Source: Sphingomonas sp. EC-HK361 (GTDB lineage: Bacteria; Pseudomonadota; Alphaproteobacteria; Sphingomonadales; Sphingomonadaceae). Taken from it: a DNA stretch of 64,000 nucleotides. Shown one piece after another: positions 1 to 64,000 of this stretch. The notes under the pieces were generated by a model. That model did no database searches. It was not told the origin of the DNA and saw nothing but the letters and a program-made list of their open reading frames with translations. Both the position numbers and the translations under genes were made by a program. The DNA lies in the NCBI RefSeq assembly GCF_902498785.1, contig NZ_LR701492.1, positions 104,368-168,367 of the forward strand, read 5' to 3'. Within the stretch, counting starts at the first letter, position 1. Every line of letters starts with the position of its first letter.

Positions 1-207
1 CAGCACCGCCTCGACATCGACAGGCGCCGGGGGCGCGGCCGGTGCGGCTTGCGGAGCCGGTGCCGGCTGAGCGGGAGGCGGTGCCGCCTGGGTTGGCGCG
101 GACTGGGGTGCAGGGGCAGCGGGCGCGTCCTTATGTCCACCGAACTGACCGCCCAGCGGACCGCGCTGACCGAAGATCGCGTCCTTGATCTTGCCGAAGA
201 TGCTCAT
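1..207 (-). CDS. DUF3597-type protein, N-terminal part (cut by window edge)
   Basis: Only the N-terminus lies in the window; the gene runs leftwards off the edge. The visible protein starts with MSIFGKIKDAIFG, typical of DUF3597 (LysM-associated) proteins, followed by a low-complexity Ala/Pro/Gln linker of about 40 residues that leads into a VDVEAVL stretch where the conserved domain should begin. The start ATG at 207 has an upstream purine-rich stretch. Function of the family is unknown. The linker composition is normal for such proteins and is not a sign of a false frame, because the N-terminal block is family-like. The C-terminal domain cannot be verified here. Confidence 0.75.
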   Translation of the reverse strand, partial: MSIFGKIKDAIFGQRGPLGGQFGGHKDAPAAPAPQSAPTQAAPPPAQPAPAPQAAPAAPPAPVDVEAVL

Positions 208-263
208 GCTCGCTCTCCCGTTCCGTCCTGGCGCTCAACGCGCAAGGCGCCGCTTCGGGCGCA

Positions 264-635
264 TCATCCCGCCGCAAGATCTTCGCGATTGACGCCGTAA
301 TAGCTCGCCACGCGGTCGGCATAGGCCTGGTCGAAAACCGGCGCGTTGTTGGCCCAGCTCGGCCCGCCTTCCAGCAGGCGGCGGTCGATCGTCACGACAT
401 ACAGGTCGCGCACCGGATCGAAGGTGAGCAGCTGGAAGGGCAGCGGATAGAAGCTCTTGCCCATGCCCAGAAACCCGCCGAGGCTCAGCACCGCATGGGT
501 GACCCGTCCGGAGCCCTTGTGGACCTCGAACGCGTGGATCGTGCCCACCGCGTCGCCGTCGCGGCTTTCGACTTTCATCGTGCCGGTCACGTTCGCCTGG
601 ATAAGCAGCAGCGTGGGGGGGGCGGCGTCGGCCAT
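264..635 (-). CDS. PRC-barrel domain protein
   Basis: A 123-residue protein. Residues of about 10-100 fit a PRC-barrel: a beta-rich stretch with VTGTMKVESRDGDAVGTI, a VLSLGGFLGMGKSFYPLPF segment and a C-terminal helix-forming tail. PRC-barrels occur in RimM, photosynthetic reaction centre H subunits and many small stress-associated proteins; no partner domain is present here. It lies 56 bp upstream, in transcription order, of the DUF3597 gene on the same strand and could be cotranscribed with it. No signal peptide or membrane segment is seen, so a cytoplasmic protein is expected. The precise role is not inferable. Confidence 0.8.
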   Translation of the reverse strand: MADAAPPTLLLIQANVTGTMKVESRDGDAVGTIHAFEVHKGSGRVTHAVLSLGGFLGMGKSFYPLPFQLLTFDPVRDLYVVTIDRRLLEGGPSWANNAPVFDQAYADRVASYYGVNREDLAAG

Positions 636-772
636 CGGTCATCTCCAAATCGGTCGTTTCGCCGCAGGAACCGCCGGGCGAGGCGCACGGTTCCGCCGTG
701 CCGCGTCCGCTGCAAGGTGGCGCGCGGTTCGCGTGCCTTGAGCCAGCGTGCCGCATCGCCCATAGACCGTGC

Positions 773-1333
773 ATGCGTGCGTATCCGTTCCCCCGCCCCG
801 TCGCCCGGATTGCCGGGCCGCTTGCCGTGACGATTGCCGCGATGCTCGCCGGCTGCATCCCCTCACGACCCGCGCCGACGCCGCCGCCGGTCGTGCACCC
901 GGCACCCGAACCGGCGCCCGAACCTGCCCCACCGCCGGCATCGTCGGACTGGCGCGACTGGCCGCTGACCCCCGGCACCTGGACCTATGCCCGCGATCCA
1001 CGCGGCAGCGTCGCCAAGTTCGGCACCGCGGGCGCCGACGCCGCGCTCGTCCTGCGCTGCGACCTCCAGCGCCGCCAGCTTTACCTCTCGCGTCCCGGCA
1101 TAGCGCTCACCCCGATGACGATCCGCACGACGAGCGCGACAAGGGCGCTGGCCGTCCAGCCGACCGGCGGCGCGCCGGCCTATGTCGCGGCGACGCTCAC
1201 CGCGCGCGATCCGCTGCTCGATGCGATCGGGTTCAGCCGCGGACGCTTCATCGTCGAGCAGCAGGGCGCAGCGACGCTGGTCGTGCCGGCCTGGGCAGAG
1301 ATCGAACGGGTGACCGAGGATTGCCGCGGCTGA
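773..1333 (+). CDS. Predicted lipoprotein of unknown function
   Basis: The reading frame is longer, but the ATG at 773 gives a clean lipoprotein signal: a short basic N-terminus, a hydrophobic stretch and the lipobox LAGC with Cys at about residue 28. A Pro/Ala-rich spacer follows (residues about 35-55), then a globular domain of about 130 residues starting SDWRDWPLTPGTWTYARD. That core resembles small sphingomonad proteins annotated as hypothetical; I do not recognise a named family. Likely anchored to a cell membrane facing the periplasm. It is divergent from the PRC-barrel gene, with a shared promoter region at about 636-772. Confidence 0.7.
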   Translation: MRAYPFPRPVARIAGPLAVTIAAMLAGCIPSRPAPTPPPVVHPAPEPAPEPAPPPASSDWRDWPLTPGTWTYARDPRGSVAKFGTAGADAALVLRCDLQRRQLYLSRPGIALTPMTIRTTSATRALAVQPTGGAPAYVAATLTARDPLLDAIGFSRGRFIVEQQGAATLVVPAWAEIERVTEDCRG

Positions 1334-1465
1334 CGCTATATCCGGAACGTCGCGCAGACCTGTGATTCTCTTCCAAAACTTCGCATAAAACAAGACTTGT
1401 ATCGCGCCATCTTTCGACTCACATTGGCGTCGTGGTCTTCAAGATCACGGCTTTATCAACCAGCG

Positions 1466-1479
1466 AAAGGAGGTGATCC
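1466..1479 (+). promoter_or_regulatory. Perfect 14-nt Shine-Dalgarno (full anti-SD complement)
   Basis: AAAGGAGGTGATCC pairs along its whole length with the 3' end of bacterial 16S rRNA (GGATCACCTCCTTT). The core GGAGG ends seven bases before the ATG at 1481, an optimal distance. Such full-length complementarity is rare, and it decides the start of the short ORF that follows. A downstream TATCCTCCTT (1561-1570) is nearly its complement and could sequester it. Confidence 0.7.
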
Positions 1480-1480
1480 G

Positions 1481-1537
1481 ATGTCTCATGGTTCAGCAGT
1501 GAGTTCGGTTCGGTTCGTTCGGGGGACGCGCTTCTAA
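1481..1537 (+). CDS. 18-residue peptide behind a perfect Shine-Dalgarno
   Basis: The ORF encodes MSHGSAVSSVRFVRGTRF followed by TAA. Its support is the 14-nt ribosome binding site one base upstream of the ATG, not its length. The peptide is basic, with a Ser/Val/Arg/Phe-rich C-terminus, and has no membrane segment or signal peptide. Its role is unknown; it may act as a leader peptide, a translational sensor or a ribosome-binding decoy within the structured transcript at about 1410-1694. It is oriented like the downstream RNB gene, but a terminator at 1651-1694 separates them, so it probably forms its own unit. Confidence 0.5.
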   Translation: MSHGSAVSSVRFVRGTRF

Positions 1538-1582
1538 ATCCGCCGTTTCGCCGCGGGAGGTATCCTCCTTCAATCAACGCGG

Positions 1583-1651
1583 ATGAGACACAGGAACAGA
1601 GGCTCGCATGGTCCTCCGGGCTGGAGCTCTCCGGCCGCTGACCATGTTTAG
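1583..1651 (+). CDS. Possible 22-residue second short ORF in the same transcript
   Basis: An ATG at 1583 opens 22 codons (starting MRHRNRGSHG) and ends at TAG on the first bases of the terminator stem. The only ribosome-binding-like sequence (GGGAGG, about 1555-1560) is too far upstream and sits in a hairpin. Termination exactly at the terminator base is suggestive of attenuation geometry but may be chance. I regard it as weakly supported. Confidence 0.2.
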   Translation: MRHRNRGSHGPPGWSSPAADHV

Positions 1652-1694
1652 GGGTTGTCGGGTGTTCTTTCGGGAGCATTCGGCAACCTCTTTT
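1651..1694 (+). terminator. Intrinsic terminator
   Basis: The arms 1651-1667 and 1674-1690 form a stem of 17 pairs, including several G-U pairs, around a six-base loop, followed directly by TTTT. This is the clearest rho-independent terminator in the window and closes the small-ORF transcript upstream. Confidence 0.75.
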
Positions 1695-1781
1695 CACGCG
1701 CAGCGCGCATGGCCGCAGCGAAGCTGCGTCCAAGACGCGCAAGTGCGGCCGGCGCGGCAAGGCCGCGACCGACATAGCCTG

Positions 1782-1816
1782 TCCTGAGCGCCTGCCTTGC
1801 CAGGCAGTCGAAGGGC
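1782..1816. repeat. Short dispersed repeat (TCCTGAGC...GTCGAAGGGC type)
   Basis: The stretch TCCTGAGCGCCTGCCTTGC followed by AGGCAGTCGAAGGGC recurs almost exactly at about 53002-53036, and a shorter relative lies at about 10803-10824. It contains a small internal hairpin (GCCTGCC/GGCAG). It lies in the spacer before the RNB gene, where bases 1695-1893 show nothing else recognisable. Confidence 0.6.
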
Positions 1817-1893
1817 GGCTTTGCCGCGACGGCACTAGGCCCAAATGTTCTCCAACCCTTTTCTAACCCCACCAATCCGCTATCCCCTTCGCG

Positions 1894-3279
1894 ATGAAGG
1901 CCCTCCAAGATCCCAACCGCGCGCTGGCTGACGGCCTCGCCGCAATCCGCCTCCAATACCAGCTTCCCACCGCCTTCCCGCCCGAAGTGGAAGCCGCCGC
2001 AGCGGACGCCGCGAAACGCGCGCTCACCGCCCACGCCGATCGCACCGCGATCCCCTTCGTCACCCTCGACCCCGCGACCTCGACCGATCTCGATCAGGCC
2101 TTTACGATCGAACCCGCCGGCGCAGACCTTCTGCTCCACTACGCGATCGCCGACGTCGCCTGGTTCGTCGATGATGGCGGCGTCATCGATGCCGAAGCCT
2201 GGCGCCGCGGCGAGACGCTCTATCTCCCCGACGGCAAGGCCGGACTTTATCCGCGCGTGCTCAGCGAAGGCGCGGCGAGCCTGCTGCCCGATGGCGACCG
2301 CCCCGCGATCGTCTTCACCGTCCGCGTCGTCCCCGATGGCGCGGCGAAAATCGACGGCGTGGAGCGCGCGCGGATCCGCAGCCGGGCGAAGCTGGCCTAT
2401 GACAACGTCCGCGATACCGACCTGCCGCCCGACTTCGCCGAGCTCTCCCGCCGCATCGCCGCAGCGGAAACGCGGCGCGGCGCGGCGCGCGTCGATCCGC
2501 CTGAACAGGAAGTCGCGGCCGGGGCGGACGGTCGCCTCGCGCTCGCTTTCCGCCCGCGCCTCGAATCCGAAGCGCGCAACGCAGCGATGTCGCTCGCGAC
2601 GAACCTCGCGGTCGCGGATCTGCTCCAGGCGCATCATACCGGCCTGTTCCGCGTGATGGCCGAGCCCGACGCAAGCGCCGTAAAACGCCTCCGTCATACC
2701 GCCACCGCCCTCGGGCTGACCTGGCCCGATGAAACGCCGCTGGAATCCTACGAACGCACCCTCGACCCCGCAGACCCCCGTCAGGCCGCCTTCATGCTGG
2801 CGATCCGTCGCGCCGGAAACGGCGCCTCTTACGCGCCGTATCGCGACGGCGAGGTGCCGTGGCACGCCGCGATGGCCGCCACCTACGCGCAGGCGACCGC
2901 CCCGCTCCGCCGCCTCGCCGACCGCTACGTCGTCGAGGCGGCGCTGGCGGTGGCGAACGGAAAACCCGTGCCGCCCGCCGCCCTCGACGCCTTCCCCCGC
3001 CTCCCCAAGGCCATGGCGCGCGCCGACATGCTGAGCGGCCAGATCGACCGCGCGGTGATCGATCTCGCGGAGGCGGCGATGCTCCAGGGGCGCGAGGGCG
3101 AGACCTTCGCCGCGGTCGCGACCGACCTCGACGATCGCGGGACGCAGGTGCAGCTCCGCAACTTGCCCGTCGTCGCCCGCATCCCGGCGAACGGTGTCCT
3201 GCCCGGCCAGCCTGTCACGCTTCACCTGACGCTTGCCGACCCGATCGAGCGGCGTATCGCATTCGAACCGGTGGTCTGA
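1894..3279 (+). CDS. RNB-domain 3'-5' exoribonuclease (RNase II-like)
   Basis: The protein has 461 residues. The RNB catalytic domain begins near residue 50, with VTLDPATSTDLDQAFTIE as the metal-binding motif and YAIADVAWFVDDGG after it; the C-terminal 60 residues look S1-like. The N-terminal cold-shock domains of E. coli RNase II are missing. In the motif the last Asp of the usual DxDDA is Gln (DLDQA), a variant I associate with short RNB proteins in other phyla as well, so activity is likely but unproven. The protein should degrade RNA processively in the cytoplasm. It is distinct from the full RNase R at 29214-31535. The ATG has only a weak ribosome binding site. Confidence 0.85.
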   Translation: MKALQDPNRALADGLAAIRLQYQLPTAFPPEVEAAAADAAKRALTAHADRTAIPFVTLDPATSTDLDQAFTIEPAGADLLLHYAIADVAWFVDDGGVIDAEAWRRGETLYLPDGKAGLYPRVLSEGAASLLPDGDRPAIVFTVRVVPDGAAKIDGVERARIRSRAKLAYDNVRDTDLPPDFAELSRRIAAAETRRGAARVDPPEQEVAAGADGRLALAFRPRLESEARNAAMSLATNLAVADLLQAHHTGLFRVMAEPDASAVKRLRHTATALGLTWPDETPLESYERTLDPADPRQAAFMLAIRRAGNGASYAPYRDGEVPWHAAMAATYAQATAPLRRLADRYVVEAALAVANGKPVPPAALDAFPRLPKAMARADMLSGQIDRAVIDLAEAAMLQGREGETFAAVATDLDDRGTQVQLRNLPVVARIPANGVLPGQPVTLHLTLADPIERRIAFEPVV

Positions 3280-3283
3280 CTCT

Positions 3284-3312
3284 CGTCACCCCGAACTTGA
3301 TCCGGGGTGACG
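3284..3312. repeat. GTCACCCC-type palindrome between convergent genes
   Basis: CGTCACCCCG and CGGGGTGACG form a perfect 10-bp stem around nine bases. It sits between the ends of the RNB and fumarase genes and could act as a bidirectional transcription barrier, although no T-tract follows. Related copies lie at 20861-20940, 24674-24756, 42107-42239 and 52911-53045. Confidence 0.75.
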
Positions 3313-3326
3313 TCATGGGCATACGC

Positions 3327-4850
3327 TCACGCCCCTTCCAGCAGCCGCTCCCGCGCGATCTTGTCCCGCCACACGAGCGGCGCGAGCTGGTGGACGTTGT
3401 TGCCTTCGCTATCCACCGCGACCGTCACCGGGAAATCCGCGACCTCGAACTCGTAGATGGCCTCCATCCCCAGGTCCTCGAACCCGACGACCTTCGATCC
3501 CTTGATCGCGCGCGCGACCAGATACGCCGCCCCGCCGACCGCCATCAGATACGCCGATTTCCCTTCCGCGATCGCCTGCGTCGCATCCGGCCCGCGCTCG
3601 GCCTTGCCGACCATCGCGAGCAGGCCTTGCGCCAGCATCATCCGGGTGAACTTGTCCATCCGCGTCGCAGTCGTCGGACCCGCCGGCCCCACGACCTCCT
3701 CGCCGACCGGATCGACCGGGCCGACATAATAGATGACGCGGCCCTTGAAGCTCACCGGCAGCTCCTCGCCGGCGTCGAGCATGTCCTTGATCCGCTTGTG
3801 CGCAGCGTCGCGCCCGGTCAGCATCTTGCCGTTCAATAGCAGCCGGTCGCCCTGTTTCCAGCCCTGCACGATCTCGGGCGTCAGCGTATCGAGATCGACC
3901 CGGATCGCCGCCCGGTCCGGCGTCCAGTTCACGTCGGGCCATTCGTCGAGCTTCGGCGCTTCCAGATAGGCCGGACCCGATCCATCGAGCACGAAATGCG
4001 CGTGGCGCGTGGCGGCGCAATTCGGGATCATCGCGACTGGCTTGCCCGCGGCGTGACACGGCGCATCCTTGATCTTCACGTCGAGAATGGTCGAAAGCCC
4101 GCCCAGACCCTGCGCGCCGATACCGAGCGCATTGACCTTGTCGAAAATCTCGACGCGCAGCTTCTCGATATCGGTTCGCGGCCCGCGCAGCTTCAACTGC
4201 GCCATGTCGATCGGCTCCATCAGCGCCTGTTTCGCCAGCAGGACGCAGTGTTCCGCCGTCCCGCCGATCCCGATGCCCAACATCCCGGGCGGGCACCACC
4301 CTGCGCCCATCTGCGGCAGCATCTCGATCACCCAGTCGACGATCGAATCGCTCGGGTTCATCATCTTGAACTTGGACTTGTTCTCGGACCCGCCGCCCTT
4401 CGCTGCGACATCGACCGAAACGGTGTCGCCCGGCACCAGATCGACATGGAGCACGCAGGGCGTGTTGTCCTTGGTGTTGCGCCGGGTGAAGGCCGGATCG
4501 GCAAGCACCGAGGCGCGCAGCGGGTTCTCGGGGTTCAGATAGGCGCGCCGCACGCCTTCATCGACAACGTCCTGCATCGAGCGCGACGTGTCGTCGAGCC
4601 GGCAGTCCATGCCCCATCGCACGAAGACGTTGACGATGCCGGTGTCCTGACAGATCGGCCTATGCCCTTCGGCGCACATCCGGCTGTTGGTCAGGATCTG
4701 CGCGATCGCGTCCTTCGCCGCCGGCCCCTGCTCGGCCTTGTACGCCTCGCCGAGCGCACGGATGTAATCCATCGGATGGTAGTAGCTGATGAACTGGAGC
4801 GCGTCGGCGACGCTCTCGATCAGATCGGCTGCGCGGATCGTTTTCGTCAT
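3327..4850 (-). CDS. fumA: Fumarate hydratase, class I (4Fe-4S)
   Basis: A protein of 507 residues, normal for the single-chain iron-sulfur fumarases of the TCA cycle, which interconvert fumarate and malate. Visible signatures are ICQDTGIVNVFVRWG in the N-terminal alpha domain, GGGSENKSKFKMMNPSDSI, the NCAATRHAHF stretch, and a C-terminal beta domain with GPAGPTTATRMDKFT. Conserved cysteines for the 4Fe-4S cluster are present, including the one in ICQDTG. The frame extends 22 codons upstream, but the ATG at 4850 opens with MTKTIRAADLIESVADALQF, the usual family start. It is divergent from the c-di-GMP protein at 4951 with only about 100 bp between starts. Confidence 0.93.
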   Translation of the reverse strand: MTKTIRAADLIESVADALQFISYYHPMDYIRALGEAYKAEQGPAAKDAIAQILTNSRMCAEGHRPICQDTGIVNVFVRWGMDCRLDDTSRSMQDVVDEGVRRAYLNPENPLRASVLADPAFTRRNTKDNTPCVLHVDLVPGDTVSVDVAAKGGGSENKSKFKMMNPSDSIVDWVIEMLPQMGAGWCPPGMLGIGIGGTAEHCVLLAKQALMEPIDMAQLKLRGPRTDIEKLRVEIFDKVNALGIGAQGLGGLSTILDVKIKDAPCHAAGKPVAMIPNCAATRHAHFVLDGSGPAYLEAPKLDEWPDVNWTPDRAAIRVDLDTLTPEIVQGWKQGDRLLLNGKMLTGRDAAHKRIKDMLDAGEELPVSFKGRVIYYVGPVDPVGEEVVGPAGPTTATRMDKFTRMMLAQGLLAMVGKAERGPDATQAIAEGKSAYLMAVGGAAYLVARAIKGSKVVGFEDLGMEAIYEFEVADFPVTVAVDSEGNNVHQLAPLVWRDKIARERLLEGA

Positions 4851-4950
4851 GGCAGCGCCGTTACGGCGTGCGTGGCCCGCCCGCAACGGTCGCGTTTCGT
4901 TAAGCATCTCCGTCAAGCGCGTTCAAACCCTTCGGCGCTACCCGGGGGGG

Positions 4951-7575
4951 ATGGGAGATACCGCCGACGACAACGAAACGATTCTCGGCGTGGCCGATGC
5001 GCTCGGCCTGTGTGCGACTCATGACGAAGGGCTGGCGGAAACCCACGAGGCGCATTTGTCGGAAGCTTCGGCGCTGTGGCCGGTCGCGCTGACCGCGATC
5101 TTCCTTGCGCCCCTGTGCTTCGCCGCCGGCGCGCTGACGCAGGGCAGGATGGCGACCGCGGCCGAAATCGCCTTGCAGGGCGGCGCGCTGGTGGCTGGCG
5201 GGGTCGGCATCTTCATGGTCACCGGGCGCCGGACGCGCGGGCGGTGGCAGCCGCATACGCGGATCATCACGGTCGCGCTGCTCACGGCGCTGCTGGGAAT
5301 CGGCCTGTCCTGCCTGATCCCCTCGGTGCAGGATCTGCCCGCGTCTCCCTACCGGCTTGCCGGGATGGTCATCACCTTCGGCGCGGTCATCGCCACCGCG
5401 ATCGCGCTCCATCCCATTCGGGCGGCGACGCTCGCCTTCGCGCTGTCGCTCGCCATCATGGTGCCCTTCACCGCAGGCATGGGCCTTGCCGCCGCGCTCG
5501 CGCTGCTGCTCGTCGCGCTGCTGACGATGGGAGTCCTGCGCGTCGCCCGCCACGACCGGAGGAAATTCGACCGCGAGGTCGCGAATCGCGGCGACGCGCA
5601 ACTGGCCGCGCGGCTGGTCGACGATTTCGAAAGCCAGGGCACGGGCTGGTTCTGGCAGACCGACCGGCTTGGCAATTTCACCTACCTGACCGAAAAGGTC
5701 GCGCGCGAGATCGCGGGTCTCGGCATCGACCCGGCGCGCAACCGTATCACCGATATCTTCCGCGTCGATTCCGAACTGGTCGAAACCGAGCGCACGCTGA
5801 CGTTCCACTTCTCGTCGCGCACGTCGTTCAACGATTATTCGGTGCGCCCCGCCTTCGAGACCGAGGCCGATCGCTGGTGGTCGATTTCCGGGCGTCCGAT
5901 CATCGACGATTTCGGTCGCTTCCAGGGCTTTATCGGCTCCGGCTCCGACCTGACCGAAAAGCGCCGGGCCGAGGCCGAGATCACGCGGCTCGCGCTGTTC
6001 GACAGCCTGACCGGACTCGCCAATCGTCAGCGGATGCGCCTTTCGCTCGACCAGACGCTGCAGCAGGGCGCGACGACCGCGCTGTTCCTGCTCGATCTCG
6101 ATCGGTTCAAGGCAGTCAACGACACGCTGGGCCACCAGACCGGTGATTCACTGCTGAAGCAGGTCGCCGGCCGGCTCCAGCGCGCGATCGGCGATGCGGG
6201 GCTCGTCGGGCGGCTGGGCGGAGACGAGTTCCAGGTCGTGCTGCCGCGCGAATTCAACCCGGACCGGCTCGCCGCGCTCGCGAACGAAGTCATCGCGACG
6301 CTGTCCCAGCCCTATTTCATCGACGGATCGTCGATCGCGATCGGCTGTTCGATCGGGATCGCGATGGCGCCCGATCATGGCAAGGATTCGGAAACGCTCG
6401 TCCGGAACGCCGATCTCGCGCTCTACGCCGCCAAGGCCGACGGCCGCGGCGTCCACCGCTTCTACCGCGACGAGCTGCTGGAGGGCGCGCGCAGCCGCAA
6501 GCGGCTTGAGGACGATCTGCGCACCGCGTTGCAGGACAACCAGCTTCACCTGACCTACCAGCCCGTCGTCTCGACCAGGACCGAGAAGATCGTCGGTTAT
6601 GAAGCGCTCGTTCGCTGGACCCACCCGGTCCACGGATCGATCAGCCCCTCCGATTTCATCCCCGTCGCAGAGGAGTGCGGGATGATCGAGGCGATCGGCG
6701 AGTGGGTGCTGCGCACCGCGGTCGATGAAGCCGCGCGCTGGCCGGGGCATGTCCGGGTCGCGGTCAACGTGTCGCCGATCCAGTTCGCCAACCCCGCGCT
6801 CCCCGTGATCGTCACCAATGCCCTCGCCGCCAGCGGTCTGCCCGCCGGGCGGCTGGAGCTGGAGATCACCGAAGGCGTCTTCCTCAATGAAAGCGCATCG
6901 TCCGAACGCATGTTCCAGGCGCTGAAGGGCATCGGCGTACGCCTTGCGCTCGACGATTTCGGCACCGGCTATTCGAGCCTCGGCTATCTGAAGAGCGCGC
7001 CGTTCGACAAGATCAAGATCGACCAGAGCTTCGTGCGCGGCGCGATCCAGCCGGGCAACCGCAACGCCGCGATCATCAAGGCGATCGTGACGCTCGCCGA
7101 CACGCTGGGCATGGAGACGACCGCGGAAGGCGTCGAGCAGCAGGACGAGATCGCGCTGATCCGCGAGCTCGGGTGCAGCCACATCCAGGGCTTCGTCTAT
7201 GGTCGCCCCGCTCCCGCCGCCACCGTGCACGAGCAACTGGCCGGCGCGCGGGGCCAGGCCGCCCCCATCGGCCACCGCGTCAGCCGCGCCGCGCGGACGA
7301 AGATGCTGCGGTCGGCGCGGATCGCGGTCGGCGAGGAGATGGGCGAGGTCCGCATCCGCAACATGTCGACCACCGGCGCGATGATCGACGGCGTCGATTT
7401 TCCGGCAGAGGCGATCGGCGTCGATGTGCAGATCGAGCTTCTGGAAGACCAGCTGTTCCCGGCGACGATCCGCTGGGCGAAGGACGGCAAGGCCGGGCTG
7501 GAATTCGCCCGCAGCTTCGATATGGAACGCCTCAACCAGGTGCCCTCGCGTATCTCGCGCCGAACCGCCGCCTGA
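4951..7575 (+). CDS. Membrane PAS-GGDEF-EAL-PilZ cyclic-di-GMP protein
   Basis: The 874-residue protein starts at an ATG after a run of G. Hydrophobic segments occupy about residues 30-205. A PAS-like sensor (about 225-335, GTGWFWQTDRLGNFTYLT) precedes a GGDEF domain with intact GGDEF at residues 423-427, an EAL domain with YEALVRW (E551) and DDFGTGYSSLGYLK, and a C-terminal PilZ-like segment (about 770-860) with RTKMLRSARIA and NMSTTGAMIDG. Both synthase and phosphodiesterase sites look intact, so it may make and degrade c-di-GMP, with the PilZ domain sensing the product. It has no obvious operon partner. Which activity dominates cannot be read from sequence. Confidence 0.92.
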   Translation: MGDTADDNETILGVADALGLCATHDEGLAETHEAHLSEASALWPVALTAIFLAPLCFAAGALTQGRMATAAEIALQGGALVAGGVGIFMVTGRRTRGRWQPHTRIITVALLTALLGIGLSCLIPSVQDLPASPYRLAGMVITFGAVIATAIALHPIRAATLAFALSLAIMVPFTAGMGLAAALALLLVALLTMGVLRVARHDRRKFDREVANRGDAQLAARLVDDFESQGTGWFWQTDRLGNFTYLTEKVAREIAGLGIDPARNRITDIFRVDSELVETERTLTFHFSSRTSFNDYSVRPAFETEADRWWSISGRPIIDDFGRFQGFIGSGSDLTEKRRAEAEITRLALFDSLTGLANRQRMRLSLDQTLQQGATTALFLLDLDRFKAVNDTLGHQTGDSLLKQVAGRLQRAIGDAGLVGRLGGDEFQVVLPREFNPDRLAALANEVIATLSQPYFIDGSSIAIGCSIGIAMAPDHGKDSETLVRNADLALYAAKADGRGVHRFYRDELLEGARSRKRLEDDLRTALQDNQLHLTYQPVVSTRTEKIVGYEALVRWTHPVHGSISPSDFIPVAEECGMIEAIGEWVLRTAVDEAARWPGHVRVAVNVSPIQFANPALPVIVTNALAASGLPAGRLELEITEGVFLNESASSERMFQALKGIGVRLALDDFGTGYSSLGYLKSAPFDKIKIDQSFVRGAIQPGNRNAAIIKAIVTLADTLGMETTAEGVEQQDEIALIRELGCSHIQGFVYGRPAPAATVHEQLAGARGQAAPIGHRVSRAARTKMLRSARIAVGEEMGEVRIRNMSTTGAMIDGVDFPAEAIGVDVQIELLEDQLFPATIRWAKDGKAGLEFARSFDMERLNQVPSRISRRTAA

Positions 7576-7992
7576 TCGATGGAAGGCCTTGCGCCGAGTT
7601 AACTGAGTCCTTCGCGCAACAGTAAATTTTTTTGCGATCGTGCATTCTTGCGCTTGAAAATCGCGCAAGCGGCAGAAGTCCACGCGTCGCGGCCAGAGCA
7701 GCCGCACAGGACGCCATTCCCGATGGTTTCGGCCGCATTTATCGACTTGCGCGCGGATTCGCTTTGGCACAATCTGTTGGGGTTGAGTTCGGGGGCGAAC
7801 CCAATCGCTGGTAGAACAGCCCGTGCAACCCTATATTGCACGCACGGAGTTCTGCGCGCTTTTCACAGGCGTGCGGTCCTGTTTTGTTCTTAGGCTTGGG
7901 TCGATCTCCGTGTAGGATGGGGGTTCGCCCCCGAGTCGAACGCGCTGCCCCCGGGCAGATCGGACGACACGTCGAAGCCGGGAGCGGATGAC
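7576..7992 (+). promoter_or_regulatory. Long nrdA leader with inverted repeats and NrdR-box-like sites
   Basis: No gene was found here. Two stretches resemble NrdR boxes (ACACAATATATTGTGT-like): GCACAATCTGTTGG near 7768 and CCCTATATTGCACG near 7830, both imperfect. A 14-bp perfect inverted repeat (TCGGGGGCGAACCC at 7789-7802; complement at 7921-7934) could close a stem of about 118 bases. GANTC sites, the methylation target of the cell-cycle methylase CcrM, occur near 7605, 7756 and 7933. Regulation by NrdR or the cell cycle is an inference. Confidence 0.4.
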
Positions 7993-9882
7993 ATGGATTT
8001 CAGGGACACGAGCGAGCAGACCATGACGACCGAGACACTCAGCGCGGACGCGCCGGCCGCTGCCGAAGCGATGACATCGACCTCGATCGCGAAGCCCTAT
8101 CCGGTCGAGGTCGATCACAGCCGCGACGCGCTGCTTACCGATTTCGGCAAGGACACGCTGAACGACCGCTATCTGTTGCCGGGCGAAACCTATCAGGATC
8201 TCTTCGTTCGCGTGGCCAGCGCCTATGCCGACGACGCCGCGCACGCGCAGCGCCTCTACGATTACATCTCGAAGTTGTGGTTCATGCCTGCCACCCCCGT
8301 GCTGTCGAACGGCGGCACCGGGCGGGGACTGCCGATTTCCTGTTACCTCAACTCGGTGCCCGACAGCCTCAACGGCATCGTCGATACCTGGAACGAGAAT
8401 GTCTGGCTCGCCTCGCGCGGCGGCGGCATCGGCACCTATTGGGGCAATGTCCGCGGCATCGGCGAACCGGTCGGGCTCAACGGCAAGACCAGCGGCATCA
8501 TCCCGTTCGTGCGCGTCATGGATTCGCTGACGCTGGCGATCAGCCAGGGGAGTCTCCGCCGCGGCTCGGCGGCCTGCTATCTCGACATCAGCCATCCGGA
8601 GATCGAGGAATTCCTCGAGATCAGAAAACCTTCGGGCGACTTCAACAGAAAGGCGCTGAACCTCCACCACGGCGTCCTCATCCCCGACGCCTTCATGGAA
8701 GCCGTGCGCGACGGCGCCGAATGGACGCTGAAGTCCCCCAAGGATGGCTCGGCGCGCGGCAAGGTCGATGCGCGTGCGCTCTTCCAGAAGCTCGTCGAGA
8801 CGCGGCTGGCGACCGGCGAACCCTATATCGTCTTCGCCGATCACGTGAACCAGAACATGCCCAAGCATCACCGCGATCTGGGCCTCAAGGTTTCGACCTC
8901 GAACCTGTGCAGCGAGATCACGCTGCCGACCGGCCGCGACCATCTCGGCAACGATCGCACCGCGGTCTGCTGCCTTTCGTCGCTGAACCTCGAGACGTGG
9001 GACCAGTGGAAGGACGAGAAGGGCTTCGTCGAGGACGTGATGCGTTTTCTCGACAACGTCCTGCAGGATTATATCGACCGCCACGAACCCGGCATGGAGC
9101 GCGCCGCCTACAGCGCGGGCCGTGAGCGCTCGGTCGGCCTCGGCGTCATGGGCTATCACAGCTTCCTCCAGGCGCGTGGCCTCCCCTTCGAGGGCGCGAT
9201 GGCGAAGTCCTGGAATCTCCGGATGTTCAAGCAGATCCGCCAGCAGGTCGACGAAGCGTCGATGCAGCTCGCGGTCGAGCGCGGCCCCTGCCCCGATGCC
9301 GCCGACATGGGCGTCATGGAGCGGTTCAGCTGCAAGATGGCGATCGCACCGACCGCGTCGATCAGCATCATCTGCGGCGGCACCTCCGCCTGCATCGAGC
9401 CGATCCCGGCAAATATCTACACCCACAAGACGCTGTCGGGCAGCTTTTCGGTCAAGAACCCCTATCTCGAAAAGCTGCTGAGCGAGAAGTCGAAGAACTC
9501 CGACGCGGTGTGGAACTCGATCCTCGAACATGGCGGCAGCGTCCAGCATCTCGAATTTCTGAGCGCCGACGAGAAGGACGTGTTCAAGACCAGCTTCGAG
9601 ATCGACCAGCGCTGGCTCCTCGAACTGGCCGGCGATCGCACGCCCTATATCGACCAGGCGCAGTCGCTGAACCTGTTCATCCCGGCGGACGTCGAGAAAT
9701 GGGACCTCTTGATGCTCCACTTCCGCGCGTGGGAGCTCGGCATCAAGTCGCTCTATTACCTGCGCTCGAAGTCGGTCCAGCGTGCGGGCTTCGCCGGCGG
9801 GGTGGAAAACGACAACACGCTCGAGAAGCCGAAATACGAGTTCGCGACGACCGATTATGACGAGTGTCTGGCGTGTCAGTGA
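7993..9882 (+). CDS. nrdA: Ribonucleoside-diphosphate reductase, large subunit, no ATP cone
   Basis: The 629-residue alpha subunit of class I ribonucleotide reductase converts NDPs to dNDPs. Active-site landmarks are present: the Cys of ISCYLNS (about 117), NLCSEI (C306), the Cys pair in VCCLSS (326-327), the YY radical-transfer tyrosines in KSLYYLRSKS, and the C-terminal redox pair C625/C628 (ECLACQ). The protein is shorter than E. coli NrdA because the N-terminal ATP-cone, the overall allosteric domain, is missing; the sequence enters the catalytic fold after a low-complexity N-terminus. The ATG at 7993 has GGAG upstream; an internal ATG at 8023 is an alternative. nrdB lies 1.8 kb downstream on the same strand. 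Confidence 0.95.
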   Translation: MDFRDTSEQTMTTETLSADAPAAAEAMTSTSIAKPYPVEVDHSRDALLTDFGKDTLNDRYLLPGETYQDLFVRVASAYADDAAHAQRLYDYISKLWFMPATPVLSNGGTGRGLPISCYLNSVPDSLNGIVDTWNENVWLASRGGGIGTYWGNVRGIGEPVGLNGKTSGIIPFVRVMDSLTLAISQGSLRRGSAACYLDISHPEIEEFLEIRKPSGDFNRKALNLHHGVLIPDAFMEAVRDGAEWTLKSPKDGSARGKVDARALFQKLVETRLATGEPYIVFADHVNQNMPKHHRDLGLKVSTSNLCSEITLPTGRDHLGNDRTAVCCLSSLNLETWDQWKDEKGFVEDVMRFLDNVLQDYIDRHEPGMERAAYSAGRERSVGLGVMGYHSFLQARGLPFEGAMAKSWNLRMFKQIRQQVDEASMQLAVERGPCPDAADMGVMERFSCKMAIAPTASISIICGGTSACIEPIPANIYTHKTLSGSFSVKNPYLEKLLSEKSKNSDAVWNSILEHGGSVQHLEFLSADEKDVFKTSFEIDQRWLLELAGDRTPYIDQAQSLNLFIPADVEKWDLLMLHFRAWELGIKSLYYLRSKSVQRAGFAGGVENDNTLEKPKYEFATTDYDECLACQ

Positions 9883-9890
9883 GCTAGTAT

Positions 9891-9944
9891 CCCTCTCCCT
9901 GCGGGAGAGGGAGGGAGCCGCGAAGCGGCGGAAGGGTGAGGGCG
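9891..9944. repeat. Two-hairpin palindromic repeat, copy 1 (DUF559 5' side)
   Basis: CCCTCTCCCTGCGGGAGAGGG forms the first hairpin in essence, GCCGCGAAGCGGC the second, and GGAAGGGTGAGGGC ends the unit. The same architecture returns at 10280-10335 (same orientation) and inverted at 10378-10434 and 14858-14912. It begins eight bases after the nrdA stop codon. Confidence 0.85.
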
Positions 9945-9946
9945 AC

Positions 9947-10369
9947 GTGCAGCTCTACCAAGATCAACCCGGCGGAACCGTCCAGCGCGCTCGCGAACTT
10001 CGTCGCGAGGCGCCGGAACTGGAATGCCGCCTGCTCCGCGCGTTACGCGAAGCTTTTCCCGCGCTGAAATGGCGCCACCAGGTGCCCGTCGGCCGCTATT
10101 ATGCCGACATTCTGTGTTTCTCGGAACGCCTTGTGATCGAGGTAGACGGCGATACCCACGGCGAAAGAACGGCCTATGACGAAGCTCGCACGCGCTCGAT
10201 CGAGCGCGACGGCTTCCACGTAATCCGGGTGACAAACGTCGACGTAACGACGAACCTCCAAGGCGTCCTAACCCAAATCTCCTTCTCCCTCCGGGAGAAG
10301 GAAGGGACCCATGCGCAGCATGGGAAGGATGAGGCCGACCACGCCAAGGAAAAGGGCGCCGCCGCATGA
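9947..10369 (+). CDS. DUF559 (VSR/restriction-endonuclease-like) protein
   Basis: A 140-residue protein starting at GTG 9947, just inside the 3' edge of a palindromic repeat whose AGGGTGAGG can serve as ribosome binding site. The core has RARELRREAPELECRLLRALR, then FPALKWRHQVPVGRYYADILCF, VIEVDGDTHGER and a C-terminal GFHVIRVTNVDV, the order expected of DUF559, a PD-(D/E)xK-type nuclease fold with candidate residues D (YYADI) and E-x-D (VIEVDGD). The last 30 or so residues are translated from a second repeat copy. It interrupts the nrdA-nrdB locus. Biological role unknown. ATG starts further upstream would overlap nrdA and are less likely. Confidence 0.8.
   Translation: MQLYQDQPGGTVQRARELRREAPELECRLLRALREAFPALKWRHQVPVGRYYADILCFSERLVIEVDGDTHGERTAYDEARTRSIERDGFHVIRVTNVDVTTNLQGVLTQISFSLREKEGTHAQHGKDEADHAKEKGAAA
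10280..10335. repeat. Two-hairpin palindromic repeat, copy 2 (inside DUF559 3' end)
   Basis: Same plan as the copy at 9891-9944: TCTCCCTCCGGGAGA hairpin, then CCCATGCGCAGCATGGG hairpin, then GGAAGGATGAGG. It is read in frame as the C-terminal tail of the DUF559 protein. The second hairpin differs in sequence but keeps its pairing. Confidence 0.8.
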
Positions 10370-10377
10370 CCGGCACC

Positions 10378-10434
10378 GCCCTCACCCTTCCGCGCCTGCG
10401 GCGCTCCCTCCCTCTCCCACAGGGAGAGGGAAAG
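10378..10434. repeat. Two-hairpin palindromic repeat, copy 3 (inverted)
   Basis: Inverted copy: GCCCTCACCCTTCC, CGCCTGCGGCG hairpin, then CCCTCTCCCACAGGGAGAGGG in reverse order relative to copy 1. It lies between the DUF559 stop and the end of the DUF2171 gene, so copies 1 and 3 face each other across the DUF559 gene. Confidence 0.8.
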
Positions 10435-10440
10435 GCAGGC

Positions 10441-10689
10441 CTATTCCTCTTCCTCGAAGGTCACCGCAACATCGCCGTTGGCGGAGAGCCGCACCGTGTC
10501 GCCCTCGACGTCCGCGACCAGCCCGAGCGAGATGAAGTGGTGGTGTCCCTCATGAGACCCTTGCCCGCTGTCCTTCTTGGTCAGCTTGATCCGGTCGCCC
10601 TCGACCTTGTCGACGGTGCCGACATGGACACCGTCCGCGCCGATGACTTCGGCATGTTCCTTGATCTGGGCAGCATCGACCATCGTCAT
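10441..10689 (-). CDS. DUF2171 domain protein
   Basis: The 82-residue acidic protein starts MTMVDAAQIKEHAEVIGADG at an ATG with GAGGAGA upstream. The repeated beta pattern (GVHVGTVDKVEGDRIKLTKKD, then HHFISLGLVADVEGDTVRL) is the DUF2171/PRC-barrel-like fold found in many sphingomonads. The C-terminus is a run of glutamates. No secretion signal is present. It is convergent with the DUF559 gene and opposite in strand to the nrd genes, so it has its own promoter, likely in the 10690-10757 spacer. Function is unknown; homologues are often described as stress-related, which I cannot verify. Confidence 0.85.
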   Translation of the reverse strand: MTMVDAAQIKEHAEVIGADGVHVGTVDKVEGDRIKLTKKDSGQGSHEGHHHFISLGLVADVEGDTVRLSANGDVAVTFEEEE

Positions 10690-10757
10690 TCTCCTCGGGT
10701 TGGTTCGGCGGGGAAACGAGCCGCGCGGCGAATGGATGCATGCGATAGGGTCGCGGC

Positions 10758-11147
10758 ATGACTCGCCCACATCGCTCCCCCCCCAGGGATGGTTCGACCA
10801 CCCAAATCCCGTTCGGGCTGAGCCTGTCGAAGCCCCGCCCTTCTTCCATAACGGCGGGACGAACCGGCGTCGGCGCCGCGCTCCTCCTCCTCGCCGCCTG
10901 CGCACGCCAGGTGCCGAGCGCGGTGAACCACGCCGCCGACACGCCCGGCTTCCTGCTCGGGCTATGGCACGGCTTCATCTTCCCCGTCGCCTGGGTGCTG
11001 TCGCTCTTCGTGCCCGAGATCGCCATTTATGCGGTGCCGAACGATGGCGGCTGGTATGATTTCGGCTATTTCGTCGGGATCGTCTTCCTCGGCGTCGGCG
11101 CGCGCAGCACCCGCACCGTCTATGTAACCCGGCGAGCGCGGCGATGA
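10758..11147 (+). CDS. Small predicted membrane lipoprotein
   Basis: The frame gives 129 residues. The first 30 or so are partly translated from a dispersed repeat (FGLSLSKP corresponds to the TGAGCCTGTCGAAG motif), so the true start may lie downstream. GVGAALLLLAACARQVP is a good lipobox (LAAC), followed by a mature domain with two hydrophobic segments (GLWHGFIFPVAWVLSLFV and GYFVGIVFLGVGA). It overlaps the next ORF by ATGA at 11144. The hydrophobic architecture is familiar from sphingomonad hypothetical proteins, but I know no function. It heads a chain of four overlapping short genes before nrdB. Confidence 0.6.
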   Translation: MTRPHRSPPRDGSTTQIPFGLSLSKPRPSSITAGRTGVGAALLLLAACARQVPSAVNHAADTPGFLLGLWHGFIFPVAWVLSLFVPEIAIYAVPNDGGWYDFGYFVGIVFLGVGARSTRTVYVTRRARR

Positions 11148-11278
11148 GCTGGCAGGTCGTCATCATGTTCGGTGCGGGCACCTTCGGTTTGCGCCCGCAA
11201 ACCGAAGAGTCGCCGCGGCGGGCAGCGGGGTCGGCGCAGCCGGCCACGTCTGACGGCGTGGCGGGTAAGTTACAATGA
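11144..11278 (+). CDS. 44-residue ORF overlapping both neighbours
   Basis: The ORF begins at the ATGA overlap with the preceding gene and ends at another ATGA overlap with the following one, the spacing of translationally coupled genes. It encodes MSWQVVIMFGAGTFGLRPQT and a polar Ala/Ser-rich tail. The start resembles that of the next protein (MTLQIAIMFAVAAVF), suggesting an ancestral duplication that has lost its membrane segment. The GC pattern does not argue for or against coding. It may be a decayed paralogue; support is the overlap geometry only. Confidence 0.4.
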   Translation: MSWQVVIMFGAGTFGLRPQTEESPRRAAGSAQPATSDGVAGKLQ

Positions 11279-11475
11279 CGCTCCAGATCGCCATCATGTT
11301 CGCCGTCGCAGCGGTCTTCAGCCTCACCGGTGCCGGCCTCCTGATCGCGCTCGTCCGCCCGGCTGGGCCCGCCAAGGTCTATGTCTACCGCATGGTCGGT
11401 ATCATGGCGCTGTCGCTTGGCGTCGTCCTCGCCTTCTCCGCGACCGCGATGTGGCAGTGGAGCACGGAAAGATGA
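11275..11475 (+). CDS. 66-residue membrane protein
   Basis: Two transmembrane helices are visible, MTLQIAIMFAVAAVFSLTGAG in part and then VGIMALSLGVVLAFSATAM, joined by a short loop with KVYVYR. It starts at an ATGA overlap with the upstream ORF and ends at ATGA 11472 with the downstream one. It is an inner-membrane protein of unknown function, apparently cotranscribed with nrdB. Nothing in it suggests an enzymatic role; a small scaffold or a leftover of an inserted cassette are both possible. Confidence 0.6.
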   Translation: MTLQIAIMFAVAAVFSLTGAGLLIALVRPAGPAKVYVYRMVGIMALSLGVVLAFSATAMWQWSTER

Positions 11476-11642
11476 GCCTGCCCCTCGTCAGGGCGATCCG
11501 CCTGGTACAGCTCGCGTCGTTGCTCGCGCTCGTCGCCGTATTCCTCCGCCCCAATGCGCGGTGGAGCTTGCGCGGACGTCTGCCCGTCGCTCTCGCCGTC
11601 TTCGTCAGCAGCGCCGTCCTGCTTCTTCTCGATATCCTTTAG
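11472..11642 (+). CDS. 56-residue membrane protein upstream of nrdB
   Basis: The ORF starts at an ATGA overlap and encodes two hydrophobic stretches (LVQLASLLALVAVFL and VALAVFVSSAVLLLLDIL) separated by a basic loop (RPNARWSLRGR). It ends 17 bp before the nrdB ATG, so it is probably in the same transcript. It is a small inner-membrane protein without a recognised family. Frame choice is supported by the overlap and by the strong hydrophobic periodicity. Confidence 0.55.
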   Translation: MSLPLVRAIRLVQLASLLALVAVFLRPNARWSLRGRLPVALAVFVSSAVLLLLDIL

Positions 11643-11659
11643 AACCGGAGTATCCGCCC

Positions 11660-12724
11660 ATGTCCCTCCTCCAGGCCTCCAAGCAGTACAAGCCCTTCGA
11701 ATATCCCTGGGCGTTCGAATTCTGGAAGCGCCAGCAGCAACTCCACTGGCTCCCCGAAGAGGTGCCGCTGGGCGAGGATTGCCGCGACTGGGCGCAGAAG
11801 CTCACCGATCACGAGCGCAATCTGCTGACGCAAATCTTCCGCTTCTTCACCCAGGCGGACGTCGAGGTGCAGGATTGCTACCACGAGAAATACGGCCGCG
11901 TTTTCAAGCCGACCGAGATCAAGATGATGCTGACCGCGTTCAGCAACATGGAGACGGTCCACATCGCCGCCTACAGCCACCTGCTCGACACGATCGGCAT
12001 GCCCGAAAGCGAATACGGCGCCTTCCTCGAATATGCCGAGATGAAGGAAAAGCATGATTACATGCAGAATTTCGGCGTCGACAACGATCAGGACATCGCC
12101 CGCACCCTCGCGATGTTCGGCGGCTTCACGGAGGGCGTGCAGCTCTTCGCCAGCTTCGCGATGCTGATGAACTTCCCGCGCTTCAACAAGATGAAGGGCA
12201 TGGGCCAGATCGTCACCTGGTCGATCCGCGACGAGACGCTCCACTGCGAGGGCATCATCAAGATGTTCCACACCTTCGTGAAGGAACGCCAGTGCCTGAC
12301 CAAGGCGGTGAAGGACGACATCGCCGATGTCTGCCAGACGACGATCCGCCTGGAGGACAATTTCATCGACCTCGCTTTCGAGATGGGCCCGGTCAACGGC
12401 ATGACGCCCAAGGAGATCAAGAAGTACATCCGCTACATTGCGGACTGGCGGATGAACCAGCTGGGCCTCAAGCCGATCTACATGATCGACGAGCACCCGC
12501 TGCCCTGGCTCGCCCCGATGCTGAACGGCGTGGAGCACGCCAACTTCTTCGAAGCCCGCGCGACGGAATATTCCAAGGCCGCGACGAAGGGGCAATGGAA
12601 CGACGTGTGGGATTCGTTCGACAAGCGGCAAAAGGCGAAGGTGGGGAAGCCGGCGGCGAATGAGGATGCGGGCGACGCGGCTGGCGGGGATATGTTCTCG
12701 CGGGCTGGGGTTGCGGCGGAGTGA
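11660..12724 (+). CDS. nrdB: Ribonucleoside-diphosphate reductase, small (radical) subunit
   Basis: The 354-residue beta subunit supplies the diferric-tyrosyl radical for NrdA. Family motifs are ETVHIAAYSHLLDTIG with E98, H101 and the radical-type Y105, QADVEVQDCYHEKY upstream for metal ligands, and WSIRDETLHCEG for the second metal half. The start MSLLQASKQYKPFEYPWAFEF is typical; no ATP-cone precedes it. The last 30 or so residues (after KAKVGKPAANEDAGD) are a flexible Ala/Gly-rich tail ending FSRAGVAAE, perhaps the NrdA-docking end. The gene follows the small-ORF chain by 17 bp and touches the DUF4145 gene. Confidence 0.95.
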   Translation: MSLLQASKQYKPFEYPWAFEFWKRQQQLHWLPEEVPLGEDCRDWAQKLTDHERNLLTQIFRFFTQADVEVQDCYHEKYGRVFKPTEIKMMLTAFSNMETVHIAAYSHLLDTIGMPESEYGAFLEYAEMKEKHDYMQNFGVDNDQDIARTLAMFGGFTEGVQLFASFAMLMNFPRFNKMKGMGQIVTWSIRDETLHCEGIIKMFHTFVKERQCLTKAVKDDIADVCQTTIRLEDNFIDLAFEMGPVNGMTPKEIKKYIRYIADWRMNQLGLKPIYMIDEHPLPWLAPMLNGVEHANFFEARATEYSKAATKGQWNDVWDSFDKRQKAKVGKPAANEDAGDAAGGDMFSRAGVAAE

Positions 12725-12735
12725 GTCGGCTTGTT

Positions 12736-13398
12736 ATGCCACCGCAACAGCCGACATCTTTCCAGAGTGACTGCCCTCATTGTCTTTCGACTAAGTCCAC
12801 GTTTACGGTAGCTTACCAATGGCCAGATCGCTTGATGTCGCATATGGCATCGGTCTTAGCGATATGCGCTGTTTGCAATCGTGGACTGATATTAAAGCTA
12901 TGCTTACAGAATCCCGATTTTGCTTTTCCGAATCTTTGCGCCTTCTCGGTGGACTTTGACGTATTATTTCCGAACCCATTTGAAATATATCCAGCCGCAA
13001 CATCCTATGCGCCCGACAATGTCCCTGCCAATATTCAAAGTTTTTTCTTGCAGGGTGTCGAAAGCTATCGAAGTCAGAGATGGGACGCGGCGGGATCGAT
13101 GTTTCGAAAGACGCTTGATATTGCAACAAAAGCCCTTTTCCCGTCAGAGAGGTCGTCCACGCTATATAAGCGGATTACCTCTATGGTAGGTTCGGGCCTG
13201 CTCACATCTGCTATGGGTGATTGGTCTCATGAGATACGCCTTGATGGTAATGAGGCAGTTCACGATGACGAACCTGAGACTGAAGCAGACGCTCTGGCAG
13301 CACTCAAATTTACTGAGGCGTTTTTGACTTACTCCTTTACTTTACCGGCTATGGTCGAAGCAAATCGAGCTAAGCGCGAATCTACAAAGGTTGCATAG
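12736..13398 (+). CDS. DUF4145-type protein, likely acquired gene
   Basis: The ORF runs about 220 residues from ATG 12736; a GTG at 12721 overlaps the nrdB stop and is an alternative. It has a zinc-ribbon-like pair CPHC (about residues 13-16) and CAVC (about 46-49), then a helical C-terminal part with FLQGVESYRSQRWDAAGSMFRKTLDIATK and HEIRLDGNEAVHDDEPETE, the DUF4145 signature seen in proteins linked to restriction and defence loci. Base composition is clearly AT-richer than its neighbours and codon use is unlike them, a sign of horizontal transfer. Its role is unknown, although the family association suggests a defence-related accessory. Confidence 0.75.
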   Translation: MPPQQPTSFQSDCPHCLSTKSTFTVAYQWPDRLMSHMASVLAICAVCNRGLILKLCLQNPDFAFPNLCAFSVDFDVLFPNPFEIYPAATSYAPDNVPANIQSFFLQGVESYRSQRWDAAGSMFRKTLDIATKALFPSERSSTLYKRITSMVGSGLLTSAMGDWSHEIRLDGNEAVHDDEPETEADALAALKFTEAFLTYSFTLPAMVEANRAKRESTKVA

Positions 13399-13409
13399 CG
13401 CCGAGACCG

Positions 13410-13679
13410 ATGCCCATCATTTCACTCTTCTTCGGCATCATAATCCGGATGTATTTCGACGATCATCCGCCGCCACACTTCCATGCCAGTTATCAGGGTT
13501 TCGAAGCCTTCGTCCGCATCGATGACGGCGAGATCATGCACGGCTCGCTACCACGCAAAGCGGCGCGGATCGTTCGGCAATGGGCTCTCGACCACAGGGC
13601 CGAACTCATGGCAAACTGGCAGCGCGGCGCTGACTTGCTGCCGATGGAGATGATCGCCGGAGCCGACCTCGATGATTAA
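13410..13679 (+). CDS. DUF4160 domain protein
   Basis: The 89-residue protein starts MPIISLFFGIIIRMYFDDH and contains the family hallmark HPPPHFHASYQGFEAFVRI, followed by GEIMHGSLPRKAARIVRQWA. Genes of this family are almost always followed by a DUF2442 gene, as here, with an 8-bp overlap. The pair is sometimes treated as a toxin-antitoxin-like module, but that is not established for this copy. Cytoplasmic, no signal peptide. It lies in the accessory patch after nrdB, though its base composition is closer to the chromosome than that of the DUF4145 gene before it. Confidence 0.85.
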   Translation: MPIISLFFGIIIRMYFDDHPPPHFHASYQGFEAFVRIDDGEIMHGSLPRKAARIVRQWALDHRAELMANWQRGADLLPMEMIAGADLDD

Positions 13680-13935
13680 GCTGACCAACATCCGCCCCGA
13701 AGGCGAAGTAGCCCTGTGGCTTACCTTCTCCGACGGCTCGACCGCCCATTGGTCGGCAATCGAACTCATCGCACGCGATACGGTGATGACGCGTCCGCTT
13801 GCCGATCCCGCCTATTTCGCCCGCGCCTTTATCGAGGGCGGAGCATTGGCCTGGCCGAATGGCTTCGAGCTCTCTGCGCCAAGCCTCCACCGCCGCCTCG
13901 AGGAAGCCGGCACCCTACTCCGCCCGGCCGCTTAA
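13672..13935 (+). CDS. DUF2442 domain protein
   Basis: The 87-residue protein starts MIKLTNIRPEGEVALWLTFSDGSTAHW and has a C-terminal GFELSAPSLHRRLEEAG, matching the small DUF2442 fold that follows DUF4160 genes. It overlaps the DUF4160 gene by 8 bp, so the two are cotranscribed and probably translationally coupled. Candidate partner or antitoxin of the upstream product; no DNA-binding motif is obvious. Downstream, bases 13936-13972 are too short to hold a gene. Confidence 0.8.
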   Translation: MIKLTNIRPEGEVALWLTFSDGSTAHWSAIELIARDTVMTRPLADPAYFARAFIEGGALAWPNGFELSAPSLHRRLEEAGTLLRPAA

Positions 13936-13972
13936 CAGGATCGTCGTCGCCAAGGCCGTTCACCTTTCGCGG

Positions 13973-14146
13973 CTAATCGCCGATCTGCGGTCGTGGCAAC
14001 GGCTTTGGTGAACCCCATGATGCCAGCCAGCGCTTCACGGCATTATGCCCGATCACCCGACCCGCCTTCACATCGGCATTGGCACGCGCATCGCCCGCAG
14101 CCTCGGCGATGGGATCAGTGTCGAACAGAACGTCGTTGCTCGTCAT
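13973..14146 (-). CDS. Antitoxin-like short protein without a toxin neighbour
   Basis: The 57-residue ORF reads MTSNDVLFDTDPIAEAAGDA, then NADVKAGRVIGHNAVKRWLASWGSPKPLPRPQ. The ADVxAGRVIxHxAVKRWLxSWG block is typical of short antitoxins paired with RelE/ParE toxins in sphingomonads. The ATG has GGGGA upstream. Immediately downstream on its strand, where the toxin gene usually starts by overlap, the frame has no RelE/ParE-like sequence and runs into the opposite DUF2442 gene. It is therefore either an orphan antitoxin or the remnant of a pair whose toxin was lost, perhaps when the DUF4160/DUF2442 cassette arrived. Confidence 0.65.
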   Translation of the reverse strand: MTSNDVLFDTDPIAEAAGDARANADVKAGRVIGHNAVKRWLASWGSPKPLPRPQIGD

Positions 14147-14167
14147 AGGTCATCGTCCCCTCCAATC

Positions 14168-14250
14168 GTCGCCCCTGCGACGGCAGGGGCCTATGTCTGC
14201 TCGAATGGCCACCCAATAGAGCCATGGATCCCCGCCTCCGCGGGATGACG
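14168..14250. repeat. GTCACCCC-type palindrome, diverged copy
   Basis: Two hairpins, GCCCCTGCGACGGCAGGGGC and ATCCCCGCCTCCGCGGGATGACG in essence, flank a spacer with CTATGTCTG and CATGGAT, the plan of the elements at 24674-24756 and 52911-53045. The left arm is diverged. It fills the gap between the antitoxin-like gene and exbD. Confidence 0.6.
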
Positions 14251-14291
14251 TGATTTGGTCATGGCGAACCAATCTAACGGTTGGCTTTCCA

Positions 14292-14714
14292 CTACTCCAC
14301 CATCCCCGCATTCCCCTCGAACCCCAGCCGCGTGATCCCCGCGCGTTTCACCGTCGCCGTCGTCTGCACGAAGGTGTCGTAGCGGGCTTGCGGGTCGGTC
14401 TTCATCACCAGCATCGCCTGCGGGTCCTGCGCCAGCGTCCCCAGCCGCGCGGCGAGCGCTGCCTGGCTTACCCTCGCCCCGTCGAGCGCCACCGCGCCGC
14501 CGCGTGCGATCTCCAGCCGGTGCATCGTCCGGGGCAGCGCCTTGTCCGGTCCCGGCTGCGGCAGGTCGATGGGGATCTGGTGCATCGTCGCGGGGAGCGT
14601 GATGATGAACATCACGAGCAGCACCAGCATCACATCGATCAGCGGGGTGATGTTGATCCCGTCGATCGGCGCGTGGCTGGTGGCGCTGTGGGTGGCAGGA
14701 ACGAAGCGACGCAT
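14292..14714 (-). CDS. exbD: ExbD/TolR family biopolymer transport protein (orphan)
   Basis: The 140-residue protein has a short cytoplasmic N-terminus, one transmembrane helix (about residues 20-42, INITPLIDVMLVLLVMFIIT) carrying the conserved proton-pathway Asp at D27, and a periplasmic domain (about 45-140) with AMLVMKTDPQARYDTF. ExbD-type proteins couple proton flow to TonB or Tol systems with an ExbB partner. No exbB, tonB or tolQ is adjacent, so its partner must be encoded elsewhere. The upstream region (14715-14857) shows no gene. The assignment to ExbD rather than TolR rests on short length and motif only. Confidence 0.85.
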   Translation of the reverse strand: MRRFVPATHSATSHAPIDGINITPLIDVMLVLLVMFIITLPATMHQIPIDLPQPGPDKALPRTMHRLEIARGGAVALDGARVSQAALAARLGTLAQDPQAMLVMKTDPQARYDTFVQTTATVKRAGITRLGFEGNAGMVE

Positions 14715-14857
14715 GGCACTCTCTCCCCGGTTGTTGTGATGGTATTACGTCACATGAAGGGCGGGATGTCAATTGGCGGAGAAGCGTTGCGGGCGGCGGC
14801 AAGTGGATGATGATAGCCTTATGGCGCGACTGCTTCGTCAAACCCTTCGAGATTGCC

Positions 14858-14912
14858 GCCCTCACCCTTCGCCGGCTGCGCCGCCTCTTCCCTCTCCCGC
14901 CGGGAGAGGGCC
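14858..14912. repeat. Two-hairpin palindromic repeat, copy 4 (inverted)
   Basis: GCCCTCACCCTTCGCC, a CGGCTGCGCCG hairpin and CCCTCTCCCGCCGGGAGAGGG in this order match the inverted copy at 10378-10434. It lies just beyond the end of the GH31 glucosidase gene. Confidence 0.8.
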
Positions 14913-14943
14913 AAAAGCAGCTGGGCTGAAACCGCCCGCGTGA

Positions 14944-17394
14944 CTACCGCGCGAAGGTCAGCCTCACCCTGCCCGGCTGATCGGGGACCACCACCGTCGT
15001 CGTGCGCGCGGTTGCATCCCAATCGCCCTTAACCGCCTTGCCACCCAGCGTGACGCGACCGGCGCGGTCGCGGGCGTGGACGATGACCGCGATCTCGCGC
15101 CACCATGGCGCAAAGCTGCCGTCGCGGCCTGCAAAGTCGACGCTCACCGCGCCGCCCTTCACCGTGCACGTGACGTGCTGGCGCAGATAGGCGCCGCGCT
15201 GGAACGCCATCGTCTTGCCGTCGTCGAGATAGATGTCGCCCGCGCAGTCCTCGCCCGGATAGACGTGGAGCTCCAGCGGCCCGTTCGGCGTCTCGGCGGT
15301 GCTCTGCGTCACCGGCTGGCGCGGCAGGATGGTGCCCGCGCGCACGAACACGGGCAGGTCGGCGAGCGTCGGCTTCACCTCCAGCGTCGTGAACGCCGGG
15401 TCCTTGCCCTTCACGCCTGCGACCGGCATCCCCGTCCAGTAATCATACCAGCCGCCGGCGGGCAGGCACACCGGATACGCCATCGGCGAGTCGGGCTTGG
15501 GATTGCCGCCGATGAGCAGCTTGTCGCCGAGCGTGAACGCCATCGACTGATCACACGAGAAGGCGGTCGCCGCGGGATAATCGTAGAACACCGGCCGGGT
15601 GATCGGGTCGCCGGTGCGCGCGTTCAGTTCGGCCAGGCCGTAGAGATACGGCATCAACCGGTAGCGCTCCTCCACGAACTTGCGCCGGATCGCGAGGTGC
15701 GCGGGGCCATCGACCCAGGGTTCGGCGCGCGGCGTGCCCGTCGCGGCGTGATCGCGGAAGACGGGGGTGAAGGCGGCATATTCGAACCACTTCGTCAGCA
15801 GGTCCGCGCTCGGCCCGCCGGTGAAGCCGCCCACGTCCGCGGCGCTATAGGAAAAGCCGGAAAGCCCGAGATTGACGATCTGCTGGATCGACAGCTTCAG
15901 ATGATCCCAGCTCGACGAATTGTCGCCGGTCCACGTCACCGCATATTTCTGCCCGCCGGCATAGCTCGCGCGCGTCATCACGAAGGCGCGGTCGTCGGGG
16001 CGCAGGGTCTTCAACCCCTCATAGGTCGCGCGGGTGTTTTCCATGCCGTAGACATTGTGGATCTCCGCATGGCTGGCCGAGCGCGGGGCGAAGTCGTCGG
16101 TGTCGATGCGGTGGACGGTATCGAGCGGCATCGTCTTCGTCGGCGTGTCGAAGATCGCCGGCTCGTTCATGTCGTTCCAGAAGCCGGCGATGCCGTCGTC
16201 CAAGAAGTCCTTGAAAAGCCCGCCCCACCATTTGCGCGTCTGCGCCTGCGTAAAATCGGGGAACACCGACGGCCCTGGCCATACCGGCGCGGTATACATC
16301 GATCCGTCGGGATTGTGCAGGAAGTGGTCGCCCGCCTTGCCGCTGTCGAACGGCGCATAGCCCTGGTTCGGCGCATTCGCGACGTGGAGATCGACGATCG
16401 TGATGAGCTTGATGCCCTTCGCCTCCATGTCGGACGCGAGGCCCTTCAGGCTCGGAAAGGTCTTCGTGTTGACGGTAAACGGCCGGTTGCGGTCCTGATA
16501 ATCGATGTCGAGCCAGATGACGTCGGTCGGCACGCGGTCGCTGCGCAGCCGGTCGGCGATCCCGCGGACTTCGTCGGCGCTCATATAGCTGTAGCGCGAC
16601 TGCTGGTAACCGAGCGCCCACTTCGGCGCGAGCGGTGCCTTGCCGGTCAGGTCGGTATAACGCCGCACGACCTCTGCGGTCGAAGGCCCGGCGATGATGT
16701 AATAATCGATTCCGCCGCCATTGCTGCCGAAAGCAAGCGTAGCGTCGTCGCGGTGCCCGAAATCGAACCAGGCGCGCCGCGTGTTGTCGAGGAACACGCC
16801 GTAGCTGCCCCCCGCCCCACCGACCCCTATGAAGAAGGGGATCGACTTGTAGATCGGATCGGTGCTGCTCGAAAAGCCGAACGCGTCGGTATTCCAGTCG
16901 ACGAAGCTGCCGCCGCGCCTGTCCACGCCGCCGGTCTTGTCACCCAGCCCGTAATAATGCTCCGCCTGCGGCATGGCCTTTCGGAGCGTGAAGCCGGGGC
17001 CGTCGAGCGAGAGCGGCGCGGCGGCATCGGCGAGGATGACCTTTCCCGCTTTGTCCGTGACGGTCAGCGCGAGCGTCTGCGGATCGACCGATACCTTGAG
17101 CGCTGCGGTGGCGAAGCCGTTGGCGCTCGGCATCGTCCTCGCCCGCGCGATGCGCGTCGCGTGCGACACCGCCCAGCTTGCATCCTCGGGCATGGTCCCA
17201 CCGGGAGCGATGCGAACGCGCAGGATCGAATCGGTGAGCGCGGCGACCTGCATTGTCGCCTGCGTGCCACGCACGATCAGATCCGTGGAGGCCGGGGCGG
17301 CGGCCTGCGCAATCGCCGGGGTCGCGGTGCCGAGGCCACAGACAACCATCGTAGCAGAGAGGCTGAGCGCCAGGCGGCGGTGACGAAGCGACAT
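14944..17394 (-). CDS. Secreted GH31 alpha-glucosidase
   Basis: The 816-residue enzyme begins MSLRHRRLALSLSATMVVCG with a signal peptide ending around AIAQA. An N-terminal GH31 beta-sandwich region precedes the catalytic barrel (about residues 250-600) with DVIWLDIDYQD and the nucleophile motif GFWNDMNEPAIF; SYAGGQKYAVTWTGDNSSSWDHL also fits GH31. The C-terminal beta domains carry VFVRAGTILPRQP. It should hydrolyse alpha-linked gluco-oligosaccharides in the periplasm or outside the cell; exact specificity is not readable. The ATG has GGGAGGAT upstream. A LacI-type operator lies about 40 bp before the start, suggesting repression by a sugar-responsive regulator. Confidence 0.9.
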   Translation of the reverse strand: MSLRHRRLALSLSATMVVCGLGTATPAIAQAAAPASTDLIVRGTQATMQVAALTDSILRVRIAPGGTMPEDASWAVSHATRIARARTMPSANGFATAALKVSVDPQTLALTVTDKAGKVILADAAAPLSLDGPGFTLRKAMPQAEHYYGLGDKTGGVDRRGGSFVDWNTDAFGFSSSTDPIYKSIPFFIGVGGAGGSYGVFLDNTRRAWFDFGHRDDATLAFGSNGGGIDYYIIAGPSTAEVVRRYTDLTGKAPLAPKWALGYQQSRYSYMSADEVRGIADRLRSDRVPTDVIWLDIDYQDRNRPFTVNTKTFPSLKGLASDMEAKGIKLITIVDLHVANAPNQGYAPFDSGKAGDHFLHNPDGSMYTAPVWPGPSVFPDFTQAQTRKWWGGLFKDFLDDGIAGFWNDMNEPAIFDTPTKTMPLDTVHRIDTDDFAPRSASHAEIHNVYGMENTRATYEGLKTLRPDDRAFVMTRASYAGGQKYAVTWTGDNSSSWDHLKLSIQQIVNLGLSGFSYSAADVGGFTGGPSADLLTKWFEYAAFTPVFRDHAATGTPRAEPWVDGPAHLAIRRKFVEERYRLMPYLYGLAELNARTGDPITRPVFYDYPAATAFSCDQSMAFTLGDKLLIGGNPKPDSPMAYPVCLPAGGWYDYWTGMPVAGVKGKDPAFTTLEVKPTLADLPVFVRAGTILPRQPVTQSTAETPNGPLELHVYPGEDCAGDIYLDDGKTMAFQRGAYLRQHVTCTVKGGAVSVDFAGRDGSFAPWWREIAVIVHARDRAGRVTLGGKAVKGDWDATARTTTVVVPDQPGRVRLTFAR

Positions 17395-17434
17395 CGGTGA
17401 TCCTCCCAAGCCCCCGCACCTCGAATCGCGCGCG

Positions 17435-17448
17435 TGGAAGCGGTTTCA
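17435..17448. promoter_or_regulatory. LacI-family operator-like palindrome upstream of GH31
   Basis: TGGAAGCGGTTTCA is a near-perfect palindrome centred on CG, the form recognised by LacI-family repressors (TGAAANCGNTTTCA). It lies 41-54 bp before the glucosidase ATG on the minus strand. No LacI-family gene is in the window. The remaining spacer to 17529 shows no gene. Confidence 0.5.
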
Positions 17449-17529
17449 TGCATAGCGCGGCGCGATGCGGGTGCAATCGTCCCCATCATTCCCGCGAAGA
17501 AGAAGGCCATGTCTTGGCGCTTAGGGCCG

Positions 17530-18330
17530 TTAGTCTTCCCGCTGAACGCTCACATCGACATCCAGGCACTCGCGCCCCTCCCCCAGCCGGGAACCCGCGA
17601 CCGCGGTTGCGCCATGAGCGTCGAGCGCGACGGCGACGCGGACATGCCGATCCTCGGGCGACTGCGCGATCGTCGGGTCGAACCCGACCCAGCCGATGCC
17701 GTCGACGAAGCCCTCCGCCCAGCTATGCGGGCTTGGCCGGTGATCCCCCGCGACCGCGCTGTAACCGGAGACGAACCGCGCCGGGATGCCGAGCACGCGC
17801 GCGGCGGCGACGACGACATGCGCCATGTCGCGCGCTGTCGCCTCCGGGCCTTCGAACGCCTCCCCGGCCGTCCGGGCGGCGTCCCCCCGCTCGCGGTCCA
17901 GCGCGAACCGTGCGTTCACCGCGCCGTTCAGCGCCTGCAGCCGCGCGGCCGGGGTAACGCCGCGCGTCACCTCGTTCGCGAACGCGGTCAGCGCCGGCGA
18001 GGGCGCGGTCAGCGCGGTCGAGCGCAGGAACACCGCCGGCGGCAACGGATCGAGCGCGCCGTGCACCACCCCACCGCTCGCGCTCGTCACGACCTCGCCC
18101 GATACGGCGATCTCGATCGTGTCGATCGGCCCCTCGACATAGAGCATCGTCGTCAAATTGCCGAAGCCGTCGCGGTGCTCGCGCAGCCGCGCGTCGCAAT
18201 CGACGTCGATCCGCCACGATGCCACCGTCTGGTCGTGCGAATCCTCGGGTGTCATGCGCAGCAGCTGGACGATGCGCCCCTGCGGCGCCGTGAAACGATA
18301 GGTCGTACGGTGCTCGACCGAGAGTCTCAT
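17530..18330 (-). CDS. Transglutaminase-like protein lacking the catalytic Cys
   Basis: The 266-residue protein starts MRLSVEHRTTYRFTAPQGRI, as in bacterial transglutaminase-family proteins of the ATP-grasp/alpha-E cluster. The core, ATARDMAHVVVAAARVLGIP, aligns with the normal GVCQDFAHLMIAALRxLGLP, but the nucleophilic Cys is replaced by Ala. The His (SPHSWAEGF) and Asp (GWVGFDPT) are still there. It is the last gene of the cluster with the alpha-E and ATP-grasp genes, 16 bp after the former. It may be a binding or structural pseudoenzyme, with an active paralogue elsewhere. Frame and length are otherwise normal, so this is not a decaying gene. Confidence 0.85.
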   Translation of the reverse strand: MRLSVEHRTTYRFTAPQGRIVQLLRMTPEDSHDQTVASWRIDVDCDARLREHRDGFGNLTTMLYVEGPIDTIEIAVSGEVVTSASGGVVHGALDPLPPAVFLRSTALTAPSPALTAFANEVTRGVTPAARLQALNGAVNARFALDRERGDAARTAGEAFEGPEATARDMAHVVVAAARVLGIPARFVSGYSAVAGDHRPSPHSWAEGFVDGIGWVGFDPTIAQSPEDRHVRVAVALDAHGATAVAGSRLGEGRECLDVDVSVQRED

Positions 18331-18346
18331 AGAGCGGTCTGGCGCA

Positions 18347-19282
18347 TCAGGTGAACCGGAACTGGCGGCCGATCGCCGCGTGGAGCGCATCGTTCTCCGC
18401 GATGAAGGTCTGCAGATGCTGGTGCAGCCCCTTCGCGATCACGTCCCCGGTGCGCGCACGCGCGAGCCGCGCCTGCCGTGCGCGCGCCATCCGGTCCGCC
18501 TCGCCGTGCAGCCCGGTGCGCTTGGCGAGCAGGCCAAGCACGTCGACCGTCTCCTCCGCCGCAGCGGCCAGGCTGCGCGGCAGCTCGGCCCGCGTCATCA
18601 ACAGGTCGATGACGTTGGAGGGCCTCAGCCCGTCGTCATAGAGCCAGCGATAGGCGGTCACCGCGGACACCGTCTGGAGTAGCGTCGTCCACTGGTCGCG
18701 ATCGACGACGCCGCCCACCTGTTCGCCCTCGGGCAGCAGCAGATGGTATTTCACGTCGATGAGCCGCGCGGTGTTATCGGCCCGCTCGATCGCCTGGCCA
18801 AGCCGGATGAACCACGTCGTCTGGTTCCTGAGCATCCGGTGGATCGCCCCTTCGAACCCCCGCGTCTCCATCTTGATCGCATCGACCAGGTTCAGCGTCG
18901 CGCTGGTGTTGCCGGGACTGGATCGGCTGTCGAACAACAGCCATGCGCGGTTGATCGCGGTCCACGCCTCCCGGGTCAGCGCGGTGCGCACCGCACGCGC
19001 ATTATTGCGCGCCATGTCGAGGCAGCGCACGATCGATCCCGGATGCGACCGGTCGAGCGTCAGGAAGCGCGCCACATTCTGCTGGGTGGGCGCGCCGCCA
19101 TTTTCGGCGAACGCCTCCACCCCATCGGTCACCGCGATCGCCGATTGCCACGCCGCCTCGCCCGCCGGCGTCGGCGACAGCGCATCGAGCCTGACCGTCG
19201 CCTCGACCAGCCGCGCGATGAAATCCGCCCGCTCGACATAGCGGCCGAGCCAGTAGAGCGAGGAGGCGGTGCGCGACAGCAT
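18347..19282 (-). CDS. Alpha-E domain protein
   Basis: The 311-residue all-helical protein starts MLSRTASSLYWLGRYVERAD, the hallmark of the alpha-E family, and continues with RAVRTALTREAWTAINRAWL and RLGQAIERADNTARLIDVKYHLLLP. It accompanies the ATP-grasp gene directly (the ATG at 19282 abuts its stop) and the transglutaminase-like gene. In comparative work this trio is predicted to form a peptide-ligation or peptide-modifying system; the product is unknown. Cytoplasmic. No catalytic residues can be assigned to alpha-E itself. Confidence 0.9.
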   Translation of the reverse strand: MLSRTASSLYWLGRYVERADFIARLVEATVRLDALSPTPAGEAAWQSAIAVTDGVEAFAENGGAPTQQNVARFLTLDRSHPGSIVRCLDMARNNARAVRTALTREAWTAINRAWLLFDSRSSPGNTSATLNLVDAIKMETRGFEGAIHRMLRNQTTWFIRLGQAIERADNTARLIDVKYHLLLPEGEQVGGVVDRDQWTTLLQTVSAVTAYRWLYDDGLRPSNVIDLLMTRAELPRSLAAAAEETVDVLGLLAKRTGLHGEADRMARARQARLARARTGDVIAKGLHQHLQTFIAENDALHAAIGRQFRFT

Positions 19283-20764
19283 CTAAAGAAGCGGCGCCAT
19301 GGATTGGGTCTGCGTCTGCTCCTGCGCGCCGCGATCGAGCAGGACGAAGCTGTCCTTCGTGCCGCCCCCTTGCGACGAGTTCACGACGAGCGAACCCTTT
19401 TTCAGCGCAACGCGGGTCAGCCCGCCGGGCACGACCTGGACGCCCTTCGACCCGCTCAGCACAAACGGGCGGAAATCGACATGGCGCGGCGCCAGCCCAT
19501 CCTCGGCGAGCGTCGGCACCGTCGAGAGCGCAAGCGTCGGCTGCGCGATATAGCGGTGCGGCTCGGCGATCAGCGCCGCGCGGAAATCCTCGATCTCGGC
19601 CCGGCTCGCGGTCGGCCCGACGAGCATGCCATAACCGCCCGACCCGTCGACCAGCTTCACGACCAGCTCCGACAGGTGATCGAGGACGTATTTGAGCGCA
19701 TCCGGCTCGCGGCACCGCCACGTCTCGACATTCGGCAGCTTCGGCTCGCCGCCCGAATAGAAGCGAACGATCTCTGGCATGTAGCTGTAGATCGCCTTGT
19801 CGTCGGCGATGCCGTTGCCCGGCGCGTTGATGATCGCGACATTCCCGGCGGCATAAGCGGCGATGAGCCCCGGCACGCCGAGCATCGAATCGGGGCGGAA
19901 GACGAGCGGGTCGAGATAGTCGTCGTCCACCCGGCGATAGATGACGTCCACCTTCACCCGCCCCGCGATCGTGCGCATCCAGACGATATCGTCATCGACG
20001 ACGAGGTCGGCCGCCTCGACGAGTTCGATCCCCATCGAGTCCGCCAGAAAGCTGTGCTCGTAATAGGCCGAGTTATAGTGGCCGGGCGTCAGCACGACGC
20101 AGACCGGCGCGGCCCCCGTGCCGCGCGGCGCGACCGACTGCATCGTTTCCAGCAGGCGATCGGGATAACTGTCCACCGCCGCGACGCGGAATTCGCGGAA
20201 CAGTTCGGGGCAGAGTCGGACCATCGCCTCGCGATTTTCGAGCATGTAGCTGACGCCCGAGGGCGTGCGGGCGTTGTCCTCCAATACGTGAAACGCGTCG
20301 GGACCGGTGCGGACGAGATCGATCCCGCAGATATGCGCCCAGATGCCGTGCGGCGGGCGAATGCCGGCAATCTCGGGGCGGAACTGCGGGTTGCCGAGGA
20401 TCAGGTCGGGCGGCAGGATACCTGCATCGAGGATTCGCCGCGCGCCGTAGATGTCGTCCAGGAAGGCGTTGATCGCCTCGACCCGCTGGATCAGCCCTTC
20501 GCTCAGCCGCGCCCATTCGTCCGCCAGGAACACCCGCGGCACGATGTCGAACGGGATGATCCGTTCCGACGCATCGCTGTCGCCATAGACCGCGAAAGTG
20601 ATGCCGAGCTGGCGAAAGGTCGTCTCCGCCGATTGCTGGCGACGGCGCAATTCACCGGGTGGCGTATCGTCGAGCCAGCGTCCCAGCGCGGCCAGTTCGG
20701 GGCGTGCCCCGGAGCGGGAACCCCCGCCTGCCCCCATGATCTCGTCGAACGCCCGTTTCCCCAT
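19283..20764 (-). CDS. Circularly permuted ATP-grasp protein
   Basis: The 493-residue protein from ATG 20764 (MGKRAFDEIMGAGGG) has RAINAFLDDIYGARRIL-like sequence (residues about 80-120), GVSYMLENREAMVRLCPELF, DDIVWMRTIAGRVKVDVIYRR in part, and a late segment GSGGYGMLVGPTASRAEIEDF, all characteristic of the circularly permuted type 2 ATP-grasp family. These proteins are predicted ATP-dependent carboxylate-amine ligases. It is the first gene of the cluster with alpha-E and the transglutaminase-like protein. The frame is open further upstream, but the extra residues are not family-like. Substrate unknown. Confidence 0.88.
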   Translation of the reverse strand: MGKRAFDEIMGAGGGSRSGARPELAALGRWLDDTPPGELRRRQQSAETTFRQLGITFAVYGDSDASERIIPFDIVPRVFLADEWARLSEGLIQRVEAINAFLDDIYGARRILDAGILPPDLILGNPQFRPEIAGIRPPHGIWAHICGIDLVRTGPDAFHVLEDNARTPSGVSYMLENREAMVRLCPELFREFRVAAVDSYPDRLLETMQSVAPRGTGAAPVCVVLTPGHYNSAYYEHSFLADSMGIELVEAADLVVDDDIVWMRTIAGRVKVDVIYRRVDDDYLDPLVFRPDSMLGVPGLIAAYAAGNVAIINAPGNGIADDKAIYSYMPEIVRFYSGGEPKLPNVETWRCREPDALKYVLDHLSELVVKLVDGSGGYGMLVGPTASRAEIEDFRAALIAEPHRYIAQPTLALSTVPTLAEDGLAPRHVDFRPFVLSGSKGVQVVPGGLTRVALKKGSLVVNSSQGGGTKDSFVLLDRGAQEQTQTQSMAPLL

Positions 20765-20860
20765 CGACCGAAGACGCCTCCGTAACGGTTCCGTTCCATG
20801 CTGCGTCGCATTGCTGCGCCGCACAAGGGGAATTGTCGGCGCTATGGTGCAAGTCCCCTC

Positions 20861-20940
20861 CGTCACCCGGCCTTGAGCCGGGGTCCCGCTGCCCTTGATG
20901 GCGGAAAGAAGCGGGACCCCGGATCAGGTCCGGGGTGACG
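20861..20940. repeat. GTCACCCC-type long palindrome
   Basis: CGTCACCCGG...CCGGGGTCCCGCT on the left pairs with AGCGGGACCCCGG...CCGGGGTGACG on the right, giving a bulged hairpin of nearly 80 bases. It separates the DsbD-like gene's 3' end from the ATP-grasp gene's 5' side; no gene lies between. Confidence 0.8.
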
Positions 20941-20966
20941 ATAATTTCTTACAGCGTCAGCATACC

Positions 20967-22958
20967 TTAGAGGCTGGCGAGCATCCCGGGCGTGAGAACC
21001 TGCGGCAACACGCGCGGCTCCGTGGCCCCCGGCGCATAGTAAAGATACAGCGGCACCCCGGCGCGGTTGTGTGCCTCGATGAAGCGCCCGAGCGCTGGGT
21101 CGCCATCGGTCCAGTCGCCGACCAGCACCGCGACCTTCTCCTTCGCGAAGGCCGCACGCGTCTCTTCCGTGTCGATCGCGACCTTTTCGTTGACCTTGCA
21201 CGTCAGGCACCAGTCCGCGGTGAAATAGGCGAAGACCGGGCGCCCTTCCGCGCGCAATGCCGCAAGCCGTACTTCGCTGAACGGCTCGCCCGACGCTGTA
21301 CTGATCGCGGCCTGCGCTGGCTTGCGCGGCACGATGACGGTTGCGACGCACGCCGTCGCCAGGAGCGCGCCTATGCCGGCGACCCCAAACCCAATTCCCC
21401 GCATCTGCCGTCGACCCCCGACCCACAGCACGATCGCCGCGAACAAGGCCGCGCCAAGCCCTGCCGTCATGCCATCGACCCCGGCCTGCCGCCCGAGCAC
21501 CCACGCGAGCGCAAGCGCGGTCAGCCACATCGGCACGCTCAGGATACGCCGGAACGTCTCCATCCACCCGCCCGGTTTCGGCAGGCGTGCACGCAGCGCC
21601 GGGACGAAGCCGAGCAGCAGGAACGGCAGCGCGAGCCCGATCCCGAGCCCCGCAAACACCGCGAGCGCGGCTGGCCATGGCAGCACCAGCGCCGCGCCGA
21701 GTGCGGCCCCCATGAACGGCCCCGAACACGGCGTCGCGATGAAGGCCGCGAGCGCGCCCGTCATGAAGGCGCCGCCCGCGCCGCTCCGGTTGACGAAGCG
21801 CGGCGTCGCGAATTCGAACACGCCCGAAAGATTCAGCGCGATGCCGACGCTCAGCAGCAGCAGCAGCACGACGACGCGTGGGTCCTGCAGCTGGAACGCC
21901 CAGCCGACCGTGCTTCCGCCGGCGCGCAGGCCGAGGATGAGCGCGCCGAGCGCAAGACACACTGCGACGACCCCGGCGGTATAGCCGAGTGCTTCCCGCC
22001 GTGCCGCGGCTTCGTCGGCGTGGTTGCGGGTGAGGGCCAGCGCCTTCAGGCTCAGGATCGGGAAGACGCACGGCATGATGTTGAGGATCAGCCCGCCGAG
22101 CAGCGCGCCGGCAAAGGCGATCGCGGCAGCCTTCAGCCACCCGCCGCCGCCCGCTGAATCCGCGACGACGCCGGGGACTACTTTCACGCGCAATCCCTGA
22201 TCGCGGCCGATCCGCAGCACGCCCTCGAGCGCCGCCGCCTTGCCGCTCGCCTTCGTGGCGATCAGCAGGCGGTCGCCGTCGCGCGTCACCGTCTGCGGCG
22301 CGGCGTAATCCACGACGCCGGCGGAAAGCGGAAAGAAATACGCATCGGCGAGCGGCGCGCTGGCAGGATAGGGCACCGCGATCCGCGCGGCGGCGTCCTT
22401 CACCGCGATCGTCGCGGGCGCATCGAGCGGCTTTGGAATGGCGCGCCGCCAGGCATCGAACTTCGCGTGCCGCTCAGGCTCGACCGCGCCGTCACCAACC
22501 GTGAGATCAAGCGTTAGGTCCGCCGATTCCGGCACGCAGAGCGTCGTCGTGCAGACGAGATAGTCCGTGTGCAGCCGCACCGGCAGCGCCGTCCCGGCGG
22601 CCAGCCCTGCCGGGACATGGAGCGTGACGAGCGGCGCATAGGGTCGCTCGAACACATAGTTCATCAGTCCCGCGATCAGCAGAGTCTGCGGCACCGGATA
22701 CAGCGGCGCGGTGACGGTCGCCCCCTTCGGCAGCGTCCAGCCGAGCTTGGCCGGAAACCCCGCGTCGCCCGGATTTTCCCAATAGCCGTGCCACCCCGCA
22801 TCGGGCCGCGTGTCCAGCGCGATCGTCACGTCCGATCCGGCGCGCGGCTGCTCGCTTTCCGCCACCAGCCGGATCGCGAGGTGGCGCGTCTGCGCGGTCG
22901 CCACGGGCGCGACCAGCAACCCCGCCAGCATCATCAAAGCGAAACAAACCCGACGCAT
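20967..22958 (-). CDS. dsbD: DsbD-family protein-disulfide reductase
   Basis: The 663-residue protein starts MRRVCFALMMLAGLLVAPVA, a signal peptide ending near ATAQ. A periplasmic DsbC/DsbD-like domain (about 25-270) is followed by eight or so transmembrane helices (about 290-530; FAGALLGGLILNIMPCVFP carries one of the conserved membrane cysteines) and a C-terminal thioredoxin domain with FTADWCLTC near residue 583. The arrangement transfers electrons from cytoplasmic thioredoxin to periplasmic substrates such as cytochrome c maturation or disulfide isomerase. The frame extends upstream, but the signal peptide fixes the start. Related ScsB-type proteins share this plan, so the exact paralogue is open. 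Confidence 0.88.
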   Translation of the reverse strand: MRRVCFALMMLAGLLVAPVATAQTRHLAIRLVAESEQPRAGSDVTIALDTRPDAGWHGYWENPGDAGFPAKLGWTLPKGATVTAPLYPVPQTLLIAGLMNYVFERPYAPLVTLHVPAGLAAGTALPVRLHTDYLVCTTTLCVPESADLTLDLTVGDGAVEPERHAKFDAWRRAIPKPLDAPATIAVKDAAARIAVPYPASAPLADAYFFPLSAGVVDYAAPQTVTRDGDRLLIATKASGKAAALEGVLRIGRDQGLRVKVVPGVVADSAGGGGWLKAAAIAFAGALLGGLILNIMPCVFPILSLKALALTRNHADEAAARREALGYTAGVVAVCLALGALILGLRAGGSTVGWAFQLQDPRVVVLLLLLSVGIALNLSGVFEFATPRFVNRSGAGGAFMTGALAAFIATPCSGPFMGAALGAALVLPWPAALAVFAGLGIGLALPFLLLGFVPALRARLPKPGGWMETFRRILSVPMWLTALALAWVLGRQAGVDGMTAGLGAALFAAIVLWVGGRRQMRGIGFGVAGIGALLATACVATVIVPRKPAQAAISTASGEPFSEVRLAALRAEGRPVFAYFTADWCLTCKVNEKVAIDTEETRAAFAKEKVAVLVGDWTDGDPALGRFIEAHNRAGVPLYLYYAPGATEPRVLPQVLTPGMLASL

Positions 22959-23037
22959 GGCGATCCTTGTCTGACACGGCGCACCGTCCCATAGCGGGCG
23001 CCGTCTTACCGTGCACCTAAAGGACTTCGGCCTCCGC

Positions 23038-24669
23038 ATGAAAGCGCTCATCACCAGCCTGTTCGCGGGCGCCGCCCTTTTCGTTACCCCAGCCGCCGCG
23101 CAGGACGCGCCACCCCCGGCCTACCCCGCAACCAAACCAAAACTGATCGTCGCGATCTCGGTGGACCAGTTTTCCGCCGATCTCTTTGCCGAATATCGCA
23201 ACCGCTACACCGATGGCTTCGCGCGTTTGTTGAACGGCGCGGTCTTTCCGTCGGGCTACCAGAGCCACGCCGCGACCGAGACGTGCCCCGGCCATTCTAC
23301 GATTTTGACCGGCATGCGCCCCGCGCACACCGGCATCGTCGCAAACAACTGGATCGAACAGGACGCGCCGCGCAAGGACAAGACGGTCTATTGCGCGGAA
23401 GATCCCAGCGTCCCCGGCACCGATCACGACCACTACACCGTCTCCGACAAGCATCTGAAGGTCCCGACGCTTGGTGAGATGATGAAGGCGGCCGATCCGC
23501 GAACCCGCGTCGTCTCGGTCGCGGGCAAGGACCGCGCCGCGGTGATGATGGGCGGCCACAAGGTGGACGAACTGTGGTGGTGGGACGGCAAGACCTATGC
23601 GAGCTATGCCGGCCGCGCGGTGCCGCCGGTCGTCCAGCGCACCCGCGATGCGGTCGCCGCACTCATCGCCAGGCCGCAGGCACCGCTGCCGCTTCCCGGC
23701 TATTGCAAGCCGCTCGATCGCGCGGTGCAGGTGGGCGACCAGACCCTCGGCACCGGGCGCTTCGCGCGCGAGGCCGGTGACGCAAAGGCGTTCCGCGCGT
23801 CACCTGCATCCGACGCCGCGGTGTTTGCGATGGCGGCGGGGCTCGTGCAGGACATGAAGCTGGGCAAGGGTCCCGCGACCGACATCATCGCGATCGGCGC
23901 GTCGGCGACCGATTATATCGGTCATGCCTATGGCAATCAGGGCACCGAGATGTGCATCCAGATGGCCGAGCTCGACCACACGCTCGGCAGCTTCTTCGCG
24001 ACGCTCGACGCGACGGGGGTGGACTATGAGGTCGTGCTGACCGCCGATCACGGTGCACACGACATGACCGAGCGCCAGCGCGAGCGCGCGATGCCGATGG
24101 AGAGCCGCGTCGATCCGGCGACCGCGATCCCCGCCGTCGCCACGCAGATCGCGGCGGACCTGAAGATCGCCGAGCCGATCATGATCGGTGCCGAGGGCGA
24201 CGTGTATCTCGCGAAGTCCCTTACGCCGGCCCAGCGGACACGCGTGCTGGCGGAGGCGAAGCGCCGCTACGCCGCCATGCCGCAGGTTGCCGCCGCGCTC
24301 ACCCGCGACGAGATCGCCGCGACGCCGATGCCGAGCGGCCCGCCCGAGACGTGGACGCTCGCCGAGCGTGCCCGTGCCTCGTTCGACCCGGCGCGATCGG
24401 GCGACCTGCTGATCCTGCTGAAGCCGCGCGTCACGCCCATCACGAAGCCCGGCCCCGGCTATGTCGAGACGCACGGCAGCCCCTGGGACTATGACCGCCG
24501 CGTGCCGATTTTGTTTTGGCGCAAGGGGCAGCCGGGGTTCGAGCAGCCGCTGTCGGTGGAAACGGTGGACATCGCCCCGACGCTCGCCGCGACGATCGGG
24601 CTCAAGGTGTCGGGGCTTGACGGGCGCTGCCTCGATCTCGATCCGGGTGCTGGGGATAGCTGTAAATAG
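23038..24669 (+). CDS. PafA/SPAP-like secreted alkaline phosphatase
   Basis: The 543-residue protein begins MKALITSLFAGAALFVTPAA with cleavage likely after AQ. The alkaline phosphatase superfamily core shows VAISVDQFSADLFAEY (metal Asp), the Thr nucleophile in ATETCPGHSTILTG (T82), NNW a little later, and EVVLTADHGAHDMTE plus GSPWDYDRRVPILFW for the other metal ligands. A Thr nucleophile and TCPGHST are features of PafA and the Sphingomonas alkaline phosphatase SPAP, which cleave phosphate mono- and diesters. Periplasmic. Divergent from the dsbD-like gene. No Pho box was recognised. A GTG at 23011 would add nine residues and is less likely. Confidence 0.88.
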   Translation: MKALITSLFAGAALFVTPAAAQDAPPPAYPATKPKLIVAISVDQFSADLFAEYRNRYTDGFARLLNGAVFPSGYQSHAATETCPGHSTILTGMRPAHTGIVANNWIEQDAPRKDKTVYCAEDPSVPGTDHDHYTVSDKHLKVPTLGEMMKAADPRTRVVSVAGKDRAAVMMGGHKVDELWWWDGKTYASYAGRAVPPVVQRTRDAVAALIARPQAPLPLPGYCKPLDRAVQVGDQTLGTGRFAREAGDAKAFRASPASDAAVFAMAAGLVQDMKLGKGPATDIIAIGASATDYIGHAYGNQGTEMCIQMAELDHTLGSFFATLDATGVDYEVVLTADHGAHDMTERQRERAMPMESRVDPATAIPAVATQIAADLKIAEPIMIGAEGDVYLAKSLTPAQRTRVLAEAKRRYAAMPQVAAALTRDEIAATPMPSGPPETWTLAERARASFDPARSGDLLILLKPRVTPITKPGPGYVETHGSPWDYDRRVPILFWRKGQPGFEQPLSVETVDIAPTLAATIGLKVSGLDGRCLDLDPGAGDSCK

Positions 24670-24673
24670 ACCT

Positions 24674-24756
24674 GTCACCCCAGCGAAGGCTGGGGTCCAT
24701 GTCTGGCTGGTGTGCCACCCGTGAGAGACATGGATCCCCGCCTTCGCGGGGATGAC
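24674..24756. repeat. GTCACCCC-type two-hairpin palindrome
   Basis: The left hairpin ACCCCAGCGAAGGCTGGGGT and right hairpin ATCCCCGCCTTCGCGGGGAT flank a spacer in which CCATGTCT pairs with AGACATGG. The ends read GTCA and TGAC. It lies between two convergent genes and the copy at 52911-53045 is nearly the same. Confidence 0.85.
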
Positions 24757-24764
24757 GATCGAAA

Positions 24765-25691
24765 CTACCGCGTCTCGTACATCCTCACACCCTTCCCCAG
24801 CGTGTTCGCTCCCACCGCCAGCGTGTCGCCCGAAAGATTCGCCACAAACGCCGGCGATCGTGTCTCCCCCGGCGCCAGGCTCGCGGAGTTCCCCTCGATC
24901 TTCAGCCCCGCGGAGGAAAATGTCCGCTTCTCCGCCGCGACGACGACGAACCCGGTCCAGTTCTCCTTGTCGCGCCCCTGGACGAAGGTATTGCGCGTGA
25001 TGATCCCCCGCGCGCCTTCAGGCAGGTCGATCATGTAATTGGTCTTGCGGCCCTGGGTATCGTCGAAGCTGTTGTCGGTGATGACGACCTGCGGCGCGCG
25101 GACCTTCACATAATGCCCGCCACGCCCGCGCTCGAACCGCGAATTGGTGATGGTCACGGTTCCTCCCAGCCCGAGATAGATGCCATGCGCGCAATCGGGC
25201 GTTTCGTCGCACTGGCCGAGGCCCGAAAAGGTCGAGTGGTCGATCGTGATCTTCTGGTTCGACGGATTCCCGCCAAGGATGCCCTCCTGGCTGTCGAGGA
25301 ACATCGAGTTGCGCACCACCAGATCGCCGATCTCGGTGCGAATGCCGGCGCCATTGCCGTCATCGACCCGCATGTTGCGGAACACGATGCCGTCGACGAC
25401 GGAACCCGATCCGCGCAGCACGAACGCCGCCTTCCCCTCGCACGTCCCCCCGTCGAAGATGACCTTGCCGGCCTCCGCCGCCTTGTAGGTGATTCGCCCG
25501 CCGGTCTGCACCGTGCAGTCGCGGTAGGTGCCGGGCGCGATCAGGATCGTCGCGGTGCGGTCGCGGATCGCGGTCACGGCATCGTCGAGATGGCTGTAAC
25601 CCTCGCCTGTCTCGGCAATGGTGAACGGCGCGCTGGTCTGGCTGGCGGCCGGGGCCGCGAACAGCAGGGCGAGAAGAACGGCGTGTCTCAT
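24765..25691 (-). CDS. Secreted right-handed beta-helix protein
   Basis: The 308-residue protein starts MRHAVLLALLFAAPAASQTS, a signal peptide. The rest shows the repeating short beta-strand pattern of a parallel beta-helix (for example IDHSTFSGLGQ, TITNSRFERGRGG, VITDNSFDDTQGR, ITRNTFVQGRD), with each turn of about 22 residues. Such proteins include pectate lyase-like enzymes and periplasmic binding or cell-surface proteins; no catalytic set could be assigned. The start at 25691 rather than upstream is set by the signal peptide. It is convergent with the phosphatase. Substrate unknown. Confidence 0.8.
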   Translation of the reverse strand: MRHAVLLALLFAAPAASQTSAPFTIAETGEGYSHLDDAVTAIRDRTATILIAPGTYRDCTVQTGGRITYKAAEAGKVIFDGGTCEGKAAFVLRGSGSVVDGIVFRNMRVDDGNGAGIRTEIGDLVVRNSMFLDSQEGILGGNPSNQKITIDHSTFSGLGQCDETPDCAHGIYLGLGGTVTITNSRFERGRGGHYVKVRAPQVVITDNSFDDTQGRKTNYMIDLPEGARGIITRNTFVQGRDKENWTGFVVVAAEKRTFSSAGLKIEGNSASLAPGETRSPAFVANLSGDTLAVGANTLGKGVRMYETR

Positions 25692-25852
25692 GCGCCATCT
25701 GTAATCGGGCACGCCGCACGCGTCATCGGCACACGCGCCCGCGCACCGTATCGCCGCGGGACAGTCCCGTTTCGCCTTGCAACGAATCCGGGAGCAGGCG
25801 CATGATCGGCGGCGATACCCGATCTTCGAATCGACCGCTGGAGAGTGAGGCC

Positions 25853-27277
25853 ATGAAGAGCTACCTGAAGCACTATATCGACGGCGCCTGGGTCGATAGC
25901 GAGGGCGGCACGCGCCATCAGGTCATCGATCCTTCGACCGAGCAACCCGTCAGCGAGATCACCCTAGGCACCGCCGCCGACGTGGACAAGGCCGTCGCCG
26001 CCGCAAGGCGCGCGTTCGAAAGATGGTCGCAATCGAGCGTCGCGGACCGCCAGGCGCTGCTCGGCCGGATCATCGAGGAATACAAGGCGCGCATCCCCGA
26101 TCTCGCCAAGGCGATGAGCGAGGAAATGGGCGCCCCGATGGCGCTGGCCAGCGCCGCGCAGGCGCCCACCGGCCTCGCCCATTTCGCCGCCACGCTGAAG
26201 GCGCTCGGCGAGTTCCGTTTCGAGGAACAGGTCGGCCGCGCGACGGTCGTCCACGAACCGCTCGGCGTCGTCGCGATGATCACGCCCTGGAACTGGCCGC
26301 TCAACCAGATTTGCGCAAAGGTCGCACCCGCGCTCGCTGCGGGCGACACGATGATTCTGAAGCCATCCGAGGAAGCGCCGGGCTGCGCGGTGATCCTCGC
26401 CGAGATTCTCGACAAGGCGGGTGTGCCGGCAGGCGTGTTCAACCTCGTCAACGGCGACGGACTGGGTGTCGGCGCGGCGCTCAGCAGCCACCGCGATGTC
26501 GATATGGTGAGCTTCACCGGATCGACCCGCGCGGGAATCGCGATCGCGCAGGCCGCAGCGACGACGGTGAAGCGCGTCCATCAGGAGCTCGGCGGCAAGG
26601 CGGCGAACCTAGTCCTGGAAGGCGCGGACCTAAAGGCGGTGTTGCCGCCCACGGTGGCCGGCGTGCTCGCCAATTCCGGCCAGAGCTGCATCGCCCCCAC
26701 CCGCCTGCTCGTCCACGAAAGCCAGGTCGCCGAAGCGACCGCGATCGTGAAATCGATGATGGAGCAGACCCTCGTGGGCGACCCCTCCGAAGTCGGCGCG
26801 CATATCGGCCCGGTCGTCAACAAGGCGCAATATGAGAAAATCCAGGGCCTCATCCAGTCCGCGATCGACGAGGGCGCGACCTTGGTGACGGGTGGCCCCG
26901 GTCGCCCAGATGGTCGCAACGCCGGCTTCTACATCCAGCCGACGCTCTTCACCGACGTGACGCCCGAAATGCGGATCGCACGCGAAGAGACGTTCGGCCC
27001 CGTCGCGACGATCACGGCCTATGCCGATCAGGACGAGGGCATTCGCATCGCCAACGCGACCGAATATGGGCTTTCGGCCACGATCTCCGGCGACCCCGCA
27101 AAGGCCGCCACGGTCGCGCCGAAACTGCGCGCCGGGCTGGTCACGATCAATTCGTGGAGCCCCGATATCGCCGCCCCGTTCGGCGGCTACAAGCAGTCGG
27201 GCAACGGCCGCGAGAACGGCAAATACGGCCTCACCGACTTCATGGAAGTGAAGACGGTGGTCGGCTTGCCCGCTTGA
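25853..27277 (+). CDS. Aldehyde dehydrogenase (NAD(P)-dependent)
   Basis: The 474-residue enzyme oxidises aldehydes to carboxylic acids. ATG 25853 has GGAGAGTGAGG upstream. Visible motifs are the NAD-binding stretch VAMITPWNWPLNQICAKVAPAL, FTGSTRAG, the general base Glu in QELGGKAANLVLEG and the nucleophile Cys in NSGQSCIAPTRLLV (about residue 279). The C-terminal PFGGYKQSGNGRENGKYGL is typical. Substrate is not determined, and its partner may be the oxidoreductase 16 bp downstream, probably cotranscribed. The divergent side faces the beta-helix gene. Confidence 0.9.
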   Translation: MKSYLKHYIDGAWVDSEGGTRHQVIDPSTEQPVSEITLGTAADVDKAVAAARRAFERWSQSSVADRQALLGRIIEEYKARIPDLAKAMSEEMGAPMALASAAQAPTGLAHFAATLKALGEFRFEEQVGRATVVHEPLGVVAMITPWNWPLNQICAKVAPALAAGDTMILKPSEEAPGCAVILAEILDKAGVPAGVFNLVNGDGLGVGAALSSHRDVDMVSFTGSTRAGIAIAQAAATTVKRVHQELGGKAANLVLEGADLKAVLPPTVAGVLANSGQSCIAPTRLLVHESQVAEATAIVKSMMEQTLVGDPSEVGAHIGPVVNKAQYEKIQGLIQSAIDEGATLVTGGPGRPDGRNAGFYIQPTLFTDVTPEMRIAREETFGPVATITAYADQDEGIRIANATEYGLSATISGDPAKAATVAPKLRAGLVTINSWSPDIAAPFGGYKQSGNGRENGKYGLTDFMEVKTVVGLPA

Positions 27278-27293
27278 TCGGAGGAGATCGACG

Positions 27294-28445
27294 ATGGCGC
27301 GCGATTTCGACATCATCGTCTACGGCGCAACGGGATTCACCGGTCGCCTCGTGGCGGAGTATCTGGTGCAGACCGGCGCCACGCGCTGGGCGATGGCCGG
27401 CAGATCGCCGTCGAAGCTCGGGGAGGTGCGCGACAGCATCGGCGCGCCGACGGACACGCCGCTCGTCACCGCCAATGCCGACGACCCGGCAAGTCTCAAA
27501 GCGATGGCGGAGCGCGCGAGCGTCATCCTCACCACCGTCGGGCCGTATCAGCTCTACGGCAGCGATCTGGTCGCGGCCTGCGCGGCGACGGGCACCGCCT
27601 ATGTCGATCTGTGCGGCGAACCGGCCTGGATGCGGGGGATGATCGACGCGCACGAGAGTGCGGCGAAAGCGAGCGGCGCACGAATCGTGTTTTCTTGCGG
27701 GTTCGATTCGATCCCCTTCGATCTCGGCGTCCTGACGCTTCAGGAAGCGGCGATGGCTCGCTTCCGCCAGCCATGCCCGCGCGTGAAGGGCCGGGTGCGC
27801 ACCATGAAGGGCGGCTTTTCGGGCGGCACCGCGGCCAGCCTCAAGGCGACGCTCGCCGCGGCGGCGCGCGATCCCTCGCTCCTCAAGCTGCTCGCCAGCC
27901 CGTTCGCGCTGACCCCCGGCTTTTCCGGCCCGCACCAGCCCGCGGGCCTGCTGCCCGAATACGACCCGTCGCTCGGCGCGTGGGTCGCACCGTTCATCAT
28001 GGCGCCGATCAACACCAAGAACGTCCACCGCACGAATTTCCTGACCGGCCACCGCTACGGCACCGATTTCGTCTATGACGAAATGATGGTCGCTCCCGGC
28101 CTTGGCGACATGGGCAAGGCGGCAGCAGAGGCGATCGCCAGGATCAACCCGCTCGCCTCCGACAAGGGACCAAAGCCCGGCGAAGGCCCTTCGAAGGAAG
28201 AGCGCGATACCGGCCATTACGACATTCTGTTCGCCGGGCTCATGCCCAATGGCGACCGGATCGACTGCGTCGTCACCGGCGACCGGGATCCCGGCTATGG
28301 CTCCACCAGCAAGATGATCGCGGAAACCGCGCTGTGCCTCGTCGAAAGCGAAGGCGATGGCGGTATCTGGACCCCCGGCGCGCTGCTCGGCGCAAAGCTG
28401 CGCGACCGGCTTCAGGCGAAGGCAGGGCTGACGTTCACGGTCTGA
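27294..28445 (+). CDS. Saccharopine dehydrogenase-family oxidoreductase
   Basis: The 383-residue protein starts MARDFDIIVYGATGFTGRLVA, a Rossmann fold with GATGFTG for NADP, and continues with AGRSPSKLGEVRD and LTTVGPYQLYGSDLVAACAATG, CGFDSIPFDLGV: the set found in saccharopine-dehydrogenase-like proteins and trans-acting enoyl reductases. Not a lysine pathway enzyme by this evidence. The gene follows the aldehyde dehydrogenase by 16 bp with GGAGGAGA-like sequence before the ATG, so they likely form an operon handling the same or related carbonyl metabolites. True substrate unknown. Confidence 0.85.
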   Translation: MARDFDIIVYGATGFTGRLVAEYLVQTGATRWAMAGRSPSKLGEVRDSIGAPTDTPLVTANADDPASLKAMAERASVILTTVGPYQLYGSDLVAACAATGTAYVDLCGEPAWMRGMIDAHESAAKASGARIVFSCGFDSIPFDLGVLTLQEAAMARFRQPCPRVKGRVRTMKGGFSGGTAASLKATLAAAARDPSLLKLLASPFALTPGFSGPHQPAGLLPEYDPSLGAWVAPFIMAPINTKNVHRTNFLTGHRYGTDFVYDEMMVAPGLGDMGKAAAEAIARINPLASDKGPKPGEGPSKEERDTGHYDILFAGLMPNGDRIDCVVTGDRDPGYGSTSKMIAETALCLVESEGDGGIWTPGALLGAKLRDRLQAKAGLTFTV

Positions 28446-28491
28446 GGACCCCGCATTCGGCAAGCTGAGGGCCAAATGCCCCTGACCGTTC

Positions 28492-28560
28492 GTGTCGAGC
28501 GCAGTCGAGACACCGGGCGAAACTTTTGCGTTCCCTTCCCCGACTTCGCTCGAAACAATC
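28492..28560. repeat. Dispersed short repeat region
   Basis: The stretch GTGTCGAGCGCAGTCGAGACAC is an imperfect palindrome, followed by TTCCCTTCCCCGACTTCGCTCG; sequences of this form are common in sphingomonad spacers. It lies after the saccharopine-family gene and before the end of the small membrane protein gene. Confidence 0.45.
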
Positions 28561-28574
28561 GGAATCGGGTCGCC

Positions 28575-28877
28575 CTATCCCGCGAACAGCGCCGCGGTCG
28601 CAGCAGCGAGCGTCGCGCCCAGCACCGCCAGCCCCGCGCGCCGGCGGCGCTTGCGGGTCGCCTCCTCATAGGCCGGAATGTCGAGGTAAAACTGCCCCGG
28701 CCGCGTTTCGTGGATGACGCCCGCATCCACCATCCGTTCGAACTGTCGCCGGCGAACGCGCCGATCGGCCACGAAACCGACAGCCTTGTCGGGCGTGACC
28801 GCGTCATGCGCCATGAAGTGCGAGACGACATCCCGCCTGGCCTTCGCCACTACCGCCGCCGCTGCCGTCGCCATCAC
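28575..28877 (-). CDS. 100-residue tail-anchored protein, paralogue A
   Basis: A helical N-terminal region (about residues 15-75) contains VVSHFMAHDAVTPDKAVGFV and VDAGVIHETRPGQFYLDIPAY, and the C-terminus is a transmembrane helix (AGLAVLGATLAAATAALF) after an RKRRRR basic patch. The protein has a cytoplasmic domain and a C-terminal membrane anchor. Its neighbour at 28915-29217 aligns along most of its length, so the two are tandem duplicates. Start codon MMATAAAA is preceded by an AGGGACGG-like sequence. I know no named family. Confidence 0.7.
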   Translation of the reverse strand: MMATAAAAVVAKARRDVVSHFMAHDAVTPDKAVGFVADRRVRRRQFERMVDAGVIHETRPGQFYLDIPAYEEATRKRRRRAGLAVLGATLAAATAALFAG

Positions 28878-28914
28878 CGTCCCTCGTGTGTTACAAAGGC
28901 GATACAGTAAGGCG

Positions 28915-29217
28915 TCAGCCGCGGTAGAACAAGACCGCGATTGCCGCGATCAGCACCGAAATGGCGATACCGATCATCGCACGCGTCTGCGCCCGCCGCG
29001 TTTCGGCCGCCGCATGGCGATCGAGATCGAACCAGAGCTTGCGCGCTGGCGTCGCGCGGACCACGCCGTCCGCAACCAGCGCTGCCAGCGCCTTGGCCTC
29101 GGCGGGATTACGCGGCACGAAATCGATCGCATCGTCGGGGCCGATTGCGTGACGATCCATGAAATACGGCGCGATCGTTCCGCGAACGCGGTGCGGGCGC
29201 AGATGGGCGTCGCTCAT
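28915..29217 (-). CDS. 100-residue tail-anchored protein, paralogue B
   Basis: The protein has the same plan as its neighbour at 28575-28877: PYFMDRHAIGPDDAIDFVPRN matches the HFMAHDAVTPDKAVGFV block, VADGVVRATPARKLWFDLDRHA follows, then a C-terminal transmembrane helix (IGIAISVLIAAIAVLFY). Its ATG overlaps the rnr stop as ATGA, so it is in an operon with rnr, and the second paralogue follows 37 bp downstream. Function unknown. The domain resembles a compact winged-helix-like arrangement but I would not assign it. Confidence 0.7.
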   Translation of the reverse strand: MSDAHLRPHRVRGTIAPYFMDRHAIGPDDAIDFVPRNPAEAKALAALVADGVVRATPARKLWFDLDRHAAAETRRAQTRAMIGIAISVLIAAIAVLFYRG

Positions 29218-31535
29218 CGCCGCTTCCTGCCTTGATGGCGGATGTTCGCGGGCCGGCCGCGCCGCTTGATCTCGCGGGCCGGCCGATTGCCGCGCTGGGG
29301 CGCCGCTGCCCGCTTCCCTTCCGGCATTTCGAAGCGCAGCGCGCCCGACACCGGGTTCGACTCGGCAAGCCGCAGCGGCAGCGTCTGGCCGAGCGCATAG
29401 GTCTCCCCGCTCGTCTCCCCCACCAGCGTCCGCGCCGCCTCGTCGAAGAGGAAATATTCGCCGCCCAGATCACGCACCGGCATCAGCCCGTCGCCGCCGA
29501 TTCCTGCAACGGTTGCGAAGAAGCCGAAATTGGTGACGCCGGTGATCCGTGTCTCGACGATTTCGCCCACGCGATCGGCGAGGAAGGCGGCGACATAGCG
29601 ATCGATCGTATCGCGCTCCGCCTCCATCGCGCGGCGCTCGAGCTGGCTGATCGACGTGCCGATCTGGTCCATCCCCGCCGCCTCGCTTTCGGTCAACCCG
29701 CCGGGGCCGAGCTTGTAGGCGGCGACCAGCGATCGGTGCACAAGCAGATCGGCGTAGCGGCGAATCGGCGAAGTGAAATGCGCGTAGCTGCCGAGCGACA
29801 GGCCGAAATGCCCGTGATTTTCGGGGCCATAATAGGCCTGTGTCTGCGTGCGCAGCACCTGCTCCATCACCTGCGGGCGGAAATCCGCATCACCGATCCG
29901 GTCGAGGATCCGGTTGAAGGTCGCCGGCTTGACGACCTGGCCGAGCGCAAAGGGCACATCGAACGTGTCGAGATAGTCCTTGAGCGCAACGAGCTTCTCG
30001 CGGCTCGGCGGCTCGTGATCGCGGTACATGACCGGCGCCTTCCTGGCCTCCAGCGCCTTCGCCGCCGCAACATTGGCGGCGATCATGTAATCCTCGATCA
30101 GCCGCATCGAATCGAGCCGCTCGCGCGGGGCGACCGACAGGATGCGCCCCTTCTCATCAAGCACGACGCGGCGTTCGGGGAGGTCGAGGTTCAAGGGCTC
30201 GCGCGCGTCGCGCGCCTTCGCCAGCGCGGCCCAGCAGCCCCAGAGGGGTTGGAGGGCCTTTAGAACCTCCCCGGAACGGGGAGGGGGACCGTCCGCAGGA
30301 CGGTGGAGGGGGGCTTCCGCCAGCGTATCGTTTGTGGCTGGTCCCCCTCCACCAGCTTCGCTGGTCCCCCTCCCCGTGCCGGGGAGGAATTGATCGGCGA
30401 CCGCCTGCGCATCCTCATACGCGATATTCGCCGCGATCCGCACCACCGCGCGAGTGAACCGCCATGATTTTAGCGTCCCATTCGCCGCAACCTGGAGATG
30501 ACACGCCAGCGCCGCGCGGTCCTCCCCCGCCTTCAGCGAGCACACCTCCGCCGACAGGATCTCAGGCAGCATCGGCACGACGCGGTCGGGGAAATAGACG
30601 CTGTTGCCGCGCCGCCGTGCTTCGCGGTCGAGCGCAGAGCCGGGGCGCACGTAAAAGGATACGTCGGCGATCGCGACCACAGCCTTCCATCCGCCGGGAT
30701 TGCCCGGATCGTCGTCGGGCGCGGCCCACACCGCATCGTCATGGTCGCGCGCATCGGCGGGATCGATCGCGACGATCGGCAGATGCGTCAGGTCCTCGCG
30801 CTCCTCACCAAGCGACTGCTTCGCAATGCGCTCCGCCTCGTCGAGCGCATCCTGCGAGAACGCATCGGGAATCCCGAGCTTGTGTATCGCGATCAGCGAG
30901 AAGCTGCGCGGCGCGAACGGATCGCCCAATCGCTGCAAGACCCGCACCGTGATCCGCGGCGGACGCCCGGCCATTTCCGCAAGCACGAGGTCGCCCGCCT
31001 CGGCATCGCCGGTGTCGGACACTGCGAACTCGCGCCGCTCCTTCTTCTCGACGCCCGTGAGCCAGTACCGGTCGCCCTCGCGGCGCAGCACGCCGAGTAT
31101 CTGTTCCGAACTGGCAGCCAGCACCTTCATCGGATGCGCGATCCAGCCGTTTCCCGCTTCCTCCGTCCGCGCGAGAACCCGCGCTCCGATCGCCAACGCA
31201 CCACGCTTGCGCTCGCGCACGCGCAGCCGCGGCGCCGGCACCTCGGCGTCCCAGCGTTCCGGCGCCGCCCACACATTGCCGCCGTCATCGACATCGACGA
31301 TCCGAAGCACGGTGACCTTCGGCAACCCGCCCATCTTGTGGAAGGCGCGGCCCGGGGCGCTGTCGATCAGCCCCTCGTCCGCCATGTCCTTCAGCAGCGC
31401 CTTCAGCGCAATCTTGTCCTGCGCGGTGAGCGCGAAGGCGCGCGCGATCTCGCGCTTGCCCGCGGGCGTGTCGGACGTCTCGATGAAGTCGAGGATTTGC
31501 TGGCGGGTGGGAAGCCCCGGTCTGGCTTTGCGCAT
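29214..31535 (-). CDS. rnr: Ribonuclease R
   Basis: The 773-residue 3'-5' exoribonuclease degrades structured RNA and takes part in RNA quality control. An N-terminal helix-turn-helix/cold-shock region (MRKARPGLPTRQQILDFIET) precedes the RNB domain with intact VAIDPADARDHDDAVW, then YAHFTSPIRRYADLLVHRSL, and a C-terminal S1 domain plus basic tail (GKRAAAPQRGNRPAREIKRRG region). About 43 residues near positions 382-424 (QFLPGTGRGTSEAGGGG and following) derive from a palindromic repeat inserted in frame. It is followed by the small paralogous membrane proteins with an ATGA overlap. The start at 31535 matches the family N-terminus. Confidence 0.93.
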   Translation of the reverse strand: MRKARPGLPTRQQILDFIETSDTPAGKREIARAFALTAQDKIALKALLKDMADEGLIDSAPGRAFHKMGGLPKVTVLRIVDVDDGGNVWAAPERWDAEVPAPRLRVRERKRGALAIGARVLARTEEAGNGWIAHPMKVLAASSEQILGVLRREGDRYWLTGVEKKERREFAVSDTGDAEAGDLVLAEMAGRPPRITVRVLQRLGDPFAPRSFSLIAIHKLGIPDAFSQDALDEAERIAKQSLGEEREDLTHLPIVAIDPADARDHDDAVWAAPDDDPGNPGGWKAVVAIADVSFYVRPGSALDREARRRGNSVYFPDRVVPMLPEILSAEVCSLKAGEDRAALACHLQVAANGTLKSWRFTRAVVRIAANIAYEDAQAVADQFLPGTGRGTSEAGGGGPATNDTLAEAPLHRPADGPPPRSGEVLKALQPLWGCWAALAKARDAREPLNLDLPERRVVLDEKGRILSVAPRERLDSMRLIEDYMIAANVAAAKALEARKAPVMYRDHEPPSREKLVALKDYLDTFDVPFALGQVVKPATFNRILDRIGDADFRPQVMEQVLRTQTQAYYGPENHGHFGLSLGSYAHFTSPIRRYADLLVHRSLVAAYKLGPGGLTESEAAGMDQIGTSISQLERRAMEAERDTIDRYVAAFLADRVGEIVETRITGVTNFGFFATVAGIGGDGLMPVRDLGGEYFLFDEAARTLVGETSGETYALGQTLPLRLAESNPVSGALRFEMPEGKRAAAPQRGNRPAREIKRRGRPANIRHQGRKRR
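30266..30388. repeat. Palindromic repeat pair inside rnr
   Basis: CCTCCCCGGAACGGGGAGGGGGACC on the left returns inverted on the right as GGTCCCCCTCCCCGTGCCGGGGAGG in essence; each half also has a small second hairpin (CCGTCCGCAGGACGG; CCAGCTTCGCTGG). This is a head-to-head pair of one element, about 123 bp, inside the coding region and without a frameshift. Confidence 0.85.
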
Positions 31536-31615
31536 GTCCCTTCCGGGATAGGGCCTCCATGCGGCCACGTCACGCGGCTTCAATCCGCGCCCGTCTGCGT
31601 TTAGAAGAACGAACC

Positions 31616-32698
31616 GTGACCGGCAGCGAGCCTCCTCCCCTACGCAAGATCATCCATGTCGACATGGACGCCTTCTACGCGAGCGTGGAGCAGCGCGACG
31701 ATCCGGCGCTGCGGGGCAAGCCGGTCGCGGTCGGCGGATCGAGTGCGCGCGGCGTCGTGGCCGCGGCCAGCTACGAAGCGCGCGTGTTCGGCGTCCGCTC
31801 CGCCATGCCCTCGGTCACCGCGATCCGGCGCTGCCCCGATCTCGTCTTCGTGAAGCCGCGTTTCGACGTCTACAGCGCGATCAGCCGCCAGATTCGCAGC
31901 ATCTTCGCCGACTATACCGATCTGATCGAACCGCTGAGCCTCGATGAAGCCTATCTGGACGTGACCGACGACCGCCACGCGCTCGGCTCCGCAAAGGCAA
32001 TTGCCGAGGCCATCCGCGCGCGGATCAAGGCGGATACCGGCCTCACCGCTTCGGCCGGGGTCAGCTACAACAAGTTCATCGCGAAGCTCGCCTCGGACCA
32101 GAACAAGCCCGATGGCCTCTGCGTGATCCCGCCGCACAAGGGCGCGGCGTTCGTCGCGTCGCTGCCGGTCAAGCGCTTCCACGGCGTCGGCCCGGTGACG
32201 GCGGCGAAGATGGCGCGGCTGGGGATCGAGACCGGCGCCGATCTGCGCGACCGCGGAATCGCGTTCCTGCGCGCCAATTTCGGCTCCTATGCCGACTATC
32301 TTTACGGTGCGGCGCGCGGGATCGACGAGCGCCCGGTGCGCAGCAACCGCCCGAACAAGTCGATCGGGGCGGAGCGGACATTTTCAGAGAATCTCAGCGC
32401 GGACGCGGACTATGCGGACGCACTGGCGCGGGTCGCCGATGCGGCGTGGGAGCGCATTGCGCGCAGCGGCGAACGCGGGCGCACGGTGACGTTGAAGCTG
32501 CGCCACGCCGATTTCACCACGATCACCCGCGCCAAATCGCTCGTCGATCCGGTCGCCGACAAGGCCGAGTTGCTCGCGATCGGTCACCGCCTGCTCGGCC
32601 CGCTGCTGCCGGTGCCGGGCGGGTGCCGGCTGCTGGGGCTGACGCTGTCGGGCATTGTCCGCGACGAGCCCGAACAGCCGGCGCTGCCGCTTGGATAA
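31616..32698 (+). CDS. dinB: DNA polymerase IV (Y-family)
   Basis: The 360-residue translesion polymerase starts at GTG 31616 (VTGSEPPPLRKIIHVDMDAF), the usual family start; the frame opens further up without family sequence. IIHVDMDAFYASVEQ supplies the first catalytic Asp, SLDEAYLDVTDD the Asp-Glu pair, and AGVSYNKFIAKLASDQNKPDG and FHGVGPVTAAKMARLGI the palm and helix-hairpin-helix motifs. The C-terminal little-finger region includes RTVTLKLRHADFTTITRAKS. DinB replicates damaged or mismatched templates at low fidelity. No LexA box was recognised in the short spacer. It is divergent from rnr and close upstream of the small gene at 32700. Confidence 0.93.
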   Translation: MTGSEPPPLRKIIHVDMDAFYASVEQRDDPALRGKPVAVGGSSARGVVAAASYEARVFGVRSAMPSVTAIRRCPDLVFVKPRFDVYSAISRQIRSIFADYTDLIEPLSLDEAYLDVTDDRHALGSAKAIAEAIRARIKADTGLTASAGVSYNKFIAKLASDQNKPDGLCVIPPHKGAAFVASLPVKRFHGVGPVTAAKMARLGIETGADLRDRGIAFLRANFGSYADYLYGAARGIDERPVRSNRPNKSIGAERTFSENLSADADYADALARVADAAWERIARSGERGRTVTLKLRHADFTTITRAKSLVDPVADKAELLAIGHRLLGPLLPVPGGCRLLGLTLSGIVRDEPEQPALPLG

Positions 32699-32699
32699 G

Positions 32700-33002
32700 A
32701 TGCTGCGCGCGGTCGCCGTCATCGCACTTGTGCTGGCGGCGTTCATCGCGCCCAGCCTGTTCGTCCCGCCGAAGCCAGTGCTCACCACCGCGCGGATCAC
32801 GAAGATCGTCGCCGTGCCGGGCGAGCCGGCGCGCGTCCTCATCGTGCGAGGCACGACGGGACAGATCGGCGGCGCGACGATACGCGCCACGCGTCTGCAC
32901 TGCGCGGTCGGCGAGCGTGTCCGCGCGCTCATCCGCGACGGCCACCTCCTGCCCGATCCGTCGCGCTGCCTGCGTCAGACCCGCGCGCGATCCTCCAGAT
33001 GA
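32700..33002 (+). CDS. 100-residue single-TM or secreted protein
   Basis: The ATG lies one base after the dinB stop. The protein begins MLRAVAVIALVLAAFIAPSL, a signal peptide or transmembrane anchor, then a small beta-rich domain (TTARITKIVAVPGEPARVLIV and so on) with two later cysteines. Its 3' end overlaps the end of the ROK kinase gene by 28 bp on the other strand. No family recognised. Cotranscription with dinB is likely from spacing. Confidence 0.55.
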   Translation: MLRAVAVIALVLAAFIAPSLFVPPKPVLTTARITKIVAVPGEPARVLIVRGTTGQIGGATIRATRLHCAVGERVRALIRDGHLLPDPSRCLRQTRARSSR

Positions 33003-33889
33003 TGGGCAAGCGCCAGTTGCCCGAGCACGACCGCACCTAGCGGCCCGGCATTGTTGCCGAGCGCTGCGGGCACGACATAGCTCTCCATCGCATCGAGTTC
33101 GGCCAGCGCGACATAGCCGCCAAGCGTCGCCTTCAATCGCTCGCGAACACGCGGGAACAGGAACTGACTGCCCGTCATCACGCCTCCGCCCATCACGATC
33201 CGGCGCGGTATGCCGGTGAGGACCAACGTGCCGAGCAACTGCGCAAGCGCATGCGCTACGCCGTCCCACACCGCGTCCTCGGGGGGAATATCCTGACCAG
33301 CGCGCCCGGTCCGCGCCGCGATCGCGCTTCCCGCCGCAAGCCCCTCGACGCATGCGCCGTGAAAGGGGCACGACCCGGTCCAGTCGTCACCCGGCAACCG
33401 CACCGGGCGGACATGACCGAGCTCCGAATGCGTCAGCCCATCGACAGGCCTGCTGCCAGCGACCAGCCCCACGCCGATCCCCGTGCCCACCGTCACATAG
33501 GCCAGATCGCCCAGCCCCTTTGCGGCGCCCCAACGCGCTTCCGAGAGCGCGGCCCCGACGACATCGGTGTGGAACCCCGTCGGCACGCCGTAGCGCTGCT
33601 GGAGCCGGCGGGCGACATCGGTATGCGCCCAGCCGGGCTTGGGCGTCGTCGTGATCTGGCCGTAGTCCGCGGCATCACGGTTGATCCCTATGGGGCCGAA
33701 ACTCGCGATGCCGATGCCGGCGAACCCGCGCCACTGGTCGAGCGCCGCCTCCAGCGCCGGCAGCGTCTCCTCGGGCCGCGTCGTCGGGATGCGCACTTCC
33801 TCATGGATCGCGTCCGGCCCACTCGCCAGGATCGCGATGCACTTGGTGCCGCCGAGTTCGATCCCGGCGATGAGCGGCGTTTCGGTCAT
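32975..33889 (-). CDS. ROK-family fructokinase
   Basis: The 304-residue ROK kinase starts MTETPLIAGIELGGTKCIAI, with the phosphate-binding ELGGTK. The active-site DVVGAALSEARWGAAKG segment and VTVGTGIGVGLV follow, then HSELGHVRP and the zinc motif CPFHGACVEGLAAGSA, with the ExxH/CxxxxC arrangement of ROK fructokinases such as the Zymomonas enzyme. It phosphorylates fructose or a related hexose in the cytoplasm. It precedes nothing in an obvious sugar operon; a MarR gene lies 4 bp upstream, likely in the same transcript. Substrate assignment is by family resemblance. Confidence 0.88.
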   Translation of the reverse strand: MTETPLIAGIELGGTKCIAILASGPDAIHEEVRIPTTRPEETLPALEAALDQWRGFAGIGIASFGPIGINRDAADYGQITTTPKPGWAHTDVARRLQQRYGVPTGFHTDVVGAALSEARWGAAKGLGDLAYVTVGTGIGVGLVAGSRPVDGLTHSELGHVRPVRLPGDDWTGSCPFHGACVEGLAAGSAIAARTGRAGQDIPPEDAVWDGVAHALAQLLGTLVLTGIPRRIVMGGGVMTGSQFLFPRVRERLKATLGGYVALAELDAMESYVVPAALGNNAGPLGAVVLGQLALAHHLEDRARV

Positions 33890-33892
33890 GGG

Positions 33893-34333
33893 TCAGGATT
33901 CCTGCGCCGCCGCGTCGATCCGTCGCAGCATGGTGTTGAACGCGTCCAATTCTTCGCCGCTGAACCGGGAGAAAATGCGCGCCTCCAGCTCCAGCGCCTT
34001 GGGTGCGACCGCGGCGTAGAGATCACGCCCGGACTCGGTGAGCGACAGCAGGTGTGACCGCTTATCCTGCGCATTGGGGCTGCGCGCCATCAGCCCGCGA
34101 TCGACCAGCGCGATCGCGGCGCGGCTGACGGTCACCTTGTCCATCCGCGTCTTCTCGCCGATGGCCTGCTGGGTGATCCCGTTGCTTTCCGCCACCACCG
34201 CGACGAGGCGCCACTCAGGGATCGAGAGCCCGAACAGTGATTCATAGGCCCGCGCGATCCGGTCGCTGACGAGGTTCGACGTGATCGACAGCCGATAGGG
34301 AAGGAACCCGTCGAGGCGCAGGCGGTTGGTCAT
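33893..34333 (-). CDS. MarR-family transcriptional regulator
   Basis: The 146-residue winged-helix regulator starts MTNRLRLDGFLPYRLSITSN. The helix-turn-helix lies around residues 45-80 (LSIPEWRLVAVVAESNGITQQAIG, then KTRMDKVTVSRAAIALVDRGL), and the C-terminal dimer helix contains ELEARIFSRFSGEELDAF. It is divergent from hppD, with two matching palindromes in the 87-bp spacer, so it probably represses hppD and itself in response to a tyrosine or homogentisate metabolite. The ROK kinase follows with a 3-bp gap; that link may be incidental. Confidence 0.9.
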   Translation of the reverse strand: MTNRLRLDGFLPYRLSITSNLVSDRIARAYESLFGLSIPEWRLVAVVAESNGITQQAIGEKTRMDKVTVSRAAIALVDRGLMARSPNAQDKRSHLLSLTESGRDLYAAVAPKALELEARIFSRFSGEELDAFNTMLRRIDAAAQES

Positions 34334-34341
34334 CCGACAAG

Positions 34342-34395
34342 TGGTAGCATTTGACACCGCCGCGCCAAGCGCCGATATTGGTATCAATTGTTACC
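34342..34395 (+). promoter_or_regulatory. hppD promoter with two MarR-type operator palindromes
   Basis: GGTAGCATTTGACACC (34342-34357) and GGTATCAATTGTTACC (34380-34395) share the form GGTAnCAnTTGnnACC and are about 38 bp apart. A sigma70-like promoter TTGACA (34351-34356) and GATATT (34374-34379) with 17 bp spacing lies between them, pointing toward hppD. The first palindrome overlaps the -35, the second sits just after the -10, a layout for repression. Confidence 0.6.
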
Positions 34396-34420
34396 ACCCA
34401 GCGACACGGAGTTCCCCGAC

Positions 34421-35482
34421 ATGGCGCGCGACGAAACCAATCCCCTTGGCCTCGACGGCTTCGAATTCTGCGAGTTCACCTCGCCCGATGCCGACACGCT
34501 CGCCGGCCAGTTCGAAGCGATGGGCTTTGTGGCGTCGCACACCCATCCGACGAAGGACGTGACCCGCTACAAGCAGGGCCGCATCAACCTGCTGCTCAAT
34601 CGCGAGAGCGCGGGCCAGGCCGCCGATTTCCGCGCGGCACACGGCCCCTCCGCCAGCGGCATGGCATTCCGCGTCGCCGATCCGAAGTCCGCCTATGAGC
34701 ACGCGATCAGCGAGGGCGCGAAGGCAGTCGATGCCGCCGCGGGCACGCTCGGCGCGGAAAGCTGCGTGATCGAGGGGATCGGCGGGTCGTATCTCTATCT
34801 GGTGAAGGCCGGCGCGGACCTCTACGCCGACTGGACCGAAATCCCCGGCTGGGAAGCCGCGGAAGCCGAGAACAATGTCGGACTCGACCTGCTCGATCAC
34901 CTCACCCACAATGTCCGCCGCGGCGAGATGCGGACCTGGTCGAGCTTCTACGGCAAGCTCTTCGGGTTCGAGGAGCAGAAATATTTCGACATCAAGGGCA
35001 AGGCGACCGGCCTCTTCAGCCAGGCGATGATCGCCCCCGACAAGGCGATCCGCATCCCGCTCAACGAAAGCCAGGACGAGAACAGCCAGATCGAGGAATT
35101 CATCCGCGAATATCAGGGCGAGGGCATCCAGCACCTCGCGCTGACCACGCCCGATATCTACACCACCGTCGAGCAACTGCGCGAACGCGGCGTGAAGCTG
35201 CAGGACACGATCGAAACCTATTACGAACTCGTCGACAAGCGCGTCCCCGGCCACGGCGAGGACCTGGAGCGGCTGCGCAAGAACCGCATCCTGCTCGACG
35301 GCAATGTCGGCGACGAGGGGCTGCTGCTCCAGATCTTCACCGAGAACATGGTCGGCCCGATCTTTTTCGAAATCATCCAGCGCAAGGGCAATGAAGGCTT
35401 CGGCAACGGGAACTTCCAGGCCTTGTTCGAGAGCATCGAACTCGATCAGATTCGCCGTGGGGTGATCAAGGTCGACGCGTGA
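34421..35482 (+). CDS. hppD: 4-hydroxyphenylpyruvate dioxygenase
   Basis: The 353-residue non-haem iron dioxygenase converts 4-hydroxyphenylpyruvate to homogentisate in tyrosine degradation. It has two VOC-type halves: an N-terminal one from GFEFCEFTSPDADTLAGQFE and a C-terminal one with LLDHLTHNVRRGEM (first His), GIQHLALTTPDIYTTVE (second His) and the Glu in the FTENMVGPIFFEIIQRKG end motif. The frame opens at TTG 34388, but ATG 34421 matches the family start and has upstream GGAG. It is followed by a 260-bp repeat element and then hmgA, the next enzyme of the pathway. Confidence 0.95.
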   Translation: MARDETNPLGLDGFEFCEFTSPDADTLAGQFEAMGFVASHTHPTKDVTRYKQGRINLLLNRESAGQAADFRAAHGPSASGMAFRVADPKSAYEHAISEGAKAVDAAAGTLGAESCVIEGIGGSYLYLVKAGADLYADWTEIPGWEAAEAENNVGLDLLDHLTHNVRRGEMRTWSSFYGKLFGFEEQKYFDIKGKATGLFSQAMIAPDKAIRIPLNESQDENSQIEEFIREYQGEGIQHLALTTPDIYTTVEQLRERGVKLQDTIETYYELVDKRVPGHGEDLERLRKNRILLDGNVGDEGLLLQIFTENMVGPIFFEIIQRKGNEGFGNGNFQALFESIELDQIRRGVIKVDA

Positions 35483-35485
35483 TGA

Positions 35486-35720
35486 AGGTTCACGAAAAGG
35501 CGCAAAGACGCGTAGAGTTTTCACGCGGAGGCGCGGAGACGCGGAGAAAGGGCGCTTGTTCAAACGCCTTGCCGCGTCAGCGGCCTTATCGATCGAGACT
35601 CTCGGATTGCTGGGAGATCTCGCTGACGCGACACGCTTGCCCGAAGAACGACAATCTCCGCGTCTCCGCGCCTCCGCGTGAACCAAATCGTCTTTGCGCC
35701 GCCGCGCCTTCGCGTGAACA
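35486..35720. repeat. 235-bp composite inverted repeat between hppD and hmgA
   Basis: Two 28-bp perfect arms, TTCACGCGGAGGCGCGGAGA... at 35520-35547 and its exact complement at 35655-35682, enclose about 107 bases. Outer arms near 35488 and 35712 (GTTCACG, AAGGCGC, GCAAAGACG blocks) extend the pairing with interruptions. It has no convincing ORF. It fills the whole spacer in the pathway operon. Confidence 0.85.
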
Positions 35721-35741
35721 TCTTCACATCGGAGCACCGCG

Positions 35742-37019
35742 ATGACCGACTACATTCCCGGCTTCGCCAACCACGTCTCTACCGAGGCCGTTCCCGGCGC
35801 GCTGCCGATCGGCCGCAACTCGCCGCAGAAGCCCGCCTTTGGCCTCTACACCGAACAACTTTCGGGCACCGCCTTCACCGCGCCGCGCCACGAGAACCGG
35901 CGCAGCTGGCTCTATCGCATGCGCCCGTCCGCCGAGCATCCCCCCTTCACCCGTTACGAAGGCGCCAGGCGTTTCGCCCCGGGCACGGTCGACGACCCGA
36001 TCGCGCCGAATCGCCTGCGCTGGGATCCGGTCGATGCCCCCGCCCCCGGCACCGATCTGGTCGACGGCATGACGACGATGCTCGCCAACCGCGACCCTGC
36101 CGATCTCGAGGGCGTCGCGGTGCATGTCTACGCCGCCAACGCCGACATGGACGCGCGGGTGTTCATGGATGCGGACGGCGAGCTGCTGTTCATCCCGCAG
36201 TCCGGCCGCCTCACGCTGCTGACCGAACTCGGCCGCGTCGACATCGCCCCCGGACAGGTCGCGCTCATTCCGCGCGGCGTGCGCTTCCGTGCGCTGCTGC
36301 CCGATGGCGAGGCGCGCGGCTATGTCGCGGAGAACCACGGCGCGCTGTTCCGCCTGCCCGATCTCGGGCCGATCGGTGCGAACGGACTCGCCAATCCCCG
36401 CGATTTCGAGACGCCGGTCGCCTGGTTCGAGGACCGCGACGACGCGTTCGAGATCGTCCAGAAATATCAGGGGAGCCTCTGGACGACGACGCTGGACCAT
36501 TCGCCCCTCGACGTCGTCGCGTGGCACGGCAACCTCGCCCCGTGGCGCTACGATCTCTCGCGGTTCAATACGATCAACAGCGTCAGCTTCGATCATCCCG
36601 ATCCGTCGATTTTCACCGTCCTGACCTCGCCCAGCGACGTGCCCGGCCGCGCCAACGCCGATTTCGTGATCTTCCCGCCGCGCTGGATGGTCGCCGAGGA
36701 CACGTTCCGCCCGCCCTGGTTCCACCGCAACATCATGTCCGAGGCGATGGGGCTGATCCACGGCGCGTATGATGCCAAGGCGGAGGGCTTCCAGCCCGGC
36801 GGGCTGTCGCTCCACAACATGATGGCGGGCCACGGCCCCGATGTCGCGAGTTGGCAGAGCGCGTCGAACGCGGAGTTGAAGCCGCACAAGATCGACGGCA
36901 CGATGGCGTTCATGGTGGAGAGCTGCTGGGCGTATAAGCCCACGCGCTTCGCGCTGGAACATGCGCAGCCGGACTATGACGCCTGCTGGGCCGATTTCCC
37001 GAAAGCGCGACTGCGGTGA
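35742..37019 (+). CDS. hmgA: Homogentisate 1,2-dioxygenase
   Basis: The 425-residue enzyme opens the homogentisate ring to maleylacetoacetate. The N-terminus [20 protein letters not shown] and the iron-site region [21 protein letters not shown] with [12 protein letters not shown] are typical, as is the hexamer-forming C-terminus. The ATG is preceded by GGAG. It is the natural partner of hppD upstream; the maleylacetoacetate isomerase and fumarylacetoacetase genes are not in the window. A Rieske protein gene follows after a palindromic repeat. Confidence 0.95.
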
Positions 37020-37025
37020 AGATAG

Positions 37026-37080
37026 TGTGTCCCCGCGGAGGCGGGGACCCAGTCTGGGCTCCCGCCTCCGCGGGAGCACA
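37026..37080. repeat. CCCAGTCTGGG-type palindrome (spacer copy)
   Basis: TGTGTCCCCGC...GCGGGGACCC and GGGCTCCCGC...GCGGGAGCACA form two hairpins around AGTCT, with TGTG and CACA ends. The reverse complement differs at only about two bases from the 57-bp element inside gcvPB at 45098-45154. It sits between hmgA and the Rieske gene. Confidence 0.85.
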
Positions 37081-37083
37081 TCG

Positions 37084-37440
37084 ATGACCGAGCGTCTTAC
37101 CGCTACACCACCGGGAATCACGCTCGCCCCGCTCACTCTCATCCCCGACGGCAAGGCCCGCAACTTCGTCCTCGAGATGCGCGCCGGGCGCTTCCACGGC
37201 TTCGTCGTCCGACAGGGCGACACCGTTCGCGGCTATGTCGATCGCTGTCCGCACATGGGTGTGCCGATGACGCAAGTCCTGGACGACTATCTGACACCGT
37301 CCGGGGACCTCATCGCGTGCAGCTGGCACGGCGCGCTCTTTCGCATCGACGACGGCGTGTGTGTCGGCGGCCCCTGCACCGGGCAGGCGCTGACGCCGTG
37401 GCCGGTCACGCTCGCGGACGGGACGATCACGACCGCGTGA
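37084..37440 (+). CDS. Small Rieske [2Fe-2S] protein
   Basis: The 118-residue protein has the Rieske cluster ligands C55-P-H57 and C79-S-W-H82 (CPHMG and CSWHG) in a single domain starting around residue 20 (TLIPDGKARNFVLEM). Ferredoxin-type Rieske proteins of this size act as electron donors or as regulators. Placement after hmgA suggests a role in aromatic metabolism, although homogentisate dioxygenase itself needs no such donor. The ATG at 37084 is set by MTERLTATPPGITLAPL; upstream frame is repeat sequence. Cytoplasmic. Confidence 0.9.
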   Translation: MTERLTATPPGITLAPLTLIPDGKARNFVLEMRAGRFHGFVVRQGDTVRGYVDRCPHMGVPMTQVLDDYLTPSGDLIACSWHGALFRIDDGVCVGGPCTGQALTPWPVTLADGTITTA

Positions 37441-37462
37441 CGTCGCGCCAAGCCGCCGCTAG

Positions 37463-38932
37463 ATGACAGCGGTGACCTACGATCTCCTCATCATCGGCGG
37501 CGGTATCAACGGCTGCGCGATCGCGCGCGAAGCCGCGCTCAATGGCCTGAAGGTGCTGCTCGTCGAGAAAGGCGATCTTGCCGGCGCGACCTCGTCAGCC
37601 TCGACCAAGCTGATCCATGGCGGTCTGCGCTATCTCGAATATTACGAGTTCAAGCTCGTTGCCGAGGCGCTGCGCGAGCGCGAGCGACTGGTGAAGGCCG
37701 CGCCGCACATCATCCATCCGCTGCGCTTCGTCCTGCCGCATGAAAACGCGGTGCGGCCGTGGTGGATGGTGCGGCTCGGCCTCTATCTCTACGATTTCCT
37801 CGGCGGGCGGATGACGCTCGCGCGCTCGCGCGGGCTGCGCAAGGGCGATGACGCCTACACCGACCCGCTGAAGGCCGGCGACCGCGGGTTCGTCTATTCC
37901 GACGCCTTCGTCGATGACTCGCGCCTCACTGTCCTCAACGCGATCGATGCGGCCGAGAACGGCGCGGAGATCGTCACCGGCGTCGCGCTGGAATCGGCGC
38001 GTCGCGATGGCGACCTGTGGGCTGCTACGCTGTCCGATGGCCGCACCGTCACCGCGCGCGCACTCGTCAACGCGGCGGGGCCATGGGTGCACCAGATGCT
38101 CGCCAAGCTCGGCGTCAATTCCGCTTCGAACGTGCGGCTGGTGAAGGGCAGCCACATCGTCGTGCCCCGGCTGTATGACGGCGAACACGCCTATATCCTC
38201 CAGCAGCCCGATCGGCGCATCGTGTTCGCGATCCCCTATCAGGACGGATCGACCGAGATCGGCACCACCGACGTGCCCGTCAATGCCCCCGAGGACGCTG
38301 TGATCGACGCCGACGAGATCGCCTATCTGTGCGACGCGGTGAACCGACATTTCAAGGCGCAGATCACGCCCGCGGACGTCACCTCGACCTGGTCCGGCGT
38401 CCGCCCGCTCTACGACGACGGCGCGAGCGAGGCGAAGGCGGTGACGCGCGACTATGTGCTGGAGCTCGATACGAACGGCCCCGCGCTGCTCAGCATCTTC
38501 GGCGGCAAGATCACGACCGCGCGGCATCTGGCCGAAGAGGCGCTGGGCAAGCTCGCCGCGCCGCTCGACCTCGATTTCCACCCGCGCACCCGCGCGCGGG
38601 TTTTTCCCGGCGGCGCGATCGGCGATTTCCCCACGTTCCGGGCGAAGGTTCTCGCGACCTGGCCTTTCCTGGGCGAGACGCGCGCCGACCGCATGGCGCG
38701 CGCGTATGGATCGCTGCTCCCTGCGCTCATGGACGGGGTGACCGACGAAGCGGGCATGGGTCGTGCGTTCGGTGCGGGTCTGACCGAGGTCGAGGCGCGC
38801 TGGATGCAAAGCCGTGAATGGGCGCGCACCCCGGAGGACGCCCTGATGCGCCGCTCGAAACTCGGCCTGCACATGACCGACGCAGAGCGGGAGGCGTTTG
38901 CCGATTGGTGGGAAAACGCCGATGCGGATTGA
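37463..38932 (+). CDS. glpD: Glycerol-3-phosphate dehydrogenase (FAD, aerobic)
   Basis: The 489-residue flavoenzyme oxidises sn-glycerol-3-phosphate to dihydroxyacetone phosphate and feeds the quinone pool at the inner membrane. FAD-binding GGGINGCAIAREAALNGLKV, the SASTKLIHGGLRYLEYYEF motif and GTTDVPVNAPEDAVI are typical of GlpD; the C-terminal domain (about 390-489) includes ARVFPGGAIGDF. It begins 22 bp after the Rieske gene with no clear operon relation; neither glpK nor glpF is present. A weak ribosome binding site precedes the ATG. Confidence 0.95.
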   Translation: MTAVTYDLLIIGGGINGCAIAREAALNGLKVLLVEKGDLAGATSSASTKLIHGGLRYLEYYEFKLVAEALRERERLVKAAPHIIHPLRFVLPHENAVRPWWMVRLGLYLYDFLGGRMTLARSRGLRKGDDAYTDPLKAGDRGFVYSDAFVDDSRLTVLNAIDAAENGAEIVTGVALESARRDGDLWAATLSDGRTVTARALVNAAGPWVHQMLAKLGVNSASNVRLVKGSHIVVPRLYDGEHAYILQQPDRRIVFAIPYQDGSTEIGTTDVPVNAPEDAVIDADEIAYLCDAVNRHFKAQITPADVTSTWSGVRPLYDDGASEAKAVTRDYVLELDTNGPALLSIFGGKITTARHLAEEALGKLAAPLDLDFHPRTRARVFPGGAIGDFPTFRAKVLATWPFLGETRADRMARAYGSLLPALMDGVTDEAGMGRAFGAGLTEVEARWMQSREWARTPEDALMRRSKLGLHMTDAEREAFADWWENADAD

Positions 38933-38991
38933 GCCAATCGCCGGATAGGACCGTTGTGCTGACCTGATTGAGATCAAGGAGCAAGCCCCCG

Positions 38992-39372
38992 ATGAAGATG
39001 AAGTTCGCCGCCGCCCTCGCCGCCGCAGCCGTCACCTTGCCGGTCGCGATTCCGACCGCCGCGCAGGCGCAGCGCCATGACTATCGCTGGCAGGGCGACG
39101 GCAATCGCCGCGACTGGAACCCGCAGGACAGCTATCGCAGCGGCAACTACCGGGAGCGCCGCCTCGGCCGCAACGACCGCATCTACAAGGGCCGCGACAA
39201 CCGCTATTACTGCAAGCGCAATGACGGCACCACCGGGCTGGTAATCGGCGCAGTCGGCGGCGGCGTGCTCGGAAACCTCGTCGGCGGCGGCACGCTCGGC
39301 ACGCTGCTCGGCGCCGGCGGCGGTGCGCTGCTCGGCCGCTCGATCGACCGTGGCAACGTGAAGTGCCGCTGA
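38992..39372 (+). CDS. Glycine-zipper 2TM periplasmic protein
   Basis: The 126-residue protein starts MKMKFAAALAAAAVTLPVAI, a signal peptide ending near AQAQ. A basic, Tyr/Arg/Asp-rich middle (RHDYRWQGDGNRRDW, RNDRIYKGRDNRYYCKR) precedes a glycine zipper (GLVIGAVGGGVLGNLVGGGT, then GTLLGAGGGALLG) near the C-terminus, as in glycine-zipper 2TM outer membrane proteins. Two cysteines could form a disulfide. Likely an envelope-associated protein of unknown role. The start has AAGGAG upstream. Next gene is on the other strand, its stop only 10 bp away. Confidence 0.85.
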   Translation: MKMKFAAALAAAAVTLPVAIPTAAQAQRHDYRWQGDGNRRDWNPQDSYRSGNYRERRLGRNDRIYKGRDNRYYCKRNDGTTGLVIGAVGGGVLGNLVGGGTLGTLLGAGGGALLGRSIDRGNVKCR

Positions 39373-39381
39373 TCGGCTAGG

Positions 39382-40605
39382 CTAGATGGCCTGGGCGGCG
39401 GCCCACCCGCTCGCCCAGGCCCATTGGAAGTTATACCCGCCGAGCCAGCCGGTCACATCGACTGCCTCGCCGATGACGCGGAGGCCCGGTACGCGCCTGG
39501 CTTCCATCGTCTGTGATGACAGGTCCGCGGTGCTGACGCCACCGATCGTGACCTCGGCCTTTGCGAATCCCTCGGTGCCGTTGGGACTGAAGCGCCACCC
39601 GGCGAGCGACCGTTCCGCGGCCTCCAACGCCCTGTCGGTCGCGTTGCCGAGTTCGGCCGCGATCCCGATATGCTCGGCGAGCGCCTCGGCAAGCCGATCG
39701 GGCACCGCGCCCGCAATCGCCCGACGCAGCGTCGTCCGCGGTTGCTGGCGTTTCGCCTCACGCAGCCAGCCCGGCTTGCGATCGGGCGCCATGTCGATCG
39801 CCAACGTCTCGCCGTGCCGCCAATAGGACGAAATCTGAAGGATCGCCGGCCCCGACAGGCCGCGGTGCGTGAACAACGCCGCCTCGCGAAACGCCGCCTT
39901 GCCGCATTTCGCAACGACTTCCGTTGCGACGCCGGCGAGCGACCGGAACAGCACCTCGTCCCCGCCAAGCGTGAGCGGCACCAGCGCCGGGCGCGGCTCG
40001 ACGACCTTCAACCCGAAGCGGCGCGCCAGATCATAGGCAAAGCCGGTCGCCCCGATCTTCGGGATCGATGGCCCGCCGGTCGCGATGACGAGGGCGGGTG
40101 CCTCCGCCTCCCGCACGCCATACCGCACCCGAAACCGCGAATCGGCGTGATCGACCGCCGTCACCGCACCGCCCAGCGCGAGATCGACCCCGCCTTTCGC
40201 GCATTCGTCCAGCAGCATCGCGACGATCTGCCGCGCCGATCCGTCACAGAACAGCTGCCCCAGCGTCTTCTCATGCCACGCAATGCCATGGCGCTCGACC
40301 AGCGCGAGGAACTCGGCTGGTGTGTAGCGCCCGAGCGCCGACTTCGCGAAATGCGGGTTCTGCGACAGGAACCGGTCAGGCGCCGTCCCCAGATTCGTGA
40401 AGTTGCACCGCCCCCCGCCCGAGATCAGGATCTTGCGCCCCGGCTCGTCATTGTGATCGATGAGCAGCACGCGCCGTCCGCGCTGCCCCGCAACCGCGGC
40501 ACACATCAGCCCCGCAGCCCCCGCCCCGAGTACGATCGCGTCGTAAGTCAGTAGGAGCGCCCGATCAGCACGCGCTCGACCGCGGGATCGCCGGTGAAGA
40601 CGCAC
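39382..40605 (-). CDS. HI0933/YhiN-type FAD-dependent oxidoreductase
   Basis: The frame is 407 residues from GTG 40605, with the family start TYDAIVLGAGAAGLMCAAVA about 20 residues in. It has the GRKILISGGGRCNFTN motif and a C-terminal GCxTADLSSQTMEARRVPGLRVIGE-like region ending GYNFQWAWASGWAA, the usual hallmarks of NAD(P)/FAD-dependent oxidoreductases of the HI0933 family. Role unknown. It overlaps the 3' end of proS by 58 bp in this start choice; a shorter start would still overlap or abut it, so translation is coupled with proS. Confidence 0.83.
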   Translation of the reverse strand: MRLHRRSRGRARADRALLLTYDAIVLGAGAAGLMCAAVAGQRGRRVLLIDHNDEPGRKILISGGGRCNFTNLGTAPDRFLSQNPHFAKSALGRYTPAEFLALVERHGIAWHEKTLGQLFCDGSARQIVAMLLDECAKGGVDLALGGAVTAVDHADSRFRVRYGVREAEAPALVIATGGPSIPKIGATGFAYDLARRFGLKVVEPRPALVPLTLGGDEVLFRSLAGVATEVVAKCGKAAFREAALFTHRGLSGPAILQISSYWRHGETLAIDMAPDRKPGWLREAKRQQPRTTLRRAIAGAVPDRLAEALAEHIGIAAELGNATDRALEAAERSLAGWRFSPNGTEGFAKAEVTIGGVSTADLSSQTMEARRVPGLRVIGEAVDVTGWLGGYNFQWAWASGWAAAQAI

Positions 40606-42077
40606 GCGCCGCTGGCTGTGTCCTGCCCCATCGGCGCGTTGCGGATGGTCAGTTTCAGCGTCTTCAGCCGCTCGACGACTGTGTCGAGCGCCACGCCCGT
40701 CGGCTTCGACCAGGCCACATCCGCCCAGCCCGGCCGCGTCGCGTCGGCAAACATCGCCTCGATCCCCGCCCAGTCATCGACCGGCGCGATATTGGACTTG
40801 AGCCGGCCCTGCGCTTCGCCGAACAACGCCGCCTGGATATCGTCGAGCATCTCCGCGGTCTCGGCGACGAAATCGCCGCGTGCGACGACGCGGCTGTCGA
40901 GCTTGCCGTCCTCGCGGTAGAGCCGGTCGCGGCGGATGACCGACACGTTGCCCCCCGCCACATCGCGCCCGCCGACCTCGATGACGATCGGCGCGCCCTT
41001 CTTCACCCAGCCCCAGCGCTTCGTCGCCGCCTTGGCGGGTTTCAGGTCGAGCAGCGCACGCACCGGTTCGCCAAGCGCGGTCTGTGCGGCCAGTTCCTTC
41101 TGCAAATCCTTGCAATACGCGACGATCGCGGCGTCCTCGGGCGCATCGCGGAGCATCGGCACGATCACCACCTGCCACGGCGCGATCCGCGGCGGCACGC
41201 GCAGGCCGTCGTCATCGCCGTGGACCATGATGACCCCGCCGATCATCCGCGTCGACACGCCCCAGCTCGTGGTATTCGCCAGCTCCAGTTCGCCGCCTGC
41301 ATTCTGGAAACGGATGTTCTGCGCCTTCGCGAAGTTGGTGCCGAGGAAGTGGCTGGTGCCCGCCTGGAGCGCCTTGCCGTCCTGCATCATCGCCTCGATG
41401 GAATAGGTCGCGACAGCGCCGGGGAAGCGCTCGTTCTCGGGCTTCTCGCCCGCCACGACCGGCAGCGCGAGACACGTCTCGGCAAACTCGCGGTAGACCT
41501 CGAGCATCTTGAGCGTCTCTTCGCGCGCCTCGTCCGCCGTCGCGTGCGCGGTATGCCCCTCCTGCCACAGGAACTCGGACGTGCGCAGGAACATCCGCGT
41601 CCGCATTTCCCAGCGCACCACATTGGCCCACTGGTTGATGAGCACGGGCAAATCGCGCCACGACTGCACCCAGCGCGCGAACGCGGTGCCGATCACCGTC
41701 TCGGACGTCGGCCGCACGACGAGCGGCTCCTCCAGCTTCGCTTCGGGATCAGGCACGAGCCCGCTCTTACCGTCCGCGATCAGGCGGTGATGCGTGACGA
41801 CCGCCATCTCCTTGGCAAAGCCATCGACATGCTCGGCCTCCTTCTCGAAATAGGAGAGCGGGATGAACAGCGGGAAATAGCAATTCTCGTGTCCCGTCGC
41901 CTTGATGCGGTCGTCGAGCAGCCGCTGGATGCGCTCCCAGATGCCATAGCCCCACGGCCGGATGACCATGCACCCACGCACGCCGCTCTCCTCGGCCAGA
42001 TCGGCCTCGGTGATGACGGACTGGTACCAGGCCGCGAAATCGGCCTCGCGCGTGACGGGGAGTGCGTGTTTGATCAT
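40548..42077 (-). CDS. proS: Prolyl-tRNA synthetase, archaeal/eukaryal-type
   Basis: The 509-residue enzyme charges tRNA-Pro. Class II motifs are RGCMVIRPWGYGIWERIQ, RPTSETVIGTAFARWVQSW and GTSHFLGTNFAKAQN; the anticodon-binding domain follows (QVVIVPMLRD region) and the sequence ends in a short extra domain (from about residue 400) as in archaeal ProRS. The editing insertion of the common bacterial ProRS is missing. The family split between bacterial-type and archaeal-type ProRS is well known, and this protein fits the latter by motif order. It is cotranscribed with the flavoprotein gene. Start is MIKHALPVTREADFAAWYQS. Confidence 0.92.
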   Translation of the reverse strand: MIKHALPVTREADFAAWYQSVITEADLAEESGVRGCMVIRPWGYGIWERIQRLLDDRIKATGHENCYFPLFIPLSYFEKEAEHVDGFAKEMAVVTHHRLIADGKSGLVPDPEAKLEEPLVVRPTSETVIGTAFARWVQSWRDLPVLINQWANVVRWEMRTRMFLRTSEFLWQEGHTAHATADEAREETLKMLEVYREFAETCLALPVVAGEKPENERFPGAVATYSIEAMMQDGKALQAGTSHFLGTNFAKAQNIRFQNAGGELELANTTSWGVSTRMIGGVIMVHGDDDGLRVPPRIAPWQVVIVPMLRDAPEDAAIVAYCKDLQKELAAQTALGEPVRALLDLKPAKAATKRWGWVKKGAPIVIEVGGRDVAGGNVSVIRRDRLYREDGKLDSRVVARGDFVAETAEMLDDIQAALFGEAQGRLKSNIAPVDDWAGIEAMFADATRPGWADVAWSKPTGVALDTVVERLKTLKLTIRNAPMGQDTASGACVFTGDPAVERVLIGRSY

Positions 42078-42106
42078 GCGCGGCGCTTAGCGGGCGGAAT
42101 CTTTTT

Positions 42107-42239
42107 CGTCACCCCGGACTTGGGAACCCGCCAAAGTAATACTTTGACGGGAACCCTTGCTCCGGGGTTCAGCGTCCCACAAGAAGCTCAGATGAAGTGC
42201 GCGCGGGACGGTGGACCCCGGAACAAGCCCGGGGTGACG
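42107..42239. repeat. GTCACCCC-type palindrome with a nested element
   Basis: CGTCACCCCGG at the left and CCGGGGTGACG at the right enclose about 110 bases. Inside, GGGAACCC at 42122-42129 and 42149-42156 form direct repeats around an inverted CAAAGTA/TACTTTG core (42132-42146), as if a second element inserted there. It fills the spacer between proS and the DMT transporter gene. Confidence 0.8.
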
Positions 42240-42243
42240 TTTT

Positions 42244-43146
42244 TTGAATAGCGACCGCATCTACCCCGCCATCGCCCTGCGGCTCGCTTCAGTATTTTTC
42301 TTCGCGCTGATGAATGCCGGCATCAAGCTGGCCGAGGCGTGGGGCGCGACGCTCGGCGAAATCCTGTTCTTTCGGCAGTTCGGCGCCTCCATGGTGGTGA
42401 CGGCGGTCATCGTCAGCGGCCCCGGTATGGCGTCTGTCGCGACGCGGCGGATGCCTGCGCATGTGCTGCGCGCGGCGGTGGGGCTTACCAGCATGGCGTT
42501 TACCTTTGCCGCGGTCATGGCGCTGCCGCTCGCGGAGGCGACGATCATCGGGTTCACCGTGCCGATCTTCGCAACGATCCTCGGCGCGCTGATCCTGCGC
42601 GAGCCGACCGGCATGCACCGCTGGGCGGCGGTGCTCGCGGGGTTCGCCGGCGTGCTGATCGTGACCCAGCCCGGCCCGCATAGCCATTTCCCGGTCTGGG
42701 GCGCGGTGTGCGGGCTGATCGCGGCGTTCCTGACCGCCAACGTCTCGATCCTGCTGCGCCAGATCGGGAGGACCGAAGCGGCATTGACGACCGTATTCTG
42801 GTTCTCCGTCCTTTCGCTGCTGCCGCTGAGCGTCGTCTACGCCTTCAAGGCGCAAGCACATGATGCCGCGACATGGGCGGTGCTGCTCGGCATCGGGGGC
42901 GCGGGCGGTGCTGGGCAGATCGCGATGACCAATTCGCTGCGCCTCGGCCCCGTTTCCGTCGTCGTGCCGATGGATTATACCAGCCTGTTATGGGCGACCT
43001 TGCTCGGCTGGCTTGTCTTCGCGACGCTGCCCGCGAACGCCACATGGTTCGGTGCGCCGATCATCATCGCATCGGGGCTCTACATCGTCTGGCGCGAGCA
43101 TGTCCGCCGGCAGGAAGAAACGCAGGCAGCGGTGCCGCAGGGCTAG
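42244..43146 (+). CDS. DMT-superfamily (EamA) transporter
   Basis: The 300-residue protein has about ten transmembrane segments in two EamA repeats, for example ALRLASVFFFALMNAGIKLA, MAFTFAAVMALPLAEATIIGF, VVVPMDYTSLLWATLLGWLV and ILREPTGMHRWAAVLAGFAG. Proteins of this class export or import small metabolites such as amino acids; substrate unknown. The start is TTG 42244, directly after the repeat's ending; an ATG at about 42313 would remove the first transmembrane helix, so TTG is more likely. It ends converging with the next gene, sharing four bases. Confidence 0.82.
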   Translation: MNSDRIYPAIALRLASVFFFALMNAGIKLAEAWGATLGEILFFRQFGASMVVTAVIVSGPGMASVATRRMPAHVLRAAVGLTSMAFTFAAVMALPLAEATIIGFTVPIFATILGALILREPTGMHRWAAVLAGFAGVLIVTQPGPHSHFPVWGAVCGLIAAFLTANVSILLRQIGRTEAALTTVFWFSVLSLLPLSVVYAFKAQAHDAATWAVLLGIGGAGGAGQIAMTNSLRLGPVSVVVPMDYTSLLWATLLGWLVFATLPANATWFGAPIIIASGLYIVWREHVRRQEETQAAVPQG

Positions 43147-43658
43147 GCGCGCGCCGCCGCCAACAATCGCTTCGCGCGCAGATACATCTCGACCCGCTGT
43201 GCGGTGAACAGCCCAAGCGCGAGCGCGATCAGCATGTCGGTGACCGCGAGCGCATTCAGATGCAGCGCATTATCGCTGACGAGCGCAACGCGCGCGATCT
43301 GGCGCACCGCGACGATCGCGACGATGAACAGGACGGCCGCAGGAGATGCGACCTGATTGAGCGCGTGCGTCTCCGGATCGACGGTGATCCGCATCATCTT
43401 GCCGCGCTGCCAGCCGAGCCCCGCGCCGAGCAGCAACGCGACCGCGCAGAACAGCCAGGCCAACCCGCGCGGCGGGGTCGCGATAAAGGTGGCGACCGCG
43501 ACCGCACCGTAGAGCGCCGGGAGCACCCATAGCCGCTCCAGCTTCAACGGCCGCACCCGGCTCATCCGCCGCCAGCGAAGCGCGAAGACGACCACCATGA
43601 TGGCGGCCGTGATCGCGTAGCTGATCCACGCATTCGGCTGGACCGTGTGTGCCTGCAT
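43143..43658 (-). CDS. CcdC/DUF1453-like membrane protein
   Basis: The 171-residue protein has about five transmembrane helices: SYAITAAIMVVVFALRW, LWVLPALYGAVAVATFIA, LAWLFCAVALLLGAGLGW, SPAAVLFIVAIVAVRQIA and AVTDMLIALALGLFTA, with the GKMMRITVDPETHAL loop characteristic of the CcdC/DUF1453 family. Inner membrane. The frame opens upstream, but ATG 43658 gives the family start MQAHTVQPNAWISYA. It lies just downstream (in transcription sense) of the gcv operon, 40 bp after gcvPB, and could be its last gene or independent. Function unknown. Confidence 0.8.
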   Translation of the reverse strand: MQAHTVQPNAWISYAITAAIMVVVFALRWRRMSRVRPLKLERLWVLPALYGAVAVATFIATPPRGLAWLFCAVALLLGAGLGWQRGKMMRITVDPETHALNQVASPAAVLFIVAIVAVRQIARVALVSDNALHLNALAVTDMLIALALGLFTAQRVEMYLRAKRLLAAARA

Positions 43659-43698
43659 CCTTCGCCCCCAACCCCTCGAGTCCAGATGCAGGCTAGCG

Positions 43699-45315
43699 TC
43701 ACTCCGCGGCTTGCGCCAGCGGCGGCTCCTTCCACACCAGCACCGGCTTGCGGGCCGCCAGCGTCTCGTCGAGCCGTGCGCGCGGTGCGAAGTGCGGCGC
43801 CGATTTGAGGCTCGCGTCCCCCGCCTTCGCCCGCTCCGCGACCGACCGCAGCGCACCGATGAACTGGTCGAGCGCGGCCTTCGATTCGGTCTCGGTCGGC
43901 TCCACCAGCATCGCGCCGTGGACGACGAGCGGGAAATAGACGGTCATCGGATGGAAGCCCTCGTCGATCAGCCCCTTCGCGACGTCCAGCGTCGAGAAGC
44001 CATCGGCGAGGTTGTCGTCGCTGAACAGCGCCTCGTGCATGCACGGCCCCGAGCCGCCGAACGGCGCGTCGAGCACGCCATCGAGGCTGCGCAGCACATA
44101 GTTCGCGTTGAGCACCGCGTCCTCCGCGACCTGCTTAAGCCCGTCCGCGCCGTGGCTCAGGATATAGGTCAGCGCACGCGTGAACATGCCCATCTGGCCG
44201 TGGAACGCGGTCATCCGGCCGAAGCTGTGCGGGTGATCCTCCCCGACCGTCTCTTCCTCGACCAGCTGGATATGCCCGTCGGCGTGGCGTGCGGTGAACG
44301 GCAGCGGGCCGAACGGCGCGAGCGCTTCGGAGAGAACCACCGGCCCCGACCCCGGCCCGCCGCCGCCATGCGGGGTGGAGAAGGTCTTGTGGAGGTTGAT
44401 GTGCATCGCATCGACGCCGAGATCGCCCGGGCGCACCCGCCCGACGATCGCGTTGAAGTTCGCGCCGTCGCAATAGACGTAACCGCCAGCTTCATGCACC
44501 GCGTCCGAGATCGCCTTCAGGTCGCGCTCGAACAGCCCGCAGGTATTGGGGTTGGTGATCATCACCCCGGCAACGTCGGGGCCAAGCCGCGCCTTGAGCG
44601 CCGCGAGATCGACGCGCCCCTCGTCGGTCGCAGGAATGTCCTCGACCTGGAAACCGGCGAACGCCGCGGTGGCGGGGTTCGTGCCGTGGGCGCTTTCCGG
44701 CACGAGGATGACCTTGCGGTGCCCCTCGCCGCGCGCCTCGAGCGCCGCCTTGATGCACAGGATCCCGCACAGCTCGCCGTGGGCACCCGCCTTCGGGCTC
44801 ATCGCGACGCCGTACATGCCGGTCAGCTCGATCAGCCAGACCGCAAGCTCGTTGATGACCTCCAGCGCGCCCTGCACCGTATCGACGGGCTGGAGCGGGT
44901 GGACATCCGCAAAGCCGGGCAGCCGCGCGACCTTCTCGTTGAGCCGGGGATTGTGCTTCATCGTGCAGCTGCCGAGCGGGAACAGGCCGAGGTCGATCGC
45001 GTAATTCTGCCGGCTGAGGCGGGTGTAGTGGCGGACGGCTTCGGGTTCGGACAGGCCGGGAAGGCCGATGGAAGCGGTACGGGCGAGATTGCCCAATTTG
45101 TGCTCCCGCGAAGGCGGGAGCCCAGTCTGGGTCCCCGCCTCCGCGGGGACACAAGCAACGTCGGTAAAATCCACCCCCGTCGTCTTCGCATCGCCGATCT
45201 CGAAGATCAGCGCTTCCTCCAGCATCAGCGCCCGATTGCCGGTGAAGGTCGCGGCAGCAGCCCCTTCGCGCGTGGCCATCTCCGGGCGCCAGCCGCTCTG
45301 GTTGATCGCGCTCAT
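43699..45315 (-). CDS. gcvPB: Glycine dehydrogenase (decarboxylating), subunit 2
   Basis: The 538-residue subunit of the two-part glycine decarboxylase P-protein holds the PLP lysine in [28 protein letters not shown]-like ([19 protein letters not shown]) and [17 protein letters not shown] motifs are intact. About 19 residues near positions 54-72 ([19 protein letters not shown]) are translated from a palindromic repeat inserted in frame, which lengthens a loop close to the N-terminus. The stop precedes the CcdC-like gene. It overlaps gcvPA by ATGA and is the last cleavage-system gene in the operon behind the glycine riboswitch. Confidence 0.93.
45098..45154. repeat. CCCAGTCTGGG-type palindrome inside gcvPB
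   Basis: A 57-bp element (19 codons) with TTGTG/CACAA ends and two hairpins, GCTCCCGC...GCGGGAGC and GTCCCCGC...GCGGGGAC. The length is a multiple of three and no stop codon arises in the reading frame used. Its complement matches the spacer copy at 37026-37080. Confidence 0.9.
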
Positions 45316-46670
45316 GCCAACACCTCCTCAAGCGCCGAGGCCAGCGCCTCGACATCCTCCGACGTCGTCGTTTCGGTCACCGCGACGACCAGTCCGTTCG
45401 CGAGCGCGTCCTCGCCCGGGTAAAGCCGTCCGAGCGACACGCCGGCAAGGATGCCCTTGTCGGCGAGCGCGCGAACGATCGGGCGCGCCTCCTTGCCGAG
45501 ATCGATCGTGAATTCGTTGAAGAACGCGTCGTTGATCAGCCGAACGCCGGGCAACCGCGCCAACCGATCGGCCGCCGCTACCGCGCCGGCGTGATTGGCC
45601 TCCGCCAATCCGCGCAGCCCCGCCTCGCCGAGAAGCGTCATGTGGATCGAAAACGCCAGTGCGCACAGCCCTGAATTCGTGCAGATGTTGCTCGTCGCCT
45701 TCTCGCGCCGGATATGCTGCTCGCGCGTCGACAGCGTCAGCACGAAACCGCGCTTGCCATCGGCATCCACCGTCTCACCGCAGAAGCGGCCGGGCATCTG
45801 GCGGATATATTTGTCCTTGCAGCCCATCAGCCCGACATACGGTCCGCCGAACTGCAGCCCGACACCGATCGACTGGCCCTCGCCGACGACGATATCGGCA
45901 TCCATCTCGCCCGGCGATTTGATCGCGCCCAGCGCCACCGGCTCGGTCACCACCACAATCAGCAGCGCCTTCTTGGCGTGCGCCGCATCGGCCAGCGGGC
46001 GCAGGTCGGCGATGCGGCCGAGGATATCGGGATACTGGACGACGACGCACGATGTCTCGTCGTCGATCTTCGCGATCAGCGCGTCGAGGTCGGTTTCGGC
46101 GGACAGCGCAGGGACGGACGTGTCGAGCGCGTCGCCGGTATATTTCGCCATGGTCTTCGCGACCGACACGTAATGCGGATGCAGGCCGCCGGACAGGATC
46201 GCCTTGCCGCGCTTGGTGATCCGCCGCGCCATGCCGATCGCCTCCCAGCACGCAGTCGATCCGTCGTACATCGACGCGTTCGCGACATCGGTGCCGAGCA
46301 GACGGGCGACCTGCGTCTGGAACTCGAACAGCATCTGCAGTGTGCCCTGCGCGATTTCCGGCTGATAGGGCGTGTAGGCGGTCAGGAACTCGCCGCGCTG
46401 GATCAGGTGATCGACGCTCGCCGGCACGTGATGGCGATAGGCGCCGCAGCCAAGGAAGAACGGCACGTCGCCCGCGACGATATTCTTCGCGGCCAGCACC
46501 TTCATGTGCCGCTCGACCGCCATCTCGCTGGCATGGTTGGGCAGGCCGTGGATGGGGCCGTCGAGCCGGGCTGCTTCGGGCACATCGACGAACAGGTCGT
46601 CGATCGACTTCGCACCGATGACGGCGAGCATCGCCTCGCGGTCGGTCTGGGTCAAAGGCAGGTAACGCAT
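45312..46670 (-). CDS. gcvPA: Glycine dehydrogenase (decarboxylating), subunit 1
   Basis: The 452-residue partner subunit of the P-protein, starting [21 protein letters not shown]. Typical segments are [50 protein letters not shown] and [25 protein letters not shown]. With gcvPB it decarboxylates glycine and passes the aminomethyl group to lipoyl-GcvH. It overlaps gcvPB by ATGA. A palindromic repeat lies between it and gcvH upstream. Expression is expected to follow the glycine riboswitch upstream of gcvT. Confidence 0.95.
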
Positions 46671-46681
46671 TGGTCAATCGC

Positions 46682-46794
46682 TCCCCCCTCCCGCTCGCGG
46701 GAGGGGTCGGGGGTGGGCTTGGAGACACGCAGCCGGGGAACGGGATTTCCCACCCCCAGCCCCTCCCGCAAGCGGGAGGGGGGAAACTCACAAC
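46682..46794. repeat. Inverted pair of CCCTCCCGC hairpins between gcvPA and gcvH
   Basis: CCCTCCCGCTCGCGGGAGGG at the left and CCCTCCCGCAAGCGGGAGGG at the right are each hairpins, and the flanking GGGGGTGGG / CCCACCCCC make the whole 113 bases an inverted repeat. It fills the gap between the two genes and slightly overlaps the gcvH end. It may reduce gcvPA/PB relative to gcvTH. Confidence 0.85.
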
Positions 46795-47159
46795 TTCGCG
46801 ACGAACGCCTCATAAGCGGTCTCGTCCATCAGCTCCTCGAGCTCGCTCGTGTCGGAGAGCGTGATCTTGAAGAACCAGCCATCGGCTTCCGCATCTGTGT
46901 TCACCAGCGCCGGTTCGTCGGCAAGCGCGGGATTACCCTCCAGCACCGTGCCGGAGACGGGCGAATACACGTCCGACGCAGCCTTCACGCTTTCGACGAC
47001 TGCGGCCTCGTCGCCCTTGGCGAGGCGCTTGCCATCCTCCGGCACGTCGACGAACACGATGTCGCCGAGCTGGCCCTGCGCATAGTCGCTGATGCCGACG
47101 GTGCCGATCTCGCCATCGACGTCGATCCATTCATGGTCTTCGGTAAAGTAACGGCTCAT
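46788..47159 (-). CDS. gcvH: Glycine cleavage system H protein
   Basis: The 123-residue lipoyl carrier protein starts [20 protein letters not shown] and carries the lipoyl lysine K59 in [18 protein letters not shown]. It shuttles the aminomethyl group among P, T and L proteins in the cytoplasm. The gene lies one base after the gcvT stop in the operon, and 117 bp before gcvPA. Length and motif are normal. The dihydrolipoyl dehydrogenase (L protein) gene is not in the window. Confidence 0.95.
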
Positions 47160-47160
47160 C

Positions 47161-48327
47161 TTACTTCACTCCTCGGAAGTAGCGGTGGGGGACGAAAGGC
47201 ATGGGCGCGACGGTCGCCTGGTGGACCTTGCCGCGCTGGGCGATCTGAACGGTGGTGCCGGGGGTTGCCATCGCGGCGGGCACATAGGCCATCGCGATCG
47301 GCGCGCCGACGCTGGGCGCGAAGCCGCCCGAGGTGACGCGACCCACATCGCTGCCGTCCGCATCGACGACCGTCGCGCCCTCGCGCACCGGCTGGCGACC
47401 CTCGACCAGCAACCCGACTCGTTTCACGATCGGGCCAGCCTCACGCTCGGCAAGGATACGCGCGGCACCGGGAAAGTCGGCCGCCTCGCGTCGGCGCTTC
47501 GACAGCGCGAAGCCGAGGTCGGCCATGACCGGCGATGTCCTGGCATCGAGATCATGCCCGTAAAGCGGCAGCCCCGCTTCAAGCCGGAGCGAATCGCGCG
47601 CGCCGAGGCCGATCGGCTTGACCGCATCGAGAGCGCACAGCGCGTCCGCAAAACGCTCCGCCGCCTCGGCCAGAATCGAGATTTCCAGGCCATCCTCGCC
47701 GGTATAGCCCGACCGGCTGATCCACAGCGGCACGCCGTCCCAGTCGAACGCGCCGGCGGTCATGAAGGTCAGCGCCTCGACCCCCGGCATCAGCCCGGCC
47801 GCAGCCGCGACCGCCTTCGGCCCCTGCACCGCGAGCAGCGCCTGATCGTCCATCAGGTTGATCGTGATGTCGTCGGGCAGCACATCGATGATGTGGCCGA
47901 TATCGTCATATTTGGTCGCGCCGTTGACGACCATGTAGACCTCGTCGTCCCCGTTTTCGCCTTTGCGGCGCGTGACCATCAAGTCGTCGAGGATCCCGCC
48001 ATCATCCGACAGCAACAGCGAGTAGCGCATCCTGCCCTCGCCCAGCCCCGTCACGTCGCCGGGCACGAGCGCCTCGATCGCCTTCGCAACATCGGGGCCG
48101 GTGAAGACCAGCTGCCCCATATGGCTCACATCGAACAGCCCGGCCGATCGCCGAGTCCACAGATGCTCGGCCATGATGCCGTCATACTGGATCGGCATGT
48201 GATAGCCCGCGAACTCGACCATTCGCGCGGCGCGATCGCGGTGCCAGGCATCAAGCGGCAACATCTGCGTCTCGGGGGCCTCCGCCTCCTCTTCGTCGAT
48301 CGCAGTATCGGTGACTTGGTCGCTCAT
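47161..48327 (-). CDS. gcvT: Glycine cleavage system T protein (aminomethyltransferase)
   Basis: The 388-residue tetrahydrofolate-dependent enzyme has [40 protein letters not shown] and [17 protein letters not shown], typical of GcvT. The first 20 residues or so form an acidic extension ([11 protein letters not shown]) not needed for the fold. The frame opens further up to a riboswitch, but ATG 48327 ([14 protein letters not shown]) is the best start. It is the first gene of gcvT-gcvH-gcvPA-gcvPB, behind a tandem glycine riboswitch. Confidence 0.93.
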
Positions 48328-48385
48328 GGCGCTGGTCTCTCGTCGAAGGGGCGAACGCACGGCACCACCGGCGCCGGACATACTC

Positions 48386-48580
48386 GAACCCCCTCTGTCA
48401 CGGGACCTGAGAGCTTTGACCGCGCAGGATCTCCGCTGCGGCTTACCCCTTCGGTGGGGCGCGCCTGAAAGGCCCGCCCGCTTTCCAGAGTGTCTTGGCG
48501 TGCGCGGTCCCGTCTGCCTGAGAGATTCCGGGGTGGTTGCTCCTTCGGCGGCGGGCTTGGGCCCGCTCTCTCCCGCGCAT
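48386..48580 (-). promoter_or_regulatory. Tandem glycine riboswitch upstream of gcvT
   Basis: Read on the minus strand, a first aptamer begins GCGGGAGAGA, contains GCCGAAGGAGCAA and ends with ATCTCTCAGGCA; a linker and second aptamer follow with GGACCGCG, GACACTCTGGA, CACCGAAGGGGTAAGCC and CTCTCAGGT. This is the two-aptamer glycine riboswitch consensus. It lies 60 bp before the gcvT ATG. Glycine binding is expected to turn on the operon. The exact limits are approximate, and bases 48581-48674 contain the promoter but no recognised gene. Confidence 0.9.
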
Positions 48581-48674
48581 GCCCAGCCGGTCGCCCGACT
48601 TCGACGCTCTCGCCTCTGGCGAGCGCGCCGCCGCGAGTCAATCGACGAAAGCGCGCAGCCTCAACGAACCGCGC

Positions 48675-49316
48675 TCAACGAACCGCATTATAGCGCAGCT
48701 GATCGTTGGTAAGCTGGAAGCCGACCATCGCCTCGAAGCTGGCGCGCAGCACGGCCTGCCGCACCGCCGGCGTCGACAACGGATCGACCGCGGCATCCTG
48801 GTCGCCGGCCTTGCGCGGCTTGGTCAGCTCCTTGCGCACGTCGTCGGGCAGCGTCGCCGCCGCGCGCGAAACCATGCTGGTCGCCTGCCCCGTCGTCGAT
48901 GCGGTCGCCTGGCCCGCATCGAAATGCAGGTTCACCTGGCTGACGCGCTTGGCGATGACCGAGCTGCCGCCGCGAACGATCGTGATGAAATACGGAAGCA
49001 CGACGTCGCGCGCCGCGTCGGTGCGGGTGCGCCGGCCGCGAACCTCGAAGTTCACCGTCGTCACCACGTCGGTGCCGGTATCGTCGCAGGTACCGCGCAC
49101 GTTCGTCATGTTCGCGACGACGTCGATCGCGTTCTCGTCACGGCTCGCCGGCGGATCGAACAGCGTCACGTCGCCGGTGCCGGCCGGCACGCCGACGATC
49201 GGACAGGCCGAACGCACCGCGGTGATACCACCCGACGCGTCGATCTCGCCGCTCTTTGCGCAGCCGGCGAGCGCGGTTGCGGCGACGGCAATGAGGGCGA
49301 GAGACTTGACGTTCAC
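48675..49316 (-). CDS. Predicted lipoprotein of unknown function
   Basis: The 213-residue protein starts at GTG 49316 (VNVKSLALIAVAATALAGC), with lipobox LAGC. The mature domain (from about residue 25) has GITAVRSACPIVGVPAGTGD and DENAIDVVANMTNVRGTCDD, rich in beta structure, a long middle with DVVTTVNFEVRGRRTRT, and a C-terminal helix with RQAVLRASFEAMVGFQL. Envelope lipoprotein, role unknown. The ribosome binding sequence AGAAGGTG lies before the GTG. The frame opens farther upstream but the lipobox fixes the start. It is divergent from ispH. Confidence 0.75.
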   Translation of the reverse strand: MNVKSLALIAVAATALAGCAKSGEIDASGGITAVRSACPIVGVPAGTGDVTLFDPPASRDENAIDVVANMTNVRGTCDDTGTDVVTTVNFEVRGRRTRTDAARDVVLPYFITIVRGGSSVIAKRVSQVNLHFDAGQATASTTGQATSMVSRAAATLPDDVRKELTKPRKAGDQDAAVDPLSTPAVRQAVLRASFEAMVGFQLTNDQLRYNAVR

Positions 49317-49446
49317 AGGCGGTGCACCTTCTGCGCAAATGGCACGAGGGGACCCGGCCGCGATCACCGCGCCCAGGCCCCCGATTGCCGCGCACCATAG
49401 GAACCGGCTTTCGTGCGCGCAAGCAATGGCGTAAGCGGCGGTGGTG

Positions 49447-50403
49447 ATGACCGATGCCGACAAGCCCGCCCTCGATCTCCTCATTGCCGCCCCGCGCGGT
49501 TTCTGCGCCGGAGTGGACCGTGCGATCCGTATCGTCGAGCTCGCGATCGAGAAGCACGGCGCGCCCGTCTATGTCCGCCACGAGATCGTCCACAACAGGT
49601 TCGTCGTCGATACGCTGAAGGCGCAGGGCGCGATCTTCGTCGAGGAACTCGACGAAGTGCCCGATGGCGGACACGTCGTCTTTTCGGCGCACGGCGTGCC
49701 GAAATCGGTCCCCGCCGATGCGCGCAGCCGGGGCCTCGATTATCTCGACGCCACGTGCCCGCTGGTGTCCAAGGTCCACCGCCAGGCCGAAAAGCTGGTC
49801 GAGGCGGGGCGCCACATCGTCTTTATCGGCCATGCCGGCCACCCGGAAGTGATCGGCACGTTCGGCCAGGTGCCCGAAGGATCGATGAGCCTCGTCGAAA
49901 CCGCCGCCGATGCGGAAGCCTTCGCGCCGGCCGATGCATCGAACCTCGCCTTCCTGACTCAGACCACCCTGTCGGTCGACGACACGGCGGAAATCGTCGC
50001 GACCCTCCAGCGCCGCTTCCCCGCGATCCAAGCGCCGCGCGGTGAGGACATCTGCTACGCGACCTCGAACCGGCAGGCCGCGGTGAAGGCGATTGCCGCG
50101 AGCTGCGACGCCGTGCTGGTGATCGGAGCGCCCAATTCGTCCAATTCGCTGCGCCTCGTCGAAGTGGCGCAGCGCGAAGGGGTGAAGGCCCAACTGGTCC
50201 AGCGCGCGGCCGATCTCGACTGGTCGCTGCTGGACGGTGTCGGCACGCTCGGTATCACCGCGGGCGCGTCGGCACCGGAATTGCTGGTCCGCGAACTCGT
50301 CGATCTGCTCGCGACTCGCTTCGCGATCGTAGAGCGCGAGGTCGAGACGACGCGCGAGTCGATCGCCTTCAAGCTGCCGCGCGGCCTCAACGTCGCGGCC
50401 TGA
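49447..50403 (+). CDS. ispH: 4-hydroxy-3-methylbut-2-enyl diphosphate reductase
   Basis: The 318-residue iron-sulfur enzyme makes isopentenyl and dimethylallyl diphosphate in the last step of the MEP pathway. Conserved cysteines are in [12 protein letters not shown] (C20), DATCPLVSK and [10 protein letters not shown], which bind the cluster. [11 protein letters not shown] and [12 protein letters not shown] are typical. ATG 49447 follows two GTG codons that are possible alternatives. It is adjacent to thrB and rnhA, a sphingomonad/alphaproteobacterial arrangement, and shares a divergent region with the lipoprotein gene. Confidence 0.95.
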
Positions 50404-50428
50404 TCGCCGTCGCGAACCGGAGGCAGGC

Positions 50429-51385
50429 TTGGCGGTCTACACGCAGGTTTCAACCGAAGCGCTCGCCGATTTTCTGGCGCGATATGACGTGGGCGAGCTC
50501 GTCTCGGCCAAGGGCATCGCGGAAGGCGTCGAAAACTCGAACTTTCTCGTCGACACGACGCGCGGACGCTTCATCCTGACGCTATACGAGAAGCGCGTCG
50601 CCGCGGGTGATCTCCCCTTCTTCATGGCACTTCTCGATCATCTCGACGCGAAGGGCCTGCCGGTGCCGCCCGCCATCCCCGATCGCGAAGGCGGCGTGAT
50701 CCAGCATCTGGAGGGGCGGCCGGCGTGTCTCATCAAGTTCCTGCCCGGCGTCTCGCTCTCGCACCCGACCGCGGCGCAGGCGCACGCCACGGGCGAGGCA
50801 TTGGCCAACATGCACCGCGCGGTCGCGGACTTCGCGCCATCGCGCCCCAATTCGATGGGGTCCGAGACGTGGATGCCGCTGTTCGAGCGGTGCGGCCGCA
50901 GCCTCGATACGATCGCCCCCGGGCTGCACGACGATCTCGCCCGCGCGCTCGACCATGTCCTCGCCGCGTGGCCGCGCGATGGCGACCGGATCGCCATCCA
51001 CGCCGATCTGTTTCCCGACAACGTCCTGATGCTGGGGAACAACGTTACCGGGCTGATCGACTTCTACTTCGCCTGCACGGACCTGCGCGTCTACGATCTG
51101 GCCGTCACGCACAGCGCGTGGTCGTTCGACGCCAGCGGCCGGACCTATCATCGCGCGATCGGCGAGGCGTTGATCGCAGGCTATGCACAACATTTCCCGC
51201 TAAGCGACGAGGACCAGGCGGAGTTCACGACGCTTGCCAGTGGGGCATGCATCCGCTTTGCGCTGTCGCGCGCCTGGGACTGGCTGAACACCCCCGCCGA
51301 CGCGCTCGTCACCCGCAAGGACCCGCTCGCCTATATGCGTCGCCTCAACCAGTACGGCCCGGCGCTGGGGCTGCGCGCCGCGTGA
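50429..51385 (+). CDS. thrB: Homoserine kinase (type II, APH-like)
   Basis: The 318-residue kinase phosphorylates homoserine in threonine synthesis. It belongs to the aminoglycoside-phosphotransferase fold: start [43 protein letters not shown] (nucleotide loop), and the catalytic [16 protein letters not shown] with [17 protein letters not shown]. The start is TTG 50429, with CGGAGGCAGG upstream, and it lies 25 bp after ispH. The stop overlaps rnhA at GTGA. This kind of thrB is common in alphaproteobacteria and is unrelated to the GHMP-type enzyme. Confidence 0.93.
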
Positions 51386-51825
51386 CCGATGTCGAGATTT
51401 TCACCGATGGCGCGTGCAAGGGCAATCCCGGTCCCGGCGGCTGGGGCGCCGTCATCCGCAGCGGCGCGCATGAGAAGGAACTGTCGGGCGGCGAAGCGCT
51501 GACGACCAACAATCGCATGGAGCTGATCGCGGCGATCGAGGCGCTGAACGCGCTCAAGCGGCCGTGCCGCGTGACCCTTTCCACCGACAGCCGCTACGTC
51601 ATGGACGGGCTGACCAAGTGGATTCACGGCTGGAAGCGCAATGGCTGGCGCACCGCCGACAAGAAGCCGGTCAAGAATGCCGAGCTCTGGCAGGCACTGC
51701 TCGCCGCGACCGAGCGCCACGAGATCAGGTGGGAATGGGTGAAGGGCCATGCCGGCCACCCCGAAAACGAGCGCGCCGACACGCTCGCCAGCAACGCCGC
51801 GCTATCGGTCGCGCCGAAGCGGTGA
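51382..51825 (+). CDS. rnhA: Ribonuclease HI
   Basis: The 147-residue enzyme hydrolyses RNA of RNA-DNA hybrids, clearing R-loops and primers. The catalytic acidic set D9 ([17 protein letters not shown]), E47, D69 ([11 protein letters not shown]) and D133 plus H123 ([14 protein letters not shown]) are visible. The GTG start 51382 overlaps the thrB stop, indicating translational coupling. The basic loop [20 protein letters not shown] matches the handle region. Length is normal. The region to 51885 after it carries no gene. Confidence 0.95.
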
Positions 51826-51885
51826 CGCCGCACGACGGCGTCCTCCCGTCCTCGCTTGGCAAGGCGGGCGCATTTCGACTATGCG

Positions 51886-51945
51886 CGGCCGGCGAAGGGA
51901 ATGGGGTCTCCCGACAACCGCCGATCCGGCTGATGACTCCTGCTG
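51886..51945 (+). promoter_or_regulatory. Fluoride riboswitch (crcB motif)
   Basis: CGGCGAAGGGAATGGGGTCTCCC, AACCGCC and GCTGATGACTCCTGC occur in the order and form of the fluoride riboswitch (crcB RNA). The motif ends 21 bp before the crcB ATG. Fluoride binding is expected to raise crcB and probably ppa expression. Boundaries are approximate. Confidence 0.88.
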
Positions 51946-51966
51946 ACAGCTGAATGCCGAGGTGGG

Positions 51967-52353
51967 ATGATGGCCGCGTTTCTGATCGTGTTTCTGGGTG
52001 CCGGGATCGGCGGCATGGCCCGCCACGGCGTCAACCTGTTCGCCGTCCGTGTTATGAGTGTGGACTTCCCGTGGGGGACGCTGGCCGTCAATGTCGTTGG
52101 ATCGTTCCTGATGGGGCTGATCGCTGAATATTTCGCCATGCGCACGCATCTGCCGCAGCAGTGGCGGCTGTTCCTGACGACCGGCGTGCTCGGCGGCTTC
52201 ACGACCTTTTCCGCGTTCTCGCTCGACACGGCTCTGCTGGTCGAGAAGGGGCGCATGATGACTGCACTGGGCTATGCGCTGGGCAGCGTCGTTCTTTCCG
52301 TGGGGGCGCTGTTCGCGGCGCTTGCCCTCGTCCGTTCAAGTTTGAGGATCTGA
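51967..52353 (+). CDS. crcB: Fluoride channel Fluc/CrcB
   Basis: The 128-residue integral membrane protein exports fluoride as a dimer. Four transmembrane segments are seen: [58 protein letters not shown] and [20 protein letters not shown]. The conserved GxxxR, NxxGSFLMG and [11 protein letters not shown] motifs are present. A fluoride riboswitch lies directly upstream, which explains its regulation. The stop is followed one base later by ppa, suggesting a fluoride-response unit, since pyrophosphatase is fluoride-sensitive. Confidence 0.95.
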
Positions 52354-52354
52354 A

Positions 52355-52894
52355 ATGAGCATCAATAGCCTTTCCTACGGCCCCAACGCGCCGGAGGACG
52401 TCAATGTCGTGATCGAGGTGCCGATCGGCGGCGAACCCATCAAATACGAGATGGACAAGGACACCGGCACACTGATCGTCGATCGCTTCCTCTACACGCC
52501 GATGCGCTATCCGGGGAATTACGGCTTCATCCCCAATACCCTGTCCGACGACGGGGACCCCTGCGACGTGCTGGTCGTCAACACGCGCCAGATCATTCCC
52601 GGCGCGATGCTCAGCGTGCGCCCGATCGGCGTGCTGCTGATGGAGGACAATGCCGGCGAGGACGAGAAGATCATCGCCGTCCCGTCAAGCAAGCTGACGC
52701 GGCGCTACGACCGGATTCAGGAAGCGACGGACCTTCCCGAGATCACGCTGGAGCAGATCGAGCACTTCTTCACCCACTACAAGGATCTTGAAAAGGACAA
52801 GTGGGTGAAGATCAAGCATTGGGGCGATAAGGCCGAGGCACACAGCCTCATCCGCGCCTCGATCGAACGCGCAAAGGCCGCGAAAGCGGATTGA
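52355..52894 (+). CDS. ppa: Inorganic pyrophosphatase
   Basis: The 179-residue family I enzyme hydrolyses PPi. [41 protein letters not shown] (metal-binding DGDPxDVL) and [21 protein letters not shown] are typical motifs. It begins one base after crcB, likely cotranscribed and so under the fluoride riboswitch. Pyrophosphatases are inhibited by fluoride, so the pairing is functionally sensible. Cytoplasmic hexamer by family. Spacer after it is repeat sequence. Confidence 0.95.
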
Positions 52895-52910
52895 GGAAAG
52901 GCATTGATTC

Positions 52911-53045
52911 GTCACCCCAGCGAAGGCTGGGGTCCATGTCTGGCTGAAGTGCCACCCGTGAGAGACATGGATTCCCGTCTTCGGCCTAAGGCCGAAGTTT
53001 ATCCTGAGCGCCTGCCTTGCGGGCAGTCGAAGGGCGGGAATGACG
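52911..53045. repeat. GTCACCCC-type element with a second repeat nested inside
   Basis: The left hairpin and spacer match 24674-24756 (GTCACCCCAGCGAAGGCTGG, CCATGTCTGGCTG, GAGAGACATGGAT). The right hairpin starts ATTCCCGTCTTCG, is interrupted at about 52984-53034 by a GGCCTAAGGCC palindrome plus the TCCTGAGCGCCTGCCTTGC repeat, then resumes CGGGAATGACG. It lies between ppa and the YegP-like gene. Confidence 0.88.
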
Positions 53046-53057
53046 ATGTGCGATTGC

Positions 53058-53231
53058 CTAAGCGTCCTCGACCGCCGCGCCGGGGCCGTTCTTCAAGACG
53101 GATTCGATCGCGTTCTTCGCGCTCGCCTTGCTGGTATAGCCTTCGGTCCAGAAGATCGTTTCGGCATTATATTTGAACTTGGCGACATACTCGCCCTTCT
53201 TGTTCTGCTCGATCACGAACTTGTGCGCCAT
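53058..53231 (-). CDS. YegP-like DUF1508 protein
   Basis: The 57-residue protein reads MAHKFVIEQNKKGEYVAKFK, then AETIFWTEGYTSKASAKNAI and ESVLKNGPGAAVEDA. It matches the DUF1508/YegP family, a tiny beta-alpha fold. The start ATG at 53231 has AGGAGAG upstream; a longer frame lacks family sequence. Cytoplasmic, role unknown; often near stress genes. It is followed by no gene on its strand before the repeat. Confidence 0.88.
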   Translation of the reverse strand: MAHKFVIEQNKKGEYVAKFKYNAETIFWTEGYTSKASAKNAIESVLKNGPGAAVEDA

Positions 53232-53257
53232 GATGCTCTCCTGCAAAACGTCTCCCG

Positions 53258-54343
53258 TTAACACAGGTTAGCGCGAAATCGTGCCGGTGCATAGCGCGCG
53301 GGATCGACCGCGCCGGGCGCGTCGCCGAGGATCAGCCGCGCGGCGAGATCGGCGGCGGCGGGTGCGGTCTGGATGCCGAACCCGCCCTGGCCCGCGAACC
53401 AGAAGAAGCCCGGCACCGCGCCGTCGAAGCCATAGACCGGCAGACGATCGGGCGCGAAGCTGCGCAGACCCGCCCAGCGCCGCTCAACCGCGGCGACGCG
53501 CCAATCGACGACGTGCTCGAACCGGTCGATCGCGACGGCAACATCCATTTCCTCCGGAGCCACATCGATCGCTTCGCTCTCAATCTCGTCATGCGGGCTG
53601 AGCCACAGCCGCCCACCCGCTTCCGGCTTGAAGTAGAAATCGCCGCGCAGTCCGGCGATGTGGGGAAGATCGGCAGGCGGGGCCGGTTCGGTCCGCAGCT
53701 GCACCATCGTGCGGCGAAAGGCACGGATGCCGAGCGGCGTCACGCCTGCCATTGCAGCGACAGGATCTGCCCACGCGCCCGCCGCATCGACCAGGATATC
53801 GGCGGAAAAAACCCCCGCCGCCGTCGTGAGCCGCCAGCCAGCGCCGCCCCGCTCCGCCGATCGGAGCGCAGCGCGAGTTCGAAGCACCGCGCCAGCGCGC
53901 CGCGCCCGTGCCAGCGCATCGCCGTGACAGGCACCGACATCGATATAGGCACAGCTCGGCTCGTGCACCCCGATGGTCCATCCGGCGCGCAGGCCGGGAA
54001 TCCATTCCGCGGGATCGACCTGCGCGAGCGCCACGCCGGTGCCTTCAAACTCGGCGAGCATCGCCTCGGCCAGTGCCGCATCGTCCGCGCCGCCGATATG
54101 CAGCGACCCGAGCGGCTCCAGAAAGCCGCCCGCCGAAAGCGCTGGCCCCGATGCGGTCGTCAGCGGCTGGATCGCCGGCCCGCCATAGGTTTCGGACCAG
54201 AAGGCGGCGGAGCGGCCGGTGGCATGGTATCCGGGCTGGTCCTCCGCCTCGAGCAGCAGCACGCGCGCGCGGTCGCCGATCCCGGCGGCCAGCGTCGCGC
54301 CGGCGATCCCTGCGCCGACGATGGCGATGTCGAAATCGCTCAC
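53258..54343 (-). CDS. FAD-dependent oxidoreductase (DAO family)
   Basis: The 361-residue flavoprotein starts MSDFDIAIVGAGIAGATLAA with a Rossmann GAGIAG, then GYHATGRSAAFWSETYG, and ends FWFAGQGGFGIQTAPAAADL, the signature of D-amino acid dehydrogenase/glycine oxidase-like enzymes. It oxidises an amine or amino acid, substrate unknown. The start overlaps the stop of the hydrolase gene by ATGA, so the two are cotranscribed. Membrane association is not evident. Confidence 0.85.
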   Translation of the reverse strand: MSDFDIAIVGAGIAGATLAAGIGDRARVLLLEAEDQPGYHATGRSAAFWSETYGGPAIQPLTTASGPALSAGGFLEPLGSLHIGGADDAALAEAMLAEFEGTGVALAQVDPAEWIPGLRAGWTIGVHEPSCAYIDVGACHGDALARARRAGAVLRTRAALRSAERGGAGWRLTTAAGVFSADILVDAAGAWADPVAAMAGVTPLGIRAFRRTMVQLRTEPAPPADLPHIAGLRGDFYFKPEAGGRLWLSPHDEIESEAIDVAPEEMDVAVAIDRFEHVVDWRVAAVERRWAGLRSFAPDRLPVYGFDGAVPGFFWFAGQGGFGIQTAPAAADLAARLILGDAPGAVDPARYAPARFRANLC

Positions 54344-55296
54344 CGGCCGGTTTGACCGCTAACGGGCGCCCTCGCGTCGAGAAAGGCGTCGATCGCCGCC
54401 AGCGCGCAGGTACGCACCGGCTCGGCCTCGCGCAGGATCTCGTGCGCCGATTCGTCACCGAAGCGGACGAGCGCACAGTCGGGCAACTGTCCCGCGACGG
54501 CGATCGCCGCCTTGGGATCGACGAGTCCGTCCGCCTCCGCCACCAGCATCGCGATCGGGATGTGCAGCGTCAGCAGCCGCGGATCGCGCTGCTGCGCGCG
54601 GGTCGAGGCAAAGGCTTCCGCCAGCCAAGCCCAACTCGGCGGGCCGAGCCGGATATCGGGCTTGGCCTGATACCACCACTCCTCGTCGGTGTAGCGATCA
54701 TGGTCGTGGGTCAGCAGCGACTCGCGCGACTTGATCGAATGCGGCCGTTCATTGTGTTTCCACGCCCCCCGCGCCGGATCGCCGACGCGCGTCAGCAACC
54801 GCGCGAGCCCCTCCCCGCCACGCGCACCAATCGGGCTGTGCAATCCGAGCATCGGCGCGACGAGAACGACCGAATTGGGATCGATTCGCAATTCCAGCAG
54901 CGCGCGGAGCACCAGATGCCCGCCCATCGAATGCCCCATCACGACATGCGGACCGGCCCCCGATTTCCAGTCGGCGTAGAAATCAGCGAGGTCGTCGATC
55001 CACGGCGCGAAGCTGTCGGCGTGTCCCACATTGGGTGCGGGCGACAGGCGCCCGGAACCGCCCTGCCCGCGCCAGTCGAACGCAGTCACCGACCAGCCGC
55101 GTGCATGCCAATGCGCGTAAATCTCGAGATATTTCTCGATGATGTCGCCGCGTCCGCCCTGGAACAGGATCGCCCCGCGCCCGGCAGGCGACGGCCAGTG
55201 GAAGCGGCGAAGCGGCCAGCCGTCGCGCGCCGTCCAGCGATCGATCGTGGCGTCTTCGGGATAGGCGCGGCGGAAAACGGTGGCTTTGGTCATCAA
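54340..55296 (-). CDS. Alpha/beta hydrolase (lysophospholipase-like)
   Basis: The 318-residue hydrolase begins MMTKATVFRRAYPEDATIDR. The nucleophile elbow is VVMGHSMGGHLVLRALLE (Ser), HARGWSVTAFDWRGQGGSGRL is the oxyanion region, and the Asp and His lie in EADGLVDPKAAIAVAG and ESAHEILREAE. It resembles PldB-type lysophospholipases and monoacylglycerol lipases. No signal peptide. It overlaps the FAD oxidoreductase by ATGA. The ATG at 55296 or 55293 may be the start. Divergent from the pilus operon. Confidence 0.87.
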   Translation of the reverse strand: MMTKATVFRRAYPEDATIDRWTARDGWPLRRFHWPSPAGRGAILFQGGRGDIIEKYLEIYAHWHARGWSVTAFDWRGQGGSGRLSPAPNVGHADSFAPWIDDLADFYADWKSGAGPHVVMGHSMGGHLVLRALLELRIDPNSVVLVAPMLGLHSPIGARGGEGLARLLTRVGDPARGAWKHNERPHSIKSRESLLTHDHDRYTDEEWWYQAKPDIRLGPPSWAWLAEAFASTRAQQRDPRLLTLHIPIAMLVAEADGLVDPKAAIAVAGQLPDCALVRFGDESAHEILREAEPVRTCALAAIDAFLDARAPVSGQTGR

Positions 55297-55344
55297 CCGA
55301 CGTGGTTACGTTTTGGCAAGCCATCTCGTCTAGGGCTGGATCGG

Positions 55345-55818
55345 ATGGGGTGGGACAATCTTTCCTTCGCGCTGCTCGGCGCGCTTGGCCTTCTGCTGGT
55401 GTCGGCAGGGATCGAGGACGCGCGCCTGCGCACCATCGCCAACTGGAAGAACGCCGCGATCGCGCTCATGGCGCCGCTGTGGTGGTGGTCCACCGGCGTC
55501 GCGCCCTGGCCCGATCTCGCCTGGCAAGTGGGGCTGGCCCTGCTGGTCTTTGCCGCCTTCTGCGCGGCGTTCCATTTCGGCCAGATGGGCGGCGGCGATG
55601 TGAAGCTGATCGGCGCGCTGGCGCTGTGGCTGCCCGCTGTTCCGCTGATGCAGATGCTGCTGGTCATGTCGATCGCGGGCGGAATCGTCACGCTGGTCAT
55701 GCTGGCGGCAAGTAAGTTTTACAAAAACAGGGGTCCGATCGAGATTCCCTACGGCGTCGCTATCGCAATCGCGGGTCTTCTGTCGATCCGCGAACCACTC
55801 CTTAACCAAATTACGTGA
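55345..55818 (+). CDS. cpaA: A24-type prepilin peptidase (CpaA)
   Basis: The 157-residue membrane aspartyl protease cleaves Flp-type prepilins. The two catalytic Asp are D25 (GIEDARLRTI) and D85 (QMGGGDVKLIG), in the short TadV/CpaA form without the methylase domain. Several helices, such as FALLGALGLLLVSAG and QVGLALLVFAAFCAAF, are visible. It heads cpaA-B-C-D-E-tadB-tadC. The ATG follows a GGATCGG sequence. The Flp pilin gene is absent from the window, so it is encoded elsewhere. Confidence 0.9.
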   Translation: MGWDNLSFALLGALGLLLVSAGIEDARLRTIANWKNAAIALMAPLWWWSTGVAPWPDLAWQVGLALLVFAAFCAAFHFGQMGGGDVKLIGALALWLPAVPLMQMLLVMSIAGGIVTLVMLAASKFYKNRGPIEIPYGVAIAIAGLLSIREPLLNQIT

Positions 55819-55870
55819 ATGCTTAAGGCCGGATCAACCGGTTCTGCAGTCCCGAAAGGCATGATGGACC

Positions 55871-56902
55871 ATGGATAGTCGCAAGATCGTCTTGCTGGTG
55901 GGGGCGCTGTTCGTCGCCGCACTTACCGCATTCTTCGCGCGCTCCCTCGTCATGGGCAGCGCCGCGCCGCAGGCCAATGCCGCGGTCGCCGCGCCCGTGG
56001 TCGATGGACCCGAAGTCCTCGTCGCCACGCGGGCGCTGCCCGTCGGCACCATCCTCGATCCGACCGCGCTGAAATATCAGCCCTGGCCGAAGGAGCTGGT
56101 CGATGGCGCCTATTTCCTGAAGCAGCAGACCGACATGAAGTCGCTGCTCGGCACCGTCGTTCGCAATGCGATCACCGCCGGCCAGCCGGTTACTCAGGGC
56201 GCGCTCGTCAAGCCCGGCGACCGCGGCTTCCTGGCGGCTGCGCTCGGGCCGGGCATGCGCGCGGTCACCGTGCCGGTCTCCGCCCAGACATCGGTCGCTG
56301 GCTTCGTCTTTCCGGGCGACCGCATCGACCTGTTGCTGACCCAGACGGTCGCCGGCGGCGGCGATGGCCCGCCGCTGAAGGCTTCGGAGACGGTCATGCG
56401 CAACCTGCGCGTGCTGGCGACCGATCAGCGCACGAGCGACGACAAGGACGAAAAGGGCAACACCGTCGTCCACACCTTCTCGACCGTGACGGTCGAAGCG
56501 ACGCCCAAGATCGCGGAGCAGATCGCGGTCGCCCAGACGCTCGGGTCGCTGTCGCTTTCGCTGCGTTCGATCGCGGACAATTCCTCGGAACTGGAACAGG
56601 CGATCGCCAGCGGCGACGTGAAGGTGCCGGCGGACGGCGACATCAAGGCCGAAAAGGCGATGATGGTCCAGCTCGCCAGCCAGCCGCAGAGCGGCAGCTC
56701 GTCCTACGCAACGGGCGCCGACGTGTCGCGCTTCCAGCGCCGCACCGTGCCCGGCAAGAGCGCCGATACAGGGATGATGACCGCAGGCGGCGCGCCTGCA
56801 CCAGCAGCCTTTCCGGGTGGAGCCACCGCTCCAGTCGGACCCGTCGTGCGCATCGCGCGCGGCAACAACGTGACCGTTCAGCCGGTCGGGGGGAAGAACT
56901 AA
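55871..56902 (+). CDS. cpaB: Flp pilus assembly protein CpaB (RcpC)
   Basis: The 343-residue protein begins MDSRKIVLLVGALFVAALTA, an N-terminal membrane anchor. A SAF domain follows (about 40-120: EVLVATRALPVGTILDPTALK), then the CpaB-specific region (MRAVTVPVSAQTSVAGFVFP GDRIDLLLT motif, about 135-165) and a low-complexity C-terminus ending ARGNNVTVQPVG. It is an inner-membrane or periplasmic assembly factor for the Flp pilus. It lies 52 bp after cpaA and two bases before cpaC. Confidence 0.92.
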   Translation: MDSRKIVLLVGALFVAALTAFFARSLVMGSAAPQANAAVAAPVVDGPEVLVATRALPVGTILDPTALKYQPWPKELVDGAYFLKQQTDMKSLLGTVVRNAITAGQPVTQGALVKPGDRGFLAAALGPGMRAVTVPVSAQTSVAGFVFPGDRIDLLLTQTVAGGGDGPPLKASETVMRNLRVLATDQRTSDDKDEKGNTVVHTFSTVTVEATPKIAEQIAVAQTLGSLSLSLRSIADNSSELEQAIASGDVKVPADGDIKAEKAMMVQLASQPQSGSSSYATGADVSRFQRRTVPGKSADTGMMTAGGAPAPAAFPGGATAPVGPVVRIARGNNVTVQPVGGKN

Positions 56903-56903
56903 G

Positions 56904-58436
56904 ATGCGCATCGCGATGAAGCCCTTGGGCTGGACGCTGGCGGCGGCGCTGGTCGCGGCTGGCGGCACCCTGCCCGCAACCGCCCCCGCCCAGGCCGGCA
57001 CCGGCGCCGGCGGCCCGACCGTCCAGATCGCCACCAACCGCGGCGAACTGATCCGCCTTTCGCGCCCGATGAGCGACATCTTCGTCGCCAACCCGGACAT
57101 TGCGGACGTGCAGGTGCGGTCGCCGACGTCGCTCTACGTCTTCGGCAAGAAGCCCGGAGAGACGACGATCTCGGCCACATCGAAGGCAGGCGCGGTCGTC
57201 TATGCCGCGACCGTCCGGGTCGGCAACAACTACGACTCGATCGGCGGGATGCTCTCGCTCGCCATGCCCGAGGCGCACATCACCGCGACCCCGATGAACG
57301 GCCTGGTGCTGCTCACCGGCACCGTCGCCGGCCCCGATGACGGCGCCGAGGCCGAGCGCCTCGTTCAGGCCTTTGTCGGCAAGGACACCCAGATCATCAG
57401 CCGGCTGAGGACCGCGACGCCGTTGCAGGTGAACCTGCAGGTCCGCTTCGCCGAGGTCAGCCGAAGCTTCGTGAAGAACATCGGCAGCAACCTGCGTTTC
57501 GCCCAGCCTCGCAGCGGCGATTTCACGGCGGTAGGCGTATCCGGCAAGCCGGGCACGATTACCTACGACCCCACGACCGGCAACAAGACCTCAACGTATC
57601 AGGAAGGCGCGCAGCGTGGCACGCTCGGCATCGCCGGCCGCCTGCTCGGCGCCGACTTCCTGAGCACGCTCGACCTGGGCGAGACGGTCGGTCAGGTGAC
57701 GACGCTCGCCAACCCGAACCTGACCGCGCTGTCGGGCGAAACCGGCACCTTCCTGGCCGGCGGTGAAATCCCGATCCCGATCAGCCAGGGACTCGGCGCC
57801 GTCTCGGTCGAATACAAGCAATATGGCGTCAGCCTCGCCTATACGCCGACCGTGCTCAGCGACGGTCGCATCTCGCTTCGCGTTCGTCCGGAAGTATCGC
57901 AGCTGACCGCCGACGGCGCGGTGCAGCTGAACGGCACCACGATCCCGGCGCTGACCACGCGACGCGCGGAGACGACGGTGGAACTCGGCTCCGGCCAGAG
58001 CTTCATGATCGCCGGCCTGCTGCAGAACAGCCACAACAACCAGATCGACAAGATCCCCGGCGTCGGCGACATTCCGATCCTCGGCTCGCTGTTCCGCTCG
58101 AACGGATGGAAGCGCAACGAGACCGAGCTCGTCATCGTCATCACCCCGTATCTGGTGAAGCCGGTGAACGCGAACGACATCGTGCTGCCGACCGACGGGT
58201 ATCAGGCGCCGACCGATCTCGGCCGCGTGCTCCTGGGCCAGCTGGCGTCGGGCAAGAGCGGGATGGACCGGCCGAAGCCGACCATGGCCCCATCGGTCGC
58301 CCCGCAGCCGACCTTCGGGGCCGCAGCTCCCGTCGCGCCGGGTGCACCGATCGCGCCCGCCGCAACCACCGATCCGCGCATCGCCGCACCCAAGGGCAAG
58401 AAGGGCGCAAGCCCGGCCCCCGGGTTCAGCAACTGA
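56904..58436 (+). CDS. cpaC: Flp pilus secretin CpaC (RcpA)
   Basis: The 510-residue outer membrane secretin starts MRIAMKPLGWTLAAALVAAG with a signal peptide. The pilus N-terminal domain (about 30-115: VQIATNRGELIRLSRPMSDI, VFGKKPGETTISATSKAG), a BON-like segment (MPEAHITATPMNGLVLLTGT) and the secretin domain (about 230-430, with LSGETGTFLAGGEIPIP and VGDIPILGSLFRSNGWKRNE) are in order. The C-terminus is Pro/Ala-rich. It forms the outer membrane channel for the pilus. cpaD follows at a TGATG overlap or 30 bp further. Confidence 0.95.
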   Translation: MRIAMKPLGWTLAAALVAAGGTLPATAPAQAGTGAGGPTVQIATNRGELIRLSRPMSDIFVANPDIADVQVRSPTSLYVFGKKPGETTISATSKAGAVVYAATVRVGNNYDSIGGMLSLAMPEAHITATPMNGLVLLTGTVAGPDDGAEAERLVQAFVGKDTQIISRLRTATPLQVNLQVRFAEVSRSFVKNIGSNLRFAQPRSGDFTAVGVSGKPGTITYDPTTGNKTSTYQEGAQRGTLGIAGRLLGADFLSTLDLGETVGQVTTLANPNLTALSGETGTFLAGGEIPIPISQGLGAVSVEYKQYGVSLAYTPTVLSDGRISLRVRPEVSQLTADGAVQLNGTTIPALTTRRAETTVELGSGQSFMIAGLLQNSHNNQIDKIPGVGDIPILGSLFRSNGWKRNETELVIVITPYLVKPVNANDIVLPTDGYQAPTDLGRVLLGQLASGKSGMDRPKPTMAPSVAPQPTFGAAAPVAPGAPIAPAATTDPRIAAPKGKKGASPAPGFSN

Positions 58437-58465
58437 TGGCCGCCGAAACGAGGACCGCATCCGCC

Positions 58466-59101
58466 ATGATGAAGCACCTTTCCCTCGCCGCCGTCCTTGC
58501 CCCAGCGCTCGCGCTGGGGGCCTGCGCCGGCACCCCCAATCGCGGCCTCGAATCGGTGCACCAGCCGGTCGTCAGCCGTTCCGACTATGCCTTCGACCTG
58601 ACGGCGAGCGGCAACGGCCTTGCCCCCGGCGAACCGCGCCGGCTCGCCGGCTGGCTCGACTCGCTCCACCTCGGCTACGGTGACCGTGTCGCGATCGACG
58701 ATCCGGCCGGCTACGGCGCTGCCCGCGCCGATGTCGCGGCGACGGTCGCCCGCTACGGTCTGATCCTCTCCGACGACGCGCCCGTCACCGGCGCGACCGT
58801 CGCACCGGGCACGATCCGCATCGTCGTCAGCCGCACCAGCGCGCGCGTGCCGGGCTGTCCCGACATGAGCCGGGTCAGCGGGATCGAGTTCGAATCGAAC
58901 ACCAGCTCGAACCAGGGCTGCGCGATCAATTCGAACCTGGCCGCGATGGTCGCCAACCCTGGCGATCTCGTTCGCGGCCAGCCGGGCAGCACCGCCTATG
59001 ATCCAGCCGTCGGCACGCGCGCGATCGACGCGTTCCGCAAGGCGACCCCCACCGGCGGCGGCGGCACCACCGTCAAGTCCGAAAGCACCGGAGGCAAGTA
59101 A
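58466..59101 (+). CDS. cpaD: CpaD-family pilus lipoprotein
   Basis: The 211-residue protein from ATG 58466 (MMKHLSLAAVLAPALALGAC) has a lipobox LGAC. The CpaD domain has DLTASGNGLAPGEPRRLAGW, IRIVVSRTSARVPGCPDMSR and SSNQGCAINSNLAAMVANPGDL, with cysteines for disulfides. An in-frame ATG 58436 at the cpaC stop would add ten residues but has no ribosome binding site. It helps the secretin assemble. The stop is overlapped by cpaE (TAATG). Confidence 0.9.
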   Translation: MMKHLSLAAVLAPALALGACAGTPNRGLESVHQPVVSRSDYAFDLTASGNGLAPGEPRRLAGWLDSLHLGYGDRVAIDDPAGYGAARADVAATVARYGLILSDDAPVTGATVAPGTIRIVVSRTSARVPGCPDMSRVSGIEFESNTSSNQGCAINSNLAAMVANPGDLVRGQPGSTAYDPAVGTRAIDAFRKATPTGGGGTTVKSESTGGK

Positions 59102-60390
59102 TGAACGCTCCATGGAAATCCACCGGCGCGAGCTTGCGTGAACCCTTCGTCGCCTTCGTCTGCGACGAAACGACGGCAGAGGCGCTGCGTCCGATCGTCG
59201 CAGAGCAGGGCTGGGCCCCGGAAAAGGTCAACAAGGGCGGTCTGCGCAATGCCGTGCAGACGCTCTCCGTTTCGGCCAGTCCGCACGTGCTGTTCGTCGA
59301 TCTCGCCGAATCGGGCGATCCGCTGAACGACATCAATGCGCTCGCCGAAGTCTGCGAGCCCGGCACGATCGTGATCGCGGCGGGCCAAGTCAACGATGTC
59401 CGCCTCTACCGCGATCTCGTGGCGAGCGGCATCCAGGATTACCTGCTGAAGCCGCTGAACGCGGACATGCTGCGCGACACGTTCGCGCAGGCGCAGTCGA
59501 TCCTCGCGACGCCGAAGGTCAACGAAGCGGCCTCGGTCCGTCCGCACGTCTCCACCGCGATCATCGGGGTACGCGGCGGTGTCGGCGCCTCGACGCTGGC
59601 GACCTCGATCGCGTGGCTGATCGCGCAGAAGGAAAACCGCACCACCGCACTGCTCGATCTCGACGTGCATTTCGGCACCGGCGCGCTGGCCCTCGACCTC
59701 GAGCCGGGCCGTGGCCTGACCGACGCGATCGAGAACCCGAGCCGAATCGACGGGCTGTTCATCGAACGCGCGATGGTGAAGGCCTCGGAAAAGCTTTCGG
59801 TGCTCTCCGCCGAAGCGCCGATCAACGCGCCGATCATGACCGATGGCGCCGCCTTCTATCAGTTGCAGGAGGAAATGCGCTCCGCGTTCGAAGCGACCGT
59901 GGTCGACCTGCCGCGTTCGATGCTGGTCCAGCACCCGCACCTCGCCGCCGACATCCAGGTCGCGGTCGTGGTGGCGGAGCTGACGCTGGCGGCCGCGCGC
60001 GACACCATCCGCATCCTGTCGTGGCTGAAATCGAACGCCACCCAGGCGCAGGTCGTCGTCGTGGCGAACCGGATGCAGAGCGCCGGCCAGATCGAGATCA
60101 CCCGCAAGGACTTCGAGAGCTCGATCGAGCGCAAGATCGATTTCGTCATCCCGCTCGACCACAAGCTGGCGGCGCAGGCGGCAAAACTCGGCAAGCCGCT
60201 GGCGGAAGCCGGCAAGACATCGAAGACGGTCACCCCGATCGCCGAGATCGCGCAGCGCATCTGTGCTGTGGTCGATGCGGTGGACGGCGGCGCGCCCAAG
60301 TCGGCGGGCAACAAGAACGCATCGCTGCTCGGCAAGTTCGCGGACCTGAAGGGGCTGATGCCCGCCAAGCCGAAGCAGCCCAAGAAGTGA
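59101..60390 (+). CDS. cpaE: CpaE/TadZ MinD-like pilus protein
   Basis: The 429-residue protein begins with a receiver-like region (about 15-125: FVAFVCDETTAEALRPIVAE, GIQDYLLKPLNADML) and then a MinD/ParA-like ATPase domain with IIGVRGGVGASTLATSIAWL. The Walker A is atypical: the usual KGGxGKST lysines are missing (RGGVGAST), as in TadZ/CpaE proteins. Asp (LLDLDVHFGTGALALDLEPG) is kept. It is expected to place the pilus machine at the cell pole. The usual next gene, cpaF, is missing. Confidence 0.93.
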   Translation: MNAPWKSTGASLREPFVAFVCDETTAEALRPIVAEQGWAPEKVNKGGLRNAVQTLSVSASPHVLFVDLAESGDPLNDINALAEVCEPGTIVIAAGQVNDVRLYRDLVASGIQDYLLKPLNADMLRDTFAQAQSILATPKVNEAASVRPHVSTAIIGVRGGVGASTLATSIAWLIAQKENRTTALLDLDVHFGTGALALDLEPGRGLTDAIENPSRIDGLFIERAMVKASEKLSVLSAEAPINAPIMTDGAAFYQLQEEMRSAFEATVVDLPRSMLVQHPHLAADIQVAVVVAELTLAAARDTIRILSWLKSNATQAQVVVVANRMQSAGQIEITRKDFESSIERKIDFVIPLDHKLAAQAAKLGKPLAEAGKTSKTVTPIAEIAQRICAVVDAVDGGAPKSAGNKNASLLGKFADLKGLMPAKPKQPKK

Positions 60391-60427
60391 TGCGCAGCGC
60401 CGCGGCGCAGGGTGAGGGAGTGAGCGA

Positions 60428-61396
60428 ATGATGCCGGTGATCGTCCTGGGCGGTGGGCTGTTTGTCATTCTGGCGATGGTCGTGCTCGCCTTTTCGGGGC
60501 CATCCACGGCCAAGGCGGGCAACCGCCGGCTCGCGACGCTGCGCGAACGCCACTCGACCGCGCCGCGCGCCGCGATGGAAGCGCAGTTCCGTCGCATCAC
60601 CGGGCGCAGCGCGACCAAGATGGACGTGGCGGCAGGCCGCTTCCTGCCCAATGTCGCCCAGCTCAAGAAGCGGCTGGCGATGACGGGCAAGTCCTGGTCG
60701 GTCGGCCAGTACGGCATGGCGACGCTCGGCATCGCGGTCGTTCTCGCGCTGCTGCTGTCGCTGCGTGGCCTGCCGCTGCTGCTCGCGCTGTTCGTCGGGC
60801 TCGGCGTCGGCGCCGGCTTGCCGCATTTCCTCGTCGGTATGTTTATCAAGAAGCGCATCGCGAAGTTCAACGCGAAGTTCCCCGATGCGATCGAACTGCT
60901 GGTTCGCGGCCTGCGTTCGGGCCTGCCGATCACCGAGACGATGAGCGTCGTCGCTTCCGAAGTCCCCGGCCCGGTCGGCGAGGAATTCCGCTCGGTGTCC
61001 GACAAGATGAAGATCGGCCGGTCGATGGATGCGGCGCTTCAGGACACCGCGGACCGGCTCGGCACGCCCGAATTCCAGTTCTTCGTCATCACCATTGCGA
61101 TCCAGCGTGAGACGGGCGGCAACCTGGCCGAAACACTGTCGAACCTCGCCAACGTGCTGCGCCAGCGCATGCAGATGAAGCTGAAGATCCGCGCGATGTC
61201 GTCGGAATCCAAGGCGTCGGCCTATATCATCGGCGCGCTGCCCTTCATCGTGTTCGGCATGATCTGGATGATCAACGGCAGCTACATGCAGAACTTCTTT
61301 AGCGATCCGCGGCTCATCATCGCTGGCTGCGGCGGCCTGGTCTGGATGGCGATCGGCGCCTTCATCATGGCCAAGATGATCAACTTCGAAATCTGA
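60428..61396 (+). CDS. tadB: Pilus inner-membrane platform protein TadB
   Basis: The 322-residue membrane protein has N-terminal helix MMPVIVLGGGLFVILAMVVL, the T2SSF domain (about 155-280: FNAKFPDAIELLVRGLRSGL, GGNLAETLSNLANVLRQRMQ) and C-terminal helices (IIGALPFIVFGMIWMIN). It forms the inner-membrane platform with TadC for Flp pilus extrusion. It comes 37 bp after cpaE, a gap too small for the expected cpaF ATPase gene. Start has GAGTGAG upstream. Confidence 0.92.
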   Translation: MMPVIVLGGGLFVILAMVVLAFSGPSTAKAGNRRLATLRERHSTAPRAAMEAQFRRITGRSATKMDVAAGRFLPNVAQLKKRLAMTGKSWSVGQYGMATLGIAVVLALLLSLRGLPLLLALFVGLGVGAGLPHFLVGMFIKKRIAKFNAKFPDAIELLVRGLRSGLPITETMSVVASEVPGPVGEEFRSVSDKMKIGRSMDAALQDTADRLGTPEFQFFVITIAIQRETGGNLAETLSNLANVLRQRMQMKLKIRAMSSESKASAYIIGALPFIVFGMIWMINGSYMQNFFSDPRLIIAGCGGLVWMAIGAFIMAKMINFEI

Positions 61397-61409
61397 GGGC
61401 GGCAGAACC

Positions 61410-62423
61410 ATGGGACCTTCGACAGTGCCCGGCGGCGGCCCGACCCTTCTGGGGATCGACGTCTATTCGGTGGCGACGCTGCTTTCGGGCGTTGCGGCCT
61501 TTGCGGTGCTCGTCGCGATCTACGCCGCGCTCAGCGTGCGCGATCCGATGGCGCGGCGCGTGAAGGCGCTCAACGATCGCCGCGAGCAGCTGAAGGCCGG
61601 CATCACCGCCTCCACGTCGAAGCGGCGGGCGAAACTCGTCCAGAAGAACGAAACCGCGGATCGCCTGCGCAGCGTGCTGTCGTCGCTGAAGGTTCTGCAG
61701 GACGAGCAGGTGAAGGCGGTGCAGGTGAAGCTGCTCCAGGCCGGCATCCGCAAGAAGGAATGGGCGGTGGCGGTCATCTTCGGCCGGCTCGCGCTGCCGA
61801 TCGTGGTCGGCGGGCTGATGCTCTACATCGTCTACGGCACCGACATGTTCGCCGATTATTCGGCGCTGAAGCGCTACGGCATCGTCGCGGTCACCTTCAT
61901 CCTCAGCTACAAGGCGCCCGATCTCTATCTCAAGAACAAGGTAACGAAGCGCAGCGGCGCGATCCGCAAGGGCTTGCCCGATGCGCTCGACCTGCTCGTG
62001 ATCTGCGCCGAGGCTGGCCTGACCGTCGATGCCGCCTTCCACCGCGTCGCGCGCGAGCTGGGCAAGGCCTATCCCGAACTCGGCGACGAATTCGCGCTGA
62101 CCGCGATCGAACTCGGGTTCCTGACCGATCGCCGTCAGGCGTTCGACAATCTGGCCACCCGTGTCGATCTGGAAGCAGTGCGCGGCGTCGTCACCACGAT
62201 GGTGCAGACCGAGAAATACGGCACCCCGCTCGCCTCTGCGCTGCGCGTGCTGTCGGCCGAATTCCGCCACGAACGCATGATGCGCGCCGAGGAAAAGGCC
62301 GCGCGGCTGCCGGCGATCATGACGGTGCCGCTGATCCTGTTCATCCTGCCGGTGCTGTTCATCGTCATCCTCGGCCCGGCAGCCTGCTCGATCAGCGACT
62401 CGTTCATCCACGGCGGACATTGA
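61410..62423 (+). CDS. tadC: Pilus inner-membrane platform protein TadC
   Basis: The 337-residue T2SSF-family protein has helices SVATLLSGVAAFAVLVAIYA, LALPIVVGGLMLYIVYGT and a C-terminal pair ending LFIVILGPAACSISD. The conserved domain includes GLPDALDLLVICAEAGLTVD and TTMVQTEKYGTPLASALRVL. With TadB it forms the pilus assembly platform. It is the last gene of the cluster, followed by a hairpin at 62431-62456. The start has GGGCGGCAG upstream, 13 bp after tadB. Confidence 0.92.
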   Translation: MGPSTVPGGGPTLLGIDVYSVATLLSGVAAFAVLVAIYAALSVRDPMARRVKALNDRREQLKAGITASTSKRRAKLVQKNETADRLRSVLSSLKVLQDEQVKAVQVKLLQAGIRKKEWAVAVIFGRLALPIVVGGLMLYIVYGTDMFADYSALKRYGIVAVTFILSYKAPDLYLKNKVTKRSGAIRKGLPDALDLLVICAEAGLTVDAAFHRVARELGKAYPELGDEFALTAIELGFLTDRRQAFDNLATRVDLEAVRGVVTTMVQTEKYGTPLASALRVLSAEFRHERMMRAEEKAARLPAIMTVPLILFILPVLFIVILGPAACSISDSFIHGGH

Positions 62424-62430
62424 TCCTGCG

Positions 62431-62456
62431 TCCGGGCCTGCTGCGGCGGGCCCGGA
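62431..62456 (+). terminator. Hairpin after tadC, possible terminator
   Basis: TCCGGGCC (62431-62438) and GGCCCGGA (62449-62456) form an 8-bp stem with a 10-base loop, seven bases after the tadC stop. No T-tract follows, so it may stabilise mRNA or act with Rho. Confidence 0.45.
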
Positions 62457-62504
62457 ACGCCTGAGCGCGGCGATAGTTGGGTTCCCGTAACAGGAGCTTC
62501 TACG

Positions 62505-62918
62505 ATGCTTTTCACCACCCCGACGCAATATGCCGCCCTTGCCGTCGCGCTGATCGCGGGATGGCTGTTCGGGCTGGCCAGCCATCCCGGCGGCCGCCGC
62601 TGGAAAGAGCGCTATGCCCAGGAGCGCGAGGCGCATGCACTGGCGCGAAAGGACGCCGATGCCCGCGTCGCCGCGGAGCGCGACACCTATGCCGGCACGC
62701 GCAAGGAGCATGACGCGGCACTCGCCGCCGAGCGTGCGCGTGCCGACGAGCTGGAGCGCGAGAACAACCGGCTTGCAAAGGCTGCACCGGTGACCGCCGC
62801 GACGATCGCGCCGCGTGACCGCGCGGTGCCTGCGGACCGCCCCCTCACCGAGACACGCCCTTACCGCAATCGCGGCGGCTGGTTCGGCCGCGGCAACCGC
62901 ATCGGCACTAACGGCTGA
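62505..62918 (+). CDS. Membrane-anchored coiled-coil protein
   Basis: The 137-residue protein starts MLFTTPTQYAALAVALIAGW, one N-terminal transmembrane helix (about 8-28), then a charged coiled-coil (about 35-95, rich in Glu/Ala/Arg with RYAQEREAHALARKDADARV) and a Pro/Arg/Gly-rich tail (RPYRNRGGWFGRGNRIG). The ATG has CAGGAG upstream. The topology suits an inner-membrane protein with a cytoplasmic or periplasmic coiled coil. Its stop lies 9 bp from the ppdK 3' end, convergent. No known family; relation to the pilus genes is uncertain. Confidence 0.7.
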   Translation: MLFTTPTQYAALAVALIAGWLFGLASHPGGRRWKERYAQEREAHALARKDADARVAAERDTYAGTRKEHDAALAAERARADELERENNRLAKAAPVTAATIAPRDRAVPADRPLTETRPYRNRGGWFGRGNRIGTNG

Positions 62919-62927
62919 CGCAACCGA

Positions 62928-64000
<1,073 letters not shown>

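Follow-up and report, generated by a model that had tools for sequence, protein, structure and literature searches.

A short RNA locus of Sphingomonas sp. EC-HK361 raises the question of what an RNA with a maximal Shine-Dalgarno sequence does with the ribosomes that it should attract. The locus lies in the window, a stretch of 64,000 nt in which all coordinates below are positions unless another locus is named. The original prediction described a small structured transcript here and offered three readings of it: a regulatory leader, a ribosome-titrating RNA or a gene for an undescribed small peptide. The features discussed below are collected in Table 1.

Table 1. Features of the locus, in window coordinates.
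Feature	Position	Strand	Basis
Promoter-like CTTG-N19-TCACA	1396–1423	+	Motif at the same spacing in sphingomonad rows
Predicted 5′ hairpin GTGGTCT/AGATCAC	1432–1448	+	Folds
Maximal Shine-Dalgarno sequence GAAAGGAGGTGATCC, complement of 16S rRNA GGATCACCTCCTTTC	1465–1479	+	Sequence match
ORF of 18 codons, stop TAA 1535–1537	1481–1537	+	Comparison (stop position kept, peptide not)
P1 5′ strand CATGGTTCAGC, codons 3–6	1487–1497	+	Comparison, folds
Local hairpin GGAGG-TAT-CCTCC containing TATCCTCCTT	1556–1568	+	Fold; some sphingomonad rows only
P1 3′ strand GCTGACCATG, immediately 5′ of the terminator	1637–1646	+	Comparison, folds
Terminator-like hairpin and T tail	1650–1694	+	Fold; similar hairpin at most loci

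The match to 16S rRNA

The layout originally described, a 14-nt match to the 16S tail, one further base, ATG and an ORF of 18 codons, is present in all its parts at 1466–1537. AAAGGAGGTGATCC (1466–1479, forward strand) and the G before it together complement the 16S rRNA end GGATCACCTCCTTTC over 1465–1479, and a single base separates the match from the ATG at 1481, which opens the frame for the peptide MSHGSAVSSVRFVRGTRF. The claim that this complementarity goes beyond chance also stands: AAAGGAGGTGATCC has one exact match in the window, and at least 117 loci carry the core pattern. Four other matches with three mismatches bring the window total to five, in line with shuffled sequences (mean 3.08). 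Across eight relative genomes, some 47 Mb in all, there are 13 copies of the 13-mer AAGGAGGTGATCC: eight are the element, two overlap a 16S gene end and three are further sites. A 21-mer with the 16S end was matched exactly in two of these genomes and in none of the other six. An antisense 16S gene end was rejected as an explanation, as the match ends after GATCC and no rRNA family was found. ARAGORN detected no tRNA or tmRNA at the locus, and Rfam at its gathering threshold lists neither an rRNA nor a tmRNA family there.

Relationship to CC2171 and distribution

The word “undescribed” proved too strong because the window RNA is a relative of the Rfam family CC2171 (RF01867). Rfam at gathering thresholds reported no family at the locus; a permissive scan matched 1457–1605 to RF01867 at 27 bits (E 0.00083), the cut-off being 75. 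Homology was traced through sphingomonad intermediates. Of 39 sphingomonad genomes searched with the Rfam model, 38 match when E values up to 1 are allowed and 34 when the limit is about 1e-5, the latter at 35–88 bits with two above the cut-off. The weak matches of the lax search are partly chance, since six of 14 control genomes also match, one of them above the cut-off. At E 0.001, matches were obtained in 32/41 Rhodobacteraceae and 25/41 Rhizobiaceae genomes, none above the cut-off, and Caulobacter was the sole match of 14 controls. CC2171 was called at the cut-off in four of the 15 loci scanned whole. Because it falls below the cut-off yet is linked to the family by the sphingomonad intermediates, the window RNA is, as judged from sequence, a divergent CC2171 homologue outside the curated limit and not a formal member. 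In three alphaproteobacterial families, an RNA family filed under the name of a Caulobacter sRNA is carried by the majority of the genomes sampled, nearly always below the curated cut-off.

A scan of genome contigs with AAAGGAGGTGATCCNRTGTC recovered at least 117 loci with the core pattern; of the 80 titles listed, 77 name what we take to be alphaproteobacterial taxa and the other three read “Proteobacteria bacterium”. Two of the loci, L090 (44 codons), a chance-like match, and L077 (59 codons), an outlier, are counted unless filtered. A shorter pattern is present in one copy in each of eight genomes reached via these loci and, counting exact matches only, in 56 genomes of a class-wide sample of 385 and 44 of a phylum-wide sample of 299; its reversed control had no matches. 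A longer pattern, with up to two mismatches, was found in 84 of 99 Sphingomonadaceae genomes, twice in two of them. The element is usually single-copy in the Alphaproteobacteria that have it. Two sphingomonad genomes contain both CC2171-like and window-like copies (G672 with L196 and L207; G671 with L198 and L210). Distribution by plasmids was rejected: 11 records matched, all from Azospirillum and over 10–11% of the query.

Other structured RNAs were seen along the way. The window has a glycine riboswitch aptamer at 48495–48585 (reverse strand, 62.1 bits) and a fluoride riboswitch aptamer at 51888–51949 (forward strand, 52.7 bits), and the Inquilinus contig L062 has a Whalefall-1 RNA at 7753–7804 (forward strand).

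Variation in the Shine-Dalgarno sequence

The Rfam model recovered 91 loci, which are not a free sample because it rewards the conserved core; the perfect 15-mer is present in 29/36 sphingomonad, 17/30 Rhodobacteraceae and 14/25 Rhizobiaceae loci. Substitutions were counted in the 87 of these loci that have one base from site to start. There are 22 A>G, eight G>A (five at position 1, three at position 6), four C>T, two A>C and two C>G changes, some of the A>G and G>A changes coming from L190 and L194, which are probably out of register. At inner positions, A>G outnumbers G>A by 22 to 3, and 26 of the 38 changes (A>G, C>T) retain pairing with 16S rRNA. GGAGG has a predicted openness of 0.23 across 55 sphingomonad RNAs and 0.19 across 134 others, and shuffles give 0.26 (Wilcoxon 3e-4, n = 189). 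A specially exposed site is therefore not supported, GGAGG being predicted to be mostly paired and, if anything, slightly more so than by chance.

Transcription and genomic context

The RNA has the marks of a separate transcription unit. The promoter-like motif CTTG-N19-TCACA precedes it in 21 of the 36 sphingomonad rows, the window among them, compared with 0.42 in base shuffles; a generic sigma-70 scan reported no promoter at the locus. From this motif, the transcript probably starts near 1431, and not at 1410 as originally placed. The structure claimed for it is borne out by the fold of 1420–1700, which at −124.9 kcal/mol beats all 200 dinucleotide shuffles (mean −98.7; z −5.18). The hairpin and TTTT of the proposed terminator are likewise there, with 19 predicted pairs at about 1650–1691 in place of the 17 first counted. 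A generic scan requiring five Ts did not list it. A home-made rule detected hairpins followed by T-rich tails at 189 of the 206 loci. At 1700–1850 the window has a GC-rich palindromic stretch that is REP-like by eye. A second short ORF that had been noted does exist (ATG 1583, 22 codons, TAG 1649–1651); a function for it finds no support, as inspection by eye shows it interrupted or missing in L116 and L018, two close relatives.

No protein cluster of neighboring genes is common to different orders. One upstream cluster accompanies 14 loci and is virtually confined to the Rhodobacterales type (its member at L011 is Vut_1). The next protein belongs to one cluster in the window and three Bosea/Methylobacterium loci, and Pfam found an RNB domain in both members tested (the window and one Bosea locus); at other loci, an unrelated gene or one on the opposite strand follows. 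Preceded by a promoter-like motif, closed by a terminator-like hairpin and flanked by neighbors that differ across orders, the element appears to be a separately transcribed small RNA. Two neighbors are recorded here for their own sake: an RNB-domain exonuclease-like protein directly 3′ of the window RNA (1894–3279, forward strand), with an RNase R-like neighbor in L016 too, and an RF-1-domain (ArfB-like) gene, possibly for a ribosome-rescue factor, just 3′ of the RNA in about a dozen Rhodobacterales loci (3872–4288 in L011).

A long-range stem from the ORF to the terminator

A near-complementary sequence, TATCCTCCTT, had been proposed to hide the Shine-Dalgarno sequence. In the predicted fold, it pairs (1561–1570) with its own neighbor GGAGG (1556–1560), and as the hairpin is found in some sphingomonad rows only, the proposal was given up. 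The pairing that recurs is a long-range stem, P1, between codons 2–9 and the strand just 5′ of the terminator. In sphingomonads, CATGGTTCAGC (codons 3–6) stands opposite GCTGACCATG, which adjoins the terminator; the strands 5′ of the terminator are strongly conserved in this group. In CC2171-like loci, CATTGTC stands opposite GACAATG. The stem core at codons 3–5 is CATGG/CCATG in the window and CATTG/CAATG in CC2171-like loci, and base +10 is paired in 73 of 78 rows. This base covaries with its partner: G-C occurs in 49 rows, T-A in 21 and C-G in three, with T-T in one and no partner motif in four.

Duplex energies agree with this pairing. Groups were assigned by sequence pattern, and each 5′ strand was paired with its own 3′ strand or with strands swapped in from other groups; own strands were better in five of six groups. 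Mean own and swapped energies are −22.7 and −16.5 for the sphingomonads, −16.3 and −11.6 for the Rhodobacterales type, −21.8 and −13.2 for CC2171-like loci, −16.9 and −12.3 for the Rhizobiaceae type, and −19.1 and −14.4 for the others. The Bradyrhizobium type lends P1 no support, its own strands giving −10.7 and swapped ones −11.0. Imposing P1 on the window fold carries a penalty of 3.2 kcal/mol.

Length and selection of the mini-ORF

The position of the stop codon is kept. Of the 91 model-found loci, 29/30 Rhodobacteraceae and 26/36 sphingomonad ORFs have 18 codons, and the 25 Rhizobiaceae ORFs have 18–29, mostly 22–25. With model-found and pattern-found loci pooled, the ORF is closed in 208 loci, 189 of them distinct. 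A motif at codons 6–7 picked out 44 Rhodobacterales-type ORFs, and every one of them has a stop as codon 19 (TGA 20, TAG 17, TAA 7, TGG 0; Fisher 6.8e-7, a value inflated by relatedness). The same holds for 49 of 56 sphingomonad ORFs (TAA 29, TGA 17, TAG 3), whose stop-codon table alone lacks significance (Fisher 0.54, 56 ORFs). Rough trees from which codon 19 was left out require at least 20 changes at this codon both among 47 rows picked for their 18-codon length and among 60 sphingomonad rows. Such a kept stop position points indirectly to translation in the cell.

Purifying selection on amino acids was not detected in whole ORFs, for which dN/dS is 0.88–1.69 and below both false frames in none of six sets. 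The values (codons 4 to last) are 1.69 for Sphingomonadales and 0.95 for the Rhodobacterales type. They are 1.55, 1.07 and 0.88 for Rhizobiaceae-type ORFs of 22, 23 and 25 codons and 0.98 for CC2171-like ORFs of 25 codons (n = 10), these four sets having 9–11 rows. Pressure from RNA structure at synonymous sites may push the ratios up. Restricted to codons 11 to last, the CC2171-like ORFs fall under both false frames, with a dN/dS of 0.69 over 13 pairs. A column-shuffle test of amino-acid similarity was given little weight; relatedness dominates it, because all frames exceed the shuffles. The real frame had the top z in five of 12 comparisons, with one tie, and reached 18.0 against 7.3 and 10.8 in sphingomonad codons 11–18. 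Residues recur within groups (e.g. VSR..LE.GVGT), and the peptides of different orders have little in common past the first residues. Amino-acid selection on the peptide thus finds no support over the whole ORF.

Comparison with related genomes, by which the original prediction was to be judged, shows conservation of the Shine-Dalgarno site, the start, the stop position, P1 pairing and the terminator, and none of the peptide.

A ribosome-operated small RNA?

Since the RNA seems made for translation over a short, fixed span while the peptide is unconserved, the passing ribosome may matter and not its product. In our preferred reading, to which we assign a probability of about 40%, the locus encodes a translated small RNA whose effector would be the ribosome, not the peptide, holding the long-range stem open. 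A ribosome that loads on the strong site and translates the short ORF of fixed length would keep P1 open, leaving the pre-terminator strand free as a candidate sRNA seed; when initiation is scarce, P1 would close. Mutual exclusion of ribosome and P1 would be the simplest switch, and the peptide would be a by-product. The seeds of sRNAs often lie just 5′ of terminators. Translation in the cell, its competition with P1 and an action of the freed strand on targets are inferred. In favor of this reading are the kept stop, the whole-ORF dN/dS values, the covariation and duplex energies of P1, the bias of the Shine-Dalgarno changes, the signs of a separate transcription unit and the Mesorhizobium huakuii transcript described below. 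Weighing against it are the report, also described below, that most Caulobacter ncRNA regions go untranslated, the mostly paired prediction for GGAGG, the Bradyrhizobium type and the energetic penalty of P1 in the window, the dN/dS of 0.69 in the second half of CC2171-like ORFs and the sphingomonad stop-codon table. If translation is the signal, these RNAs would be a naturally occurring test case for the way RNA structure senses ribosome supply, and “noncoding” and “small-protein gene” may both mislabel them. More tentatively, and with considerable doubt, the element could be a widespread alphaproteobacterial gauge of free 30S. The longest possible Shine-Dalgarno sequence would then be the sensor and the fixed-length mini-ORF the ribosome-driven switch, the peptide being irrelevant; translation would open the stem and expose a strand regulating other mRNAs.

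We consider it unlikely that the RNA is an ordinary base-pairing sRNA whose mini-ORF is translated only to protect it from RNases or to mature it, the ribosome being a stabilizer. Such an RNA would show the start, stop and terminator equally conserved, and the conserved pre-terminator strands of sphingomonads would suit it, but stabilization alone explains neither a covarying P1 from codon 2 nor the maximal length of the 16S match.

As a 30S titrator, the RNA would use its 15-nt complement to trap free small subunits in initiation complexes that are slow or lead nowhere, with P1 obstructing the mRNA channel, and so adjust the number of free 30S. Titration, one of the original suggestions, retains a modest place because most Shine-Dalgarno substitutions (26/38) keep pairing to 16S rRNA; the near-absence of the 13-mer elsewhere in the eight genomes is also in its favor. 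We rate it slightly below stabilization. Against it, a pure trap does not need a stop at a fixed place, yet all 44 Rhodobacterales-type ORFs have one, GGAGG is not predicted to be open, and a titrating RNA would need to reach very high copy numbers.

A small-protein or dual-function sRNA gene, with a fast-evolving peptide of 14 to 26 residues as product, would explain the conserved start, frame and stop, which is the part of the original peptide-gene suggestion that survives. The residues recurring within groups, the second-half dN/dS of the CC2171-like ORFs (0.69, 13 pairs) and the column-shuffle scores, highest for the real frame in 5/12 comparisons and strongest in sphingomonad codons 11–18, point the same way. 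Against it, whole-ORF dN/dS in the six sets is never below both false frames and the peptides of different orders share little past their first residues; we hold this reading improbable, slightly more so than titration.

A transcription-attenuation leader for the next gene, the regulatory leader of the original prediction, has the layout of a leader peptide with a terminator and, in the window and one Bosea locus, an RNB-domain gene next (with two further loci in the same protein cluster), but we rejected it as very improbable because the downstream gene is not shared across orders, often being of another cluster in Rhodobacterales (RF-1 domain in L011) and elsewhere unrelated or on the opposite strand, and because a terminator-like hairpin follows the RNA (189/206 loci).

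Comparison with known systems

The literature covered on the core sequence, CC2171 and RF01867 yielded no description of the ORF. CC2171 is absent from the section of PMC5988900 consulted, and the RNA is not mentioned by name in the parts consulted of PMC11005374, PMC3927594, PMC12559287 and PMC10117765. According to the available text of PMC11701678, Rfam 15 added one covarying pair to RF01867. In Mesorhizobium huakuii, a 215-nt RNA-seq transcript was annotated as RF01867; the Northern blots described in the part consulted did not include it, because they covered novel candidates (PMC5596092). Ribo-seq of Caulobacter (Schrader 2014) found most ncRNA regions untranslated and two earlier ncRNA calls translated, the excerpt consulted leaving these two unnamed (PMC4117421).

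Among alphaproteobacterial sRNAs, Pos19 of Rhodobacter sphaeroides likewise contains a small ORF, a likeness drawn from its description only; it is described in the text consulted as a stress-induced coding RNA of 219 nt in the RpoE regulon (PMC5036791). The rnTrpL/peTrpL RNA of Sinorhizobium meliloti is likewise short and terminated and contains a translated mini-ORF, translation of the window RNA being inferred. In the sections consulted, rnTrpL is a translated attenuator sRNA that is leaderless, lies 5′ of trpE and yields a functional peptide (PMC10117765). Unlike rnTrpL, the window RNA has a maximal Shine-Dalgarno sequence, no conserved next gene and no conservation of the peptide.

The closest known system is CC2171 itself. 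The sphingomonad type differs from it in the ORF of 18 codons, in GCTGACCATG as the 3′ strand of P1 and in a longer 5′ leader. In common with RF01867, the window RNA has a CAACAA-like lead, GAAAGGAGGTGATCC and RTGTCTCAT, in the same order and on the same strand; both appear autonomous, with a long-range stem from near codon 3.
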